A stretch of DNA of 64,000 bases. Source: Flavobacterium sp. M31R6. GTDB taxonomy: Bacteria; Bacteroidota; Bacteroidia; Flavobacteriales; Flavobacteriaceae. Position numbers and translations under genes: made by a program. Where the stretch lies: assembly GCF_013284035.1 (NCBI RefSeq), contig NZ_CP054141.1, positions 3,534,001-3,598,000 of the forward strand. Direction: 5' to 3'. The stretch's first letter is position 1. The number at the start of each line of letters is the position of its first letter. The notes under the pieces are model-generated. The model worked only from the letters and a program-made list of their open reading frames with translations, searched no databases and was not told the origin of the DNA. This document shows positions 1 through 64,000 of this stretch, in pieces.

Positions 1-1814
1 TTGTTTTTTTCGTCTGACAAAATACCTTGGACACCCATAGAGGGCAAACCATCTTTGGTACTATATGTTATAATTTTTCCTGTTTTGATATTGTATCTGC
101 TAAGACCACCACCCCAAGTCCCAACCCAAACTATTCCTTCTTTATCAACGTAAAGCGAATTGATGTCTTGCGATTTTAAAACATCACCTTTCTTCTTATC
201 AAATGCATGTCTTACTATTTTATCGGTATCATAATTATATAGAAATAATCCATTATTGGAAAGTAACCATATTCCCTGACCAGGGCTCTCATAAATATTG
301 GCTACATCATTACTGTTATTACCAGATCCAAACGTCTTTGACAAATCAAAATGAATAAATACATGGCTATTTTTAGCTTTTAAAAAAACACCATTAACCG
401 TGCAATACCATTGATTTCCCCTACTATCATTAAATAGACTGTAAATATGAAGCTTATACATTCTAGGATCCAGAATAGCTTTTTTACAAGTCTTTGTACT
501 TGTATTAAAAAGAAAAAAACCAAGGTTCGTTTGGAAGAGAATTTCATCGGGAGAATTTAAACCAATACCAAAAAACCAAATTACCCCTGATTGTATTTTC
601 GAAATCGGATAAGGTGTTACAGAATTGGTAACAGGATCAAAAAAATTAAAACCCCCATCGTTAGTCATCCAAATTTTACCATCCCCACTTTCAAATATTT
701 TATTGACCCAGCCTTGAGTAATGGATTTTTTTTCATTTTTTTTATAGACATAGGATTTCAACACAACTCGATTAGTATATCTAAGTAATCCCTGAGCTTC
801 TGTTCCGATCCAAAGATTATCGAAAGAATCCAAATGGAGACAAGTAAGAACATTTTTTGTCAATCTTTGATTTTGATCTTCATTCAACACTTCAAATTGC
901 TCTTTTTTCAGATCAAAATATATTAAACCATAAGTAGTACCTAACCAGATATTCCCTTTTGAATCAAACTCTATTTCAGTAATAAAAAAATCATTATTCT
1001 TAATGAATGGTGCTTTAAAAGGATAGGATTTCACTTTACCTGTATTGGGATTCCAGACACTCAGAACTGAATAGACTTCACTACTTGAACTCATCCAGAC
1101 ATTCCCTTTATCATCGCATTTAATTGTGCTATAGTATTGATTACTCAGATACTCGGGTATTGGCCACTTCGCTTTATGAATATTTTTATTTTTGTCAATC
1201 CTAAAAAAACCATTATCCGCAAATACCCAGATATTGTCCAAATGGTCTGTAGCAGCTTTATAAACATTTTTTATTTCTTGATCATTGGGTGAATCAAAAC
1301 GTTTGAGTGCATTACTTTTTTCATCTTTATAGAAAAGAGCATGAGTAGATTTTAAACCAACAAAAGAATCCACTCCAAAATAAATCCGCCCTCTCGAATC
1401 CCCATTTATAGTCATTATAGAGGGTTGTGAACCCAAAGGAAAATCCGTTAGCTTTAAAAAATCATAGTTTTTGAATGTTTTTGTAACGGGATTATATTCA
1501 CTGAGTAGCTCTGTGCAGCCAATCCAAATATGGCCATCCTGAGCTTCAAAAAGTTTTTTGGTTAAAATGCTGCCCATTTTTTTGGGATCTTTGGGATCTA
1601 CATCATAATGTTTAAATTCATATCCATCATATTGCACAAGTCCATTACTGGTTGTTATCCAGACTATCCCTTGCTTGTCAGTGATAATATCGGTGATAAA
1701 AGTGCCTCCCAAATCAGGATAAGCAGTGAAATTACTGGAAATAAGTTGTGCGGAAACTGAGGAATAAAATACCTGAAAACTGACTAATAAGATGATAAAA
1801 AAGTGCTTTTTCAT
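1..1814 (-). CDS. Two-component-regulator-type beta-propeller protein, 3' end outside window
   Basis: The frame is open from an ATG at 1814 to the window edge (604 codons), so the C-terminus is missing. The first ~24 residues are a signal peptide ending in an Ala-Gln cleavage region. The rest is a chain of propeller blades with the recurring pattern D-x-x-G-x-[IV]-W-[IVM]-G/T-T, for example QGIVWITTSNGL, DGHIWIGC, KGNIWLGTTYGL, DNLWIGTEAQGL and EGIVWVGTWGGG. Such blades form the periplasmic sensor of hybrid histidine kinases and of LuxR-type regulators in Bacteroidota. The missing part probably holds a Y_Y_Y domain, a membrane segment and an output domain. The ligand is unknown. It could instead be a standalone propeller protein. 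Confidence 0.85.
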   Translation of the reverse strand, partial: MKKHFFIILLVSFQVFYSSVSAQLISSNFTAYPDLGGTFITDIITDKQGIVWITTSNGLVQYDGYEFKHYDVDPKDPKKMGSILTKKLFEAQDGHIWIGCTELLSEYNPVTKTFKNYDFLKLTDFPLGSQPSIMTINGDSRGRIYFGVDSFVGLKSTHALFYKDEKSNALKRFDSPNDQEIKNVYKAATDHLDNIWVFADNGFFRIDKNKNIHKAKWPIPEYLSNQYYSTIKCDDKGNVWMSSSSEVYSVLSVWNPNTGKVKSYPFKAPFIKNNDFFITEIEFDSKGNIWLGTTYGLIYFDLKKEQFEVLNEDQNQRLTKNVLTCLHLDSFDNLWIGTEAQGLLRYTNRVVLKSYVYKKNEKKSITQGWVNKIFESGDGKIWMTNDGGFNFFDPVTNSVTPYPISKIQSGVIWFFGIGLNSPDEILFQTNLGFFLFNTSTKTCKKAILDPRMYKLHIYSLFNDSRGNQWYCTVNGVFLKAKNSHVFIHFDLSKTFGSGNNSNDVANIYESPGQGIWLLSNNGLFLYNYDTDKIVRHAFDKKKGDVLKSQDINSLYVDKEGIVWVGTWGGGLSRYNIKTGKIITYSTKDGLPSMGVQGILSDEKN

Positions 1815-2142
1815 AATCCAGCTATTTTTATTAATTTGTTTGAGTACAACCTCACTTACTAAATCTTCTTAGGCCTCTTTTTTCGATTATCAACATCTTT
1901 GCTTATTATGGCATAAGCCTAAGACATTCGAAAACCGATATTTTGCAGGATAGATTGGGTACCAAAAAATAAAAAAACTTAACTAAATCTATATCAACAG
2001 ATTAAACGTCTTAAAATTACATAAAAATTAACAAACTTATTACTCCATTTTCAATTTTAAATGCAAACACGCTTATAAAGAGGAATTTCAGTACAGTACA
2101 AAAAATTAGATTATTGAATCAAATGAGTTCCATTTAATCCAC
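1815..2142. other. Intergenic stretch without recognised gene
   Basis: AT-rich spacer between the propeller gene start and the terminator of the cytochrome c gene. No convincing open frame and no clear TAnnTTTG promoter for the propeller gene were found. It presumably holds that gene's regulatory region. Confidence 0.5.
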
Positions 2143-2183
2143 AAAAAAAACCGTCACCTCTTAAGTATAAGTGGCGGCGGTTT
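2143..2183 (-). terminator. Intrinsic terminator of the cytochrome c gene
   Basis: On the minus strand a GC-rich stem (AAACCGCCGCCAC pairing with GTGACGGTTT, with a small bulge) is followed by a run of eight T. It lies about 40 bp past the stop of the cytochrome c gene. Confidence 0.8.
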
Positions 2184-2220
2184 CCCTTAAAAAAAAATTT
2201 ATTTCTTTACTAATTCAAAA

Positions 2221-2622
2221 CTATTTTTTTTCTAATTCTCGTATATAGTTGACCAATTTCCATCGTTGGTCGTCTGTTAAAAGTTCAAAGTAAGTAGCCA
2301 TTGGAGCTTTCCCGTTGGTTATCTTCCAAAAAATAGCACCATCGGGTTGGTTTTTTACATTCAGAGCTAAAAAATTCGCAGGATGGGGTTGCAAAGTAAG
2401 TCCTGCTTCTCCATTTCCTTGTCCTTTTACACCATGGCATAATACACACATCTGATTGAATATTTCTTTTCCTTCATCGGTTGCCTTCTGATTTCCTACA
2501 AATGGATTTTTCAATGAGTTAGAATATTCTGGTGCAACCCAGCTTATTTCTTGCGCAATACATTTTGTCCCTGACACAATTAGTAAAGCTAATACTACGA
2601 AAATTTTGAATGCTACTTTCAT
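2221..2622 (-). CDS. Small secreted class I cytochrome c
   Basis: The 133-residue protein has a signal peptide of about 23 residues ending in CIAQ and one haem-binding motif CVLCH at about residue 59. The flanking sequence G-x-G-N-G-E-A-G and the later P-M-A-T-Y, whose Met is the likely axial ligand, fit a cbb3-like class I cytochrome c domain. It is expected to act as a periplasmic or membrane-attached electron carrier. It is monocistronic, with its own -7 box and terminator, and the neighbouring M1 peptidase gives no clue to its redox partner. Confidence 0.88.
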   Translation of the reverse strand: MKVAFKIFVVLALLIVSGTKCIAQEISWVAPEYSNSLKNPFVGNQKATDEGKEIFNQMCVLCHGVKGQGNGEAGLTLQPHPANFLALNVKNQPDGAIFWKITNGKAPMATYFELLTDDQRWKLVNYIRELEKK

Positions 2623-2647
2623 GGCTTTGTGCTATTAAATTATACGT

Positions 2648-2655
2648 CAAATTTA
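2648..2655 (-). promoter_or_regulatory. -7 element of the cytochrome c gene
   Basis: The minus strand reads TAAATTTG, matching TAnnTTTG, about 25 bp before the ATG. No convincing -33 TTG was seen at the usual distance. Confidence 0.55.
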
Positions 2656-2763
2656 AGAAAACGTTGTAGCAATAAAGCTGACATTTATCATGAAATCAGC
2701 ACTTTTTTAAGTAAAAAGCAGAATAATTAGAAAAAATTAATAAATATCAGATATAATCAAAAT

Positions 2764-4650
2764 TTACTGATTATTCCATAAATTATTTAACGGAGTAGCA
2801 TCCATAAATATACCATTATCAATAGAAATTGATTTTATTGTTTTATTTGATTTTAAAGAAATTACTGTATTTTTTTGATTCGCTTGCCAAATGGCAGGGT
2901 TTTGATGTAAAACCTCTTTTGTATCATCCTTATACACAACAACAACATCAAAAGGAATGGCAAAACCACCTACATTTTTAACCCAAATTGTATTTTTTGA
3001 ATTACCATTTTCCACTTTTTCAATCATTAAATCAATGTAGTTATTGGTAAAAAACCAATTGTTGAAAAACCAATTTAAATTTTTACCTGAACTAGTATTT
3101 ATACAGTTGAAAAAGTCCCAAGGAATTGGATGTTTCCCATTCCATGTATCCATATAAAAATGCAGTGATTTTTTAAATTGCTCGTCTCCAAGCATGTCTT
3201 TCAAGGCCAGATAAGAAAGGGAAGCTTTACCGTATGAATTATTGCCGTAACCTGCATCCGATACTTGAGTTGACATCGAAATTATAGGCTGATCCTCCTC
3301 TGTTGAAGAATCATTGATGTAATAATTGACTCTGAACTCCTTATAAAATTTATCAGCTGCCTCTTTACCATGTTCAGCTATACCAATCAAATATTCAAAA
3401 GTAGTAGCCCAACCTTCGTCCATAAAAGCATATCGGGTTTCGTTTATTCCCATATAAAAAGGAAAATAGGTATGCGCGATTTCATGATCCTGAACCAATT
3501 GTGCAAAAACGGCATCTCCCGTTTGAGAATCATTAACCATCATAGGATACTCCATATCGGCAAATCCCTGAAAAGCGGTCATCTTAGAGAACGGATACGG
3601 CACACCAGGCCAATTATTGGAGAACCAAGACAACGCATAATTGTTATTTTTAACAGAGTTTATAAAATCGGTTCCTTTTACTAAATCATAAGCGGCTTGA
3701 GTACTGGTTCTACGATTGGTTTTGGTATCTACGATAACACTTCCGGCATCCCATACATAATGATTGCTTAAAGCAAAACAAACATCGGTAATGTTGTTAG
3801 CCTGAAATTTCCAGCTGTTCCAATCTTTCTGTTGAGTTACACGTCCTTCACTCATTTCTTTGTCATTGGCTACATGTATTACCTCATCTGTTGTGTATGA
3901 TTTTTTTAAACGGGCAGCAAACTCAGGTTGCAAAACTTCGTCTGGGTTCAATAAATCACCTGTTCCATAAACAACATAATTTTTGGGTGCTTTTACCGTA
4001 TAGGTATAGTCATTAAAGTCATTATAAAACTCTTGACGGTCAGTATGGGGCAATCTATCCCATCTATTGTAATCATCAAAAACAGATACTCTAGGATAGC
4101 TGTAAGCAACATAAAAAGTAGTTTCGTCAATTTGTCCCTCTCTACCGCTTTCTTTAGACAAAGGGTAATTCCATTCAATTTCAAGAGTTGCTTTGGATTT
4201 TGGAAGAATAGGCTTTTTCATCTTTACATTACCTACCGTTCCCCATTTTCTGGCATCTTCCTTATAAACTTCTCCATTTATTTTTAAAGAAGTAATCGTT
4301 AGTCCATTTGATAAAAAATCATCACTTACATTACCACTTCTGGGAGAAGACGGTTTGTGCAAATTATTTACAAAACGTATTGGCATATTCTTCAAAGTGT
4401 CCGTACTGTTATTTTCATACACAATAGTTTCTATTCCGCTTACTATTTTGGTAGTGGCGTCTACCGTAATATCCATGGTGTATTTACCGTGATTCTGCCA
4501 ATAGTTTTTGCCAGGCAAACCATCCATAGAGCGGGTTCCTTTTGCATAAGCATCTTTGATGTTTCTAGGCATATAAAGTTCTTGTGCAAAACCGCTTTGC
4601 GCAAGAAATAGAAATGCTAATAATAATTTTAAGAAGGTTGGTTTTTTCAT
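2764..4650 (-). CDS. M1 family zinc aminopeptidase, secreted
   Basis: The 628-residue protein starts with a signal peptide (residues 1-23). It carries the zinc motif HEIAH at 389-393 with the third ligand Glu at about 412 in DEGWATTFEY. The upstream GFADMEYPM stretch is in the position of the family's GAMEN exopeptidase loop but differs from it. The N-terminal ~250 residues fit the beta-rich M1 domain. A periplasmic or surface aminopeptidase that trims peptides is expected. The gene is separate, with spacers on both sides. The altered GAMEN loop leaves the exact specificity open. Confidence 0.88.
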   Translation of the reverse strand: MKKPTFLKLLLAFLFLAQSGFAQELYMPRNIKDAYAKGTRSMDGLPGKNYWQNHGKYTMDITVDATTKIVSGIETIVYENNSTDTLKNMPIRFVNNLHKPSSPRSGNVSDDFLSNGLTITSLKINGEVYKEDARKWGTVGNVKMKKPILPKSKATLEIEWNYPLSKESGREGQIDETTFYVAYSYPRVSVFDDYNRWDRLPHTDRQEFYNDFNDYTYTVKAPKNYVVYGTGDLLNPDEVLQPEFAARLKKSYTTDEVIHVANDKEMSEGRVTQQKDWNSWKFQANNITDVCFALSNHYVWDAGSVIVDTKTNRRTSTQAAYDLVKGTDFINSVKNNNYALSWFSNNWPGVPYPFSKMTAFQGFADMEYPMMVNDSQTGDAVFAQLVQDHEIAHTYFPFYMGINETRYAFMDEGWATTFEYLIGIAEHGKEAADKFYKEFRVNYYINDSSTEEDQPIISMSTQVSDAGYGNNSYGKASLSYLALKDMLGDEQFKKSLHFYMDTWNGKHPIPWDFFNCINTSSGKNLNWFFNNWFFTNNYIDLMIEKVENGNSKNTIWVKNVGGFAIPFDVVVVYKDDTKEVLHQNPAIWQANQKNTVISLKSNKTIKSISIDNGIFMDATPLNNLWNNQ

Positions 4651-4753
4651 TTTTAGATTTTTGGTTTTGATGATTATTACAAATAATAACCAATAAGTCT
4701 AAAAATAAAGATTTTTGTAACAAATTTTTAAAGATTTTTTACCTCATTCGCCA

Positions 4754-5002
4754 TTACAAATGATAAAACGCTTTTATCAAAAAGTTTATCAGTAAATACA
4801 AAATAGTAGCTACTAAAGCAAATGCTATAATAAAAGTGATAATATTAATTACAATATTAGGAATAAAGCTCAGTTTGGCATGCATATAATAAGGTTCACT
4901 ATGCAAACGTTCATGAATACTTTTGGCTGCTATTTTTATTTTTCTTTTGATGGCAATTATTTTTAAAAATTTATAAGCAAGAGTTAAACTGCAGTTATCC
5001 AA
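4754..5002 (-). CDS. Possible small membrane protein
   Basis: This 82-codon frame has a basic N-terminal half and one long hydrophobic stretch at about residues 48-75 (IVINIITFIIAFALVATIL), so it could be a single-pass inner-membrane protein. It lies upstream of the M1 peptidase on the same strand. I recognise no family. The start is uncertain, because an inner Met near residue 40 would leave only the hydrophobic part. It may be a chance frame in AT-rich DNA. Confidence 0.35.
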   Translation of the reverse strand: MDNCSLTLAYKFLKIIAIKRKIKIAAKSIHERLHSEPYYMHAKLSFIPNIVINIITFIIAFALVATILYLLINFLIKAFYHL

Positions 5003-5118
5003 TAATCCACATTAAAAAATAGCATGTGTCTATTTATACAAATATAAACAATTTAAAGCCAAATTTTATAGACCATTATAAAACAAACAATTACAATAAC
5101 ACCATTCTCTTTTACGCT

Positions 5119-5157
5119 AAAAAAAAACGCCTCATTCCAAAAAATGAGACGCTTTTT
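5119..5157 (-). terminator. Intrinsic terminator of gapN
   Basis: The minus strand reads a stem GCGTCTCATT / AATGAGGCG with a short loop and then a long T run, 20 bp after the stop codon. T and A runs on both sides make it potentially bidirectional. Confidence 0.8.
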
Positions 5158-5175
5158 AAATTGTATAAAAATTGA

Positions 5176-6756
5176 TTACAAAATATAATCGGTATTGATG
5201 AAATTAGATTCTTTGCTATTCAACAATTCCTGCAAAATTTCATTGTTGTAGGCATTGTCTTTTGAAGCCACAAAAGTTCTAATTGAAAATGAACGTAAAG
5301 CATCATGAATACTCAATGTCCCAAAAGCGGAATCTTTTCTTCCTGTAAATGGAAAAACGTCTGGACCTCTCTGGCAGGAACTGTTCAAGTTTACTCTACA
5401 AACCAAATTCACCAAAGTATCGATAAGCGGCGCAATGGTTTTAATATTTTTACCGAACAAACTCACTTGTTGACCATAATTAGATTCGGCCATATCGTTT
5501 AATGGTTCTTGGATATCTTTGAAAGTCAAAACAGGTACCACTGGACCAAATTGTTCTTCATGATACACTCTCATCTCTTTATTTATAGGAAACAAAATGG
5601 CTGGGAATATAAAATTATCCGTGTGTTTCCCTCCTTTTGCATTAATCACTTTTGCACCTTTACTGGTAGCATCATCAATCAATTCCTGGATATAAGCCGG
5701 TTTTTCAGTTTCTGGAAGTGGAGTCAATGACACTCCTTTTTCCCAAGGATTTCCAAAAGCAAGAGCATCTACTTTTTCGGCAAAACGTTTGTTGAATTCA
5801 GCAGCTATATTTTCGTGTACATATATAATTTTCAATGCAGTACATCTTTGACCATTAAAAGATAAAGTTCCTGCAATACATTCTTGAATTGTCAAGTCCA
5901 AATCGGCATCCGGTAGAATAATCGCTGGATTCTTCGCTTCTAAACCTAATACCAAACGCAATCTGTTTTTGTTTGGATGTTGGTCTTGCAAAGCAATCGC
6001 CGATTTACTATTTCCAATCAAGGCCAAAATATCGATTTTTCCAGATTTCATTATTGGCGAAGCGATTTCACGCCCTCTACCATAAACAATGCTGATTACT
6101 CCTTTTGGGAAACTGCTTCTGAAAGCTTCCAACAATGGAGAAATTAATAGAACTCCATGTTTTGCCGGTTTGAAAATTACGGGATTCCCCATAATCAAAG
6201 CAGGAATAAGCAATGTAAAAGTTTCATTCAATGGATAATTGTACGGTCCAAGGCACAGCACCACTCCAATAGGTCCTCTACGCACCATCGCATTTATACC
6301 TTGCACTTTAGAAAAATGAGCCGAACGACTGTTCAATTCTTTATAGCTTTCGATAGTGTCTATAATATACTCTACCGTTCTGTCAAATTCTTTTTCGGAG
6401 TCACCAAGTGTTTTTCCAATTTCCCACATCAAAAGTTTTACCACTTCGGTACGGGTTTCTTTCATTTGGGCAACAAACTTTTCCATACACTTAATACGGT
6501 CAACAACTTTCATCGTTGGCCATAAACCTTGTCCGTTATTGAAAGCAGCTTTTGCAGACTCTGCCACTTCTAGCGCTTCTGCTTCTCCCATATAAGGAAT
6601 TGAACCTAATAGAGTTGGTTCATATTTTTCGGTTGAAGAAATTGTAGAATAAACTTCAGTTGTTTTTCCTGTCCATTTTTTCAATTTTCCATTTACCAAA
6701 TAAGTATCTTGAATAAGTGGTGCTGTAATTTGAAATTCTTGAGGTATTGTATTCAT
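5176..6756 (-). CDS. gapN: NADP-dependent non-phosphorylating glyceraldehyde-3-phosphate dehydrogenase
   Basis: The 526-residue protein belongs to the aldehyde dehydrogenase superfamily. The oxyanion-hole Asn is in GPYNYPLNE, the general base Glu in [10 protein letters not shown] and the catalytic Cys in [10 protein letters not shown]. The late block [20 protein letters not shown] is the substrate-binding stretch seen in GapN enzymes, which oxidise glyceraldehyde-3-phosphate to 3-phosphoglycerate with NADPH formation. The protein is somewhat longer than typical GapN (~475-500). It stands alone between two terminators. Assignment to GapN rather than another ALDH rests on the C-terminal block. 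Confidence 0.85.
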
Positions 6757-6791
6757 TCTGTGGTTATTTTGGTTGTTTTTTTAATAGATTT

Positions 6792-6818
6792 AAAAAAGAG
6801 GCTGAAGCCTCTTTTTTG
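6792..6818 (-). terminator. Intrinsic terminator of the rhodanese gene
   Basis: A perfect stem AAAAAGAGGC / GCCTCTTTTT with a tiny loop is flanked by A and T runs, so it can act in both directions. It lies 15 bp after the rhodanese stop codon. Confidence 0.8.
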
Positions 6819-6832
6819 TATTGTTTGTGATA

Positions 6833-7138
6833 TTATACTATATCACCATTCCATTCTATGATACCACCAAGTAAATTATAGGCATTTTCTATCCCTAACT
6901 CGTTCATGATTTCACATGCTTTTGCACTTCTCATTCCTGAGCGGCAGTATACATAATAATTTTTGCTTTTATCCAACGCTGCAATAGCATCTATAAATTC
7001 CTGTCCTTTATGAATATCGATATTAATAGAACCTTCAATTATACCTTGATCGCATTCGTCTTCAGTTCTTACATCTAATATTACTGCATTTTCATCGGCT
7101 TCAAATTGAGAAACCCATTGCTCTTGTGTCAAATTCAT
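6833..7138 (-). CDS. Single-domain rhodanese-like sulfurtransferase
   Basis: The start was placed at 7138 (MNLTQEQW), which fits the domain boundary better than an in-frame codon 48 bp upstream. This gives a 101-residue cytoplasmic protein. The active-site loop is YCRSGMRSA with the persulfide-carrying Cys, after the conserved VILDVRTEDE and before LLGGIIEW. It should pass sulfane sulfur between low-molecular-weight or protein thiols. It is transcribed away from the Crp/Fnr and persulfide dioxygenase genes but lies next to them, which fits a sulfur-handling neighbourhood. No GTGAC-N4-GTTAC box was seen in its promoter. Confidence 0.88.
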   Translation of the reverse strand: MNLTQEQWVSQFEADENAVILDVRTEDECDQGIIEGSINIDIHKGQEFIDAIAALDKSKNYYVYCRSGMRSAKACEIMNELGIENAYNLLGGIIEWNGDIV

Positions 7139-7418
7139 AATATTTATTTTTTCGTAAAAATACAAGATTTTCCTCAAACAATACACCCCTTTTTTGTGAA
7201 TTAATCAATAAACTAAAGAAAACGTTTTCGTAAAAATCAATATTCAACAAATGCAAACATCTGTTATTTATAGTTTAAAATCAGGACTTAATTATCCGAT
7301 TCTTTTCTGTATTTCATAATTTATTACAGCTACTTCCCTTTTCATTTATCAAAGACTTCTCCTTTTTTATTACTTTTACAGTATTGGAATTAAAACTCAT
7401 TTCAAAATAAAAATAAAA

Positions 7419-8045
7419 ATGCCAGAGCAGCTCAAAAAAACATTCCCATCCTTTTCAAAAGAACTGATTCAAGATATAAAAGCAACTGAAATTATCAAAA
7501 ATTTCAATTCGGGTGAAGTCATCATGCGTACTGGACAATATATCAAAAACACAATTCTGGTAACCAAGGGAACCATCAAAGTCTATCGTGAAGATGACGA
7601 TGGTGGTGAATTTTTTATGTATTATTTACAGCCCGGACAAGCCTGTGCCTTATCTATGGTTTGTGCAGCTAAGAATGAAAAAAGCCAAATTATGGCTAAA
7701 GTGGTTGATGATGCCGAAGTAGTTATGGTTCCGTTGTCGCTTATGGACAAATGGATGATGCAGCATCGGTCTTGGTATGAATTTGTCATTGGCACTTATC
7801 GAAATCGTTTTGAAGAAGTACTGGAAGTTATAGACAGTATTGCATTTAGAGCTATGGATGAACGTCTGGAGTTTTACCTTAAACGACAGGTTGAAGCTTG
7901 TGGTTGCAAAGAACTTAAACTTTCCCATCAAGAAATCGGTTCTGATTTGAATACTTCCAGAGAAGTTATTTCGAGACTGCTCAAGAAAATGGAACAAAGA
8001 GGCTTGGTGGTTTTACATCGCAATCAGATTGAGATTTTGATGTAG
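7419..8045 (+). CDS. Crp/Fnr family transcription regulator, likely reactive-sulfur responsive
   Basis: The 208-residue protein has an N-terminal cyclic-nucleotide-binding-like beta roll (about 15-115), a dimer helix and a C-terminal winged helix (about 150-208). The recognition helix reads TSREVISRLLKK, with Arg181, Glu182 and Arg186 spaced like Arg180, Glu181 and Arg185 of E. coli CRP, which contact GTGA half-sites. Four cysteines occur, Cys76, Cys82, Cys161 and Cys163. They do not form the N-terminal FNR cluster motif but could sense persulfides. Three matching palindromes precede tauE, the persulfide dioxygenase operon and the RND operon. The role as their activator is inference. No such box was seen before its own gene. 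Confidence 0.9.
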   Translation: MPEQLKKTFPSFSKELIQDIKATEIIKNFNSGEVIMRTGQYIKNTILVTKGTIKVYREDDDGGEFFMYYLQPGQACALSMVCAAKNEKSQIMAKVVDDAEVVMVPLSLMDKWMMQHRSWYEFVIGTYRNRFEEVLEVIDSIAFRAMDERLEFYLKRQVEACGCKELKLSHQEIGSDLNTSREVISRLLKKMEQRGLVVLHRNQIEILM

Positions 8046-8059
8046 TTGTCAGTCTTCTG

Positions 8060-8146
8060 TTATGAGTTATCTGTTATGAGTTATCTGAAAACCGATAACT
8101 GAAAACCGATAACCGATAACCGATAACTGAAAACTGAAAACTTTTT
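8060..8146 (+). repeat. Short tandem degenerate repeats
   Basis: Units of the type GTTATGAGTTATCT and ACCGATAACTGAAA are repeated with variations. The stretch lies between the Crp/Fnr stop and the tauE promoter. It does not form a regular array with spacers. Confidence 0.7.
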
Positions 8147-8150
8147 AAAA

Positions 8151-8195
8151 AGTGACAAAAGTTACAGTTTACAAAAAATAGTCTTCGCATCTTTG
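8151..8195 (+). promoter_or_regulatory. CRP-like operator plus -7 box of tauE gene
   Basis: GTGACAAAAGTTAC at 8152-8165 is an imperfect palindrome centred at 8158.5. The -7 element CATCTTTG (one change from TAnnTTTG) is at 8188-8195, starting 29.5 bp from the centre. There is no good -33 TTG, as expected for an activator-dependent promoter. Start of translation follows 21 bp after the box. Confidence 0.7.
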
Positions 8196-8215
8196 CTCCA
8201 AACAAAATATAAAAC

Positions 8216-9004
8216 ATGGAATACTTCGGTTATTTGGCATCTGTCATAATAGGTCTCTCTTTAGGTTTAATAGGCGGTGGAGGTTCTATTTTGACTATTC
8301 CCATATTGGTTTATTTATTCAAAATAGACCCAAAATTGGCCACTAGTTACTCTTTATTTATCGTCGGAATTACGGCTTTGTCCGGATGTTACACTCATTA
8401 CCGAATGGGAAATCTCAAAATCAAATCGGCAATGTATTTTGCAGTTCCTTCTGTATTTTCAATATTGGTTATCCGAGAAGTAATCATTTTAAAGATTCCC
8501 AATATCATTTTTACGATAAATGATTTTCAGGTCACCAAGAACTTTCTGATTATGATCATTTTTGCAGTATTAATGATGGCGGCCTCATTTTCTATGATTA
8601 ATAAAACTAATTCTCAAATACAATCTACTGGTACCAATTATCTGCAATTGGCAATAATTGGTTCTGTAGTTGGAATTGTAACTGGTTTTTTAGGTGCTGG
8701 CGGAGGATTTTTAATTATTCCTGCTCTTTTATTTTTTGCCAATTTACCCATGAAACAGGCTGTTGGAACTTCATTATTAATTATTTTTGTTAATTCCTCC
8801 ATTGGTTTTATTGGCGATTTATATATTGGCACACCCATCGATTATCCTTTCTTATTAACTATTTCAGGCATGGCTTTTATCGGAATGATTATTGGCACAC
8901 AATTGTCTAAAAAAATAGACGGCGACAAACTAAAACCCATTTTCGGTTGGTTTATTTTGGTAATGGGAATTTATATTTTTGTTAAGGAATTTTTTGCTAT
9001 TTAG
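8216..9004 (+). CDS. TauE/SafE family sulfite or anion exporter
   Basis: The 262-residue integral membrane protein has two related halves, each opening with a glycine-rich loop in a hydrophobic helix (GLSLGLIGGGGSILTIPIL near the N-terminus and VTGFLGAGGGFLIIPALL near residue 160). This is the hallmark of the TauE/SafE family. Members export sulfite, sulfoacetate or related anions. Persulfide dioxygenases produce sulfite, and one is encoded just downstream, so sulfite is the likely substrate here. The gene has its own CRP-like promoter and is followed by a long inverted repeat rather than reading tightly into the next gene. Confidence 0.9.
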   Translation: MEYFGYLASVIIGLSLGLIGGGGSILTIPILVYLFKIDPKLATSYSLFIVGITALSGCYTHYRMGNLKIKSAMYFAVPSVFSILVIREVIILKIPNIIFTINDFQVTKNFLIMIIFAVLMMAASFSMINKTNSQIQSTGTNYLQLAIIGSVVGIVTGFLGAGGGFLIIPALLFFANLPMKQAVGTSLLIIFVNSSIGFIGDLYIGTPIDYPFLLTISGMAFIGMIIGTQLSKKIDGDKLKPIFGWFILVMGIYIFVKEFFAI

Positions 9005-9017
9005 AATATTCAAAGCT

Positions 9018-9108
9018 ACTAAGCCGATGAGATTCTAAGTTGCTGAGATTAAAAAAAGAAATATTCATCAAAATCTTAGAAACTTAGTGGCTTAGAATCT
9101 CAGTCACT
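9018..9108. repeat. Dispersed inverted repeat (TTAGAATCTTAG type)
   Basis: The two arms share a perfect GAGATTCTAAG / CTTAGAATCTC match and further partial pairing, separated by an A-rich loop. The right arm closely resembles 44789-44823 in the trp operon. It may act as a transcript end for the tauE gene. Confidence 0.7.
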
Positions 9109-9130
9109 CATTAAATTAAACTTACGTTAA

Positions 9131-9175
9131 AGTAATTTTTGTCACAGATAGTATCATAAAACAGAAGTAACTTTG
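9131..9175 (+). promoter_or_regulatory. CRP-like operator plus -7 box of the persulfide dioxygenase operon
   Basis: GTAATTTTTGTCAC at 9132-9145 is the tauE box read on the other strand with one substitution. Its centre is 9138.5. A perfect -7 element TAACTTTG is at 9168-9175, again starting 29.5 bp from the centre. No -33 TTG is present. The box lies across an upstream in-frame TTG, so translation must begin at the ATG at 9200. Confidence 0.75.
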
Positions 9176-9199
9176 TATCACATTAAAAATAAAAACACA

Positions 9200-10612
9200 A
9201 TGCAAATAGAACAAATATATACAGGTTGTCTGGCACAAGGCGCATATTACATCACTTCCAATGGTGAAGCGGCCATAATTGACCCGCTGAGAGAAACACA
9301 ACCTTATTTGGATCGAATCGAACGTGACGGAGTCAAGCTGAAGTATATTTTTGAAACCCATTTCCATGCCGATTTTGTTTCGGGACATTTGGATTTAAGC
9401 AAAGAAACAGGAGCTCCAATCGTTTATGGACCAACAGCCCAACCAGAATTTAAAGCCACCGTTGCGAAAGACAGCCAACTATTTGAAATAGGAAATATCA
9501 AAATAAAAGTACTGCATACTCCTGGTCACACCATGGAAAGTTCCACCTATTTATTAATAGACGAAAACGGAAAAGATTATGCTATTTTCTCCGGTGACAC
9601 TTTGTTTATTGGTGATGTGGGAAGACCTGATCTTGCCCAAAAAGCAGCTTCGATGACACAGGAACAATTGGCTGGATTATTATATCATTCGTTAAGAGAC
9701 AAAGTGATGACGTTGGCAGATGATGTCATTGTTTATCCTGCTCATGGTGCGGGTAGTGCCTGTGGCAAAAACATGAGCAAGGAAACTGTTTCTACCATCG
9801 GTAACCAAAAAGCAACCAATTATGCTTTGAGAGCCAATATGACCGAAACTGAATTCATCAAAGAAGTGACCGATGGACTACTGCCTCCCCCAGCCTATTT
9901 TGGAATGAATGTGGCTATGAATAAAAAAGGATATGCCAGTTTTGAAAATGTATTGGATCTAGGTATGAAAGGTTTATCCGCTAATGAATTTGAAACAATC
10001 GCAGAGGAAACGGGTGCTTTAATTTTAGACACAAGAAACAACGGCGATTTTGCAAAAGGCTTCATTCCGCAATCCATAAACATCGGAATCAATGGTGATT
10101 TTGCTCCTTGGGTGGGCGCTTTGATTGCCAATGTAAAACAGCCTATCATATTAGTGACCGAATTAGGACGAGAAAAAGAAACTGTGACACGTTTGAGCCG
10201 TGTGGGTTTTGACAATTTAGTGGGACATTTAGAAGGTGGTTTTGAGGCGTGGAAAAAAGCGGGCAAAGAAATTGATACCGTAAACCGAATCACTCCAGAC
10301 CAATTCAAAGCGCAAGTGAAAATTGGCGAAAGCAAAATCATCGACATCCGTAAACAAAGTGAATACAGCGCTGAACATATCGAAGAAGCTTTCAGCAAAC
10401 CGCTGTCAAACATCAACGATTGGATAAAAGACATTGACCCTAAAGAGCATTTCTTTATGCATTGCGCTGGTGGTTACCGCAGCATGATTGCAGCATCGAT
10501 TTTGCAAGCCCGTGGTTTTAGAAATTTCAGTGAAATAGAGGGTGGATTTAACGCTATCGCCAAAACCGATATTCCAAGAACTGATTTTGTGTGCCAAAGT
10601 AAAATTCAATAG
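9200..10612 (+). CDS. CstB-like persulfide dioxygenase / rhodanese fusion
   Basis: This 470-residue protein has three parts. Residues 1-~240 are a metallo-beta-lactamase fold of ETHE1 type, with H54, H56 and D58 in THFHADF, H110 in HTPGH, D133 in SGDTLF and H182 in PAHG. Residues ~260-355 are a rhodanese-like domain with no Cys at the active-loop position (VTELGREKE). Residues ~365-465 are an active rhodanese with Cys422 in HCAGGYRS. The order MBL, pseudo-rhodanese, rhodanese matches S. aureus CstB, which oxidises persulfides to thiosulfate or sulfite using non-haem iron. It heads an operon of thiol-related genes. The start was chosen downstream of the promoter box. Confidence 0.9.
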   Translation: MQIEQIYTGCLAQGAYYITSNGEAAIIDPLRETQPYLDRIERDGVKLKYIFETHFHADFVSGHLDLSKETGAPIVYGPTAQPEFKATVAKDSQLFEIGNIKIKVLHTPGHTMESSTYLLIDENGKDYAIFSGDTLFIGDVGRPDLAQKAASMTQEQLAGLLYHSLRDKVMTLADDVIVYPAHGAGSACGKNMSKETVSTIGNQKATNYALRANMTETEFIKEVTDGLLPPPAYFGMNVAMNKKGYASFENVLDLGMKGLSANEFETIAEETGALILDTRNNGDFAKGFIPQSINIGINGDFAPWVGALIANVKQPIILVTELGREKETVTRLSRVGFDNLVGHLEGGFEAWKKAGKEIDTVNRITPDQFKAQVKIGESKIIDIRKQSEYSAEHIEEAFSKPLSNINDWIKDIDPKEHFFMHCAGGYRSMIAASILQARGFRNFSEIEGGFNAIAKTDIPRTDFVCQSKIQ

Positions 10613-10674
10613 CAATTTCAATAGCAATGGCAATTTTAAAAAATACAATTCATTAACCAATAAATACTTTTATC

Positions 10675-10878
10675 ATGAAAAAAAATATGGGTGCTACAGA
10701 CAAGTTGATTCGTTCGATAATTGGAATTATCATTGCAATATTATACTATGCCGGTATTATAACTGGTACACTAGCCATTGTTTTATTAGCTTTTGCCATC
10801 ATCTTTTTACTAACCAGCTTCATTAGTTTTTGCCCATTGTACACACTTTTAGGCATAAACACCAATAAAAAACAATAA
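10675..10878 (+). CDS. DUF2892 (YgaP-type) small membrane protein
   Basis: This 67-residue protein has two hydrophobic helices (about 13-33 and 34-55) and a conserved FCPLYTLLGI end. That matches the DUF2892 family, which is the membrane part fused to rhodanese in E. coli YgaP. It lies directly between the persulfide dioxygenase and the methyltransferase, with only one base before the latter. A role in membrane handling of sulfane sulfur is suggested by such neighbours but is not demonstrated. A second DUF2892 protein ends the RND operon at 34330. Confidence 0.85.
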   Translation: MKKNMGATDKLIRSIIGIIIAILYYAGIITGTLAIVLLAFAIIFLLTSFISFCPLYTLLGINTNKKQ

Positions 10879-10879
10879 T

Positions 10880-11713
10880 ATGGAAGAACTACAATGCTGC
10901 GTGGTGTCCTGTGAAAAACCTTTGGATAAAGTCTATTGGGACAACCAATATCAATCCAATACAACTGGTTGGGATTTGGGAGAAGTATCCCCTCCCATAA
11001 AAAGTTATATTGATACTTTAGAAGACAAAGCCATTCAAATTTTAATCCCTGGTTGTGGAAATACCTATGAAGCGGAATATCTTCTGGAACAGGGTTTTAC
11101 AAACGTTACCGTAATTGACATTGCTCCAACATTAATAGAAAATCTAAAAACCAAATTCAAGAATAATTCCAATATCAATATCGTATTGGGAGACTTTTTT
11201 GAACATCAAGGTGAATATGATCTAATCATCGAACAGACATTCTTTTGTGCTTTGCCTCCTATAATGCGTCAAAAATACGTCTGGAAAATGCATCAGCTTT
11301 TGGCCAACAAAGGAAAAATTTCGGGATTATTATTCAACCGAACATTTGAAAGTGGCCCTCCTTTTGGCGGAAGCCAAGAAGAATATAATTTGCTTTTTCA
11401 ACAGGCTTTTAATTTTCTAAAAATGGAAGTTTGCCAAAATTCTGCCACGCCGAGAGCTGGTTCCGAATTGTTTATCGAATTGCAAAAAAACAGTGAAGTG
11501 CTAGTCAATTTATACCCATTTGAAGGAATCACCTGCAATGGTTGCAAGAATACAGTTTCCGAGAAATTCTCGGCACTTGAAAGCGTTTTAAACGTAAGCA
11601 TGAGCAGTAATTTTGCAGAAGTATTAATTGTAAGCAAAGTTGAAGTTGCATTGGAAATATTGCAAAAAGAAATCGCTTATGATGAAAAATATAAAATTAA
11701 ACAAAAATTATAA
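10880..11713 (+). CDS. TPMT-like thiol/halide methyltransferase fused to a C-terminal HMA domain
   Basis: Residues ~15-200 form a class I SAM methyltransferase of the thiopurine S-methyltransferase family, with the SAM loop IPGCGN at 56-61, acidic VIDIAP at 77-83 and GDFFE at 104. Relatives methylate thiols, bisulfide or halides. Residues ~205-277 resemble a heavy-metal-associated domain with ITCNGCKN (Cys219, Cys222). The N-terminus has an extra QCCVVSC cluster. In this operon hydrosulfide or a related thiol is a plausible substrate and the HMA part may bind copper or another soft metal. The fusion is unusual to my knowledge. Confidence 0.8.
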   Translation: MEELQCCVVSCEKPLDKVYWDNQYQSNTTGWDLGEVSPPIKSYIDTLEDKAIQILIPGCGNTYEAEYLLEQGFTNVTVIDIAPTLIENLKTKFKNNSNINIVLGDFFEHQGEYDLIIEQTFFCALPPIMRQKYVWKMHQLLANKGKISGLLFNRTFESGPPFGGSQEEYNLLFQQAFNFLKMEVCQNSATPRAGSELFIELQKNSEVLVNLYPFEGITCNGCKNTVSEKFSALESVLNVSMSSNFAEVLIVSKVEVALEILQKEIAYDEKYKIKQKL

Positions 11714-11770
11714 AAATTTCCTCCAGCTGAAGCAGGAAGCAACTCAAATAAACTTTCTTAAACACAAAAA

Positions 11771-11959
11771 ATGAAAGATTTACTATTTACCAACTGGCAT
11801 ATTATGCGAATTTTTCGATTGGCTTTTGCCGTATTTTTATTCGCACAAGCTTATTATACGAACGAATGGTTCTTCATCGCCTTCGGGTTATTTTTCTTTA
11901 TTCAGGCTATTTTTAATACGGGTTGCGGACCAAAAGGCTGCACAATTCCTAAAAAATAA
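11771..11959 (+). CDS. Small Cys-containing membrane protein
   Basis: The 62 residues form two short hydrophobic helices (about 12-28 and 32-48) followed by NTGCGPKGCTIP, so two Cys sit next to the membrane. I recall similar short proteins beside thioredoxin genes in Flavobacteria but know no function. It is 12 bp upstream of the thioredoxin start, so the two are very likely cotranscribed, and a thiol-disulfide partnership is plausible. Confidence 0.75.
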   Translation: MKDLLFTNWHIMRIFRLAFAVFLFAQAYYTNEWFFIAFGLFFFIQAIFNTGCGPKGCTIPKK

Positions 11960-11970
11960 ATACATAAAAA

Positions 11971-12273
11971 ATGAGTACTTTCAACGATATCATTCAATCC
12001 GAAAAACCAGTCTTGGTTGATTTTTTTGCCACTTGGTGTGGGCCTTGCCAAACATTGGCTCCCATTCTGAAACAAGTAAAAGACAATTTAGGTGACCGTA
12101 TATCCATCATCAAAATTGACGTCGATAAAAACCAGCAAATCGCTTCGCAATATCAAGTTCGAGGCGTTCCTACGATGATTCTTTTTCAAAACGGAAAACA
12201 ATTGTGGAGACAATCTGGAGTTCTAAGCACCTCCGATTTAATCAAGGTTATTGTAGAAAAAAGTAACTCATGA
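11971..12273 (+). CDS. Thioredoxin
   Basis: This 100-residue cytoplasmic thioredoxin carries the classic WCGPCQ active site after VDFFATW. The cis-Pro lies in VRGVPTMILF. There is no signal peptide. Its stop overlaps the start of the next gene by four bases. In this operon it may reduce protein or glutathione-like persulfides formed during sulfide stress. The housekeeping trxA is likely elsewhere. Confidence 0.93.
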   Translation: MSTFNDIIQSEKPVLVDFFATWCGPCQTLAPILKQVKDNLGDRISIIKIDVDKNQQIASQYQVRGVPTMILFQNGKQLWRQSGVLSTSDLIKVIVEKSNS

Positions 12274-12470
12274 ACCGAAAAGCAATTATCATAACAAGCA
12301 TCGGAATTGTCGTTGGGGCTATTTCCGGTTATTTATATTATCACTTTGTGGGTTGTGCTTCGGGCAGTTGCGCTATAACCTCAAAACCTGTAAACTCCAC
12401 TCTTTATGGCAGTTTACTAGGGGGATTGTTGTTTAATATGTTTGTGAAAGAAGAGAAAAAGCAGAAATAA
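12270..12470 (+). CDS. DUF6132-like small membrane protein
   Basis: The 66 residues contain two hydrophobic segments (about 5-25 and 45-59) joined by a short loop VGCASGSCAITSKP with two cysteines. This pattern fits the DUF6132 family. It overlaps thioredoxin by ATGA, indicating translational coupling. The Cys pair in the loop could interact with the coupled thioredoxin. It is the last gene of the persulfide operon. No terminator hairpin was found after it. Confidence 0.75.
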   Translation: MNRKAIIITSIGIVVGAISGYLYYHFVGCASGSCAITSKPVNSTLYGSLLGGLLFNMFVKEEKKQK

Positions 12471-12547
12471 AACGTTAACTGCTAAATTAGAACGCAGGAT
12501 CATAAAAATAAATCATAAGTATTTCAACCCGAAATACTTTTTTTATC

Positions 12548-12571
12548 TATCTTTGTTAACCAAACGGTTAA
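12548..12571 (+). promoter_or_regulatory. Promoter with overlapping TetR operator
   Basis: A -7 element TATCTTTG at 12548-12555 is followed directly by the perfect palindrome TTAACC-N4-GGTTAA at 12556-12571, covering the likely transcription start. The placement before a TetR gene indicates autorepression of the exporter operon. Confidence 0.75.
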
Positions 12572-12589
12572 ACCATACAGTTAGCACCA

Positions 12590-13183
12590 ATGACTACCGA
12601 AGAAAAAATATTCAATGCCGCCAGAATAGTGTTCCAAAAAAAAGGATTCGCCGGGGCACGCATGCAAGAAATTGCAGATGAAGCAGGTATCAATAAAGCG
12701 ATGCTGCATTATTGCTTCAAAAACAAACAATTGCTTTTTGAAGCAGTTTTTATGAATGCCTTCAGCCAATTGGCTCCGCAGATTAATGAGATCTTCAATT
12801 CGGATGCAACAGTTTTCGAAAAAATTAAAAAATTCACAAACAGTTATATTTCATTTGTCATTATCAACCCTTATTTGCCGTCGTTCGTAATTCAGGAAAT
12901 GAATAACAATCCTGAATTTGTACTATCCTTTCTAAATCATAAAAACCGCCCCAATCCTACTCCATTATTAGCGCAAATCGAAAAAGAAATAGCAGAAGGA
13001 ATCATTAAACCTATTCCTCCAAAACAGCTTTTATTAGATATTTTTTCGATGACGGTTTTTCCTTTTGCAGCCAAAACAATGGTAAAAGGAATCATTCAGC
13101 TTTCAGAAACTGAATTCAATGAAATGATGGAAGAACGAAAAACAAGCATAGCCGAAACTATTATTAATTCGATTAAAAAATGA
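12590..13183 (+). CDS. TetR/AcrR family repressor
   Basis: The 197-residue protein has an N-terminal helix-turn-helix (about 8-50) with the typical [19 protein letters not shown] pattern followed by [11 protein letters not shown]. The C-terminal ligand domain is variable. It overlaps the TolC gene by four bases and leads a TolC, adaptor, two ATPases and two permeases. The set resembles E. coli CecR with YbhGFSR, so it likely represses this exporter until an inducer binds. The palindrome at 12556-12571 is the proposed operator. Confidence 0.9.
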
Positions 13184-14433
13184 GAACTTTAAAATATACT
13201 TTTAACATCCTTTTTTTATTCCCGCTTTTTGCTTTAGCGCAGCAAAAAATGACGCTTGAAAATTGTTATTCTTTAGTTCGGCAAAATTATCCAACCGCCA
13301 AACAAATTACTTTATTACAGCAAAAATCCGATTATGAAGTAAATGCTTTGCAAACCGGAAAATTGCCAAAAATAGATTTGAATGCCCAAGGAACCTACCA
13401 AAATCAAGTAACCGAAATTCCAAATCCTTTTATATCCCCACTAAATAAAGACCAATACAAAGCCTCATTAGACATTAATCAGTTGCTTTACAATGGAGGC
13501 TTGATTGATGCCAATACCAAACTCAAAGAAGCCCAAACCAAAACCCAACAGCAACAAGTAGAGGTCAATTTATACCAACTCAAATCTAGAATCAATCAGT
13601 TGTTTTTTTCTATTTTACTTTTGCAGGAGCGAAAAGACCTTTTGATTGCCAAACAAAAACAATTGGAATCCAAAATAAAAGAAGTCAAAACGGGAATTCA
13701 ATTTGGTGCCATTTTACCTGCCTCCGAAAAAGTATTGGAAGCCGAAAACCTGAAAATCAAACAGCAGCTTTCGGAAATTCAATACGACAAGAAAAAGTTG
13801 TTTGAAAATCTTTCTTCCATAACATACTCCAACATTCCGGAAACAACAGAATTGGACAAACCAATTATTACAACACCAACAAATACAACTATAAACCGAC
13901 CTGAAATACACTATTTCGAATTACAGGAACAGCAAATCGATGTTTCAAAAAGTATATTGACTAAAAACAATTTGCCTAAAATAAATGCCTTTGGAATAGC
14001 AGGTTACGGTAATCCGGGACTAAACATGATTGAAAATTCTTTTGAACCCATTTTTATGGTAGGATTGAAAGCCAATTGGAATGTATTTGATTGGAATAAA
14101 ACTAAGAATGAAAAAGAAGCTTTAATTGTTTCTGCAAGCATTGTAAATACCGAAAAAGAAACTTTCTTACTCAATAACAAAATACAATTGCAAGAAATCA
14201 ATGCCGAAATACAAAAAGCAGAAGCCAATATTGCAACCGATACCGATATAATTTCTTTACGTGAATATGTTGAAAAATCGGCCAGTTCACAATTAAAAAA
14301 CGGAGTCATTACCGCCTCCGAATATTTGACCGAATTCACCAATTTGTACGAAGCCAAAAACAGTCAAAAAATTCACGAAATACAATTGGAACTCGCCAAG
14401 GCCAATTATCAAGTCTCTATCGGAATCAATTAG
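13180..14433 (+). CDS. TolC family outer-membrane efflux protein
   Basis: The 417-residue protein has a signal peptide (to about residue 21, ALAQ), and its two halves each carry long amphipathic coiled-coil helices typical of outer-membrane efflux duct proteins. The start codon overlaps the TetR stop by ATGA. It should form the outer-membrane channel for the ABC-2 exporter encoded downstream. Confidence 0.88.
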
Positions 14434-14457
14434 CAATCCTGTAAACCTTTAAACAAA

Positions 14458-15333
14458 ATGAAAAACATATTTATACTAACACTCCTACTAAGCCTGCTTT
14501 CGTGCAGCAACAGCGACAACAAGGCAGATGGTTATGGCAATTTTGAAGCAACCGAAATCACTATTTCGGCAGAAGCCAATGGGAAACTGGAGTTTCTAAA
14601 TCTTGAAGAAGGCGATATCATTGAGCCGAATACTTTGGTAGGATTGGTCGACACCATCCAATTGCATTTGAACAAACAGCAGCTCATCGCTTCAAAAGCG
14701 ACGGTGTATTCCAAGTCAGAAAATGTGTTGTCTCAAATCAGTGTCTTACAGGCACAACTCAAAACCACACTTATCGAACAAAAAAGGATTCAGAATATGT
14801 TTGCCGAAAATGCAGCAACCAAACGCCAAGTAGATGAAATAGAAGGAAAAGTAGATGTCATTAAAGAACAAATAAAAGGAGTTCAAACCCAAAACGCACC
14901 TATTATAAATGAAATCGCTTCGATTGATGTTCAGATTAAAAAAATCAATGACCAAATCAAGAACAGCAAAATCATTAATCCGATAAAAGCAACCGTTTTG
15001 GCCAAGTATGCTGAACCCAATGAAATTGCTTCATTTGGAAAACCGCTTTATAAAATAGCCAATCTCAGCCTAATGACGCTGAGGGTTTATATAAGTGAAA
15101 CCCAACTCCCACAAATAAAACTAAATCAAAAAGTAACCGTAAAAATTGACAATGGAACTGGAATGAAATCCTATCCTGGGACTATTTCCTGGATTTCATC
15201 GGTAGCAGAATTCACTCCAAAAATCATCCAAACAAAAGAAGAACGAGTAAATTTAGTTTATGCCGTGAAAGTGGATGTGAAAAATGACGGCAGTTTAAAA
15301 ATAGGAATGCCTGCCGAAATGTGGTTGAAATAA
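14458..15333 (+). CDS. HlyD-type periplasmic adaptor lipoprotein of the ABC exporter
   Basis: The 291-residue protein has a lipobox LLSCSNS, so it is lipid-anchored. It then has a biotinyl-lipoyl-like half (GKLEFLNLEEGDIIEP), a coiled-coil hairpin (about 75-170) and a closing beta-barrel part. It corresponds to YbhG in the E. coli YbhGFSR system and links the inner-membrane permeases with the TolC channel. It follows the TolC gene by 24 bp. Confidence 0.88.
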   Translation: MKNIFILTLLLSLLSCSNSDNKADGYGNFEATEITISAEANGKLEFLNLEEGDIIEPNTLVGLVDTIQLHLNKQQLIASKATVYSKSENVLSQISVLQAQLKTTLIEQKRIQNMFAENAATKRQVDEIEGKVDVIKEQIKGVQTQNAPIINEIASIDVQIKKINDQIKNSKIINPIKATVLAKYAEPNEIASFGKPLYKIANLSLMTLRVYISETQLPQIKLNQKVTVKIDNGTGMKSYPGTISWISSVAEFTPKIIQTKEERVNLVYAVKVDVKNDGSLKIGMPAEMWLK

Positions 15334-15388
15334 ACCAACGAAACTACAATTTTCAAATTGATTTTTACCATTAAAATTACCATTGAAC

Positions 15389-16285
15389 ATGAGTATAAAA
15401 GTCCAAAATATTTCTAAATCCTACAACAAAATAAAAGCTATTGAAGCCATTTCTTTTGAAGTAAATGAAGGTGAAATATTTGGTCTCATTGGACCTGATG
15501 GTGCAGGAAAAACAACGCTTTTCAGAATATTGACCACTTTGTTGTTTGCCGATGAAGGAACTGCCTCCGTTGCGGGTTTTGATGTTGTAAAAGAATTCAA
15601 ATCCATACGAAACTGTGTGGGTTACATGCCCGGAAAATTCTCTTTATACCAGGATTTGTCCGTCGAAGAAAACCTAACTTTTTTTGCTACACTTTTTGGC
15701 ACCACCATTGAGAAAAATTACGATTTAATCAAAGATATTTATATTCAAATAGAACCTTTTAAGACTCGAAGAGCCGGTGCACTTTCGGGCGGAATGAAAC
15801 AAAAACTAGCTTTATGCTGTGCTTTAATTCACAAACCTAAAGTCTTATTTCTGGACGAACCCACAACGGGAGTGGATCCCGTTTCCCGTAAAGAATTTTG
15901 GCAAATGCTAAAGCGATTGCAACAAAAAGGAATAACGATTTTGGTTTCAACACCTTATATGGACGAAGCGGCTTTGTGTGACCGAATCGCATTAATCCAA
16001 AAAGGAACGATCCTTAAAATTGATTCTCCCCAAAACATTATTGAGAAATACGACAAAACTATTTATGATGTCCGAGCAAAAAATACGTATCAGCTCCTAC
16101 TCGATCTAAAAAACTATCCGAGTCAATACAGCGTTTATGCCTTTGGTGAATCCATACATTACACGGACAAGGAAACAGAATTTGATTCTGATGCATTAAA
16201 GAAATATTTAGAAGATAAAAAACATACCGAAATAGAAATCCAAATGACAAAACCAACCATAGAAGATGTTTTTATGGATTTGTAA
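15389..16285 (+). CDS. ABC transporter ATPase 1 of the exporter
   Basis: The ATG at 15389 (MSIKVQN) was preferred over an upstream TTG. The protein has 298 residues. Walker A is GPDGAGKT, the signature LSGGMKQ, Walker B VLFLDEP, and the D-loop and switch regions follow. It matches the N-terminal half of E. coli YbhF, which is a fused double ATPase. Here the two halves are separate neighbouring genes. The C-terminal ~70 residues form the extension seen in this family. Confidence 0.9.
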   Translation: MSIKVQNISKSYNKIKAIEAISFEVNEGEIFGLIGPDGAGKTTLFRILTTLLFADEGTASVAGFDVVKEFKSIRNCVGYMPGKFSLYQDLSVEENLTFFATLFGTTIEKNYDLIKDIYIQIEPFKTRRAGALSGGMKQKLALCCALIHKPKVLFLDEPTTGVDPVSRKEFWQMLKRLQQKGITILVSTPYMDEAALCDRIALIQKGTILKIDSPQNIIEKYDKTIYDVRAKNTYQLLLDLKNYPSQYSVYAFGESIHYTDKETEFDSDALKKYLEDKKHTEIEIQMTKPTIEDVFMDL

Positions 16286-16312
16286 TCTCTGCCCAAATAA
16301 TTTACATCAAAA

Positions 16313-17053
16313 ATGAATCAAGAAAAAATCATCACCGTAAACAAGCTCACCAAAGAATTTGGCAGTTTCACAGCAGTCAATAATATTTCTTTTGATGTGC
16401 ATAAAGGGGAGATTTTCGGGTTTCTTGGTGCCAATGGTGCGGGAAAAACGACCGCTATGAAAATGCTTATCGGGATTTCAAAACCTACTTCGGGCGAAGC
16501 AATCGTAGCGGGATTTGATGTAAAAACCCAAGCCGAAATGGTCAAGAAAAGCATTGGATATATGAGTCAGAAATTTTCCATGTATGACGATTTGACCATC
16601 AAGGAAAACATAACTTTCTTTGGTGGAATCTATGGTTTGTCCCGTGCCCAAATCAAAGTAAAAACAGCACAATTAATTCAGGATTTAAATTTACAGGACG
16701 TCGCCGATAAACTGGTAAAATCCTTGCCCCAAGGTTGGAAACAAAAACTATCTTTTTCAGTGGCACTTTTGCATGAACCCAAAATAGTGTTCCTTGATGA
16801 ACCCACAGGAGGTGTTGATCCTATAACAAGACGGCAATTTTGGGAAATGATTTACGCCGAAGCACATAAAGGTACCACGCTATTTGTCACCACTCATTAT
16901 ATGGACGAAGCCGAATATTGTGACCGAGTCTCAATAATGGTCGAAGGAAAAATAGAAGCCCTTGACAGTCCGAAAAATTTAAAACAAAAATACAATGTCG
17001 ATTCCATGAATGACGTATTCCTGAAACTCGCGCGAAATGTTGAAGCCCCCTAA
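16313..17053 (+). CDS. ABC transporter ATPase 2 of the exporter
   Basis: This 246-residue protein has Walker A GANGAGKT and Walker B IVFLDEP. The signature is degenerate (LPQGWKQKLSF instead of LSGGQ), as I recall for the second half of YbhF-like proteins, so the ATPase pair is probably asymmetric. The last residues and the stop codon fall within an intergenic-type CCCCC/GGGGG hairpin, so the C-terminal tail VEAP was probably created by insertion of that repeat. Confidence 0.9.
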   Translation: MNQEKIITVNKLTKEFGSFTAVNNISFDVHKGEIFGFLGANGAGKTTAMKMLIGISKPTSGEAIVAGFDVKTQAEMVKKSIGYMSQKFSMYDDLTIKENITFFGGIYGLSRAQIKVKTAQLIQDLNLQDVADKLVKSLPQGWKQKLSFSVALLHEPKIVFLDEPTGGVDPITRRQFWEMIYAEAHKGTTLFVTTHYMDEAEYCDRVSIMVEGKIEALDSPKNLKQKYNVDSMNDVFLKLARNVEAP

Positions 17054-17068
17054 CCCCAAAGGGGGAAC
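17044..17068. repeat. CCCCCT / AGGGGG hairpin repeat at a stop codon
   Basis: A C5 block, a short spacer containing TAACCCC, and a G5 block form a hairpin. The TAA inside it is the stop codon of the ATPase 2 gene. The spacer to the permease then holds runs of the TTTAAACTTT type. Confidence 0.75.
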
Positions 17069-17149
17069 AAAACTAAAACCTTTTTTAATTCCCATAATGA
17101 TTCAAAACCTAAAACTTTAAACAATTAAACTTTTAAACATTTTTTTGAA

Positions 17150-18256
17150 ATGAAAAGATTCATCGGTTTTGTAACAAAAGAATTCTACCATATTTTTAGG
17201 GACAAACGAACTATGTTTATCCTTTTCGGGATGCCTTTGGTTCAAATTATGTTATTTGGATTTGCCATTACCAATGAAATTAACAATGTCAATATCGCTA
17301 TTTTCGACCAATCCAAAGACAGCGAAACCCAACAAATAATCAATAAAATAAGTGCTTCCAAGCATTTTAAAATCGTGAACCAAATCACGTACGAAGCCCA
17401 AATAGAAAGTGTTTTCCGAACTGGAAAAGTCAAAGCTGTTTTGGTGTTCGAAAAAAATTTTATCCAAAACCTACAAAACAAAAAGAACTCCAAAGTACAA
17501 GTCATCACAGATGCCACCGACCCGAATATGGCCAATACCATCACCAATTACATCAATGCCATTTTGCAAAACTATTCGCTGGAAGCCAATGCAAATAGCA
17601 AACCCATTTATCAAATTCAAACCCAAACACAACTGTATTACAACCCAGAACTTAAGAGTGTCTTCACTTTTGTACCCGGCGTGATGACTGTAATTTTGAT
17701 GCTAGTTTCGGCTATGATGACCTCTATTTCTATCACACGGGAAAAAGAAATGGGCACTATGGAAGTGCTTTTGGTTTCGCCAATAAAACCCTTTCAAGTG
17801 GTAATTGGAAAAGTGTTTCCGTATATTTTTCTGTCCATAATCAATGCAACCATCATCTTGCTTTTAGGTGTTTTTGTCTTCGAAATGCCCATTGAAGGCA
17901 GTCTTTTTCTATTAGCATTAGAAAGTATATTATTCATCATCACGGCACTATCGTTAGGAATTTTAATCTCGACCATTGCCCAATCGCAACAAACCGCCAT
18001 GATGTTTTCCTTAGCAGGATTAATGCTCCCAGTAATCATCCTGTCGGGATTCATCTTCCCCATTTCGAGTATGCCGCTGCCGCTACAAATCATCAGCAAC
18101 ATCATCCCGGCCAAGTGGTTCATCATTATCATCAAAGCCATCATGCTCAAAGGAGCCACCATATATACGATCTGGAAAGAAACCTTAATATTGATAGGAA
18201 TGACGGTGTTTTTTATCGCAATAAGCATCAAGAAATATAAGATCAGACTGGAATAA
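17150..18256 (+). CDS. ABC-2 type permease 1
   Basis: The 368-residue protein has one N-terminal membrane helix (about 20-42), a large extracytoplasmic domain and five C-terminal helices (from about 175). This layout is that of the ABC-2 permeases YbhS/YbhR. The motif REKEMGTMEVLLVSPI precedes the third helix. It pairs with the permease that follows to form the membrane channel of the drug- or lipid-type exporter. Confidence 0.9.
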   Translation: MKRFIGFVTKEFYHIFRDKRTMFILFGMPLVQIMLFGFAITNEINNVNIAIFDQSKDSETQQIINKISASKHFKIVNQITYEAQIESVFRTGKVKAVLVFEKNFIQNLQNKKNSKVQVITDATDPNMANTITNYINAILQNYSLEANANSKPIYQIQTQTQLYYNPELKSVFTFVPGVMTVILMLVSAMMTSISITREKEMGTMEVLLVSPIKPFQVVIGKVFPYIFLSIINATIILLLGVFVFEMPIEGSLFLLALESILFIITALSLGILISTIAQSQQTAMMFSLAGLMLPVIILSGFIFPISSMPLPLQIISNIIPAKWFIIIIKAIMLKGATIYTIWKETLILIGMTVFFIAISIKKYKIRLE

Positions 18257-18340
18257 ATCACAATTTCAATGGTAATCAAAATAAAAAAATCCATATAAAT
18301 CTGTGTCATCTGTGTGCCAATAACATAAGCGATAAAAAAC

Positions 18341-19465
18341 ATGAAAACAATCCTATTCATCATCCAAAAAGAATTCAAGCAAATCTTTAGAAACAAAGGA
18401 ATGTTGCCTATCATATTTGTTTTACCGTTAATTCAATTATTAATCTTGTCCAACGCCGCCAGCTTTGAAATCCAAAATATCAAGTTCTCTTACATCGATC
18501 ACGACCATTCCGCTGCTTCCAGGGAACTCATCAGTAAATTTCAAGCTTCAAAATCATTCCTAATTGTAAACCAGTTCAATACCAAACAAGAAGCCAACCT
18601 CGAAATGCAAAAAGGGAATGTAGATATTATCCTCGAAATCCCCACACAATTCGAACGTAACCTCATCACTGATAAAACCACCACACTCTCCGTAAGTATA
18701 AATGCCATCGATGGAGCATCCGCCGGAGTAGAAAACGTCTATATTTCGCAAATCATTGGAACTTACAATCAAAAAATTCAAAGCCAACTTTTGCAATACA
18801 AGGATGATTCCTTTGTAGCGCCACAAAACATAATCACCATCCCTTCCTTTTGGTACAACAACACCCTGAATTACAAAACCTACATGGTGCCCGGAATTTT
18901 GGTATTATTAGTCACTATGATAACTCTTTTCCTTTCGGCCATGAATATTGTTCGGGAAAAGGAACTAGGCACTTTGGAACAAATCAATGTAACTCCCATT
19001 CAGAAACATCAATTTATAATTGGCAAACTATTTCCTTTTTGGATACTCGGTTTAGTGATTTTAACAGTGGGCTTACTCATTGCCAAACTCGTTTTCAATG
19101 TTCCCATGTTAGGTAATTTGGGATTAATTTATGGATTTACAGCGGTGTATTTATTGCTCATACTTGGCATGGGATTGTTTATCTCCAATCACAGCGATAC
19201 CCAGCAACAGGCAATGTTCATTTCTTGGTTTTTTATGGTCATTTTTATTTTGATGAGCGGCCTATTTACCCCAATAGAAAGTATGCCACAATGGGCACAA
19301 AACATTACATTATTCAACCCGATTCGGTATTTTGTCGAAATAGTTAGAATGGTGATGCTCAAAGGAGCTACGTTTTCAGATATCACAACTCAATTTTTTA
19401 TCATAACAACTTATGCTGTAGTTTTGAATACTCTTGCCGTATTGAGTTATAAAAAAGTTAATTAA
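18341..19465 (+). CDS. ABC-2 type permease 2
   Basis: The 374-residue protein has the same plan as permease 1 and related sequence (REKELGTLEQINVTPIQ), pointing to an old duplication. It is the last gene of the TetR-controlled exporter. An 84 bp spacer separates the two permeases and holds a CTGTGTCATCTGTGTG-type repeat. The substrate cannot be told from sequence. Confidence 0.9.
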   Translation: MKTILFIIQKEFKQIFRNKGMLPIIFVLPLIQLLILSNAASFEIQNIKFSYIDHDHSAASRELISKFQASKSFLIVNQFNTKQEANLEMQKGNVDIILEIPTQFERNLITDKTTTLSVSINAIDGASAGVENVYISQIIGTYNQKIQSQLLQYKDDSFVAPQNIITIPSFWYNNTLNYKTYMVPGILVLLVTMITLFLSAMNIVREKELGTLEQINVTPIQKHQFIIGKLFPFWILGLVILTVGLLIAKLVFNVPMLGNLGLIYGFTAVYLLLILGMGLFISNHSDTQQQAMFISWFFMVIFILMSGLFTPIESMPQWAQNITLFNPIRYFVEIVRMVMLKGATFSDITTQFFIITTYAVVLNTLAVLSYKKVN

Positions 19466-19527
19466 TATCCGTGATTCAAAAAAAACAATAATTTTGACTC
19501 ATCATTAAAATCAAAAAACCAAAAATT

Positions 19528-19704
19528 ATGAAAAACCTAATCACAGTTTTGGCAGTAGCACTTTTTTCGGCAGGTATGAATGCAAGCGCTCAAGAAACAA
19601 AACCAAAAGAAACCCCTAAAAAAGAATGTACCGCTAAAGAAAAAAAGGCGTGCGACAAATCCAAAAAATCTTGCTGCACAGCAAAATCTGAAAAGAAAAT
19701 GTAA
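19528..19704 (+). CDS. Secreted Lys/Cys-rich 58-residue peptide
   Basis: A short frame starts at ATG 19528. It codes for a clear signal peptide of about 21 residues (MKNLITVLAVALFSAGMNAS, then AQ) and a mature part of about 37 residues that is mostly Lys, Glu, Thr and Ala with four cysteines in C-x7-C-x6-CC order. A strong terminator follows. I recognise no family. The cysteines and charge would suit metal binding in the periplasm, but that is a guess. Confidence 0.72.
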   Translation: MKNLITVLAVALFSAGMNASAQETKPKETPKKECTAKEKKACDKSKKSCCTAKSEKKM

Positions 19705-19725
19705 TGTAATTAATTTATAATACCC

Positions 19726-19762
19726 TAAAAGAGTGTTTGTTTATTCAAGCACTCTTTTTTTA
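19726..19762 (+). terminator. Intrinsic terminator after the secreted peptide gene
   Basis: The stem AAAAGAGTG-TTG / CAAGCACTCTTTT with a short AT loop runs into a T tract, 22 bp after the stop. Confidence 0.85.
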
Positions 19763-19805
19763 TGCAAAAAACTAATTTTACAGGCAATCTATTATTAAAA
19801 ATCCC

Positions 19806-19836
19806 TTTGCTCCTATTTTATAATTCTATATTTTTG
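19806..19836 (+). promoter_or_regulatory. Promoter of the octahaem cytochrome gene
   Basis: TTTG at 19806-19809 and TATTTTTG at 19829-19836 are 19 bp apart, the usual Bacteroidota -33/-7 spacing. The ATG follows 16 bp later, so the leader is very short. Confidence 0.65.
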
Positions 19837-19852
19837 AGAAAACATATTCTTC

Positions 19853-22096
19853 ATGCTCAAAAAATCATCTATTGTCGTAGCAATTCTTCTTATTCTCTTT
19901 GCCATTTTTAGAGTTTTTATTGTAGACAGTTGCAGTTCAAAAGATACAGAATATAGCGAAGTTCTCTCAGACAACAATGCTTATGTGGGCGATAAATCTT
20001 GTGTAAAATGTCATACCGCCGAGCATCATCAATGGAAACAATCCGACCATTATATGTCAATGCTTCCCGCTAATGATTCGACTGTAAAAGGAGATTTCAA
20101 CAATGTGACTTTCACTGCGGATGGCATCACCAGTAAATTCTATAAAAAAGGGTCCAAATTTTTCATTAATACCGAAGGAAGTGATGGTAAAAACCATGAC
20201 TTTGAAGTGAAATATATCTTTGGATACGAACCTTTGCAACAATATCTGGTTCAATTTCCAGGAGGAAGAATGCAAGTGCCTCGTGTGAGTTGGGATGTCA
20301 ACAAAAAAAGATGGTTCAACCAATATGCAGGCCAAAAAATACCTTCACACGATTGGTTACATTGGACAGGAAACGCCCAAAACTGGAATACCATGTGCGC
20401 AACTTGCCATTCGACGAACTTACATAAAAATTACGACACCAAAACAGACACTTATAAAACGAGTTATAGCATCATCAATGTTAGCTGCGAAAGTTGCCAT
20501 GGAGCAGGACAAAAACATTTGGGATACATTAATAGTTCCGATTATAAATCAGGAGATAAGGTAACCGGCAGTTTTATGAAATTAGGTAAAAATTCTGGGC
20601 AATTGGAACAAATAAACACCTGTGCTCCTTGTCATGCCCGCGTATCCGAGATCAGTCCTAAACACATCGACAGCAAAGAAATCATGGATAATTACATTCC
20701 GCAAATTCCAGATACTGAGTATTTCCAAGCCGACGGACAGGTCGATGACGAAGATTATATTTATACTTCTTTTTTACAAAGTAAAATGTACAGTAAAGGG
20801 GTAAAATGCAGTAATTGTCACAATCCACACAGTACAAAATTGAAACACATCGATAATCAAACGTGTGTGCAATGCCATATTCCAAAAAAATATGACACTT
20901 CAAAACACACTTTTCATACAGCAGGTTCAAAAGGTTCACTTTGCGTAAATTGTCATATGCCCGGAAAAATATACATGGGTAATGATTTACGCCACGACCA
21001 TAGTTTTAGAGTGCCCAGACCCGATCTTTCTGTGAAATACGGAACTCCAAATGCGTGCAGCAACTGTCATAAAGATAAATCCGAAAAAGATTTGGCAACC
21101 GCTGTCGTAAAATGGTTTGGCCCAAATCGGAAATACCATTTTGCCGATGATTTGATACCAGGGAGTCAATTGGACGCCAATAGCGAACCACATTTAATCC
21201 AATTGATCAATACCAAAACCACTCCAAATATGATCAAAGCCACTGCGGCTTTCTACTTGGGTAGCTTCAACACACAAGCGAGTTTAAATACGTTATTATC
21301 CTGCTTAAATCATAATGATGCCCAAGTTCGCTATAGAGCTTTACGCAGTTTGTCTAGTTTTCCTCCAAACAGTTGGATTGAGAATGTTGGACCTTTATTA
21401 TCGGATAAAGTGAGAGCGGTTCGTATCGCAGCGGCTGATCTTTTTGTGAGTTTGCCGAAAGACCAAATTCCAAGTCAATACACTAGTACTTTTGAATCCG
21501 CAAATAAAGAATTGGTTAGTTATCTTCGTTATCAAACAGACTTTTCTGTTGGAAATGTGATGCTTGCTGATTATTATCTAAAGATTCAAGACTATGCTAA
21601 TGCCGAATCTTTTTATCTAAAAGGCCTTAAAAAAGACAATAAGATAAATTACGCCTTGCTTAATTTATCCTCTTTGTACAATGCAGTTGGAAAAAATGAT
21701 GCTTCGTTGCAAGTATTACAAAAAGCACTAAAAAATGACCCCAACAACGAACGCATTTATTACAATTTGGCATTGCTTTATAATGAAATGAACAATACTA
21801 TTGCGGCCGAAAGCTCTTTTGCGAAGGCAATATCCTTAAAATCGCAAAATCCAAGAGTGTATTATAATTATGGTTTGATGCTGAATGCCAAGAAAAAGTT
21901 CAAAGAAGCCGAAGCTGTTCTGCAAAAAGGAATTGCCATAAACCCTGATACACCCGATTTATATTATGCACTTACTTTTGTGTACATCCAAACCGGGAAC
22001 CAAGCAAAAGCCCAGCAAACGGCTTTTCGATTAAAGCAGATGGATCCAAGTAATCCAAATTATCAGGAATTGTTTAAAAATTTGGGATTGCAATAA
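19853..22096 (+). CDS. Octahaem cytochrome c with HEAT-like and TPR domains
   Basis: The 747-residue protein has an N-terminal membrane anchor or signal (about 5-25). Eight CxxCH motifs follow in the first ~410 residues (CVKCH, CATCH, CESCH, CAPCH, CSNCH, CVQCH, CVNCH, CSNCH). A helical repeat stretch of HEAT type spans about 440-540, and tetratricopeptide repeats run from about 560 to the end. The haem part resembles cytochrome c-554-like multihaem proteins. The repeats suggest docking to partner proteins in the periplasm. It stands alone with its own promoter. The redox substrate is unknown. Confidence 0.88.
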   Translation: MLKKSSIVVAILLILFAIFRVFIVDSCSSKDTEYSEVLSDNNAYVGDKSCVKCHTAEHHQWKQSDHYMSMLPANDSTVKGDFNNVTFTADGITSKFYKKGSKFFINTEGSDGKNHDFEVKYIFGYEPLQQYLVQFPGGRMQVPRVSWDVNKKRWFNQYAGQKIPSHDWLHWTGNAQNWNTMCATCHSTNLHKNYDTKTDTYKTSYSIINVSCESCHGAGQKHLGYINSSDYKSGDKVTGSFMKLGKNSGQLEQINTCAPCHARVSEISPKHIDSKEIMDNYIPQIPDTEYFQADGQVDDEDYIYTSFLQSKMYSKGVKCSNCHNPHSTKLKHIDNQTCVQCHIPKKYDTSKHTFHTAGSKGSLCVNCHMPGKIYMGNDLRHDHSFRVPRPDLSVKYGTPNACSNCHKDKSEKDLATAVVKWFGPNRKYHFADDLIPGSQLDANSEPHLIQLINTKTTPNMIKATAAFYLGSFNTQASLNTLLSCLNHNDAQVRYRALRSLSSFPPNSWIENVGPLLSDKVRAVRIAAADLFVSLPKDQIPSQYTSTFESANKELVSYLRYQTDFSVGNVMLADYYLKIQDYANAESFYLKGLKKDNKINYALLNLSSLYNAVGKNDASLQVLQKALKNDPNNERIYYNLALLYNEMNNTIAAESSFAKAISLKSQNPRVYYNYGLMLNAKKKFKEAEAVLQKGIAINPDTPDLYYALTFVYIQTGNQAKAQQTAFRLKQMDPSNPNYQELFKNLGLQ

Positions 22097-22124
22097 TAAA
22101 ACAATTAAAATACCTTTAGACAAC

Positions 22125-25100
22125 CTATGACAATTGCTTTTTGGGCAGCCATTTATGAAGTATAACATCCAGATCATCTTCGGTTATTGGTTTGGAAACA
22201 TAATCATTCATTCCAAACTCTAGGCATTTATCTTTTTCACCTACCATGATTCCTGCTGTTAATGCGATAATGGGAATTTTTTCTCCTTTTTTATGGCTTC
22301 GAATTTCAACAGTGGCGTCATATCCATTTTTAATAGGCATTTGGATGTCCATCAAAATCAAATCGGGATTATTGATTTCAAATTGCTCCACCCCTTCCTG
22401 TCCGTCTATGGCTTCCAAAATAATGGCATTCGGAATAATTCTTTTGACTAATGTTTTGGCCAAGAACATATTTATTTTGTTGTCTTCCACAATCAAAATA
22501 CGCAGTGCATCCAAATTATTTGTACTTGGAACCTTTCGAATTGTCTTATGGGGCATCAATTCGACAAAAGTATCTTTAAGAGGTTGCGCTTTTTTAAATT
22601 TAACAAAAAAGAAAAAATCACTACCATCACCATATTTACTTTTCAGTTGCAAATTACTATTCATTAATTCAAGAAGCAAATTAGAAATAGCCAAGCCTAA
22701 GCCAGTTCCTCCAAATTTTCTTGAAGTTGCGCTGTCTTCCTGTACAAAAGAATTGAAAATTTTCTTTTGATTGTATTGCTTGATTCCAATTCCGGTATCT
22801 TTAATTGAAAATTTTATGGTAGCATTTTTTTTGCCTCCTTTTACTTGATCAACATCCAAATGAATATGTCCAAAAGAGGTGAATTTTAAGGCATTACTAA
22901 TTAAATTCACTAATATTTGTTTCAATCGAATCGAATCTGCATATATGTATTGTGGTACGCATTCTTCAATAGTTAGTGATAAAGCAATGTTCTTAATATT
23001 GGCCTGATGTTTAAACAAATCAATGACTTGGTGCAACAGCCTAAAAAGATCAATATCCTCTAAATGTAATTCCAATTTACCGGATTCAATTTTGGAGAAA
23101 TCAAGTATGTCGTTGATGATTTCCATTAGTGAATTTGCAGAAACATTCACTGTGGACATGTATTCCAACTGATTTTTTTCGAGATCGGTTTTCATCAATA
23201 AATCGGTAAAACCAACGATACCGTTTAATGGAGTTCGGATCTCGTGACTCATATTGGACAAAAAATCTGATTTTGCCTTATTTGCTTCCTCGGCCTGAAT
23301 TTTTGCTTTTTTAAGTTCTTTATTGGTTTGTTTTAATTGCTCATTGATTTCTTCGTATTCAATGTATTTTACATATAAATCTTTTTCGCTTTCTTCCGCT
23401 TTTTCTTTGGCACGTATCAATTCCAATTCCAACAATTTATGGTCAGTTATGTCCCGAATAGTTCCAACAACAACGGAAGGATTGTTATCTTCATCCCATT
23501 TTAAAGTTCCAATTCCATGCAGCCAGCGTTCGGCCCTATCGTTTACCCGTATGATTTTGTATTCCTTGTCAAATGGTTTTCTCTTGTTTATGACTTCTTC
23601 TCGAAAATACGTCTCCAAGTTCTCCCTCCAGTCTGGATGCACCAAAGCCCTAAAAGATTCCTCATTCAAATCATAGTCAGCATCTATTCCTAAAATAGTG
23701 TTCAGTAAATCGGTTCTCGTCCATTTTCCCGTATGCATATTGATGCTGTAAGTTCCCAATTGTGCAATGATTTGCGTTTCTTTCAAAAAAAGTTCGCTTT
23801 CCTTTAATTTAATTTCGGCATTTTTTCTTTCAGTGTTATCGATAATACTGGCTCGTATCAACATTTTATTTTCAGCAGGCAAACGTACGAATCTAACATC
23901 ACAGAACAGAGTTTTACCCTCGCTGTCTAAGTTAATCCATTCAAAAGATGGTTTACCGCCAGCTATTGCCTCATTATACTTTTCATTTGCCATATCAACA
24001 GACAAACGGCCATTGGGTTGATATTCTGGACTCAAATTTCTAAGTTCCATTCCTAACAGCTCTTTTTCCGACATTTTAAATAAAGTCATTGCACTCTGAC
24101 TGACACTAACGAATTTTTTTTCTTCCAAATCGATAACTACAAGTGCTTCTGGTGCATTTTCTACCAATATCCTAAAACGTTCTTCCTTTTCTTTCAATGC
24201 CTCTATTGTTTGTATTCGCTCGGTCACATCTTTGACAAACAACAAAACTTGCTTTTCTGATAATTTAATAGCATCAATAGACCAACAACGTATTGATCCT
24301 TTTTCATGCACAAAAGGAACTATATCGTTTGAAGTTCCTTGCAAAAAAAGGGTTTTAAAAATACACTCAATGCTTTTTTGAGCATTTGTAGGTGTTAAAT
24401 CATAAAGTGTTTTTTTTAATAATTTATTTTTGGAGTAACCCGTTATTTTTGTAGCTGCAGGATTTACTTCCAAGAAAGCCCCTTCTTTATTTACTACTAT
24501 TACGCCATCTGGCGCATTCTCCACATAGTTTCTAAATTTGGCATTACTTTGTTGCTCTCTCTCTTTCTCTTTAATAGCCGACACTTCTTTCTCTTTAGCC
24601 AAAATTTCACTCTCAATTCGCTTTTTTTCGGTTATGTCTTGAGCAACTCCTCTCAAAATAATAGTTTCTCCTTTATCGTTCAGAATTGGAATTCCAGTAC
24701 CGTAAACCCATTTGAAACGGTTGTCGGGAAAGAGTAGTTTATGGGTAATTTCATAAGGCAATTTTGTTCTGACTGATTCACTTATTTTTTCATTGATAAT
24801 CGCTTTATCTTCCTCTGAAAAATGGTTTAGATATAGTTGATATAAGTTTTCATTAGTGTCATTGGGAATCTCAAAAATACGATACAATTCTTTGGACCAA
24901 GTCAGTTCTTGCGTTTTTAAATTAAATTCCCAGCTTCCTATTTTGGCAATTTTCTGAGCATCATTTAATGAGTTTTCACTAGCAATTAGTTGCTCTTGAA
25001 TATTTCTAATTTCAGTGATGTCTCGTCCAATGGAATAAACGAGATTTTTTGAAGGATTTATAATGGATGTCCATTGAACAGATAAGATTTCTCCTTTTTT

Positions 25101-25436
25101 TGAAATGATTCTATTTTCAAAAATTACTGAAGTCTTTCCATTTAAAAGTTCTTGAAGTGCTTCCCTTGTTTTGGCAACATCTTCAGGATAAATGTATTTG
25201 ATATAGCTATTCAATAATAACTCTCTTTTGGAATAGCCTAATTTTTTAATAAATACAAGATTGAATTCCTTGAAATAACTATTTAAATCTGAAACACAAA
25301 TGAAATCTGAAGTTTCTCTGGTAAAAAATTCAAAATTAGCAATCGAATCAATTTTCTTTTGTAATAGCGAAATCTTATTCTCTTGTTTTTTTATTTTTTG
25401 CAGTAATTCTTCAATAGATGGTATAGTTTCTTTCAT
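22125..25436 (-). CDS. Cytoplasmic hybrid histidine kinase with several PAS domains
   Basis: Start placed at 25436 ([14 protein letters not shown]), because the paralogue downstream begins with the same coiled-coil segment; the upstream TTG extension is unlike it. The product has 1103 residues. After a short coiled coil come about five PAS/PAC modules (to ~660). A HisKA domain follows with the phospho-His near residue 731 in [11 protein letters not shown], then an HATPase domain, and a C-terminal receiver whose Asp lies near 1028 in LILMDIQMP. No membrane helices are visible. It should sense soluble or redox signals. No DNA-binding output is encoded next to it. Confidence 0.9.
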
Positions 25437-25564
25437 AATCTCAAAACAAAATTGAATTAGTAGACAAAACCAAATGACAAAAAACACAAAACTAAAGATA
25501 TAAAATTTATATCACATAATGTACTAATAGATAAACAATTACAAAACTGCCAACACATTAGGAC

Positions 25565-25606
25565 AAAAAAAAAATCTTCCTTCACTATTTTCAGAAAAGA
25601 AGATTT
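25565..25606 (-). terminator. Intrinsic terminator of the second hybrid kinase
   Basis: The minus strand reads AAATCTTC and GAAGATTT as stem arms around a 19-base loop and then a T run of about ten. It lies 50 bp after the stop. Confidence 0.7.
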
Positions 25607-25656
25607 ATTATTACTAAGAAAATATTTTCAAAAGAAAGAAATGATAACTATTTAGA

Positions 25657-27672
25657 CTAATTATTCAACCATTTTAATAATACTTTTTCCAAATCGGATT
25701 GAATAATAGGCTTTGTAATATAATCAGACATTCCGTGTTCCATACACTTTTCTTTTTCTCCGTTCAAAACTCCAGCCGTTAAGGCAATTACAGGTATATG
25801 CTTGGTGTTTTCTGATTTTCTGATTTCTAAAGTAGCATCATAGCCATTTTGAATTGGCATTTGAATGTCCATTAAAATTAAGTCCGGTAAATTTTCTTCT
25901 GCCAAGACCACTGCATCGTAGCCATTTGTGGCTTCTAGTAGATCACAATTTTTTATAATTTTACGTACCAACGTTTTAGCCAAAAGCATGTTTATTTTAT
26001 TGTCTTCAGCAATTAACACCTTGAAATTATTGAGTGAATTTGACAAATGCGAAGTCACATTTGAAATCAAATTATCTTTAACCGATAAATCATTTGTCTC
26101 GGAAAGTATTTTCTCAAAAGCAACCGTGAAAAAGAATTCGCTTCCCGCTCCATAAGCACTGATTAATTGCAGTTCACTATTTTTTAATGCTAAAAGTTGA
26201 CTTGAAATCGCCAATCCCAGCCCTGTTCCTCCATATTTTCTGGTAGTGGTATTATCGGCTTGAATGAATGATTGAAAAATTTTCTTTTGATTATGGTCTT
26301 TAATTCCAATTCCCGTGTCTATTACCGAAAACTTAATTTTTGAAATCGTTTTGTCCTTTTCAACTTGAGTTACTTTCAATTTTATGTGACCCGAAAAGGT
26401 AAATTTCATCGAATTACTTAGCAAATTCACTAGTATCTGCTTTAATCGAAAAGAATCGCCATTGATGTATTTCGGCACATTGGGATCAATATCAAGCAAT
26501 AACTCAATTTTTTTGTGATTGGCTTCGTATTTGAATAAATTGATAATTTGATTTGACAATTGAATAATATCAATTTTCTCAGTACTCAATTCCAGTTTAC
26601 CTGACTCAATTTTTGAAAAGTCCAAAATGTTATTTATAATTTCCATCAAAGTATTGGCCGATTCATTCACTGTTTTGAGATATTCCAATTGGTCATTATC
26701 AAATTTTGTCTTCAATAACAGATCCGTAAAACCAACTATCCCGTTAAGTGGCGTACGTATTTCATGACTCATATTGGCCAAGAAATCCGACTTGGCTTTA
26801 TTGGCTGCTTCGGCTTTCTCTTTGGCCTTGATAGTATCATCAATTTGCTTTTTTTGGGTAATATCCTGAACCACACCTTTTAATGCCACTACATTATTAT
26901 TCTTATCCATTATGGGAACTCCACTGCAAAAAACCCATTTTGTTTTTTGATCTGTTAAAACAATTCGATGCTCCATTTCATATGGTACCTTATTTGAAAT
27001 GGTATTATATACATTTTTATTTAAGTTCTCTGCGTCCTCGGGTAAAAAACAGGATAAATATTTGGCATATAACTCCGAATCATTAGGGAAATTCTCTATT
27101 TCGAATATTTCATATAATTCATTGGACCAATTTAATTCTTGAGTCACTAAATTAAAATCCCAACTTCCTATTTTTGCAATTTTCTGAGCTTCATTAAGTG
27201 ATTTTTCACTGGATAAAAGTTTTTCCTGTGTTTTTCTAATCTCTGTTACATCTCGAGCTATAGCATAAACTAAATTATTGGCGGTATGCAAATTGGCTTT
27301 CCATTGTAAACAAACCGATTCTCCATTTTTTTTTATATATCTATTTTCAAAATCGACTGTAGGATTGTTTTTGGTCAAATTTCGAACTTCTTCTAAAGTT
27401 TTATCTAAATCATCAGGATGTACAAATTCAAGAAAAGGTCTTGATAATAATTCTTCCTTTGAATAGCCTAAGGTTTTGACAAATTCATCATTGACTACTT
27501 TGTAATAAGCATTAGTATCGGCGATGCAAACTAAATCCGGGGACTCTTTTACGAAATATTCAAAATTGGTTATAGCAAACTTTTCATCATTTAACTTTTT
27601 AATTAGCAATTCTTGCGCCTCAACTTTTTGGAGTAATTCATCATATGTAAACTCCTTTTTCGTCTTTTCCAT
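25657..27672 (-). CDS. Cytoplasmic hybrid histidine kinase, paralogue of the preceding one
   Basis: The 671-residue protein has a coiled-coil start, two PAS/PAC modules (~30-275), HisKA with the phospho-His near 302 in [11 protein letters not shown], an HATPase domain and a receiver with Asp near 600 in LILMDIQMP. Its N-terminal PAS pair and the whole kinase-receiver part closely track the larger neighbour, which has extra PAS modules in between. The two genes are tandem, same-strand duplicates, each apparently transcribed on its own. Neither has membrane segments. Confidence 0.9.
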   Translation of the reverse strand: MEKTKKEFTYDELLQKVEAQELLIKKLNDEKFAITNFEYFVKESPDLVCIADTNAYYKVVNDEFVKTLGYSKEELLSRPFLEFVHPDDLDKTLEEVRNLTKNNPTVDFENRYIKKNGESVCLQWKANLHTANNLVYAIARDVTEIRKTQEKLLSSEKSLNEAQKIAKIGSWDFNLVTQELNWSNELYEIFEIENFPNDSELYAKYLSCFLPEDAENLNKNVYNTISNKVPYEMEHRIVLTDQKTKWVFCSGVPIMDKNNNVVALKGVVQDITQKKQIDDTIKAKEKAEAANKAKSDFLANMSHEIRTPLNGIVGFTDLLLKTKFDNDQLEYLKTVNESANTLMEIINNILDFSKIESGKLELSTEKIDIIQLSNQIINLFKYEANHKKIELLLDIDPNVPKYINGDSFRLKQILVNLLSNSMKFTFSGHIKLKVTQVEKDKTISKIKFSVIDTGIGIKDHNQKKIFQSFIQADNTTTRKYGGTGLGLAISSQLLALKNSELQLISAYGAGSEFFFTVAFEKILSETNDLSVKDNLISNVTSHLSNSLNNFKVLIAEDNKINMLLAKTLVRKIIKNCDLLEATNGYDAVVLAEENLPDLILMDIQMPIQNGYDATLEIRKSENTKHIPVIALTAGVLNGEKEKCMEHGMSDYITKPIIQSDLEKVLLKWLNN

Positions 27673-27850
27673 TATTAGAAATTAAATAATTAATGTTTGC
27701 TATTACAAAATTTTTATAAATATAGCACAGTCTTTCAGAAAAAAAAATAACTGTTGATAAAACAAAAAAACATTTCAGTTAATTCATTTAAAAAGCATTG
27801 CTTTTGTTCACTCCATTCATTCCTTTTATTTTTTCATTTCTTGTGACTAC

Positions 27851-27895
27851 TGTGACAATTGTTACTGACTATCGCTTTTCATCATTCTAAATTTG
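27851..27895 (+). promoter_or_regulatory. CRP-like operator plus -7 box of the RND efflux operon
   Basis: GTGACAATTGTTAC at 27852-27865 (centre 27858.5) matches the boxes at 8152 and 9132. A perfect -7 element TAAATTTG is at 27888-27895, starting 29.5 bp from the centre, the same distance as in the other two promoters. No -33 TTG is present. Confidence 0.75.
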
Positions 27896-27918
27896 CCTCA
27901 TAATTAAGAAAACCAATT

Positions 27919-29229
27919 ATGAGAAAAATCAATTTTATACTACTGGGAATTATTTCAATCACCCATTTTGGATATAGTCAAGATACCATAGCTATTTCTA
28001 AAAAAGACATTTGGGAAAAAGCAGCTGACAAGAACTTGCAAATCAAGATGGCGAATCAAGATTTCAAATCGGCTCAAGCTGATTATCGCCAATCGAATTC
28101 GTTGTTCTTGCCGAATATCTCGGCTTCGCACACTTCAATGGCAACAACCAATCCGTTGATGGCTTTTGGTTCCAAATTAAATCAGGGGATTTTAACGCCT
28201 TCCGACTTTGATCCTGCAAAACTGAACAATCCGTCACAAACCCAAAATTTTGCGACAAGAATTGATGTTTTGCAACCGCTTATCAACGTTGACGGATTGT
28301 ATGGACGACAAGCAGCCAAATCAAAAATGGATGCCTATCAATTGCAAACCGAAAGAACCAAAGAATATTTGGAGCTGGAAATTAACAAAGCTTTTATGCA
28401 ATTGCAAATGAGTTACAAAGCCGTAAAAGTGATTGAAAAAGCAAATGTAACGGCTGAAGCCAATTTGAAACTGATTCAAAATTATTTCAAACAGGGAATT
28501 TTGCAAAAAACCGATTTACTATCAATGCAAGTACGCGTCAATGAAGTCCAAAATCAATTGCAATACGCCAAAAGTAACGTACAAAACGCTTCGGATTATT
28601 TGGCTTTTCTTTTGGATGAAGGCACTGCAAACAAGGTCTATAAACCCCTTGAGGAATTGGACAATGTCATCATAATTGATGCTTTCAATACTTCATTATC
28701 GGATAATCGTAAAGACATTCAGGCGATGAATAAAACAACCGAATCCTATGGCAAAATGTTACAATCGAGCAAAATGAATTTCTTGCCAAGATTGAACGCT
28801 TTTGGAAGTTACGAAATGTATGCACAGCAACTTTTCGGATCCAATTCGACTGGATATGTAGTGGGAGCGCAATTGTCTTGGAATGCTTTTGACGGATATA
28901 AATCCATTGGAAAAATGGAAAAAGCCAAAGCTGATTTCCAAAAATCGGAAATCGAAACCCAACAATACAAAGCGCAAAGCCAAATGGAATTGAGCAAAGC
29001 CAACAGACAACTTAGAGATGCCGAAAACAAGGTGAATTTAGAAAAACTGGCTTTAGAACAATCCAAAGAAGCCTATAGAATAAGAAGCAATCGTTTTACA
29101 CAAGGATTAGAAAAAACCACGGACTTATTGCTTACGGAAACTCAGATGTATCAAAAAGAACTAGAGTATTTGCAAGCCGTTTTTGAATACAATTATACAC
29201 AAGAATACTTAGGCTTTTTGACTAAATAA
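27919..29229 (+). CDS. TolC family outer-membrane efflux protein (RND operon)
   Basis: The 436-residue protein has a signal peptide of ~20 residues and the two long coiled-coil repeats of the outer-membrane efflux protein family, with KSKMDAYQLQTERTKEYLEL in the first half and a matching segment in the second. It heads an operon with a HlyD adaptor and an RND pump, the usual tripartite set. Its promoter carries the CRP-like box shared with the persulfide genes. Confidence 0.88.
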   Translation: MRKINFILLGIISITHFGYSQDTIAISKKDIWEKAADKNLQIKMANQDFKSAQADYRQSNSLFLPNISASHTSMATTNPLMAFGSKLNQGILTPSDFDPAKLNNPSQTQNFATRIDVLQPLINVDGLYGRQAAKSKMDAYQLQTERTKEYLELEINKAFMQLQMSYKAVKVIEKANVTAEANLKLIQNYFKQGILQKTDLLSMQVRVNEVQNQLQYAKSNVQNASDYLAFLLDEGTANKVYKPLEELDNVIIIDAFNTSLSDNRKDIQAMNKTTESYGKMLQSSKMNFLPRLNAFGSYEMYAQQLFGSNSTGYVVGAQLSWNAFDGYKSIGKMEKAKADFQKSEIETQQYKAQSQMELSKANRQLRDAENKVNLEKLALEQSKEAYRIRSNRFTQGLEKTTDLLLTETQMYQKELEYLQAVFEYNYTQEYLGFLTK

Positions 29230-29292
29230 ATAATTTTAATGGCAATGGCAAAAATCAATATCAATATCAATATCAATTATAAAAAATATACA

Positions 29293-30411
29293 ATGAAGAA
29301 CATCTTATTAAAATCAGCTATAATCACTTCACTATTTGTTTTACTGCTTTCCTCTTGTCATGGCGAGAAGAAAGAATCCATTGCAAAAGAACCTGCTATC
29401 GCAGTAAAAGTAAGTGGTGTGTCTGAAAACAACAACAGGCAATTTGTAACGGCCAGTGGAAAAATTGAAGCCGAAAACTCGGCCAATTTAAGCACGCGAA
29501 TGATGGGCTATGTAACCAAAATTCACGTTCAAGTGGGGCAAAAAGTAAATGAAGGACAATTGTTGGTCAGCATCAACAACACCGATTTGCAAGCCAAAAA
29601 AGCGCAAGTGGATGCCAGTATTTTGCAAGCAACAGCTGGCTACAACAATGCCAAAAAAGATTACGACCGTTTTGTGAATTTATTTAAACAACAAAGTGCT
29701 TCACAAAAAGAACTAGACGACATGACGGCTCGTTTTGAAATGGCAAAAGCAGGTTTGGAAGGTGCCAAACAAATGCGAAACGAAGTAATGGCGCAATTCT
29801 CTTACTCGAATATCACAGCTCCGTTTGCGGGTGTGGTAACCAATACTTTTGTAAAAGAAGGCGACATGGCCAATCCCGGTATGCCATTGGTAAGTATAGA
29901 AGGAGCATCGAGATTGCAAGTAACGGCTATGGTTTCAGAAAGTGACATTACTGCCATCAAAAAAGGAATGGATGTAAAAGTACTGGTTAAATCCTCTAAC
30001 GAAAGCTTGGGTGGAAAAGTTAGCGAAGTAAGTTTATCGGCAAAAAATACGGGGGGACAATATTTGGTAAAAATCAATTTGAACAAAACCGATGATACTG
30101 TATTATCTGGAATGTTCGTAAACGTTCAGTTTCCTGTTGCCAATACCATACACCCGAGCGATAGCGAACAGGCGAAGCAAACAAAAACAAGCGGAAAAGT
30201 TCTGGTTCCCGAAAGTGCTTTGGTGCAACAAGGACAGTTAACCGGAATTTATACTATTGGAACTGGAAATATTGCCATATTAAGATGGTTGCGTGTTGGT
30301 AAAAACTTTGGTAATCAAGTAGAAGTTTTATCTGGCTTATCGGCCAATGAGCAATATATCGTTTCGGCTGAAGGGAAATTGTATAATGGAGCTTTGGTTA
30401 GTGTTCAGTAG
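29293..30411 (+). CDS. RND periplasmic adaptor lipoprotein (membrane fusion protein)
   Basis: The start at 29293 (MKNILLKS) gives a proper signal peptide with lipobox LLLSSCHGEK. An in-frame ATG 54 bp upstream would add a low-complexity stretch coded by ATCAAT repeats. The 372-residue protein has a lipoyl half (GYVTKIHVQVGQKVNEGQLL), a coiled-coil hairpin (~100-160), a second lipoyl half, and barrel and membrane-proximal parts. It joins the TolC channel and the RND pump of this operon. Confidence 0.9.
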   Translation: MKNILLKSAIITSLFVLLLSSCHGEKKESIAKEPAIAVKVSGVSENNNRQFVTASGKIEAENSANLSTRMMGYVTKIHVQVGQKVNEGQLLVSINNTDLQAKKAQVDASILQATAGYNNAKKDYDRFVNLFKQQSASQKELDDMTARFEMAKAGLEGAKQMRNEVMAQFSYSNITAPFAGVVTNTFVKEGDMANPGMPLVSIEGASRLQVTAMVSESDITAIKKGMDVKVLVKSSNESLGGKVSEVSLSAKNTGGQYLVKINLNKTDDTVLSGMFVNVQFPVANTIHPSDSEQAKQTKTSGKVLVPESALVQQGQLTGIYTIGTGNIAILRWLRVGKNFGNQVEVLSGLSANEQYIVSAEGKLYNGALVSVQ

Positions 30412-30476
30412 TCTGATTGCAGAAATCAGATTGCAGGTTGCGGATTTTAGAATGCAGATTGCAGATTGCAGTAAGA
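30412..30476 (+). repeat. GCAGATT-type degenerate repeats
   Basis: Repeated units such as GATTGCAG and TGCAGATT fill the spacer after the adaptor gene. Similar runs flank the repeat element near 56600-56958. Confidence 0.65.
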
Positions 30477-30513
30477 AAATAGCTTGATAAAATATAGAAT
30501 TCATCATTAATTC

Positions 30514-30626
30514 CGCGTGAGGGATAGTAGTGGAAATCCTTTTTATTAATAAATCCCGACAGGGTTTGTTGATAAAAAGATTGAAACGGATAGCCCGACC
30601 CGACCTTTTTCGGGAGGGTCACGCCC
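30514..30626 (+). repeat. Dispersed repeat element J, copy 1
   Basis: Opens with GCGTGAGGGAT-N6-GGAAATCCTTTTT, has an inner hairpin AATCCC-N4-GGGTTT, and closes with AAAAAGAT-N7-CGGATAGCCCGACCC and ACGCCC. The reverse complement of 48603-48693 has the same blocks in the same order around a different inner hairpin. It lies between adaptor and pump genes of one operon. Confidence 0.75.
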
Positions 30627-30644
30627 AAATAAATAAAAGAAATT

Positions 30645-33600
30645 ATGCAAGAAGGAATTTCAGGTAAAATAGCCCATTTTTTCATCAATTCGAAGTTAAC
30701 GATACTGTTGATGGTGGCTTTGATGATTATAGGAGTGTACAGCTCGTTTCTAATCCCAAGGGAGGAAGAACCACAAATAAATGTTCCGATGGCCGACGTA
30801 ATGGTGGGTTATCCCGGTGCTAATCCCACCGAAGTTGAGAGTCGTGTGATTAAGCCTTTGGAGAAAGTAATTTCGAATATCAAAGGGGTTGAACACGTGC
30901 ACAGTATGGCGATGAACGGTCAGGCGATGTTGATTGTACAGTTTTTTGTGGGGCAGGATGTGGAGCGTTCGTATGTAAAATTATATGACGAATTGGCGAA
31001 ACACGAAGGTATGTTTCCGCAGGGAGTGTACAAACCAATGGTAAAAACCCGCTCGATTGATGATGTGCCGATGTTGGGATTAACACTTTGGAGCGAAAAA
31101 CAAGACAGTTTTCAGTTGCGTCAGCTTGCCGAAGAAGTGACTTCGGAAATTGAAAAAGTAAAAGATGTGGCCATTACCAAGGAAATTGGAGGCAACAATC
31201 GCGAACTGAAAGTGATTTTGGACAAAGATAAAATGGCCGAAAATGGCGTGGATGCTTTGGGCGTTATGCAAATGATTCAGGCCAATAACGGCAGTTCACA
31301 ATCGGGTAGTTTTGTCAATGACAATAAAGAATATTTGGTTACCACGGGACAATTTTTGTCGAATGCGGAAGATGTAGAAAACCTCGTGGTAGGTGTCAAT
31401 AAAAACCTGCCTGTCTATTTGAAACAAGTTGCCAAAGTGCAAGACGGCCCCTCTACAGCCATAAGTTATGTGTCGTTTGGGTATGGCAAAGCCAATGAAA
31501 AATTCAAAACCGCCAAATCCGAATATCCTGCCGTTACGATCTCTGTAGGAAAAGTGAAAGGTGCAGATGCAATGAAAATATCGGCAAAAATTATTGCCAA
31601 AGTAGAACAATTAAAAAAGAATTTAATTCCAAATGATGTACACGTTGAAGTAACACGTAACTATGGGGAAACGGCTTCGGACAAAGTGGGTGAATTATTG
31701 ATGCACTTGGGAATTGCGATTATTGCCGTGACGCTTTTGGTAATGCTTGCTATGGGCTGGCGCGGTGGATTGGTGGTTTTCTTCTCCGTTCCCTTGACGT
31801 TTGCGCTGACGTTGTTTGCCTATTATTTATTGGGTTATACGCTAAACAGAATTACACTGTTTGCCTTGGTATTTGTGGTGGGAATTGTGGTCGATGACAG
31901 TATTATTATTGCCGAGAATATGCACCGCCATTTCAAAATGAAGCGACTGCCATTCAAACAAGCGGCGATTTATGCGATTAACGAAGTCGGAAATCCAACG
32001 ATTTTGGCAACGTTTACCGTAATTGCGGCGATACTTCCCATGGCGTTTGTATCTGGAATGATGGGACCTTATATGAGTCCGATGCCAATTGGTGCTTCGA
32101 TCGCGATGTTATTGTCGTTGTTTGTGGCCTTGACGGTGACACCTTATTTGGGTTATCATTTGCTTCAGGAAAAAGAAGAGCAACAACACAAAGAATCCGA
32201 AGGAATAGAAACGAGTTGGGTCTATAAAATCTACAGCAAACTGGAACGTCCCTTCTTGGAAAGCAGTGCCAAAAGGCGTATTCTGGTTGCGGTAACCGTG
32301 TTTTTGCTGTTTGGATCTGTTTTCATGTTTTTTAATAAATCGGTGGTGGTAAAAATGCTACCATTCGATAATAAAAACGAATTTCAAGTGGTGATTGATA
32401 TGCCCGAAGGAACTACGCTGGAACGTACTGCTGCCGTTACCAAAGAAATTGCTCAATATCTTTCGACAAAACCCGAAGTGGTGGATTATCAAAATTATAT
32501 TGGTACATCGGCACCTATAACTTTCAACGGTTTGGTGCGTCATTATGATTTGCGTGGCGGTAGCAATATGGCCGACATACAGGTGAATTTATTGCACAAA
32601 GAAGACCGTGATTTGCAAAGTCACGCTATTGCAAAAGAAATGCGTCCCGAGATTCAGAAAATTGCCAAGAAATACGGAGCCAACGTAAAAATTATTGAAG
32701 TTCCGCCAGGACCTCCTGTATTATCGACTTTGGTAGCCGAGATTTATGGACCTAATTATAAAGATCAAATAAAAGTAGCACATCAAGTAAAATCAATTCT
32801 TGAAAAAACCACTGATATTGTTGATGTTGACTGGATGGTTGAGGACAACCAAACGGAATACAAACTGAAAATCGACAAAGAAAAAGCGATGCTGAATGGT
32901 ATTGCACCTCAACAAGTGGTCGGCAATCTGACGTATTTATTGAAAGAATACCCGGTTTCGAATTTGTACGATCAAAACTCCAATGATAATGTGGGCATCG
33001 TTCTTTCGCTTGACGACAAAGACAAAACGAGTTTACAAGACATTGAGAACCTAAAAATCAAAGGAAGTCAAGGAAATATGATTCCGGTGAGTGATTTGGT
33101 AAAAGTAGAAATGGACACACTGCAAAAAACCATTTACCGAAAAGACCAAAAACGTGTGGTTTATGTAACCGCTGATATGGCTGGAGCATTAGAAAGTCCT
33201 GTGTATGCGATTTTGGGAATGAATGAAAAACTGGCCAAAATGCAATTGCCAAAAGGATATAAAGTCAACGAACTCTATATGGAACAACCTACAGACGAAA
33301 GTGATTTTACCGTAAAATGGGATGGCGAATGGCAAATTACCTTAGAAGTATTCCGTGATTTGGGTGTGGCGTTTATGGTAGTTATAGTGATTATTTATAT
33401 GCTGATTGTGGGTTGGTTTCAAAACTTCAAAACACCAATGGTAATGATGTTGGCCATTCCGCTTTCGCTAATAGGGATTGTGTTTGGTCACTGGTTGCTG
33501 AATGCTTATTTCACGGCAACCTCTTTCATTGGTATGATTGCATTGGCCGGAGTGATGGTAAGGAACTCGGTATTGCTTATCGATTTTATCGAAATCCGAT

Positions 33601-33836
33601 TGAACGAAGGTGTACCCTTAAAACAAGCCATTATTGAGGCTGGTGCTGTTCGAACTACACCAATTTTGCTAACCACAGGCGCCGTAGTTATTGGAGCTTC
33701 CATTATTTTGTTTGACCCAATCTTTCAAGGTTTGGCGATTTCATTAGTATTTGGAGCCATCGTTTCGACAATATTAACCTTATTGGTAGTGCCTTTGATT
33801 TATTATATCACAGAGAGAAATAAATGGGAGAAATAA
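30645..33836 (+). CDS. RND family efflux pump permease
   Basis: The 1063-residue inner-membrane protein shows the standard RND plan: one helix near the N-terminus, a large periplasmic porter loop, a helix bundle including the proton-relay pair in GIVVDDSIIIAENMHRHF, then the second half repeated. Closest in style to AcrB/MexB-like or CusA-like bacterial pumps of the HAE group. Proton-driven export through the adjacent adaptor and TolC is expected. The operon shares the CRP-like control box with the persulfide genes, so a sulfur compound or damaged thiol product may be a substrate, which is inference. Confidence 0.93.
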   Translation: MQEGISGKIAHFFINSKLTILLMVALMIIGVYSSFLIPREEEPQINVPMADVMVGYPGANPTEVESRVIKPLEKVISNIKGVEHVHSMAMNGQAMLIVQFFVGQDVERSYVKLYDELAKHEGMFPQGVYKPMVKTRSIDDVPMLGLTLWSEKQDSFQLRQLAEEVTSEIEKVKDVAITKEIGGNNRELKVILDKDKMAENGVDALGVMQMIQANNGSSQSGSFVNDNKEYLVTTGQFLSNAEDVENLVVGVNKNLPVYLKQVAKVQDGPSTAISYVSFGYGKANEKFKTAKSEYPAVTISVGKVKGADAMKISAKIIAKVEQLKKNLIPNDVHVEVTRNYGETASDKVGELLMHLGIAIIAVTLLVMLAMGWRGGLVVFFSVPLTFALTLFAYYLLGYTLNRITLFALVFVVGIVVDDSIIIAENMHRHFKMKRLPFKQAAIYAINEVGNPTILATFTVIAAILPMAFVSGMMGPYMSPMPIGASIAMLLSLFVALTVTPYLGYHLLQEKEEQQHKESEGIETSWVYKIYSKLERPFLESSAKRRILVAVTVFLLFGSVFMFFNKSVVVKMLPFDNKNEFQVVIDMPEGTTLERTAAVTKEIAQYLSTKPEVVDYQNYIGTSAPITFNGLVRHYDLRGGSNMADIQVNLLHKEDRDLQSHAIAKEMRPEIQKIAKKYGANVKIIEVPPGPPVLSTLVAEIYGPNYKDQIKVAHQVKSILEKTTDIVDVDWMVEDNQTEYKLKIDKEKAMLNGIAPQQVVGNLTYLLKEYPVSNLYDQNSNDNVGIVLSLDDKDKTSLQDIENLKIKGSQGNMIPVSDLVKVEMDTLQKTIYRKDQKRVVYVTADMAGALESPVYAILGMNEKLAKMQLPKGYKVNELYMEQPTDESDFTVKWDGEWQITLEVFRDLGVAFMVVIVIIYMLIVGWFQNFKTPMVMMLAIPLSLIGIVFGHWLLNAYFTATSFIGMIALAGVMVRNSVLLIDFIEIRLNEGVPLKQAIIEAGAVRTTPILLTTGAVVIGASIILFDPIFQGLAISLVFGAIVSTILTLLVVPLIYYITERNKWEK

Positions 33837-33850
33837 ATAAAAACAATTTT

Positions 33851-33983
33851 TAAACACATAGAGACATAGATTATAATAGAAAAAAAAGAGCCTTTGCTTA
33901 AGATAGTTTTCATAGAACTATGTGTAAAATGTATTTTCTAAAACATTCTAATTTAGAAAAAAACCTATGTTTCTATGTGTTTA
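33851..33983. repeat. Inverted repeat, CACATAGANACATAG type
   Basis: The left arm 33851-33872 and right arm 33962-33983 are near-perfect reverse complements of about 22 bases, separated by about 90 bases. It lies inside the RND operon, before the PII-like gene. Confidence 0.75.
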
Positions 33984-34007
33984 ATTTTAATCTAATAAAC
34001 TAAAAAA

Positions 34008-34313
34008 ATGAAATTACTACTCATAACCGCAGTCAAAGAATTTGAAAATCAAATCAAACAATTGCTCAAAAAAGCCTCTGTTCAATCCTTTTCTTATCAA
34101 GAAGTAAAAGGATTTAAAAACAGCACTGGAGAAGCTGTTGAGTCCAATTGGTTTGGAAGCGAAATGAACGAAACAGATTCCATCCTTTTTTATGCTTTTA
34201 CAGCAAAAGAAAAAGTGGATGCTTTATTTGAACTTGTGGAATATTTCAATGTCGAGCAGGAATCGTTATCTCACATCCATATTGCCGTTCTTAACATCGA
34301 AAAATCTAATTAA
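34008..34313 (+). CDS. PII-like ferredoxin-fold protein
   Basis: The 101-residue protein has a PII-like layout: MKLLLITAV strand, an amphipathic helix, a second strand with SYQEVKGF (as in EVKGFG of PII), a loop, then DSILFYAFTAKEKVDALFELV and a final strand. The PII T-loop and nucleotide-site residues are not obviously kept. It follows the RND pump and precedes a DUF2892 gene. Small PII-like proteins beside transporters can gate them by contact, so it may modulate the pump. Family membership is moderately sure and function is unknown. Confidence 0.72.
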   Translation: MKLLLITAVKEFENQIKQLLKKASVQSFSYQEVKGFKNSTGEAVESNWFGSEMNETDSILFYAFTAKEKVDALFELVEYFNVEQESLSHIHIAVLNIEKSN

Positions 34314-34329
34314 TCTAAATTTAAAGTAT

Positions 34330-34515
34330 ATGAAAAATAGAATCGTAAGAGGTATTGCAGGTACATTCATCTTAGCCAGTTTGCTGTTATCCATTTATGT
34401 CAATCAAAATTGGTTGTGGTTTACGGCCTTTGTAGGTGCCAATTTATTGCAATCGTCTATAACCAAATGGTGCTTGATGGATGACATCCTAAACAAACTA
34501 GGAGTGAAAGACTAA
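34330..34515 (+). CDS. DUF2892 (YgaP-type) small membrane protein
   Basis: The start at 34330 (MKNRIVRG) was chosen because the longer in-frame extension overlaps the PII-like gene and has no family character. The 61 residues have two hydrophobic helices (about 5-22 and 26-42) and TKWCLMDDILNKLGV at the end, matching DUF2892 with its Cys. It ends the RND operon. A paralogue sits in the persulfide dioxygenase operon, which ties the two operons together beyond their shared operator. Confidence 0.85.
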   Translation: MKNRIVRGIAGTFILASLLLSIYVNQNWLWFTAFVGANLLQSSITKWCLMDDILNKLGVKD

Positions 34516-34535
34516 TATTGGAACAAAATTTTATA

Positions 34536-34566
34536 AAAGCCGAAACTCACATTTCGGCTTTTTTTA
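34536..34566 (+). terminator. Intrinsic terminator of the RND operon
   Basis: Perfect stem AAAGCCGAAA / TTTCGGCTTT with a six-base loop and a T run, 20 bp after the DUF2892 stop. Confidence 0.9.
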
Positions 34567-34884
34567 CGTCTTGAAATCAAGGTGAAAACTAAAAGATAAA
34601 AATTAGACTTTAACCAATTTACTATATCCTATTCAAATCATCCTTTCACTTGGAAATTCCCTTAAGATTTCATTTAAACAAAGCAAAATATAAAACACAA
34701 AAAAAATAATTAACACTCTAATATTCAGTATATTTATTATTAAAAATAGCATGTCCCTGTATAAAAAACAATATGGATATTCAAAGACTTTAAAACCCAT
34801 TAATTCTTTGAATTTTGAAACAAGTTTACAAGTTTAAGATGAAAAATTATTTAAAAATAAGCAGACTAATTAAACATCAAAGTC
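34567..34884. other. Intergenic stretch before the DUF2252 gene
   Basis: AT-rich spacer with no recognised gene or repeat. It should contain the promoter of the following gene, but no clear TAnnTTTG element was identified. Confidence 0.5.
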
Positions 34885-36282
34885 ATGGATAGAAAAACAA
34901 TAAATTACTTTAAATCGAAACAAAAAACGATTGAAGAACGCTTTGAGGAAGGCAAAGTGCTGCGAGATAAATTTTCTAGAAAAGAACAAGGGGATTACAA
35001 ACCCGATCCTAAACGTGCGGATCCTGTTTCTATTTTAGAAGAACAAGGGAAAACCCGTCTCACCGAACTGGTGCCTATACGGTATGCCCGTATGCTAACT
35101 TCTCCGTTCGCATTTCTTCGGGGAGCTGCGGCTATTATGGCCGCTGACCTTGCCGTTGGCCCAAAAACAACCGGAATAAATGTACAGACCTGTGGAGACA
35201 TGCATGTGGCCAACTTTGGCATATTTGCATCAGCGGAACGCAACCTTATTTTTGGCATCAATGATTTTGATGAAACCTTGCCGGGTCCATGGGAATGGGA
35301 TATAAAACGGCTTGTAACAAGTATTGTTGCATCAGGAAGATTCTTGGGTGCCAAAAATAATTTATGTGTTGAAAGTGTTTTGGCTGCGGTTAATTCCTAC
35401 AAAAAAAGTATGAGAAATTATTCCGAAATGGGTCACATTGAATTGGTTTACGCCACTATGACCGAAAAAGATCTTCAAAGAAAACTGCCTCCAGAAGTAC
35501 AAAAAGGCTTGAAAAAAATTACCGACAAAGCCCGTGAACGAACCCATTTTCAAGTGCTTGATAAAATGGCCAATATAGTAGACAATAAATATAGATTAAG
35601 AGATGATGCACCTTTTATTGTACATGAAACACACACAAAAAGCGGAAGAACAGTTGATGAAGCATTGGGGCTATTTCTTGAATCCTATATGCTCTCCCTT
35701 GCAGACGACCGTAAGCAATTGTTGAAACATTACCGCATTGTTGATGTGGCTCGTAAAGTTGTTGGTGTAGGAAGTGTAGGAACACGATGCTGGATTGTTT
35801 TTATGCTAGGAAGCAATTCTGAAGATCCTTTGTTTTTGCAGATAAAAGAAGCACAGCCTTCTGTCTTAGAACCTTTTATTTCAAAAAGCATTTATACAAA
35901 TCACGGACAGCGCGTTGTAGCTGGACAACGATTGCTACAAGCCGCTCCTGATATTTTCCTGGGTTGGGGCGAGCAGGATGGCATTCATTTTTATGTGCGC
36001 CAGTTGCGCGACATGAAAGGTGGTTTGGAATTTGATCCTGATAAAGTAAATATTAATAACTATCCTGAATACTGCAAACTTTGTGGAGAGGCTTTAGCAT
36101 TGGCACATGCCAAATCTGGAGATGCTGCTATGATTTCCGGTTATCTTGGAAAAAGCGATGAATTTGATCAAGCTATGGTTCAGTTTGCTTCTGCGTATGC
36201 AGATCAGACGGAAAAGGATTATCAAGCTTTGGAGGCCGCGGCAGCCAGTGGACGAATTAAAGTGGCGCGAGCAGAGTCCTAA
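34885..36282 (+). CDS. DUF2252 family protein
   Basis: The 465-residue protein is a DUF2252 member, recognised from RKTINYFKSKQKTIEERFE-like start features, PIRYARMLTSPFAFLRGAA, CGDMHVANFG and INDFDETLPGPWEWD. The GD-H-x-x-N and ND-FD motifs resemble the catalytic loop of aminoglycoside-phosphotransferase-like kinases, but no substrate is established to my knowledge. No signal peptide. The codon usage is visibly richer in G and C than in neighbours (for example in its last 60 codons), which may mean recent acquisition. Confidence 0.85.
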   Translation: MDRKTINYFKSKQKTIEERFEEGKVLRDKFSRKEQGDYKPDPKRADPVSILEEQGKTRLTELVPIRYARMLTSPFAFLRGAAAIMAADLAVGPKTTGINVQTCGDMHVANFGIFASAERNLIFGINDFDETLPGPWEWDIKRLVTSIVASGRFLGAKNNLCVESVLAAVNSYKKSMRNYSEMGHIELVYATMTEKDLQRKLPPEVQKGLKKITDKARERTHFQVLDKMANIVDNKYRLRDDAPFIVHETHTKSGRTVDEALGLFLESYMLSLADDRKQLLKHYRIVDVARKVVGVGSVGTRCWIVFMLGSNSEDPLFLQIKEAQPSVLEPFISKSIYTNHGQRVVAGQRLLQAAPDIFLGWGEQDGIHFYVRQLRDMKGGLEFDPDKVNINNYPEYCKLCGEALALAHAKSGDAAMISGYLGKSDEFDQAMVQFASAYADQTEKDYQALEAAAASGRIKVARAES

Positions 36283-36359
36283 AAGTTTTTTCTATTTTAA
36301 ATAAACGTAAAATCGTTCATTTTTAACTAAATTTGGTTATAATCTAAAAAACATCAACT

Positions 36360-37086
36360 ATGCTGAACGCATTCTTTTGGGGTTTACTGGCTACTTCTTC
36401 CTTAGTATTTGGAGGATAAATTGCTTCTTATTTTAACTTAAACAAGAAAGCAATCGGGATTATTATGGGATTTGGAGCCGGAACCTTAATTTCGGCTATT
36501 TCCTATGAATTGATTTTTGAAGCAGTAAAAATTGGTCGTGGAACTGGATTTCCTGCTTATGGATTTTTCGTAGGGGCTTTTACTTTTTATTTCAGCGATA
36601 TGCTGATTGCAAAATTGGGAGCTACAAAATCTTCCACTAGTGCTGGGGCACAATATTCCCATGGTATTGGCCATTATCCTTGACGGAATTGCTGAATCTA
36701 TAGTAATCGGGTTGGGGATACTTGAAGGCGGAACGATAAGCCTGGCTATGCTATCGGCTGTTTTTATATCCAACCTTCCCGAATCGATTGCGGGATCATC
36801 CGGAATGAAAAGCGATGGGTGGAAAAAGAGTAATTTTTTTTTATTGTGGCTTTTCATTGCCTTATCGCTAGCCGTTATCACTATTGGAGGATTCAGCCTT
36901 TTTACCACTACATCCGAGAAATGGCTGTCCTTTATTCAAGCATTTGCAGGAGGCGCAATTCTAATGATGCTGGCCAACTCGATGATCCCGGAAGCTTATG
37001 AGCACGGAGGAAAACATGCCGGTGTGGCTACCATTCTAGGATTTTCCCTTTCTGTATTTATTATTATATTTGAGTATTCACACTGA
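36360..37086 (+). pseudogene. ZIP family metal transporter, broken by a stop codon and a frameshift
   Basis: Translation from ATG 36360 gives MLNAFFWGLLATSSLVFGG and then TAA at 36417-36419. The same frame goes on with IASYFNLNKKAIGIIMGFG up to about 36640, and the reading then continues in another frame from a GGGG run at 36644-36647 with HNIPMVLAIILDGIAESIVIGLG to the end. LDGIAES is the ZIP metal-site motif (usually H/D-x-x-x-E). Assembled, the protein would be ~240 residues with several membrane helices. Two separate lesions argue for decay unless both are sequence errors. The stop may come from TTA to TAA. Confidence 0.8.
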
Positions 37087-37158
37087 TTATTCCGGTAACC
37101 ATTAAATCAAAACACAATTATTCTTTATATATTTTTTAACAAAAAAATAACACAACAC

Positions 37159-37202
37159 TTGTATATACAAATATAAATATGACTACATTTGTATCAACAA
37201 AT
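37159..37202 (+). promoter_or_regulatory. Promoter with two palindromes before the marR-type gene
   Basis: TTGTATATACAA at 37159-37170 is a perfect palindrome that includes a possible -33 TTG. The -7 element TACATTTG is at 37184-37191. A second palindrome ATTTGT-N4-ACAAAT at 37187-37202 covers the -7 end and start site. This fits autorepression by the MarR protein. Confidence 0.65.
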
Positions 37203-37217
37203 AAGACACCTACAAAT

Positions 37218-37673
37218 ATGAAGATTGAAGATGAATTAAAAAGTACGGTTGATTATACTAAATCAACGAGAGTGGTTTTAAATTTGATGTACACGCAAAA
37301 CGTAATCACTGACAGCTTTAATGAAATCATAAAACCTTATGATATTTCAGGGGAACAGTATAATGTATTACGAATATTGAGAGGACAAAAAGGGCATCCT
37401 GCAAATATGTGTATCATACAGGAACGAATGCTTGCCAGAACGAGTAATACAACAAGACTGGTTGATAAATTGCTACTCAAAGATTTGGTCACACGTAATG
37501 TTTGTCCAGAAAACAGAAGAAAAATTGAAGTTTTAATCACACAAAAAGGTTTGGATTTATTAACCGAACTGGATCCAAAAGTAAAAGAGCACGAAGAAAT
37601 ATTCTCCAAAAATTTAAATGAAGAAGAATTAGTACAATTGAATACCCTATTAGAAAAATACCGAACTAAATAA
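37218..37673 (+). CDS. MarR family transcription regulator
   Basis: The ATG at 37218 (MKIEDELKST) was chosen because an upstream in-frame ATG overlaps the promoter. The 151-residue protein has the winged helix-turn-helix of MarR (about 50-115; ISGEQYNVLRILRGQKG, then ARTSNTTRLVDKLLLKDLV and the wing NRRKIEVLIT). It is followed by a nitroreductase and a YceI gene, a set I recall as frequent in Flavobacteria, suggesting response to quinone-like or electrophile stress. Palindromes in its promoter are likely operators. Confidence 0.88.
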   Translation: MKIEDELKSTVDYTKSTRVVLNLMYTQNVITDSFNEIIKPYDISGEQYNVLRILRGQKGHPANMCIIQERMLARTSNTTRLVDKLLLKDLVTRNVCPENRRKIEVLITQKGLDLLTELDPKVKEHEEIFSKNLNEEELVQLNTLLEKYRTK

Positions 37674-37684
37674 ACATGAATATT

Positions 37685-38317
37685 ATGAGCAATTTTTTGA
37701 ATAATCAAAATTAGAGATACGCAACAAAGAAATTTGATGCAACAAAAAAAGTTTCAGCAGAAGATTTAAACACTTTAAAAGAAGCTATCCGTATGAGTTC
37801 GTCTTCATATGGTTTACAACCTTACAAAGTTATTATCGTTGAAAATCCAGAATTAAGAGCACAATTACAACAGGCTGCCTGGGGACAATCACAAATAGTA
37901 GATGCATCACATTTGTTCATTTTTGCCAATGATACTAATATTGGAGATGAAGCAATCGACGAATATTTAAATACAATAAGCGTTACTAGAGAAACTCCAA
38001 TGGAATCTTTGGCAGGATATGGTGATTTCATGAAATCTAAAATATCAACTCTGGAGCCAGCAATCAAAAATGTTTGGACCTCAAAACAAACCTATTTAGC
38101 ACTAGGGAATTTATTGAATGCAGCTGCCGAACTTAAAATTGATGTAACGCCTATGGAAGGATTTGTTCCTGCCCAGGTAAACGAAATATTAGGATTGGAC
38201 AAACTAAATCTTAATGCTTCACTTATTGCAACTGTTGGATACCGTCATGAAGAAGACGCTACCCAATTTTACAAAAAAGTTAGAAAATCACAAGAGGACT
38301 TATTTATCACTTTATAA
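37685..38317 (+). pseudogene. NfsB-type nitroreductase with an in-frame amber codon
   Basis: From ATG 37685 the frame reads MSNFLNNQN, a TAG at 37712-37714, then RYATKKFDATKKVSAEDL and on without break to 38317. Family members usually have Trp before RYATKKF, so TGG to TAG is likely. The rest (SSSSYGLQPYKVIIV, GNLLNAAAELKIDVTPMEGF) is intact FMN-dependent NAD(P)H nitroreductase sequence. Without readthrough only a restart at an inner Met (37793) could be made, missing ~36 residues of the flavin-binding region. It lies 11 bp after marR and before yceI. Confidence 0.78.
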
Positions 38318-38368
38318 TAATTACTAATTCAAATTAAAATCAATTAAATCAAATTAAACAAATTACAC

Positions 38369-38935
38369 ATGAAAAATTTAAAAACAATTGCATTGGCATT
38401 CGCAGTCGCATTATCTACATTAACAGTAACTGCACAAACTAAAAAAGTAGACGTTTCAAAAAGTACAATCAACTGGGTTGGAAAAAAAGTAACAGGTGAA
38501 CATACAGGAACTGTAAACATCAAAAGTGGTGCTTTAGTTTTCAAAAAAAATGCATTAACTGGGGGAACTTTCACTGTTGATATGACAACATTAACTTCTA
38601 CAGATTTAACCGGAGAATACCTAGGGAAATTAAACGGTCACTTGAAAGCAGACGATTTCTTTGGAACAGACAAATACCCTACTTCAACTTTAGTTTTCAA
38701 AACTATTGCTGCTAAAGGAAATGGAGTGTATACAGTTACTGCTGATTTGACAATCAAAGCGAAAACAAATCCTGTTACTTTTGACATTACTGTAAAAGGA
38801 GATACTGCTACTACAGCATTCAAAGTTGACAGAACTAAATACGATATTAAATACGGTTCAAAAAGTTTCTTCGAAGGTTTAGGAGATAAAACTATCTACG
38901 ATGATTTCGACTTAACAGTGAACTTGAAATTTTAA
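38369..38935 (+). CDS. YceI family periplasmic protein (1)
   Basis: The 188-residue protein has a signal peptide (to about 22, VTAQ) and the YceI lipocalin-like barrel: STINWVGKKVTGEHTGTVNIKSG style start, DDFFGTDKYPTSTLVF in the middle and FDLTVNL at the end. YceI proteins bind polyisoprenoids such as quinone-like lipids in the periplasm. It closes the MarR/nitroreductase group and has a terminator right after. A paralogue is at 40972. Confidence 0.9.
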   Translation: MKNLKTIALAFAVALSTLTVTAQTKKVDVSKSTINWVGKKVTGEHTGTVNIKSGALVFKKNALTGGTFTVDMTTLTSTDLTGEYLGKLNGHLKADDFFGTDKYPTSTLVFKTIAAKGNGVYTVTADLTIKAKTNPVTFDITVKGDTATTAFKVDRTKYDIKYGSKSFFEGLGDKTIYDDFDLTVNLKF

Positions 38936-38961
38936 TTTTAGAATCCTTAATGGAAAGAGTA

Positions 38962-38993
38962 CCCTCGGCATTTTTGTCGGGGGCATTTTTTTT
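38962..38993 (+). terminator. Intrinsic terminator of yceI (1)
   Basis: CCCTCGGCA / TGTCGGGGG stem (with G-T pairs), short T loop, then a long T run, 27 bp after the stop. Confidence 0.8.
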
Positions 38994-39036
38994 ATGACTA
39001 TTCCCTGCTTATCCATCTATGTATAATTTTAAACTT

Positions 39037-39163
39037 GGAGCAGAAAGATTTGGATTTTTTGCTGGCATGGGGCCCGCTTTCCATTGCAATCTTATATGCC
39101 GAACACCGGCATATAAGGATTTCCATTTCTATCGGGGCTAAAGGGAAAGCTTTTGCATTTTTG
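39037..39163 (+). repeat. Dispersed structured repeat element K, copy 1
   Basis: The 127 bp copy starts GGAGCAGAAAGATT, has CCCGCTTTCC, a central hairpin ATATGCCG-N4-CGGCATAT, then AAGGATTT, TCGGGGCTAAAG and a T-rich end. The copy at 56661-56788 aligns along its whole length. A small open frame inside is not a gene. The surrounding spacer (38994-39330) holds nothing else recognised. Confidence 0.8.
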
Positions 39164-39330
39164 TTTTCATCCAAAAAAACCAAATGCCGAACTCATGTTA
39201 CTAGAAATAGTGCTAATCACGGGCAGTTATTTTTTTTACGAAAACATAATCTTAGCCTGTCCACAAGCTTCTTAACTTAAAAGTCACAAATAAATAATAT
39301 TAAGAAAATACGCTAAAAACATTGTTGCGG

Positions 39331-39338
39331 TACTTTTG
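39331..39338 (+). promoter_or_regulatory. -7 element of the beta-helix protein gene
   Basis: TACTTTTG matches TAnnTTTG, 52 bp before the ATG. No clear -33 was seen. Confidence 0.45.
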
Positions 39339-39390
39339 AAAAAAAATAAAGAACCAAAAAACACTTCAAAAACCTACAATCATTAGCGTT

Positions 39391-40668
39391 ATGAAAAAAA
39401 AACTATTCGTTGTCATTATTATTTTCCTTTCGATTATACCTCTGAATGCACAACAAATAAAAGGAATCACTGGCGACACAAACTGGTTTGCCAATTGGAC
39501 TAATTTCAAGCCAGCAACTACAGAATATAATGAAGCCAACCAAATATTGGCAGGTACAATCAGCACTGATATGAAACTGACAAGAAACAATACCTATCAA
39601 TTAGTAGGGACAGTTTATGTGACCAATAATGCTGTTTTGACCATAGAACCCGGAACAGTTATAAGAGGCGATAAGGAATCTTGCGGAACTTTAGTAATTA
39701 CCAAAGGCTGCAAAATTATGGCAGAAGGTACTGCTACCTATCCAATAGTTTTTACTTCAAACAATAATATTTCTGAAAGAAGACCTGGAGATTGGGGCGG
39801 AATCGTAATTCTTGGAGAAGCACCTATCAATAAAATAGGTGGTGTGGGATTTTTGGATTTCAATTTTGACCCGGCAGTTAGTTACTACGGCGGTCAGGAT
39901 CCCAACAGCAATTCAGGTATTTTAAAATATGTGCGTATTGAATACTCTGGCCGAAAAATAAATGCGCTTAAGGAATTGAACGGTTTGTCAATGGCAGGAA
40001 TAGGGAAAGGCACGAAAATCGATTTTGTACAAATCAGCTTTTCAAATGATGATTCATTCGAATGCTATGGAGGCGATATCAATTTCAACAACTTGATTTC
40101 GTTTAGAGCGACCGACGACGATTTTGATTTCACACAAGGAGTTCAATGTACTATATCCAATAGCATTGCTATTCGAAATCCTTATTCTTCGGATTTTTCT
40201 GGCTCTCGCTGTTTTGAAATTGATTCCTATGATAAAATTGAAAATGCCGATGTGAGCAAAAAACTAACCAAAATTACTGCCAACAACATGACATTGGTAA
40301 ATACTGAAGATAATAATCAAGGACTGGTAAGAGAAGCGGTTTATATCAAGGAAAAAAGTTATTTCAATATAAACAATAGTATTATTGATGGCTTTAGTAC
40401 TTGTGTTTTGCTCGAAAATAAAATCGGGGTTCTACCAGCCAATTTAGCGAAAATTAACATCCAAGGTTTACAAATTAATCGATGCAATGGAATTGTCCAA
40501 AGCGAAAATGCAACAGTAAATCCAGAATTGTCAAACTGGTACAATAGCGATACATTCTCATTAGAAACTACAAAACTGAATAATATTGAATTATTCATTC
40601 AGTCGGATGTCAAAAAATCGCCTGATTTCAGGGCAAGAAGCACAAGCCCTTTAGCTAGTTCAAAATAA
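39391..40668 (+). CDS. Secreted beta-helix protein of unknown function
   Basis: The 425-residue protein has a signal peptide (to about 20, LNAQ). The sequence then alternates short strands with GTVIRGDK, GTLVITKGCKIMAEGT, GDWGGIVILGEAPIN and runs of D and N (TDDDFDF), typical of right-handed beta-helix domains in Bacteroidota extracellular proteins. No catalytic signature and no clear type IX secretion C-terminal domain were seen. Relatives that I recall lie near phosphate-regulated porins, but that context is absent here. Confidence 0.8.
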   Translation: MKKKLFVVIIIFLSIIPLNAQQIKGITGDTNWFANWTNFKPATTEYNEANQILAGTISTDMKLTRNNTYQLVGTVYVTNNAVLTIEPGTVIRGDKESCGTLVITKGCKIMAEGTATYPIVFTSNNNISERRPGDWGGIVILGEAPINKIGGVGFLDFNFDPAVSYYGGQDPNSNSGILKYVRIEYSGRKINALKELNGLSMAGIGKGTKIDFVQISFSNDDSFECYGGDINFNNLISFRATDDDFDFTQGVQCTISNSIAIRNPYSSDFSGSRCFEIDSYDKIENADVSKKLTKITANNMTLVNTEDNNQGLVREAVYIKEKSYFNINNSIIDGFSTCVLLENKIGVLPANLAKINIQGLQINRCNGIVQSENATVNPELSNWYNSDTFSLETTKLNNIELFIQSDVKKSPDFRARSTSPLASSK

Positions 40669-40689
40669 TTGGTTTCCAATAAAATTCAC

Positions 40690-40720
40690 AAAGCCTGATA
40701 TATAAATATCGGGCTTTTTT
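40690..40720 (+). terminator. Intrinsic terminator of the beta-helix gene
   Basis: Stem AAGCCTGATA / TATCGGGCTT and a T run, about 20 bp after the stop. Confidence 0.85.
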
Positions 40721-40971
40721 ACAAACTAATTTCAAAAATAACTTTTACAAATTATTCAGAACTCATACTCCAAAAGCAACATAAAAACCTAATCCTTAAA
40801 ATAATATATTGAAAATAATTAAAATACATTTTTTTGGATTAACTTTATAAATCATTTAGAATTCCGCTTATCATTATTTAAGATTCCATTTCAAATCGAT
40901 TTCATGTTTTTTATCAGAATGAAATCAACCTACGTTTCATTAATTTTTTTATTAACTTAATTACTAGAAAT

Positions 40972-41538
40972 ATGAGAAACTTAAAATCAGTTAGTATTAT
41001 TTTACTCGTTCTTTTTTCCTTCAACCAAGGAATTTCACAAACCTATAAAATTGATGTTTCCAAAAGTATCATTAACTGGGAGGGGAAAAAAATAACGGGT
41101 CAACACGAAGGAACTATCAACTTCAAAGACGGCTATCTTGTTTTCAAAGACAAAAAAGTGACTGGAGGAAGTTTTACTGCGGATATGAAAACACTATCAA
41201 ATACAGATCAAACAGGAAGTTCCAAATCTAAATTAGAAGGCCATTTAAGATCGGAAGACTTTTTTAATATTGATAATTATCCTATATCTACTTTAGTGTT
41301 TAAGAGTATTGCCAGTAAAGGAAACAACACTTATCTCATAAATGCTGATTTGACTATTAAAGGAATTACAAATAGTATCCAGTTTGATCTAGTTGTTAAC
41401 GGAAAGAAAGCTACCGCCGAATTAACTATAAACCGAACCAAATATGACATCAAATACGGTTCAGGAAGTTATTTTGATGATTTAGGGGATAAAACTATTT
41501 ATGATGATTTTGATTTAAACGTGACTTTGGTTTACTAG
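40972..41538 (+). CDS. YceI family periplasmic protein (2)
   Basis: The 188-residue protein has a signal peptide (to about 22) and the YceI barrel, with the same length and the same landmark motifs as the copy at 38369 (STLVFKSIASKGNNTY, INRTKYDIKYGSGSYFDDL). The two are clear paralogues 2 kb apart. This copy is alone, without a regulator gene, and lies just upstream of the trp leader. It probably binds isoprenoid lipids in the periplasm. Confidence 0.9.
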   Translation: MRNLKSVSIILLVLFSFNQGISQTYKIDVSKSIINWEGKKITGQHEGTINFKDGYLVFKDKKVTGGSFTADMKTLSNTDQTGSSKSKLEGHLRSEDFFNIDNYPISTLVFKSIASKGNNTYLINADLTIKGITNSIQFDLVVNGKKATAELTINRTKYDIKYGSGSYFDDLGDKTIYDDFDLNVTLVY

Positions 41539-41594
41539 TCTTAACAATTTAACAAAAAATTAAAAAATTTATCTTTTTTTTTATTTCATTATTT

Positions 41595-41624
41595 TTGTCA
41601 GACCAAATATCATTTATATATTTG
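41595..41624 (+). promoter_or_regulatory. Promoter of the trp operon
   Basis: TTG at 41595-41597 and the perfect -7 box TATATTTG at 41617-41624 are 19 bp apart. The leader peptide ATG begins 18 bp after the -7 box. Confidence 0.75.
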
Positions 41625-41642
41625 CGAATAAGAAAATAAAAC

Positions 41643-41699
41643 ATGAAAACAATAACAAACAATACTTGGTGGTGGAACAATTTACGTCAGTCGTCGTGA
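41643..41699 (+). CDS. trpL: trp operon leader peptide
   Basis: An 18-residue frame, MKTITNNTWWWNNLRQSS, carries three Trp codons in a row (41667-41675) and ends in TGA at 41697-41699. It lies between the trp promoter and a strong terminator hairpin ahead of trpE. Ribosome stalling on the Trp codons when charged tRNA-Trp is low would control the hairpin. The end of the frame (GTCGTGA, 41693-41699) is exactly complementary to TCACGAC in the terminator (41749-41755). Confidence 0.9.
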   Translation: MKTITNNTWWWNNLRQSS

Positions 41700-41736
41700 A
41701 CTAAGCTCCTATAGTATTATTTGAACTATAAATATA

Positions 41737-41768
41737 AAAGGCTTGTCATCACGACAGGCCTTTTTTTT
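41737..41768 (+). terminator. trp attenuator terminator
   Basis: AAAGGCTTGTC / GACAGGCCTTT with loop ATCAC and a run of eight T forms the attenuator. The antiterminator is proposed to pair 41693-41699 with 41749-41755, which would take away the loop and 3' arm. A weak hairpin TATAGT / ACTATA (41710-41730) lies between. trpE starts 63 bp further on. Confidence 0.88.
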
Positions 41769-41830
41769 ATTTCAAAAAATAGGGAAACTAATTAAAGAAA
41801 AAATCCATTGTATCAAAAGCAACAAAAAGC

Positions 41831-43231
41831 ATGAAAACATATAAACTACAAACAAACTACAAACAAATCCTGGCCGATACCATAACGCCAGTGAGTATCT
41901 ATTTCAAAATAAGAGATAAATTCCCCAATAGTTTATTACTGGAAAGTAGCGATTATCACGGAAACGATAACAGTTTTTCCTATATCTGCTGCAATCCAAT
42001 CGCTTCTATAAAAATAGAAAACGAAACCATCTTCAAAAAATACCCAGATGGAACTTCGGAAACAATTACCGTTGATACAAACACAAATATTCCAGAAATT
42101 ATTCAAAATTTTTCAGGACAATTCCAATCGGACAAAACGGATTTTAAATTCATCAATAATGGTTTATTTGGATATATTTCTTATGATGCCGTTCGCTATT
42201 TCGAAAAAGTAACCATTGCCAAAAAAGAAAACAGTAATTCGATTCCCGATGTGTATTATGCAGTTTATCAAAACATCATTGCTATCAACCATTTCAAAAA
42301 TGAAGCTTATATTTTCTGTCACAGTCTAGATGGTAAAAATAACATTTCCGAAATTGAACAACTGTTACAATCCAGAAACATTGCTTCTTATAAATTTTCC
42401 AAAGAAGGTGAAGGTTTTTCGAATCTAACCGATGAAGAATTCAAACAAAATGTGGCTTTGGCCAAAAAACATTGTTTCCGTGGTGATGTGTTCCAATTGG
42501 TATTATCCAGAAGATTTACCCAAGGTTTCAAAGGAGATGAATTCAATGTTTATAGAGCTTTAAGGAGCATCAACCCTTCCCCTTACCTGTTCTTTTTTGA
42601 TTATGGTGATTTCAAAATATTTGGTTCTTCACCTGAAGCTCAAATTATTGTCAAAAACCGTAAAGCCGAAATACACCCTATTGCTGGAACATTCAAAAGA
42701 ACCGGTGATGACGAAAAAGACGCTGTACTTGCCAAAAATTTATCAGAAGACAAAAAAGAAAATAGCGAACACGTGATGTTGGTCGATTTGGCTCGAAATG
42801 ATTTAAGCCGTCACGGACACAATGTAAATGTGGAAAAATACAGAGAAGTGCAGTTTTTCTCGCACGTTATCCATTTGGTTTCCAAAGTGACAGGACATTT
42901 GCACGAAAAAGCGACAACAATGCAAGTGGTTGCCGATACTTTCCCTGCAGGAACTTTGAGCGGAGCGCCAAAACACAGAGCGATGCAATTAATAGAAGAT
43001 TACGAAAAAACAAACCGTAATTTTTATGGAGGCGCCATCGGTTTTATGGATTTTGAAGGTAACTTTAACCATGCGATTATGATTCGAACTTTCTTGAGTA
43101 AAAATCACCAATTGCACTCACAAGCTGGCGCCGGAATCGTAGCCAGCTCTGACGAAGAAAGTGAAATGCAAGAAGTTTATAATAAATTACTGGCTTTGAA
43201 TAAAGCATTGGATTTGGCAGAAACGATATAA
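41831..43231 (+). CDS. trpE: Anthranilate synthase component I
   Basis: The 466-residue chorismate-using enzyme makes anthranilate with the TrpG amidotransferase. LLESSDY near residue 35 is the typical Trp feedback site. The chorismate-binding half contains IFGSSPEAQI, HPIAGTFKRTGDDEKD, LVDLARNDLSRHG, PAGTLSGAPKHRAM and GAGIVASSDEESE. It is the first structural gene behind the attenuator. Confidence 0.97.
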   Translation: MKTYKLQTNYKQILADTITPVSIYFKIRDKFPNSLLLESSDYHGNDNSFSYICCNPIASIKIENETIFKKYPDGTSETITVDTNTNIPEIIQNFSGQFQSDKTDFKFINNGLFGYISYDAVRYFEKVTIAKKENSNSIPDVYYAVYQNIIAINHFKNEAYIFCHSLDGKNNISEIEQLLQSRNIASYKFSKEGEGFSNLTDEEFKQNVALAKKHCFRGDVFQLVLSRRFTQGFKGDEFNVYRALRSINPSPYLFFFDYGDFKIFGSSPEAQIIVKNRKAEIHPIAGTFKRTGDDEKDAVLAKNLSEDKKENSEHVMLVDLARNDLSRHGHNVNVEKYREVQFFSHVIHLVSKVTGHLHEKATTMQVVADTFPAGTLSGAPKHRAMQLIEDYEKTNRNFYGGAIGFMDFEGNFNHAIMIRTFLSKNHQLHSQAGAGIVASSDEESEMQEVYNKLLALNKALDLAETI

Positions 43232-43311
43232 AAAGAGTAAGCAGTATTCAGTTTTTAGTATCCAGTTGCAAAACCTGAAACTTTAAACTTTAAACAAAAA
43301 AATTAAACAAA

Positions 43312-43878
43312 ATGAAAAAAATACTAGTCATAGACAATTACGATAGTTTCACTTATAATTTAGTGCATTATCTGGAAGATTTAGATTGTGAAGTTACCGT
43401 TTACAGAAACGATGAATTTGATATTGATGAAATCTCGGGTTTCGACAAAATATTACTTTCTCCAGGACCAGGAATTCCTGATGAAGCGGGTTTATTAAAA
43501 GCTGTAATTACAAAATATGCCCCAACAAAAAGTATTCTTGGAGTTTGTCTCGGACAACAAGCTATTGGAGAAGTTTTTGGAGGAACACTTTCTAATTTAG
43601 ACAAAGTGTATCACGGAGTGGCGACACTAGTAAAAACATCTGTTAATGACGAACTTTTATTCGAAGGTTTAGGAAATGAATTTGAAGTGGGACGCTACCA
43701 TTCGTGGGTAGTTGACGCAAATTTACCCGATGTATTGGAAGCCACTTCCTTTGACGAAAACGGTCAGGTAATGTCGTTGAGACACAAAACATACGATGTT
43801 CGAGGTGTACAATTTCATCCAGAAAGTGTGTTGACACCAAACGGAAAAAAGATTTTGGAAAACTGGTTGAAGAACTAG
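43312..43878 (+). CDS. trpG: Anthranilate synthase component II (glutamine amidotransferase)
   Basis: This 188-residue class I amidotransferase has the catalytic Cys in GVCLGQQAIGE and the His-Glu pair in VQFHPESVLT. NYDSFTYNLVHYLEDL at the start and SPGPGIPDEAG support TrpG/PabA. It gives ammonia to TrpE. The spacer before it carries TTTAAACTTTAAAC repeats, and a cytochrome c gene follows instead of trpD. Confidence 0.96.
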   Translation: MKKILVIDNYDSFTYNLVHYLEDLDCEVTVYRNDEFDIDEISGFDKILLSPGPGIPDEAGLLKAVITKYAPTKSILGVCLGQQAIGEVFGGTLSNLDKVYHGVATLVKTSVNDELLFEGLGNEFEVGRYHSWVVDANLPDVLEATSFDENGQVMSLRHKTYDVRGVQFHPESVLTPNGKKILENWLKN

Positions 43879-43915
43879 TGGTCAGTGTTCAATTATTTGT
43901 AATCAGTCAAAAAAT

Positions 43916-44758
43916 ATGAAAACAGTTAAAATCAAATTTTTCATTTCTTGCCTTTTTATATTTTTCCTTATTTCTTGCAACAAGCAAAAAGAGCAAAAAA
44001 CGGAAACAATAGTTAATGTCCAACCCGAAACGGAATTGGATTTACTGGCTTTGAAGGAAAAAAGCAAACTGGGAAAAGATACTGTTATCACTGTTATTAA
44101 TGATCCAGTTTATCATAAAACAAAGAAATATCATGCCGTAAACGCATTGCTTCTTTTAAAAAACGAAATTGATTTATCAAAAGTTGACATAAAAAACACA
44201 TCAATAATTTTTGAATGCATCGATGGCTACAAACCTGAAATGCCTCTTGAATTATTTTTAAAAACAAATCCTTTTCTGGCTTTCAAAGATGTTGATGCTC
44301 CAAAAGGCTCCAATTGGGAAAAGATTGTCAAAAACGGAAACGAGATGAATGCTGACCCTTTTTATTTGGTTTACACATCAACGTCAACAGATAATCAGGA
44401 ATACAAATGGCCTTATAATGTTATCAAATTTCGACTTGAATCGAAAAATAAAAACGTTGAAGCCTTGCAGCCAAAAGATGATGAGGTAGCAATGAAAGGT
44501 TTTGCACTATTTCAAAAACATTGCATTACCTGTCATGCCATAAACGGAATTGGAGGCGAAATGGGACCTGAATTAAATTATCCCAAAAGCGTAACCGAAT
44601 ATTGGAAAGAAAATGAATTAGTTGATTATATCGTAGATCCGGCTTCTTTCAGACACAAAGTAAAAATGCCTACACTGGGAATTACAAAACAAGAATCGCA
44701 GGAAATAGTTAAGTATTTAAAATACATGTCTGGAAAGAAAATAGAAGTTAGAAAATAG
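43916..44758 (+). CDS. Cytochrome c lipoprotein inside the trp operon
   Basis: The 280-residue protein has a lipobox (LISCNKQ), so it is lipid-anchored. An N-terminal domain of about 165 residues follows, with DIKNTSIIFECIDGYKPEMP and FLAFKDVDAPKG, a pattern that reminds me of molybdopterin-oxidoreductase-like or related ligand domains, but without certainty. The C-terminal class I cytochrome c domain has CITCH, and PTLG supplies a nearby Met region (KMPTLG). It has no link to Trp synthesis and is probably an insertion between trpG and trpD, cotranscribed on the same strand. Confidence 0.85.
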   Translation: MKTVKIKFFISCLFIFFLISCNKQKEQKTETIVNVQPETELDLLALKEKSKLGKDTVITVINDPVYHKTKKYHAVNALLLLKNEIDLSKVDIKNTSIIFECIDGYKPEMPLELFLKTNPFLAFKDVDAPKGSNWEKIVKNGNEMNADPFYLVYTSTSTDNQEYKWPYNVIKFRLESKNKNVEALQPKDDEVAMKGFALFQKHCITCHAINGIGGEMGPELNYPKSVTEYWKENELVDYIVDPASFRHKVKMPTLGITKQESQEIVKYLKYMSGKKIEVRK

Positions 44759-44788
44759 AACATAGAAGTTAGAGGAATAAAAATAAAG

Positions 44789-44823
44789 CTTAGAAACTTA
44801 GTTTCTTAGAATCTTAGCAACTT
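44789..44823 (+). repeat. CTTAGAAACTTAG-type repeat
   Basis: Shares CTTAGAAACTTAGT-N2-CTTAGAATCT with the right arm of the inverted repeat at 9018-9108. It is in the gap before trpD. Confidence 0.7.
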
Positions 44824-44829
44824 TAAAAA

Positions 44830-45822
44830 ATGAAAAACATATTAAACAGATTAATCAACCACGAAATTCTGACCAAAGAGGAATCCAAAAATGTTTTGGT
44901 AAATATCTCCAGCGGGAGTTACAATCCAAGTCAGATTTCGGCCTTTTTGACCGTATATATGATGCGAAGCATTAGTATTGAAGAATTGGCGGGATTCAGG
45001 GAAGCGCTTTTGGAATTGTGCATTCGAGTTGATTTATCCGATTACAACACTATCGATTTATGCGGTACAGGTGGTGACGGAAAAGATACTTTCAACATTT
45101 CAACTTTAGCTTCATTTGTTGCAGCTGGAGCAGGAATAAAAGTGGCCAAACACGGAAATTACGGAGTTTCCTCTATTTCGGGTTCCAGTAACGTGATGGA
45201 AAAATTAGGAGTTAAATTCAGCAATGATGGTGAATTTATTGAAAAATGCATCGACAAGGCCGGGATTGCCATTTTACACGCGCCTTTGTTTCACCCTGCC
45301 ATGAAAAATGTGGGGCCAATACGAAAAGAATTGGGAGTTAAAACTTTTTTCAATATGTTGGGACCAATGGTAAATCCATCTTTCCCAAAAAACCAATTGG
45401 TAGGTGTTTTTAATCTCGAATTGGCCAGAATGTATGGCTATTTATATCAAAATACCAATGTCAATTTTACGATTTTACATTCCTTGGATGGTTATGACGA
45501 AGTGTCTTTGACAGGACCTACAAAAATTATAACCAGCACCAAAGAAGGAATTCTAAATCCTAACGATTTTGGTGTTAGCCTTTTGGAACAAAGCGAAATT
45601 GAAGGCGGAAAAACCATCGAAGAATCCGCAGAAATGTTTATGAATATTATCTCCGGAAAAGGAAACGAAGCCCAAAATAATGTCGTTTGTGCTAATGCCG
45701 GAATAGCAATTGCAACAGTTACCAAATGCACGCCGTTGGAAGGTTTTGAACTGGCTAAAGAAAGTTTACTTTCCGGAAAAGGATTGGTAGCTTTGAATAA
45801 ATTACAAGAATTAAGTAAATAA
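44830..45822 (+). CDS. trpD: Anthranilate phosphoribosyltransferase
   Basis: The 330-residue enzyme joins anthranilate to PRPP. The glycine-rich PRPP loop is DLCGTGGDGKDTFNIST, the substrate motif KHGNYGVSSISGS, and further on FHPAMKNVGPIRKELGVKTFFNMLGP-type sequence (residues ~155-180). It follows the cytochrome insert and precedes trpC. Confidence 0.97.
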   Translation: MKNILNRLINHEILTKEESKNVLVNISSGSYNPSQISAFLTVYMMRSISIEELAGFREALLELCIRVDLSDYNTIDLCGTGGDGKDTFNISTLASFVAAGAGIKVAKHGNYGVSSISGSSNVMEKLGVKFSNDGEFIEKCIDKAGIAILHAPLFHPAMKNVGPIRKELGVKTFFNMLGPMVNPSFPKNQLVGVFNLELARMYGYLYQNTNVNFTILHSLDGYDEVSLTGPTKIITSTKEGILNPNDFGVSLLEQSEIEGGKTIEESAEMFMNIISGKGNEAQNNVVCANAGIAIATVTKCTPLEGFELAKESLLSGKGLVALNKLQELSK

Positions 45823-45828
45823 AAATAG

Positions 45829-45902
45829 TTTAAAGTTTAAGGTTTAAAGTTGTTAAAATGTTGTGCCACTTTAAACCTTAAACAAAGAAAACTTTAAACA
45901 AA
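45829..45902. repeat. TTTAAACTTTAAAC-type inverted repeat
   Basis: AAGTTTAAGGTTTAAAGT and ACTTTAAACCTTAAAC form arms around a short loop in the trpD-trpC spacer. Related runs occur before trpG (43264-43300) and before the ABC-2 permease (17105-17140). Confidence 0.7.
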
Positions 45903-45908
45903 AAATTA

Positions 45909-46691
45909 ATGAATATTTTAGATAAAATCATAATCGACAAAAAAAGAGAAGTTGTGCTCAGGAAATCCATCATTCCAGTTTCACAATTGGAAGCTTCGGT
46001 TTTCTTTGGAAAAGAAACAATTTCTTTAAGTCAAAGTTTAAAAAACAGTAACTCTGGAATCATTGCAGAGCACAAACGCCGTTCGCCTTCAAAAGCAATT
46101 ATCAATCAAAGTTTTACTGTTGAAGAAGTCGTAAAAGGTTACGAAAGTGCCGGTGCCTGCGGAATTTCGGTTTTGACGGATGGAAAGTATTTTGGAGGTT
46201 CTCTAGACGATTTGCTTTTGGCAAGAGCATCAGTAAATATTCCGCTTTTGCGAAAAGAATTTATTGTTGATGAATACCAAATTCTGGAAGCCAAAGCTCA
46301 CGGAGCCGATTTGATTTTGCTTATCGCAGCCGTTTTGACAAGAGAAGAAATCAAATCATTATCTGAATTTGCTAAAAAACTAGGACTTGAAGTATTACTA
46401 GAAGTACACAATCTTGAGGAATTGGAAAAATCAATTATGCCAACATTGGACATGATTGGTGTAAACAATCGAAACCTGAAAACTTTCGAAGTAAGCCTTG
46501 ATTTCAGCAAAGAATTGGCTTCAAAAATTCCAAATGATTTTGTAAAAGTTTCCGAAAGCGGCATAAGCTCCATTGAAGCTATCAACGAACTGAAACCATA
46601 CGGCTACAAGGGATTTTTGATTGGGGAAAACTTCATGAAAACCGATAATGCAGGAAAAGCGGCAACAGAATTTATTGAACAGTTAAAATAA
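45909..46691 (+). CDS. trpC: Indole-3-glycerol phosphate synthase
   Basis: The 260-residue TIM barrel has IIAEHKRRSPSKA at the start of the barrel (catalytic Lys/Glu), LLRKEFIVDEYQ, LLEVHNLEEL, GVNNRNLKTF and VSESGIS. It makes the indole ring from CdRP. Separate from trpF, unlike the fused E. coli protein. Confidence 0.97.
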   Translation: MNILDKIIIDKKREVVLRKSIIPVSQLEASVFFGKETISLSQSLKNSNSGIIAEHKRRSPSKAIINQSFTVEEVVKGYESAGACGISVLTDGKYFGGSLDDLLLARASVNIPLLRKEFIVDEYQILEAKAHGADLILLIAAVLTREEIKSLSEFAKKLGLEVLLEVHNLEELEKSIMPTLDMIGVNNRNLKTFEVSLDFSKELASKIPNDFVKVSESGISSIEAINELKPYGYKGFLIGENFMKTDNAGKAATEFIEQLK

Positions 46692-46699
46692 AAAATAGA

Positions 46700-46757
46700 G
46701 CACAGATTTCACAGATTAGCACGAATTCAATTTGTGAAAATTTGTGAAATTTGTGTC
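46700..46757. repeat. CACAGATTTCACAGATT-type inverted repeat
   Basis: GCACAGATTTCACAGATT and the reverse complement-like AATTTGTGAAATTTGTG flank a short spacer between trpC and trpF. Confidence 0.7.
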
Positions 46758-46773
46758 AAAACTTTAAATCGCT

Positions 46774-47409
46774 ATGAAACTCAAAATCTGTGGTATGAAA
46801 TATCCCGACAATATGCTAGAAGTAGGTTCGCTCCTACCCGATTATATGGGATTTATATTTTGGCCAAAATCGGCTCGCTATTTTGAAGGAGAAATGCCCG
46901 AATTACCAAAATCAATTCGAAAAACTGGGGTTTTTGTCAATGAAAGTATTTCTGTAATTGAAGAAAAAGTAGCGAAATACAATTTACAGGCAATTCAATT
47001 ACACGGTCAGGAATCGGTTGAATTTTGTTCGGAATTAAAAACTAAATTTGGGGCTGAAATTGAAATCATCAAAGTTTTTTCAGCAGACGAAAATTTTGAT
47101 TTCAGCGTTTTAAAACCATACGAATCGGTTTGTGATTATTTCCTTTTTGACACCAAAGGAAAACTTCCCGGCGGAAACGGAACCACTTTCGATTGGCGAA
47201 TATTGGAAAAATACCCATCGACAAAACCTTTCTTCCTCAGTGGTGGAATTGGAATTGAAGAATTGGACTCTATAAAAGAAATTTCGAAAACCAATTTACC
47301 GCTTTATGCCATAGACATAAACAGTAAATTTGAAATTGAACCAGGATTAAAAAACATACAATTATGTAAAGATGCACTGCAATGCATCTCAACAATTAAA
47401 AAAATATAA
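46774..47409 (+). CDS. trpF: Phosphoribosylanthranilate isomerase
   Basis: The 211-residue barrel starts [13 protein letters not shown] with the catalytic Cys in ICGM, and has [48 protein letters not shown] and FFLSGGIG. It is the stand-alone TrpF type. trpB starts one base after its stop codon. Confidence 0.96.
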
Positions 47410-47410
47410 A

Positions 47411-48592
47411 ATGTCATACAACGTCAACGAAAAAGGCTATTACGGAGAATTTGGAGGTGCCTACATTCCTGAAATGTTATACCCTAATGTAGAAGAATTA
47501 CGTCAGAAATATTTAGAAATCACAGCCGAACCAGAGTTTAAAGCTGAGTTTGACCAACTGCTCAAAGATTATGTTGGCCGTCCAAGCCCTTTGTATTTTG
47601 CCAAGAGACTTTCTGAAAAATACAATACCAAAATCTATCTCAAAAGAGAAGACTTAAATCATACAGGTGCACACAAAGTCAACAATACCATCGGACAAAT
47701 ATTGGTTGCAAAACGTTTGGGCAAAAAACGAATCATTGCCGAAACAGGTGCCGGTCAGCACGGAGTCGCAACAGCTACTGTTTGTGCCTTAATGGGTATG
47801 GAGTGTATTGTGTACATGGGCGAAATCGACATTGCTCGTCAAGCACCAAATGTTGCCCGAATGAAAATGCTAGGTGCCGAAGTTCGTCCTGCACTTTCGG
47901 GGTCACGAACGCTGAAAGACGCCACTAACGAAGCGATTCGCGATTGGATTAACAATCCTGTAGATACGCATTATATCATTGGTTCGGCCATCGGACCACA
48001 TCCTTATCCTGATATGGTTACCCGTTTTCAAAGTGTCATTTCCGAAGAAATCAAATGGCAGTTAAAAGAAAAAGAAGGGCGCGAAAACCCTGATTATGTT
48101 GTCGCTTGTATTGGTGGAGGAAGCAACGCTGCAGGAACTTATTATCACTTTTTGCACGAGCCAGAAGTTGGAATTATTGCCGTAGAAGCTGCTGGAAAAG
48201 GTGTAAACAGCGGACATAGCGCAGCGACCAGTAAACTAGGAAAAGTGGGCATCATTCACGGTTGCAAAACCCTATTGATGCAAACTCCAGATGGTCAAAT
48301 TACAGAACCCTACTCGATTTCTGCAGGGCTTGATTACCCAGGAGTTGGCCCTATGCACGCCCATTTGGCACAAACGGGACGTGGCGAATTCTTTTCAGTA
48401 ACCGATGATGAAGCTATGACAGCCGGTTTAGAGCTTACAAAACTCGAAGGTATTATTCCTGCAATTGAAAGCGCCCATGCATTTGCGGTTTTAAATCAGA
48501 AAAAATTCAAACCAACTGATATTGTCGTAATTAGCCTTTCTGGTCGCGGCGACAAAGATTTAGACAATTACATCGATTATTTCAAATTGTAA
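47411..48592 (+). CDS. trpB: Tryptophan synthase beta chain
   Basis: The ATG at 47411 ([19 protein letters not shown]) gives the standard 393-residue length; an earlier in-frame ATG lies inside trpF. The PLP lysine is in [14 protein letters not shown], the substrate loop [11 protein letters not shown], the PLP phosphate loop [10 protein letters not shown], and the last motif SGRGDKD. It joins indole and serine. Two unrelated small genes separate it from trpA. Confidence 0.97.
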
Positions 48593-48602
48593 TATAATGA
48601 TT

Positions 48603-48693
48603 GGGGCGTTACCACAAGGGTCGGGCTGTCCGCTATATCTTTTTTGTTCCGAAAAATGGAACAAAAAAGGATGCCGCTTCCATCCCTAACGCG
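48603..48693 (-). repeat. Dispersed repeat element J, copy 2
   Basis: Read on the minus strand it has GCGTTAGGGAT-N3-AGCGGCATCCTTTTT, a hairpin TTGTTCC-N7-GGAACAA, AAAAAGATATAGCGGACAGCC (split here by the family pattern), CGACCC and ACGCCCC. It matches 30514-30626 block by block in the opposite orientation. It lies in the trpB to gamma-glutamylcyclotransferase-like gene gap. Confidence 0.75.
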
Positions 48694-48748
48694 CTCACTG
48701 CATAACCATAAAATAACCACTATTGACTAAACCAAAAAAAAAGAATCT

Positions 48749-49069
48749 ATGCAAAAATTATTCGCTTACGGTACTTTACGAGATCAAGATGTTCATGAAA
48801 ACCTTTTTGGACGTGTTCTTCAAGGAACTCCAGAAACATTGATTGGTTATGAATTAAATGAAATCCAAATCGAAGAAGAATTTGGCATAGAACATTATCC
48901 AATTATTATGGAAACCAATGATTCCAATGACACCATTAGTGGAATTTTATATGAAGTCTCAATGAGAGAACTTCATCAGGCAGATTTGTATGAAGGCCTG
49001 CATTACAAACGTGTGGAAGTAACGTTGCAATCAAACCAAAAAGCTTGGGCTTATAGTGCTGCCATTTAG
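48749..49069 (+). CDS. Gamma-glutamylcyclotransferase-like (AIG2 family) protein
   Basis: This 106-residue protein has the family start LFAYGTLRDQDVHENLFG with the substrate YGTL loop and ADLYEGLHYKRVEV with the catalytic Glu region. Such proteins release 5-oxoproline from gamma-glutamyl amines or peptides. It sits between trpB and trpA, on the same strand. Its link to Trp synthesis is unknown, but the group seems to travel in the operon. Confidence 0.85.
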   Translation: MQKLFAYGTLRDQDVHENLFGRVLQGTPETLIGYELNEIQIEEEFGIEHYPIIMETNDSNDTISGILYEVSMRELHQADLYEGLHYKRVEVTLQSNQKAWAYSAAI

Positions 49070-49104
49070 AAACAATAAAGAAAATTAAAACGAAATAAGA
49101 AAAA

Positions 49105-49842
49105 ATGATTTTAGCAGCTGCTCAAACAAAACCGAAACGAGGAGATATTGATGCCAATCTTTTGGATCATTATCGTCTAGTAGAATTGGCTGCCAAAAAT
49201 GGAGCGGAACTAATAGTATTTCCGGAACTGTCCATTACAGGTTATGAAAGAGAGGATGCTGCACAATTGGCTTTTTCCGCAAATGATTCCCGATTGGATT
49301 ATTTAAAAAAATTAGCCACCGAAAATAAAATCACTATCATCGCAGGAGCTCCAATTCGAATAGAATCAAGCTTGTTTTTGGGCGAATTTTGCATCGCTCC
49401 AAACGATTCTGTTTCCATATACACCAAACAATTTTTACATACAGGTGAAGAGATTTATTACCAGCCTTCGTTCGATTACAATACAATACTCGAAATAGAA
49501 AACGAACGCATTTCCTGTGCTATTTGTGCCGATATTGATAATCCGAAACACGCAGAAAATGCAAGTAAAAACAATAGTTCGACCTATGTTGCCAGTATTT
49601 TCTTTTCGCCAAATGGGATTCCGCAAGCACACCAATCATTGCAAAACTATGCTTCGGAATATCAAATGAATGTCCTGATGGCTAATTTTGGTGGTGACTC
49701 TTATGGTAGCCCATCTGGCGGCTGTTCTGCTTTTTGGAACAACAAAGGAGAATTGATTGCCCAAATGAAAGATTCAGGATCTGGATTACTGCTTGTAGAA
49801 AAGCACAGTTCTGATTGGACAAGCAAAATACTGAACGATTAA
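49105..49842 (+). CDS. Carbon-nitrogen hydrolase (nitrilase superfamily)
   Basis: The 245-residue protein keeps the Glu-Lys-Cys triad of the family: E41 in VFPELSITGYE, K108 in YTKQFLHTGEE and C141 in CAICADIDN. It should hydrolyse an amide or nitrile. The exact substrate is unknown. It lies between trpB and trpA with a 35 bp gap after the cyclotransferase-like gene and 58 bp before trpA. Confidence 0.87.
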   Translation: MILAAAQTKPKRGDIDANLLDHYRLVELAAKNGAELIVFPELSITGYEREDAAQLAFSANDSRLDYLKKLATENKITIIAGAPIRIESSLFLGEFCIAPNDSVSIYTKQFLHTGEEIYYQPSFDYNTILEIENERISCAICADIDNPKHAENASKNNSSTYVASIFFSPNGIPQAHQSLQNYASEYQMNVLMANFGGDSYGSPSGGCSAFWNNKGELIAQMKDSGSGLLLVEKHSSDWTSKILND

Positions 49843-49900
49843 TAAAACAAAAAAACATAACTAGAGGATTTTCAAAATCCCAAGATAAAATACTTTAAAA

Positions 49901-50662
49901 ATGAACCGAATAAATCAAAAATTACAAGAAGACAAGAAGATACTTTCCATATACTTTTCGGCTGGATATCCTAACTTAAACGATACCGTACAAATCATTC
50001 AGGATTTAGAGAAAAATGGTGTAGATATGATCGAAATTGGATTACCATTCAGTGATCCTTTGGCCGATGGACCAACTATACAAGCTAGTTCAACACAGGC
50101 TTTGCATAACGGAATGACAACACAAATTTTATTTGACCAACTAAAAGACATTCGTCAAAGCGTAACCATTCCGCTAGTGATTATGGGTTATTTCAATCCG
50201 ATGTTGCAATACGGAGTGGAGAATTTCTGCAAAAAATGCGCTGAAATTGGCATCGATGGCTTGATCATTCCCGACCTTCCGGTAGATGTATATGCTGAAC
50301 AGTACAAAGCTACTTTTGAAAAATACGGATTAATCAATGTGTTTTTGATTACACCACAAACTTCAGATGAACGCATTCGTTTTATTGACGGTGTTTCGAA
50401 TGGATTTATCTATATGGTGAGTTCGGCGAGTGTAACGGGATCACAAACTGGTTTTGGAAATACCCAAGAAGATTATTTCAAACGCATTGGGGATATGAAT
50501 CTTAAAAATCCACAAGTAGTAGGCTTTGGAATCAACAATTCCGAAACCTTCAATCAGGCCACCCAATATGCCAAAGGAGCCATTATTGGAAGTGCATTTA
50601 TCACCCATTTAACAGAAAATGGAACTGGGAAAATTGGAGAGTTTGTGAAAGCTATTCGTTAG
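49901..50662 (+). CDS. trpA: Tryptophan synthase alpha chain
   Basis: The 253-residue barrel has MIEIGLPFSDPLADGPTIQ with the catalytic Glu, VIMGYFNPMLQYG, GLIIPDLPVD with the catalytic Asp, and SASVTGSQTGF and VVGFGINN later. It splits indoleglycerol phosphate to indole for TrpB. It ends the trp pathway genes, and a GNAT gene follows 20 bp later. Confidence 0.97.
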   Translation: MNRINQKLQEDKKILSIYFSAGYPNLNDTVQIIQDLEKNGVDMIEIGLPFSDPLADGPTIQASSTQALHNGMTTQILFDQLKDIRQSVTIPLVIMGYFNPMLQYGVENFCKKCAEIGIDGLIIPDLPVDVYAEQYKATFEKYGLINVFLITPQTSDERIRFIDGVSNGFIYMVSSASVTGSQTGFGNTQEDYFKRIGDMNLKNPQVVGFGINNSETFNQATQYAKGAIIGSAFITHLTENGTGKIGEFVKAIR

Positions 50663-50681
50663 TTTGCAAAAAAATAGTACA

Positions 50682-51137
50682 ATGACCACCACAACAAGAA
50701 CAACCTCCGATAATATCGATTTTCAAAACCTTGTCGTTTTACTTGATGAAGTTTTAAGAATGAAAGATGGTGAAGCTCATGATTTTTATGCCCAGCATAA
50801 TACACTAGACAAAATCAATCATGTTGCGGTTTGTTATCAGGACGATGTAGCAATTGGTTGTGGTGCATTCAAAAAATTTGATTCGAATACTGTCGAAATA
50901 AAAAGAATGTTTGTTCATCCTGATCATCGGGGAAAAGGAATTGCAAGTGCAGTTTTAAAAGAACTGGAAATTTGGGCAAGCGAAATCCACTATGCCAACT
51001 GCGTTCTGGAAACTGGCAAAAACAATCCCGAAGCCATTGCAATGTATCAAAAAAACGGTTACGAGATAATCTCTAATTACGGTCAATATAAAAATATTGA
51101 AACTAGCGTTTGCTTAAAAAAATCCATTTCTAAATAG
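50682..51137 (+). CDS. GNAT family N-acetyltransferase
   Basis: The ATG at 50682 (MTTTTRTTSDN) was preferred over a TTG just after the trpA stop. The 151-residue protein has the acetyl-CoA loop VHPDHRGKGIASAVL at ~85-100 and the closing LETGKNNPEAIAMYQKNGY motif. Substrate unknown. It is close behind trpA and could be cotranscribed. Confidence 0.87.
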   Translation: MTTTTRTTSDNIDFQNLVVLLDEVLRMKDGEAHDFYAQHNTLDKINHVAVCYQDDVAIGCGAFKKFDSNTVEIKRMFVHPDHRGKGIASAVLKELEIWASEIHYANCVLETGKNNPEAIAMYQKNGYEIISNYGQYKNIETSVCLKKSISK

Positions 51138-51143
51138 ATTACA

Positions 51144-51610
51144 ATGACTCCAAGAATTGAAATTTTAACCGAAAAAAAATTAATTGGCAAACGATTACAA
51201 ATGTCTCTTGCGAATAACAAAACACATGAATTGTGGCGAAGTTTTATGCCAAGACGTGCTGAAATTATTAATCCAATCAGTTCGGATCTTTTTGCCGTGC
51301 AAGTGTATGAGCCAACCTATTTTGAAATTTTCAACCCCAATACCGTTTTTGAAAAATGGGCAACGCTTGAGGTTTCTGACTTTGATAACATACCTACAGA
51401 AATGGAATCTATTACTTTATCAGGGGGCTTTATGCAGTTTTCGAACTTAAAGGACATGATATCGCTATTTTTGATTATATCTTCAGAACTTGGATTCCCA
51501 ATTCAAAATACGATTTGGACCACAGACCCCATTTTGAAATATTGGGAGCAAAATATAAAAAAGATGACCCAAATTCGGAGGAAGAAATCTGGGTTCCTAT
51601 TAAAGAATAA
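51144..51610 (+). pseudogene. GyrI-like / AraC effector-binding domain gene with a frameshift
   Basis: The N-terminal ~93 residues (MTPRIEILTEKKLIGKRLQM, then LWRSFMPRRAEI and NPNTVFEKWATLEVSDF) are a clear GyrI-like small-molecule-binding domain. At the GGGGG run 51423-51427 the frame leaves the family sequence. The matching continuation LYAVFELKGHDIAIFDYIF, then PHFEILGAKYKKDD and EEEIWVPIKE is read in the next frame and ends at TAA 51608-51610. One base is missing in or near the G run. The unshifted frame would end at 51614 with unrelated residues. It starts 6 bp after the GNAT gene. Confidence 0.82.
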
Positions 51611-51636
51611 CTGAAATAAACAACATTCATTTTTAC

Positions 51637-51690
51637 CATATAAGGCATATAAGTTAGGTTTTAAAACCAATTACTTATATGCCTTATGTG
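51637..51690. repeat. ATATAAG-type inverted repeat, copy 1
   Basis: CCATATAAGGCATATAAGT and ACTTATATGCCTTATGTG form a near-perfect stem with an 18-base loop. The unit CATATAAG-N2-ATATAAGTT recurs at 54875-54962. Confidence 0.75.
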
Positions 51691-51778
51691 TTTAATCTCT
51701 CATTTTATTAGAATTTACGAAATCGATTTAACCGTAATTCTAACTTATTATTACCGTTAAAAAAAAGTTAAAACAAAA

Positions 51779-51816
51779 TTAAACAATCGTTTAATTTAAA
51801 CAGTTGTTTAATTTTG
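51779..51816 (+). promoter_or_regulatory. Promoter with two TetR operators
   Basis: Two perfect palindromes TTAAAC-N4-GTTTAA lie at 51779-51794 and 51796-51811, with centres 17 bp apart. The -7 box TAATTTTG at 51809-51816 overlaps the second one. Repressor bound here would block RNA polymerase. Confidence 0.8.
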
Positions 51817-51838
51817 TGCTGAATTTAAAAGTAAAGCT

Positions 51839-52465
51839 TTGAAAACGGATTTTAATGAAAAACAAATTCAAATTTTACACGTAGCCGAAAAGCTATTTGC
51901 AGAAAAAGGATTTGACGGCACTTCGATAAGGGACATTGCCAAGGAAGCTAAAATAAATGTCGCCATGGTTTCCTATTATTTTGGATCCAAAGAGCAATTA
52001 TTGGAATCCATTATTTTAAACCGTGTCACAGATATTAAACTTCAACTGGATATTTTGACTTTGGAAGATTTAAATCCACTTCAAAAAATACAAAAACTTA
52101 TTGAACTTTATATTGATAAGATAAACAGTAACAGATGCATATACAAAATTATGCACTTTGAATTTTCCTCAAGTCAAAGAGTAATTAACCTTCAAGCTTT
52201 TACAGATTTAAAAAAAGGAAACTTAAAATCAATCGAATCCATTATCCAAGATGGTCAGGAAAAAGGAATTTTCAGAAAAGACATTGTCATTCCACTTCTT
52301 ACCACAACGATTCTGGGCACCTATTTCCATTTTCATTTGAATAGGCCTTTTTACGAAAATCTATTAGACTTGAAAACCGAAGAAGAATACAATACCTATA
52401 TAAAAACAACTTTAACAATGCACATTCAACAAACCATTAAAGCCCTCTTGACATATGAAAGTTAG
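51839..52465 (+). CDS. TetR/AcrR family repressor with TTG start
   Basis: The first in-frame start is TTG at 51839; no ATG occurs before the HTH, so TTG is the likely start. The 208-residue protein has the HTH (about 8-52) with EKLFAEKGFDGTSIRDIAKE and VSYYFGSKEQLLESI, then a variable ligand domain. It overlaps the following TolC gene by 11 bp. Two tandem palindromes cover its own promoter. It likely represses the TolC/EmrA/EmrB-like export operon. Confidence 0.9.
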   Translation: MKTDFNEKQIQILHVAEKLFAEKGFDGTSIRDIAKEAKINVAMVSYYFGSKEQLLESIILNRVTDIKLQLDILTLEDLNPLQKIQKLIELYIDKINSNRCIYKIMHFEFSSSQRVINLQAFTDLKKGNLKSIESIIQDGQEKGIFRKDIVIPLLTTTILGTYFHFHLNRPFYENLLDLKTEEEYNTYIKTTLTMHIQQTIKALLTYES

Positions 52466-53774
52466 TTATTTAATGATCTTTGGAGGGTTCTTCATTGGAA
52501 TTTCATCCATCAATGCCCAAGACAAAACCAATTTAAAGCTGGAAGATGCGATACAATTGGCTTGGACAAAAAGTAATGAAATCTCATTGGCCAGCACCAA
52601 AGTAGAAACGAAAAAACAAGAATTACAATCGGTTAAGAACACGCAGTATCCCGACTTAAAGCTTACTGGACAATTTCTTCAATTAACCGAACCAACGGTT
52701 AAACTAGAAATTAATGCCGGATCAGGTTCATTTCCCGTACCAGACAGAATGCTTATTGGTCAAGCCAGTTTGAAAATGCCAATATTTGCAGGAATGAAAA
52801 TTCAAAACGGCATACAGCTTCAGGACAATTTGTTCCAAGCAGAAAATGCAATGGCATCTAAAACCAAAGAAGATGTGGCTATGAGAGTCATAGACTACTA
52901 TGCTAATTTGTACAAAGCGCAAAGAACAATTGAATTATTAAAGGAAAATCAAAAAAGTGCTGAACAACGTGTTACTGATTTTATAGCTTTGGAAAAAAAC
53001 GGAATCATTCCACGAAATGATTTATTGAAATCCCAACTTCAGGTTTCGAAAATTCAGTTATCCCTTGACGAAGCTTTGAATAATGAAAAAATAATCAATT
53101 ACTATCTGGTTACTTTGTTGAAATTACCAACAGAAACAAGATTAACAGTAACCGAAAGTGATTTAATTAATTTTCCTAAAAATTCAGTTCCTACTGATGA
53201 ACAACCGGCCTTTCAAAACCGTAAAGACTTAGAAGCATTACAATTTCAGGAAAAAGCATCCCAAGACAATATAAAAATAGCCAAAGGAGATTACTATCCT
53301 GCCATAGCTTTGACTGGTGGATATGCAGCTTTAAACCTGAACAATGTTGTGACATTAGAGAATGCAATGTTTATTGGTGTTGGAATATCTTATGATGTCA
53401 GTGGTATTATAAAAAATAGCACACAGGTAAAAATTGCAGAAAGCAAAGCGCTTGAAGTAAAAAACACTCAGGAATTATTAAAAGATAACATTAGAGTTCA
53501 GGTACAACAAGCGATTACCAATTATGATTTGGCTATAAAACAAAGTGCAGTTTACAATCAAGCTGTTGAACAAGCTACTGAAAACTACCGAATCGTAAAA
53601 GACAAATACGAAAACGGGCTTTCGGATACCAATGATTTATTGGAAGCAGATGTAGAACAACTGAAATCAAAAATAGCCGAAACCATTGCCAAAGTAGATG
53701 TTATTCAAAAATACTACGAATTACTTTCGGCTACCGGACAACTATCACAAACCTTCAACCTTTCAAAAATATAA
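52455..53774 (+). CDS. TolC family outer-membrane efflux protein (EmrAB operon)
   Basis: The 439-residue protein has a signal peptide (to about 22, INAQ) and two coiled-coil repeats of the outer-membrane efflux family. Its start lies inside the end of the TetR gene. It is followed 14 bp later by the adaptor and then by an MFS pump, giving a full EmrAB-TolC-like set. Confidence 0.9.
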   Translation: MKVSYLMIFGGFFIGISSINAQDKTNLKLEDAIQLAWTKSNEISLASTKVETKKQELQSVKNTQYPDLKLTGQFLQLTEPTVKLEINAGSGSFPVPDRMLIGQASLKMPIFAGMKIQNGIQLQDNLFQAENAMASKTKEDVAMRVIDYYANLYKAQRTIELLKENQKSAEQRVTDFIALEKNGIIPRNDLLKSQLQVSKIQLSLDEALNNEKIINYYLVTLLKLPTETRLTVTESDLINFPKNSVPTDEQPAFQNRKDLEALQFQEKASQDNIKIAKGDYYPAIALTGGYAALNLNNVVTLENAMFIGVGISYDVSGIIKNSTQVKIAESKALEVKNTQELLKDNIRVQVQQAITNYDLAIKQSAVYNQAVEQATENYRIVKDKYENGLSDTNDLLEADVEQLKSKIAETIAKVDVIQKYYELLSATGQLSQTFNLSKI

Positions 53775-53788
53775 CCACTACCAATATC

Positions 53789-54868
53789 ATGGAAAAGAAA
53801 AAAACAAACGCCAAATTCATTATAATCCTATTGGTTTTAGTCCTTTCAGGAGGAACTTACGGAATAACAAAATACCTTCATTCTCAAGGACACGAAGAAA
53901 CGGATGATGCTCAAATTGAGAAAAACATGAATCCAATAATCCCAAGAGTTTCGGGATATATCAGTAAGGTTTATGTAAAAGACAATGATTATGTAAAAAA
54001 AGGAGATACCTTATTTACAATTGACAAAAGAGATTACCAATTAAAAATCGAAGAAGCAAATGCTGCTTTTATAGCTGCAGAAGGTGGATTTGAAGTAGCC
54101 AAAGAAGATATTGGAAGCGCTATGGCAAGTATCGCTGTTTCGGATGCCAATGTACAGTCGGCTGGAGGAAATATTGAAACTGCAAAAATTAGATTGGGAA
54201 GAGCAAATAGCGACTATGTTCGTTACGAAAACTTATACAAAACTCACTCAATCACTAAACAACAATACGAACAAGCATTGGCAGCCAAACAAGAAGCGGA
54301 AAGCCAAGTACGCATTTTGCAACAACAACAAAAAGCAAGTGCTTTTCAAAAATCGGTAATTGAAGCAAAATCAAGAGTTAGCAATAAACAAACAGAAGTT
54401 GCCGCTGCCAATATCAAAAAAGCAAAAGCGTTACTTGAAGTAGCTGAATTAAACTTGACTTATACTGTTGTAACAGCTGCTATCGATGGACAAGTTTCAA
54501 AAATTGACATTCAACCGGGACAATTGGTTCAACAAGGACAATCTTTATTTTATATCATCAACAACAATGAAGCTTGGGTTGTGGCTAATTTTAAAGAAAC
54601 ACAATTAAACAAAATGATTATTGGTCAAAAAGTAACGGTAAAAGTAGATGCTTATCCTGATTACGATTTTGAAGGAACGCTTACTTCATTTTCACCAGCA
54701 ACTGGATCTCGTTTTTCACTGCTTCCACCAGATAACGCAACAGGGAATTTTGTAAAAACAATACAAAGATTACCTGTAAAAATAAGCTTGAGCCCTTCAA
54801 ACGATCCTGAAAAAATAAAATTGCTTCGTCCAGGTATGAACGCCGATGTAGATGTTCATTTGAAATAA
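53789..54868 (+). CDS. EmrA-like membrane fusion protein
   Basis: The 359-residue protein has one N-terminal membrane helix (about 8-28), then HEETDDAQIEKNMNPIIPRV as in EmrA/HlyD-family adaptors of MFS pumps, the lipoyl GYISKVYVKDNDYVKKGDTL, a long coiled-coil (about 80-210) and a second lipoyl and barrel part. It connects the MFS pump that follows to the TolC channel. Confidence 0.92.
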   Translation: MEKKKTNAKFIIILLVLVLSGGTYGITKYLHSQGHEETDDAQIEKNMNPIIPRVSGYISKVYVKDNDYVKKGDTLFTIDKRDYQLKIEEANAAFIAAEGGFEVAKEDIGSAMASIAVSDANVQSAGGNIETAKIRLGRANSDYVRYENLYKTHSITKQQYEQALAAKQEAESQVRILQQQQKASAFQKSVIEAKSRVSNKQTEVAAANIKKAKALLEVAELNLTYTVVTAAIDGQVSKIDIQPGQLVQQGQSLFYIINNNEAWVVANFKETQLNKMIIGQKVTVKVDAYPDYDFEGTLTSFSPATGSRFSLLPPDNATGNFVKTIQRLPVKISLSPSNDPEKIKLLRPGMNADVDVHLK

Positions 54869-54874
54869 AATAGA

Positions 54875-54962
54875 TTTTAACCATATAAGAAATATAAGTT
54901 TCATTTAAGCAGCACGTAAAAAACAAAAACTTATATGCCCTTATATTTCTTATATGGTAAAA
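54875..54962. repeat. ATATAAG-type inverted repeat, copy 2
   Basis: AACCATATAAGAAATATAAG and its reverse complement-like right arm (54927-54962, with a six-base insertion GCCCTT) form a long stem between the adaptor and the MFS gene. Confidence 0.75.
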
Positions 54963-55015
54963 CTTTTCATTGCGACTTATACGCTTATTAAACCATTACA
55001 TATTAAAAACTCAAA

Positions 55016-56599
55016 ATGGTACAAAACCAAGAAGACGATTTAGTAGAATACGGCATTAACAGGGTCATCATCACGATAACCTGTATCATGTGTGCTTTGC
55101 TCGAAATTGTAGATACTACGATTGTAAACGTAGCTTTAAATAATATGAGAGGTAGTCTTGGTGCTACCCTAACCGATATCGCCTGGGTAATTACTGCGTA
55201 TGCTATTGCAAACGTAATTGTAATCCCGATGACGAGTTGGTTGTCACAGCAATTTGGGCGTCGTAATTACTTTGCAACTTCCATTGTTATTTTTACAGTG
55301 GCTTCCTTTTTGTGCGGTAATGCTACAAATATATGGGAACTCGTGGCCTTTCGATTCATACAGGGTCTAGGTGGAGGAGCTTTATTAGTAACTGCGCAAA
55401 CCATTATAACCGAGAGTTATCCCGTGGCAAAAAGAGGAATGGCACAGGCTATTTACGGAATGGGAGTTATCGTTGGGCCAACATTGGGACCGCCATTGGG
55501 AGGTTATATTGTTGACCATTTTTCTTGGCCTTTCATTTTTTACATCAACATTCCAATAGGTATTATCGCAACTTTACTAACCATTGGTTATGTGAAAAGC
55601 CCAAAATATGGAGACAAACTAAAAGCAAACCAAGTCGATTGGTGGGGAATTGGACTCTTGGCAACTTTCATTGGTTCCTTGCAATTTGTCTTGGAGCATG
55701 GTCAACAGGACGACTGGTTCAATGACAGTATGATTCTGACATTAAGCGTAATTTCTGTTTTTGGTTTAGTGCTGTTTATATGGCGAGAACTCACCTATAA
55801 GCATCCAATTGTGAATCTGAAAGTATTAAAAGACAGTAACCTTAGAATCGGAACCATTATGTCTTTCATTATGGGATTTGGATTGTATGGATCGACATTT
55901 ATCATTCCAGTATACACCCAATCTCTATTAGGATGGACAGCTACCGATGCAGGTTTATTGTTAATTCCAAGTTCCATAACAACAGGTATTATGATGCCTT
56001 TTATAGGTAAAATGATTCAGCGTGGAGTACCTCAAGCCTATATGGTTGCAGTAGGATTCCTAGTATTTTTTCTTTTCACCTTTTTGATGCGTGGTGTAAT
56101 GACACCAGATACTGGCGTTGAACACATGTTTTGGCCATTAATTCTTAGAGGTGTTGGTTTGGGATTATTATTTGTTCCTATTACCACTTTATCATTGTCA
56201 ACCCTAAAAGGGAAACATATTGGTGAAGGTGCTGCATTTACGGGAATGATGCGACAATTAGGAGGTTCATTCGGTATTGCAATTATTACCACTTACCTCA
56301 CCAGGCTCAATCAGGAACATCGCGTGAATTTAATTTCATACCTTGACCAGTCTTCTTATAAAGTACAGCAAACAGTTCATCAACTCCAAATGGGTTTTAT
56401 GGCCAAAGGATATACTGCCAATGAGGCCTTGTCCAAAGCCTATAAAGTGCTCGAAGGAAAAGTAATGCAGCAAAGTTCCGTACTGTCATTTATGGACATC
56501 TTTATGTATCTCGGCATCTTATTCCTGCTGTGTATTCCTTTTATTCTTTTGATCAAAAAAGGAAAAAACAAAATAGATCCAGCCGATGCAATGCACTAG
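55016..56599 (+). CDS. DHA2-type MFS multidrug exporter (EmrB/QacA family)
   Basis: The 527-residue protein has about 14 membrane helices. The DHA2 motifs are visible: LEIVDTTIVNVALNNM in helix 1, WLSQQFGRRN in loop 2-3, RFIQGLGGGALL in helix 4 and GPTLGPPLGGYI in helix 5. It is a proton-coupled exporter expected to act with the adaptor and TolC encoded upstream under the TTG-start TetR repressor. Confidence 0.93.
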   Translation: MVQNQEDDLVEYGINRVIITITCIMCALLEIVDTTIVNVALNNMRGSLGATLTDIAWVITAYAIANVIVIPMTSWLSQQFGRRNYFATSIVIFTVASFLCGNATNIWELVAFRFIQGLGGGALLVTAQTIITESYPVAKRGMAQAIYGMGVIVGPTLGPPLGGYIVDHFSWPFIFYINIPIGIIATLLTIGYVKSPKYGDKLKANQVDWWGIGLLATFIGSLQFVLEHGQQDDWFNDSMILTLSVISVFGLVLFIWRELTYKHPIVNLKVLKDSNLRIGTIMSFIMGFGLYGSTFIIPVYTQSLLGWTATDAGLLLIPSSITTGIMMPFIGKMIQRGVPQAYMVAVGFLVFFLFTFLMRGVMTPDTGVEHMFWPLILRGVGLGLLFVPITTLSLSTLKGKHIGEGAAFTGMMRQLGGSFGIAIITTYLTRLNQEHRVNLISYLDQSSYKVQQTVHQLQMGFMAKGYTANEALSKAYKVLEGKVMQQSSVLSFMDIFMYLGILFLLCIPFILLIKKGKNKIDPADAMH

Positions 56600-56660
56600 A
56601 TTGCAGAACTCAGGTGGCAGATTTCAGAAAATAGAATGCAGATTGGCAGGTTGTTAATTA
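56600..56660 (+). repeat. GCAGATT-type degenerate repeats, left block
   Basis: Units such as GGCAGATTTCAG and TGCAGATTGGCAGG lie left of element K. An inverted set lies on the other side at 56868-56958. Confidence 0.6.
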
Positions 56661-56788
56661 GGAGCAGAAAGATTAGGCTTTTTCAGCCGGCATTAGTCCC
56701 GCTTTCCGTTACAATCTCATAAGCCGAACCCCGGCTTATGAGGATTTTCACTGCAATCGGGGCTAAAGAAAGAGATTTCGATTTTTGC
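56661..56788 (+). repeat. Dispersed structured repeat element K, copy 2
   Basis: Starts GGAGCAGAAAGATT, then CCCGCTTTCC, the central hairpin ATAAGCCG-N5-CGGCTTAT, AGGATTTTCACTGCAATCGG and GGGCTAAAG. Compared with 39037-39163, the hairpin arms change on both sides so pairing is kept. An outer stem TAGTCCCG / CGGGGCTA is also possible. Confidence 0.8.
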
Positions 56789-56811
56789 CACAATCAAAAA
56801 AATAAACAAAT

Positions 56812-56860
56812 AAAAAGCTCCGAATTTCACTAATCAATAGTGAGATTCGGAGCTTTTTTT
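56812..56860. terminator. Bidirectional terminator between convergent genes
   Basis: Very strong stem AAAAAGCTCCGAAT-N-TCACTA / TAGTGA-N-ATTCGGAGCTTTTT with A/T runs on both sides, between the EmrB-like gene and yaaA. Confidence 0.92.
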
Positions 56861-56867
56861 ATTTCTG

Positions 56868-56958
56868 CACAGAAATCTGCCTTCTAAATTCTTAATTCTG
56901 CTATCTGCAAACTTAAATCTACTATCCGAAATCTGCCTTCTGCAACCTGAAACCTACC
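56868..56958 (-). repeat. GCAGATT-type degenerate repeats, right block
   Basis: Inverted relatives of the left block (AATCTGCC, ATCTGCAA, TCTGCAACCTG) run into the 3' end of yaaA. Confidence 0.6.
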
Positions 56959-57712
56959 TAGTAAAAACCAAGTTATTCCCTTTGGACAAATTAGCGTCAA
57001 ACTGATAACCTTCGTAATTGAATCCTTTTAAATCATCAAGAGTTTGGGCATTGGTATCTAGAATATAACGCACCATTAATCCCCTAGCCTTCTTGGCGAA
57101 AAAACTGATTATTTTCAAGGTTCCGTCTTTATAATCTTTAAATTCTGGCGTAATAACAGGAACCTTCAAAGCTTTCACATCCACAGCCGAAAAATATTCG
57201 TTGCTCGCCAAGTTGATAAACAACTCCCCTTTTTTAAGCTCTTTGTTCAATGAAGCGGTGATATTTTTTTTCCAAAACTCATATAAATTTTTGCTTTCGC
57301 CAATGGGTAATTTCGTCCCCATTTCAAGACGGTAAGGCTGAATTAAATCCAATGGTTTCAAATATCCATACAAGCCTGATAAAATTCGCAAACTATCTTG
57401 AAGCTGTTCTAATTTATCCATCGGAATCGAATAAGCATCCAATCCCGTATAAACATCGCCATCAAAAGCATATACTGCCGGACGCGCATTTTCGGGTGTA
57501 AAAGGAGTTTTCCAATCTTGGTTACGTTTCCAGTTCAAATCGGCCAATTTATCTGAAATCGACATCAATTCTGATAAGTTCTTAGGTGATTGTTGCTTTA
57601 AAACTTTATGAACCTGTCTGGATTCTTTTAGAAAAGAAGAACTTGTATATCGAGATGTTGGTAATTCTTTTTCGAAATTTAAGGATTTGGCAGGAGATAG
57701 TACAATTTTCAT
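56954..57712 (-). CDS. yaaA: YaaA peroxide-stress protein (DUF328)
   Basis: The 252-residue protein begins MKIVLSPAKSLNFE and has AVYAFDGDVYTGLDA, LRILSGLYGYLKPLD, YRLEMGTKLP, LASNEYFSAVD and FFAKKARGLMVRYI, all typical of YaaA. In E. coli YaaA limits free iron and oxidative DNA damage and binds DNA. It is alone and convergent with the EmrB-like gene. Confidence 0.94.
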   Translation of the reverse strand: MKIVLSPAKSLNFEKELPTSRYTSSSFLKESRQVHKVLKQQSPKNLSELMSISDKLADLNWKRNQDWKTPFTPENARPAVYAFDGDVYTGLDAYSIPMDKLEQLQDSLRILSGLYGYLKPLDLIQPYRLEMGTKLPIGESKNLYEFWKKNITASLNKELKKGELFINLASNEYFSAVDVKALKVPVITPEFKDYKDGTLKIISFFAKKARGLMVRYILDTNAQTLDDLKGFNYEGYQFDANLSKGNNLVFTR

Positions 57713-57750
57713 ATTTGACGGGGCTTTCGAATTCTTTTTATTTACAATTT

Positions 57751-57758
57751 CAAAAGTA
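57751..57758 (-). promoter_or_regulatory. -7 element of yaaA
   Basis: The minus strand reads TACTTTTG, 39 bp before the ATG. No clear -33. Confidence 0.5.
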
Positions 57759-57870
57759 CAAATTGAAATCTAGAATTTAGAAACTCTGAATTGAATTGTT
57801 TAATGCAATCATAGATTTTTAAAATGAATGTCATTAATTCACACCAAGAATCTAAAAACTTTGGGACTCT

Positions 57871-57910
57871 GTGCCTTTGCGTGAAATTGGCTCGCAAAGA
57901 CGCAAAGCAC
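57871..57910. repeat. GTGCTTTGCGT-type inverted repeat
   Basis: GTGCCTTTGCGT and ACGCAAAGCAC pair around a 17-base loop in the divergent spacer between yaaA and a GNAT gene. Confidence 0.7.
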
Positions 57911-57973
57911 AAAAGCTGACTATTTATAAAACAAAGGAACAGCATTAGTCACCCATGGTTATAGTATTTTGTC

Positions 57974-57981
57974 TATTTTTG
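57974..57981 (+). promoter_or_regulatory. -7 element of the GNAT/MFS pair
   Basis: TATTTTTG matches TAnnTTTG, 28 bp before the ATG. Confidence 0.5.
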
Positions 57982-58009
57982 ATTTTATAAAGAAATAAAA
58001 CCGTTTCCA

Positions 58010-58534
58010 ATGATTGAAATCAAAAGAGCCCATTTAGAAGACCTTATCACAATACAAAACATAGGCATAAAGTGTTTCACCGAAACTTTCTCGGAGATAA
58101 ACACTCCTGAAAATATGGAGAAATACCTTCAGGAAAATTTCAACACAGAACAATTAACTTTAGAAATAAACAATCCTGACTCTCCTTTTTACATAGCTTT
58201 TTGGGATAATGAACCTGTTGGTTATCTAAAATTAAATTTTGGAAATGCTCAAACCGAAACAATAAAAGACGATACAATCGAAATCCAACGCATTTATGTT
58301 TTAAAAGCTTTTCACGGAAAAAAATTAGGGCAGCTATTACTGGACCAAGCCATAAAAGTTGCACAAGAATATCACGTCGATTATATTTGGCTGGGCGTCT
58401 GGGAAGAAAACCACAGAGCCTTGCAATTTTATTCCAAAAATGGATTTGTCACATTCGACAAACATATCTTCATTTTAGGCAATGACCAACAAACCGATTT
58501 ATTAATGAAACTTGAAATAAAGACTAAATCCTAA
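58010..58534 (+). CDS. GNAT family N-acetyltransferase, PaiA-like
   Basis: The 174-residue protein has the acetyl-CoA loop RIYVLKAFHGKKLGQLLLD and the family end LGVWEENHRALQFYSKNGF. The overall pattern (IGIKCFTETFSEINTPENM at the start) recalls spermidine/spermine acetyltransferases of PaiA type. Its stop shares a base with the next gene's ATG, so the two are coupled. Confidence 0.87.
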   Translation: MIEIKRAHLEDLITIQNIGIKCFTETFSEINTPENMEKYLQENFNTEQLTLEINNPDSPFYIAFWDNEPVGYLKLNFGNAQTETIKDDTIEIQRIYVLKAFHGKKLGQLLLDQAIKVAQEYHVDYIWLGVWEENHRALQFYSKNGFVTFDKHIFILGNDQQTDLLMKLEIKTKS

Positions 58535-59811
58535 TGACAGACATTTCCCCATCAATAACAAAAAATTCGAAATCCATACTCAATGCTGCAGTGATTGTAG
58601 CCGCTCTTGGCTATTTTGTTGACATTTATGACTTATTACTTTTTGGGATTGTTCGCACCGATAGTTTAAAAGACCTTGGAATAACAGGAGACGCAGTTAG
58701 AAACCAAGGCGAATATCTTATCAGTATGCAAATGTTCGGTATGCTTTTCGGCGGGATTTTATGGGGCATTTTAGGAGACAAAAAGGGACGAATATCCGTT
58801 TTATTTGGTTCAATTTTACTGTATTCGATGGCTAATATTGCCAACGGAATGGTAACTACTGTTGATGGATATGCGTTTTGGCGATTGATTGCAGGAATTG
58901 GACTTGCGGGAGAATTGGGGGCAGGAATCACTTTGGTTGCCGAGTCCCTGCCGAAAGACAAAAGGGGCTACGGAACTATGATTGTAGCTTCGGTAGGTGT
59001 ATCGGGAGCGGTTGCCGCCTATTTGGTCTATCAATTTTTCCAGGATTGGCGTTTATGCTATTATGCAGGAGGTGGTCTTGGTATCCTGCTATTGTTTTTA
59101 AGAATCAGTATTACCGAATCAGGTATGTTCAAGCAAGTACAGCAAAGTGAGGAAAAGAAAGGAGATTTTCTGTCTTTGTTTACCAACTCAAAAAGATTTT
59201 CAAAATACCTTCAATGCATACTTATTGGAATTCCACTTTGGTTTTTGGTAGGCGTTTTGATTACTTTTTCACCCGAATTTGCAAAAGCCCTTGGTGTGCA
59301 ACAAGCCGAAACTATAGCTGCGGGAAAAGCAATTGCTTTTTGCTACAGCGGTTTGGTTGTTGGAGACATTGCCAGCGGATTATTAAGCCAATGGCTAAAA
59401 AGCCGAAAAAAAATCATGGGCCTCTTTTTGATTTCTAACCTAATCATGGTTTTTGTCTATTTGAATGCCTACGGAATTTCGGTTTCGACTTTCTATTTGC
59501 TTTGTTTTGCAATGGGAGTTTCTGTTGGCTACTGGGTTCTATTCGTAACCATAGCTGCCGAGCAATTTGGAACCAACATCAGAGCTACAGTAACAACAAC
59601 GGTTCCTAATTTTGTTAGGGGTTCGCTTCCGTTAATTATTTTGATCTATAGCTTCTTCCGCGACCGTCTCTTTCATGGTGATATTCTTAAATCTGGAATG
59701 ATTGTTGGCTCCTTATTATCAATCATTTCCCTATTGGCACTGGGGAAATTAAAGGAGACTTTCCATGTAGATTTGGATTATTCTGAGAGCAATGATGAAA
59801 CTTTTATTTAA
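58534..59811 (+). CDS. MFS transporter, metabolite:H+ symporter type
   Basis: The 425-residue protein has about 12 membrane helices. It has LGYFVDIYDLLLFGIV in helix 1, GILGDKKGRISVLFG between helices 2 and 3 and FWRLIAGIGLAGELGAGITL in helix 4, which places it with the sugar/metabolite-proton symporters rather than drug exporters. The start overlaps the GNAT stop by one base. Substrate unknown; it may import a compound acetylated by the neighbour. Confidence 0.88.
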   Translation: MTDISPSITKNSKSILNAAVIVAALGYFVDIYDLLLFGIVRTDSLKDLGITGDAVRNQGEYLISMQMFGMLFGGILWGILGDKKGRISVLFGSILLYSMANIANGMVTTVDGYAFWRLIAGIGLAGELGAGITLVAESLPKDKRGYGTMIVASVGVSGAVAAYLVYQFFQDWRLCYYAGGGLGILLLFLRISITESGMFKQVQQSEEKKGDFLSLFTNSKRFSKYLQCILIGIPLWFLVGVLITFSPEFAKALGVQQAETIAAGKAIAFCYSGLVVGDIASGLLSQWLKSRKKIMGLFLISNLIMVFVYLNAYGISVSTFYLLCFAMGVSVGYWVLFVTIAAEQFGTNIRATVTTTVPNFVRGSLPLIILIYSFFRDRLFHGDILKSGMIVGSLLSIISLLALGKLKETFHVDLDYSESNDETFI

Positions 59812-59841
59812 GTGAGATGAAGTAAATTTCTATTTATTTTT

Positions 59842-59849
59842 TATATTTG
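59842..59849 (+). promoter_or_regulatory. -7 element of the adenosine deaminase gene
   Basis: TATATTTG lies 16 bp before the ATG at 59865. It excludes the in-frame TTG at 59847 as a start. Confidence 0.6.
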
Positions 59850-59864
59850 AATGAAATTTATATA

Positions 59865-61280
59865 ATGAAGATATTTTTCACCTTCCTTTTTTATACCCTA
59901 TTCCAAGTAGGTTTTGCACAATCTGCCAATCAATATTTTGAAAAAATAAGAGATAATGAAGTTGAACTCACAGCTTTCTTTGCTCAAATGCCAAAAGGTG
60001 GCGATTTACACCATCATTATTCTGGTTCAATTTATGCAGAACCACTATTAACTCACGCCATTGCCGAAGATTTTTATCTTAATACACAAACCATGACTGT
60101 AAGTCAAGAAAAACAGAATGGAAGTGACTGGGTACAATTTTCGATTTTACAAAAGAATGGCGAATTAGACAACTACAAACAAAAAATAATACATAAATGG
60201 TCTGTCAAAGATTATAATAATGTTGATTATCCTTCGGATAAATTATTTTTTGAATCCTTTATGAAGTTTGAACCTGCAACAAACAATAATTTTGGAGCCG
60301 GTTTATTGGAACTAAAAAACAGGGCAATCAAAGAAAATGTAAGCTACATCGAAACCCAGTTATCGACTATTCCCTGTGCGATAAAAACAGATGATTTGAC
60401 AAAATACAATACCAATTTGAGAAAATTTGCGGCAAGCAAAAATGAAAAAGCCGTTATGCAATCTTTGGATTCCTTGTATACAATTTTCAATCAAAAAGAA
60501 GCCAAAAAATACGCCGCCGATTTCAATACTAACTTTGTTGCAAAAATGCACAAAGAGCTTAAAATTGATGACAGTCAATTTACGATGCGCTATCAAAACT
60601 TTGTTTTGCGTTTCATGGAACCAGTTGACTTATTCAAAAATTTAGTTGTTGCTTTTATTTCTGCTGACAGTAGTCCGCTGATGGCTGGAGTGAATATCGT
60701 TTCTCCCGAAGATGGTGAAACATCAATGAAAGATTATTGGTTACATATGGTGATGTTCAAATATTGTCACAGCCATTTTCCAAAAGTAAAATACTCCATG
60801 CATGCAGGTGAACTCACACTTGGATTGGTTCGTCCAGAGGAATTGTCTTGGCACATCAATGCGGCTGTTTATACTGCTGGTGCCAATAGAATTGGACATG
60901 GAGTTGATATGGCCTACGAAGAAAAGAGTTATGATTTAATGCGCTATATGGCAAAGAATAACATTCCGATTGAAATTAACCTCACCAGTAATGAATTCAT
61001 TCTAAAAGTAAAAGAAAACCGCCATCCCATTCTATTGTACAAAGAATTTGGAGTGCCAATTGTCATTAGTACTGATGATGCCGGAATATTGCGAACCAAT
61101 ATGACAGAGCAATATGTTTTACTGGCAAAAAGATATAAAACCATTTCTTATTCCGATATCAAACAATTTGTTTACAACAGCATTAACTATAGTTTTATTC
61201 AAGATCCTGCGGTAAAAAAACAATTAATTCGAGACTTGGATAATCGTTTTAAGACTTTTGAAGCTAATTTTACAAATTAG
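59865..61280 (+). CDS. Secreted adenosine deaminase-like enzyme
   Basis: The start at 59865 (MKIFFTFLFYTLFQVGFAQS) gives a signal peptide of about 19 residues. The 471-residue protein has the zinc and substrate motifs of adenosine deaminases: MPKGGDLHHHYSGSIY, SMHAGE, NRIGHGVDMA and VISTDDAGI. The secreted form resembles ADGF-type enzymes that turn adenosine to inosine outside the cytoplasm. It is a single gene downstream of the MFS transporter. Confidence 0.9.
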   Translation: MKIFFTFLFYTLFQVGFAQSANQYFEKIRDNEVELTAFFAQMPKGGDLHHHYSGSIYAEPLLTHAIAEDFYLNTQTMTVSQEKQNGSDWVQFSILQKNGELDNYKQKIIHKWSVKDYNNVDYPSDKLFFESFMKFEPATNNNFGAGLLELKNRAIKENVSYIETQLSTIPCAIKTDDLTKYNTNLRKFAASKNEKAVMQSLDSLYTIFNQKEAKKYAADFNTNFVAKMHKELKIDDSQFTMRYQNFVLRFMEPVDLFKNLVVAFISADSSPLMAGVNIVSPEDGETSMKDYWLHMVMFKYCHSHFPKVKYSMHAGELTLGLVRPEELSWHINAAVYTAGANRIGHGVDMAYEEKSYDLMRYMAKNNIPIEINLTSNEFILKVKENRHPILLYKEFGVPIVISTDDAGILRTNMTEQYVLLAKRYKTISYSDIKQFVYNSINYSFIQDPAVKKQLIRDLDNRFKTFEANFTN

Positions 61281-61308
61281 TTTATAATGCAAAACACATA
61301 GTAACAAA

Positions 61309-62550
61309 ATGAGACATTGGGACATTCTTTTATCCAATCAAGTTGACAAAAAAACCTTTATAAATACTTTACTTTCAGGAGATATTCAGGGGGAATTATC
61401 GGTTTTCAATTCGTTAAACGGAATCCTGTATTCTGACATTTCCATTCAAAAATTAATCGAAGAAGAATACCAATATGATTCGATTGAAGCTACCACCGAA
61501 TCCAAACGAAACCTTCGCACCTTTTCATCAGGGGAACGAAAAAAAGAATTTTTAAAATATTGTCTAAAGAAAAATCCTGACTTTATCATTCTGGACAATC
61601 CTATGGATCATCTGGATCAAGCTTCCCGAATTGAATTAACATTCGCAATTGAAGCAATTTTGAGCTCTGTTCGAATTATCCAATTGGTCAACCGAACTGT
61701 TGATTTACTTCCTTTTATTCCCAATAAAGCACTGATAGCGGATAATTCATTTGAGTTGAAATCCATAAATACAATAGAAAATAATTCATTTGAAAACGAC
61801 AGCCATAAAATACCGATTCACAAAGAAGTTTTCGATGACCGCGTTCTGGTTAAAATGAATGCCATATCCGTTTCCTATGATGAAAGACCAATTATCGATT
61901 CTCTTTCTTGGACTATAAAACAAGGGGATTTTTGGCATCTTACCGGGCCAAACGGTTCTGGAAAAAGCACATTATTATCACTAATTTCTGGTGATAATCC
62001 TAAAGGTTACGGACAGGATGTAGAACTTTTTGGAAGAAAAAAAGGAAGTGGCGAAAGTATTTGGAAAATCAAAAAACAAATTGGTTTTTTCAATACGGCA
62101 ATGACCGACTTATTTAATAAAAGTTATAGTCTGGAAGAAATGATTCTCTCTGGATTTTTTGATTCCATCGGATTATACAGAGAACCCACAACCTTACAGC
62201 GAACAATAGCGGCACAATGGCTTGAAGCGATTCAAATGATCCACCTGAAAAACAAAATATTCAACCGCCTTTCCATCGGACAACAGAGAGTTGCCCTTAT
62301 CGCCCGTGCAGTTATTAAACATCCTCCCCTATTGATTCTGGACGAACCTCTTGAAGGTTTGGATGACCAAAATATAGCATTGGTAACTCAACTTATCAAT
62401 TTAATAAAGAAAGAAACCAATATAGCCATCCTATTCGTTTCCCACCGAATAGAACCGAATCTTTCCCCAGATTCTATTTTAGAATTAACCCCAAGCGCAA
62501 CTGGTTCTAAGGGAATTATAAAACATCATTTTGGAACTGAAATAAAATAA
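61309..62550 (+). CDS. ModF-like tandem ABC ATPase with degenerate first domain
   Basis: The 413-residue soluble protein has two ABC units. The first (about 1-150) lacks a Walker A but keeps an FSSGERKKE signature (72-80) and a Walker-B-like FIILDNPMDHLD (92-103). The second is complete: Walker A GPNGSGKST (213-221), LSIGQQ (321-326) and LLILDEPLEGLDD (341-353). The layout matches ModF/PhrA-type proteins. No permease is adjacent, so the role is open. It ends in a strong terminator. Confidence 0.87.
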   Translation: MRHWDILLSNQVDKKTFINTLLSGDIQGELSVFNSLNGILYSDISIQKLIEEEYQYDSIEATTESKRNLRTFSSGERKKEFLKYCLKKNPDFIILDNPMDHLDQASRIELTFAIEAILSSVRIIQLVNRTVDLLPFIPNKALIADNSFELKSINTIENNSFENDSHKIPIHKEVFDDRVLVKMNAISVSYDERPIIDSLSWTIKQGDFWHLTGPNGSGKSTLLSLISGDNPKGYGQDVELFGRKKGSGESIWKIKKQIGFFNTAMTDLFNKSYSLEEMILSGFFDSIGLYREPTTLQRTIAAQWLEAIQMIHLKNKIFNRLSIGQQRVALIARAVIKHPPLLILDEPLEGLDDQNIALVTQLINLIKKETNIAILFVSHRIEPNLSPDSILELTPSATGSKGIIKHHFGTEIK

Positions 62551-62561
62551 CGTATTCCATA

Positions 62562-62588
62562 AAAAAAGCCCCGAATTTCGGGGCTTTA
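62562..62588. terminator. Bidirectional terminator between convergent genes
   Basis: Stem AAAGCCCCGAA / TTCGGGGCTTT with a minimal loop separates the ABC gene (+) from rluD (-). Confidence 0.9.
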
Positions 62589-62599
62589 CTATTTCATTT

Positions 62600-63640
62600 T
62601 TAATCTTCTTCGGCATGATGTGATTTCGAATATCCTCTCCATTTCTCTATACAATCTTTAAAATCCTGAGGCAATTCTGTGTCAAAACGCATCATTTCAC
62701 CCGTATTCGGATGAACGAAACCAAGTGTTTTGGCATGCAGCGCCTGACGTGGTAAAGCTTTGAAACAATTTTCGATGAACTGTTTGTATTTCGTAAATGT
62801 GGTTCCTTTCAAAATCAAGTGTCCACCATAACGTTCATCATTAAAAAGCGGATGCCCAATATGTTTCAAGTGTGCACGAATCTGATGTGTTCTTCCTGTT
62901 TCCAATCGGCATGAAATCAAAGTCACATACCCAAAACGTTCCAGAACTTTATAATGCGTAATGGCAGGTTTCCCTATTTCTGGATCGGCAAAAACAGCCA
63001 TCTGCATGCGGTCTTTTAAGTGTCGCGCCAAGTTTCCTTCAATAGTTCCCTCCTCTGCTGCAACGTTCCCCCAAACCAAAGCAATATATTCTCTTTCCGA
63101 TGTTTTGGCTTCAAATTGTTTGGCTAAATGCGTCATTGCAGCTTCAGTTTTGGCAATAACCAATAATCCCGAAGTATCCTTATCAATTCTATGAACCAAT
63201 CCGGGACGCTCACTGCTGTTCATTGGCAAATTCTCAAAATGAAAAGCCAATGCATTCACCAAAGTTCCAGTATAATTCCCATGACCAGGATGTACTACCA
63301 ATCCAGGCGGTTTGTTTATTAACAAAAGTGCCTCATCCTCATAAACAATATCCAACGGAATATCCTCTGGATCTACCCTGTTTTCAAACGGCGGATGTGA
63401 CAACATCACCTGAATCACATCAAGGGGCTTCACTTTATAATTTGACTTTACAGTCAAGTCATTCACAAAAATATTCCCCTCGGTAGCAGCATTCTGAATT
63501 TTATTTCGTGTGGCATTTGGAATCATACCCATCAGGTATTTGTCAATCCTCAAAATCGCCTGTCCTTTCGGCACTTCATAACGAAAATGCTCAAATAACT
63601 CTTCGTCTAAATCCTCTATTTGCTCAATATTATTGTTCAT
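62600..63640 (-). CDS. rluD: RluD-type 23S rRNA pseudouridine synthase
   Basis: The ATG at 63640 (MNNNIEQIED) fits the family; an upstream extension overlaps the PASTA gene. The 346-residue protein has an S4 domain (AILRIDKYLMGMIPNATRNK, ~25-90) and the catalytic domain with Asp in HRIDKDTSGLLVIAKT, then LETGRTHQIRAHL and FNDERYGG. RluD isomerises uridines in helix 69 of 23S rRNA. RluA/C-type family members are alternatives, but the S4 domain and length fit RluD. It overlaps the PASTA gene by 11 bp. Confidence 0.9.
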   Translation of the reverse strand: MNNNIEQIEDLDEELFEHFRYEVPKGQAILRIDKYLMGMIPNATRNKIQNAATEGNIFVNDLTVKSNYKVKPLDVIQVMLSHPPFENRVDPEDIPLDIVYEDEALLLINKPPGLVVHPGHGNYTGTLVNALAFHFENLPMNSSERPGLVHRIDKDTSGLLVIAKTEAAMTHLAKQFEAKTSEREYIALVWGNVAAEEGTIEGNLARHLKDRMQMAVFADPEIGKPAITHYKVLERFGYVTLISCRLETGRTHQIRAHLKHIGHPLFNDERYGGHLILKGTTFTKYKQFIENCFKALPRQALHAKTLGFVHPNTGEMMRFDTELPQDFKDCIEKWRGYSKSHHAEED

Positions 63641-64000
63641 TTGTTGTTGTTTCTTGTGCTGGTGTAGTAGCTGTACTGTCCACCGCTTCTTCTTGATAAC
63701 TCTCTTTTCCGTCTCCCAAAACCAAATCAATTTTAGAAGCTTTCAAAACTCTGTCTCCTACTTTTAGGTTTCTTCCTTTATAACGCATTTCCAAAACCAT
63801 GTCTTTTCCTAAATTAGGCACATACGTAATAGTTCCCGCTTCAAGTCCCAATGCCTTAAGTGTTGGCACTGCTTCACGATAGGTTTTATCAATCAAATCG
63901 GGAATTCGAACAGACGAAAACCCAGATGAGTTAATCTTAATATATACTTTTCTACCTACTTTCACCATCGTCCCAGGCATCGGATCTTGCTCCACTACGC
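63630..64000 (-). CDS. PASTA-domain protein, 5' end outside window
   Basis: The frame is open to the window edge, so the N-terminus is missing; the GTG near the edge is not taken as a start. At least one and a half PASTA repeats are visible: VEQDPMPGTMVKVGRKVYI, then VRIPDLIDKTYREAVPTLKALGLEAG and further DMVLEMRYKGRNLKVGDRVLK. The C-terminal ~25 residues are a Thr/Glu/Gln-rich tail. PASTA proteins bind peptidoglycan. In Flavobacteria this gene usually precedes rluD, as here, with overlapping ends. Confidence 0.85.
   Translation of the reverse strand, partial: VVEQDPMPGTMVKVGRKVYIKINSSGFSSVRIPDLIDKTYREAVPTLKALGLEAGTITYVPNLGKDMVLEMRYKGRNLKVGDRVLKASKIDLVLGDGKESYQEEAVDSTATTPAQETTTNEQ

Follow-up and report, generated by a model that had tools for sequence, protein, structure and literature searches.

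To our knowledge, few regulators of the Bacteroidota, a phylum common in soil, water and gut, have a known operator. The stretch of Flavobacterium sp. M31R6 DNA analysed here (64,000 nucleotides, hereafter the window) encodes a Crp/Fnr-family regulator, termed the 7419 protein after the first base of its gene, together with a sulfite exporter, a persulfide-dioxygenase-like protein and an RND efflux pump. An earlier note on this sequence had placed one CRP-like operator at a fixed distance from the promoters of these three units. The locus raises the question of whether a single regulator governs them, by which promoter geometry, and in response to which signal. We consider it probable that the 7419 protein is a class II activator of a four-unit reactive-sulfur regulon, which it would reach through GTRAC-N4-GTYAC operators and switch in response to persulfide or polysulfide at C76 and C82. 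The operator, its spacing, its targets, its link to the presence of the regulator and its match to the recognition helix are all read directly from the sequences.

Operators and genes of the window

The operator pattern GTRAC-N4-GTYAC is found at three promoters of the window, 22 bases upstream of a -7 box and centred at about -41.5 (Table 1). The coordinates that the earlier note gave for the three palindromes and three boxes are all correct, and the distance from the palindrome centre to the first base of the box is 29.5 at all three promoters, as claimed. Its description of the elements needs two amendments. Three GTGAC-N4-GTTAC-type palindromes are present, but the one at 9132 has one mismatch (GTAAT); likewise, the three boxes of TAnnTTTG type are in place, but the box at 8188 (CATCTTTG) lacks its first T.

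Table 1 Predicted regulon features in the window
Feature	Position	Strand	Remark
Crp/Fnr-family regulator, 208 aa, cNMP-binding fold and Crp-type HTH	7419..8045	+	PF00027, PF13545 and PF00325 above cut-off
C-x5-C pair, codons 76-82, first to second cysteine, proposed sensor	7644..7664	+	Conservation
Recognition helix TSREVISR, residue 182 = E	7953..7976	+	
Operator GTGACAAAAGTTAC upstream of TauE	8152..8165	+	Centre 8158.5
-7 box CATCTTTG, TauE promoter, first T missing	8188..8195	+	
TauE/SafE sulfite exporter family protein	8216..9004	+	PF01925, 146 bits
Operator GTAATTTTTGTCAC upstream of dioxygenase operon, 1 mismatch (GTAAT)	9132..9145	+	Centre 9138.5
-7 box TAACTTTG, dioxygenase operon promoter	9168..9175	+	
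Persulfide-dioxygenase-like metallo-beta-lactamase fused to rhodanese domains, 470 aa, ATG 9200	9200..10612	+	PF00753, PF00581 (two stretches)
YgaP-like membrane protein	10675..10878	+	PF11127
Thiopurine-methyltransferase-like protein, weak HMA-like C-terminal part	10880..11713	+	PF05724
Thioredoxin	11971..12273	+	PF00085; TIGR01068 above cut-off
Operator GTGACAATTGTTAC upstream of RND pump operon	27852..27865	+	Centre 27858.5
-7 box TAAATTTG, RND pump operon promoter	27888..27895	+	
Outer-membrane efflux protein (OEP/TolC family)	27919..29229	+	PF02321
RND periplasmic adaptor	29239..30411	+	TIGR01730 above cut-off
RND inner-membrane permease	30645..33836	+	PF00873, 513 bits

The enzyme activity of the dioxygenase-like protein is predicted from its domains. 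The YgaP-like gene, which follows after a short gap, is probably co-transcribed with it. The thiopurine-methyltransferase-like gene probably belongs to the same operon, and the thioredoxin gene possibly does. The HMA match of the methyltransferase-like protein reaches 23.5 bits, under the cut-off of 24.8. In the window scan at up to one mismatch, no operator was found upstream of the regulator gene, and thus no sign of autoregulation; the adjoining single-domain rhodanese gene (6833-7138, minus strand) has no operator either.

The flanks of two operators carry further repeats. Short head-to-tail repeats of the ACCGATA/ACTGAAA type occupy window positions 8055-8140, directly upstream of the TauE operator. 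An extra GTGAC half is located 9 bases upstream of the pump operator (window 27843-27865), and in five loci of relatives (L196, L197, L198, L200 and L201) two palindromes stand 17 or 22 bases apart upstream of the pump.

Arrangement of palindrome and box in the genome

The bare palindrome is not enriched. The window contains 4 matches at up to one mismatch vs 2.47 expected, within chance, and 22 of 100 shuffles of the window reach 4. The 4.46 Mb genome holds 10 exact palindromes vs 17 for the reversed control, and 268 vs 575 when one mismatch is allowed. Because these counts do not exceed the controls, the evidence rests on arrangement and conservation.

Seven of the ten exact palindromes are located inside other open reading frames, including a 152-aa frame (L088), and have no box at gap 22. 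The remaining three all have a box at this gap, the TauE one with one mismatch; they precede TauE, the RND pump and, outside the window, two rhodanese genes (L091, C1:3858134), which form the fourth unit of the proposed regulon. At this fourth site a TTG-start open frame crosses the palindrome, and the likely ATG lies 77 nt after the palindrome start. A genome scan with up to one mismatch and an A/T core gave 56 sites; of the 50 that were examined, the four regulon promoters carry a box at gap 22 and no other site does. One-mismatch boxes at gap 21, 23 or 24 occur in 4 of 40 further sites read and are taken as chance. The earlier note had staked its proposal on a preference of the spaced motif for the claimed gene families; among the own-genome sites examined, the motif at gap 22 is confined to these families, and in the relatives scanned it is conserved upstream of the same ones.

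Promoter geometry

Class II CRP sites are centred near -41.5 and substitute for the upstream promoter element, and Bacteroidota promoters have a -33 TTG element. This TTG had been described as missing from each of the three promoters, and indeed none of the three 22-nt spacers contains TTG. In F. psychrophilum the -7 box TAnnTTTG occupies positions -12 to -5, according to the available part of PMC9723704; the operator centre is therefore at -41.5, the class II position. Insofar as the F. psychrophilum box applies here, the operators would stand near -41.5 in place of the upstream element.

The same geometry is observed in relatives. Searching genome contigs with the regulator found 517 relatives, of which the best 80 loci were used. 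Among 152 palindrome strand matches in these loci, 47 of the 53 exact boxes within 80 nt are located at gap 22, whereas four control patterns in the same 80 loci gave 2-10 matches with 0-1 boxes each. Of 98 distinct promoters in which palindrome and box are both exact, one has a TTG starting 21 bases upstream of the box (about -33). At TauE, 37/37 relatives' promoters with an operator have C, A or G in place of the first T of the box, and therefore none of them has an exact box; it is as though weakness and dependence on an activator were being preserved there.

These features bear on the sign of regulation. A protein bound at this position could hinder RNA polymerase, and a repressor or dual regulator would have precedent in BigR, described as a repressor in the available text, and in SqrR and CstR, named repressors in reference titles. 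However, the exact conserved spacing and the rarity of the -33 TTG fit an activator that replaces this element, and degenerate TauE boxes are expected of activator-dependent promoters. We therefore regard repression or dual regulation by the 7419 protein at these sites as improbable, and treat the protein below as a putative activator.

Conservation upstream of the three units

In the relatives' loci, a site was called at up to one mismatch in the palindrome and up to one in the box. Such a site precedes the dioxygenase gene in 61 of the 64 judgeable loci, with both elements exact in 41. TauE is preceded by a site in 37 of 58 regulator loci and is without one in 21; ten of these 21 upstream regions were inspected, and nine have no site while one (L058) has a degenerate match. 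The regulator is located close upstream of TauE or a TauE fragment in 29 Flavobacterium loci inspected.

For the pump, 101 genomes of the genus, including the strain's own, were searched for the OEP gene (match E < 1e-150), which yielded 36 clear orthologs in 35 genomes. All 36 have a palindrome with a box at gap 22 upstream. Of these palindromes, 32 are exact and 4 carry a single mismatch; of the boxes, 34 are exact and 2 carry one; both elements are weak at only one site (L309). The longer list of the same search also contained distant OEP paralogs; 14 of them were examined and none has the site, although five of the 14 come from genomes also holding an ortholog. Conservation at the pump orthologs is the strongest support for what is the least expected member of the regulon. 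In one genome (G222, contig 1, 34182-34800) the OEP gene is broken by several stops, and it was excluded from the ortholog count.

Dependence of the site on the regulator

We searched 149 genomes across the family for the regulator and the dioxygenase, and inspected the dioxygenase upstream region in 51 of them. The regulator-bearing genomes (E below 1e-40) are mostly the top of the dioxygenase list, and the others were chosen for an absent or weak regulator match (none, or weaker than 1e-38). The site is found upstream of the dioxygenase in 31 of 33 genomes with the regulator vs 0 of 18 in which it is absent or weak (Fisher p 7e-12, which overstates the association because the genomes are related and eight of the 18 site-less genomes are small, at most 2.2 Mb, with the other ten at 3.0 Mb or more). 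When sites farther than 250 bases from the dioxygenase are disregarded, a count by hand gives 25/33 vs 0/18 (p 7e-8). The upstream sequence was read over 1.5 kb in twelve loci and about 1.8 to 4.5 kb in forty, with one genome (G081) in both sets; one of the 31 sites (L166) lies beyond 1.5 kb.

G081 was drawn first as regulator-bearing, has a match of only E 8e-31 and was counted among the 18. G014, the weakest regulator-present match (E 6e-41), has the site and carries T at position 82; recounting it as regulator-absent gives 30/32 vs 1/19. The two regulator-bearing genomes without a clear site, one with a degenerate site only (G110) and one with none (G148), both keep C76 and C82. Seven of the genomes without a site have a nearest homolog from which C82 has been lost and in which C76 is kept.

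Taken alone, the palindrome counts in the window and genome, which are not above controls, would suit chance matches in an AT-rich genome. The spacing peak, the conservation at orthologs, the negative paralogs and the dependence on the regulator lead us to reject this reading, to which we assign next to no probability.

The regulator and its cysteine pair

By Pfam domains the 7419 protein belongs to the Crp/Fnr superfamily, with a cNMP-binding fold and a Crp-type HTH. It is not a CRP ortholog by the NCBIfam equivalog model (48.3 bits vs a cut-off of 266), and in the FNR test it scores 27.1 bits vs a cut-off of 228. FNR carries an N-terminal cysteine cluster for its 4Fe-4S centre, and this cluster is absent from the 7419 protein. 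The predicted structure (pTM only 0.53) matches Crp/Fnr chains in Foldseek.

The cysteines of the regulator are found only at positions 76, 82, 161 and 163. C76 and C82 flank a short helix (78-81; DSSP on the predicted model, which is of moderate quality), and the corresponding region of CRP is the ligand-binding part. We claim no cysteine distance because of the pTM of 0.53 and the low confidence around residues 81-90.

Both C76 and C82 are kept in 81/81 rows (80 loci and the window), in 24/24 regulators of dioxygenase loci, two of them site-less, and in 29/29 pump genomes. Moreover, they are kept in 30/30 of the best among 142 matching genomes of a 247-genome phylum sample. These sets overlap in part and exclude seven site-bearing loci (L149, L151, L152, L156, L166, L176 and L179); the sole exception among regulators read from site-bearing genomes is G014. 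C161 is kept in 76/81 rows and C163 in 75/81, and both are mostly absent beyond this first set. As in persulfide-sensing regulators of the BigR kind, the conserved pair (G014 excepted) comes together with putative targets that comprise persulfide dioxygenase, sulfurtransferase and sulfur export genes.

Recognition helix and operator base

Substitutions of E181 in CRP reportedly alter the preference at the G:C base pair that this residue contacts (work attributed to Ebright, 1984). According to the available part of PMC11253593, CRP uses E181 to contact the cytosine in this pair and R185 to contact the guanine. The helix TSREVISR in the 7419 protein follows the same R-E-x3-R pattern, as the earlier note had stated.

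The Flavobacterium regulators of the first search have the helix TSREVISR, with E at residue 182. TSRVV[IV]SR or a near variant is found in most of the regulators read from other genera, and in 14 of 29 in the pump-bearing subset of the genus. In these 29 pump genomes, a GTG half is present in 15/15 pump sites of the E type and 0/14 of the V type. Across 86 regulator-site rows, E goes with GTG in 47/47 and V without GTG in 35/39; with distinct regulators plus the window's own, the counts are 43/43 and 32/36. Site-less and short-match rows were removed from this set, and every third of the 80 first-search loci was used. The four V-type regulators with GTG sites are L167, L173, L177 and L295. 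A pump-adjacent homolog with 40% identity in genome G225 reads SREVISR, and its site has a GTG half. This genome (L302, L303) holds two family regulators, 40% and 78% identical to that of the window, both with E182.

On the regulator tree residue 182 changed about twice (2 pairs, sign test p 0.5), and the pump tree, built without six of the 36 orthologs, gives between 3 (supported) and 5 changes of regulator type (sign test p 0.25). Because changes are few on both trees, the match between residue and base is not significant by independent events.

The helix also bears on which protein of the genome binds the operator. Several proteins with cNMP domains or a Crp-type HTH are encoded, and frames of 644 and 653 aa stand outside the helix comparison, so another Crp/Fnr paralog could be the binder. 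Among six own-genome cNMP-domain paralogs none has an R-E-x3-R helix; the three other full Crp/Fnr proteins read TATESCIR, TTEEQVTR and CTSRQTTTQ. In addition, the sites track the 7419-type regulator, its residue 182 matches the operator base, and its gene stands beside TauE or a fragment in the Flavobacterium loci described above. On helix sequence and regulator dependence, we think binding by another paralog very unlikely.

Extent of the proposed regulon and its likely signal

The window and the loci of relatives together have 153 sites, and the gene following each was classified. In 86 cases it matches the dioxygenase/rhodanese protein, though some of these copies are distant or have rhodanese only; in 29 it matches TauE, in two each the pump OEP and the regulator, and in one thioredoxin. 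Of the remaining sites, seven precede an SQR-like flavoprotein, so named only from its Pyr_redox_2 match and its context. Six precede a SulP permease, four a small protein lacking any Pfam match, three an OprD-type porin and two a YeeE-type transporter, and the rest are single cases. The 30 best phylum matches include 11 loci from outside the family; within flanks of about 1.5 kb, four of these (L286, L287, L298 and L301) have a palindrome near the regulator and a box at gap 22 or 23, the box having one mismatch in three of them.

We infer the following course of regulation, from binding through activation to the chemical signal. The 7419 protein would bind as a dimer to GTRAC-N4-GTYAC near -41.5 and, in a class II arrangement, would activate -7 boxes that lack a -33 element. 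The regulon would comprise the TauE exporter, the dioxygenase/rhodanese operon, the OEP-HlyD-RND pump and the rhodanese pair outside the window. The most likely signal would be persulfide or polysulfide reacting with C76 and C82.

A true regulon of the 7419 protein could also answer to another signal (oxygen, general redox state, sulfite, cysteine supply or a nucleotide), with the sulfur genes as one output. The ligands of Crp/Fnr proteins are diverse, a cNMP-binding domain can be recognised in the 7419 protein, and in relatives a few minor additional sites are followed by a CydA-like protein (named by eye), OprD-type porins and others. Yet sulfur genes make up three of the four units in the strain's own genome, the additional targets in relatives are mostly candidates for sulfur transport or oxidation, C76/C82 accompany the regulon with one exception, and the FNR-type cluster is absent. 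Such another signal is possible but doubtful, and a persulfide or polysulfide switch remains our preferred reading.

On a broader scale, there may be a Crp/Fnr lineage over the Flavobacteriaceae, probably the wider Bacteroidota, in which the CRP pocket became a C-x5-C persulfide switch and the operators followed a single helix change (E to V, GTG to GTA); we see the chances for and against this as evenly balanced. If true, it would be a natural example of a regulator whose operators have changed along with it throughout its regulon, the RND pump included, and a natural test of how the two shift specificity together. The analysis gives a Bacteroidota regulator with a predicted operator, a promoter geometry that is exact, a proposed regulon of four units and a sensor that can be tested. 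In addition, sulfur stress and an RND pump would be connected by a type of regulator that is unrelated to MarR.

Comparison with known systems

A literature search at title and abstract level, outside most subscription papers, named no Crp/Fnr persulfide regulator of Bacteroidota. The BigR family is of the ArsR type. The 7419 protein falls outside this family, being of Crp/Fnr type and not of the winged-helix ArsR fold. The BigR operon of Xylella and Agrobacterium comprises the repressor BigR, the Blh sulfur transferase/dioxygenase and a TauE-related exporter, according to the available text of PMC5823870, where BigR is a winged-helix repressor acting at the -10 region of its operon. The present regulon resembles it in that a single regulator carrying a pair of cysteines would govern persulfide dioxygenase, sulfur transfer and sulfite export, and differs in its Crp/Fnr protein, its site at -41.5 and its several units, one of which is an RND pump. 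Sensors of the MarR family, for example MexR, connect sulfane sulfur to regulators that often control antibiotic-resistance genes, as far as the accessible parts of PMC11211675, PMC9495516 and PMC8614764 describe them; unlike the 7419 protein, these are MarR-family repressors of another fold.

Closer in structure are the members of the Crp/Fnr superfamily. FNR and HcpR-type regulators share the fold, and Porphyromonas HcpR (9day) is among the fold matches; the targets of FNR and HcpR-type regulators differ from those found here. With E. coli CRP at class II promoters, the 7419 protein and its operators share the 14-bp GTGA-N6-TCAC geometry, the R-E-x3-R helix (contacts as given in the available part of PMC11253593) and a centre near -41.5. 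Unlike CRP, to which it is not orthologous, it goes with GTRAC halves and a Bacteroidota -7 box. The closest solved structure by sequence, and the first by Foldseek E-value, is a putative Crp/Fnr protein of Eubacterium rectale (PDB 3dv8); its identity is about 25%, and its own C-x5-C pair aligns with that of the 7419 protein.
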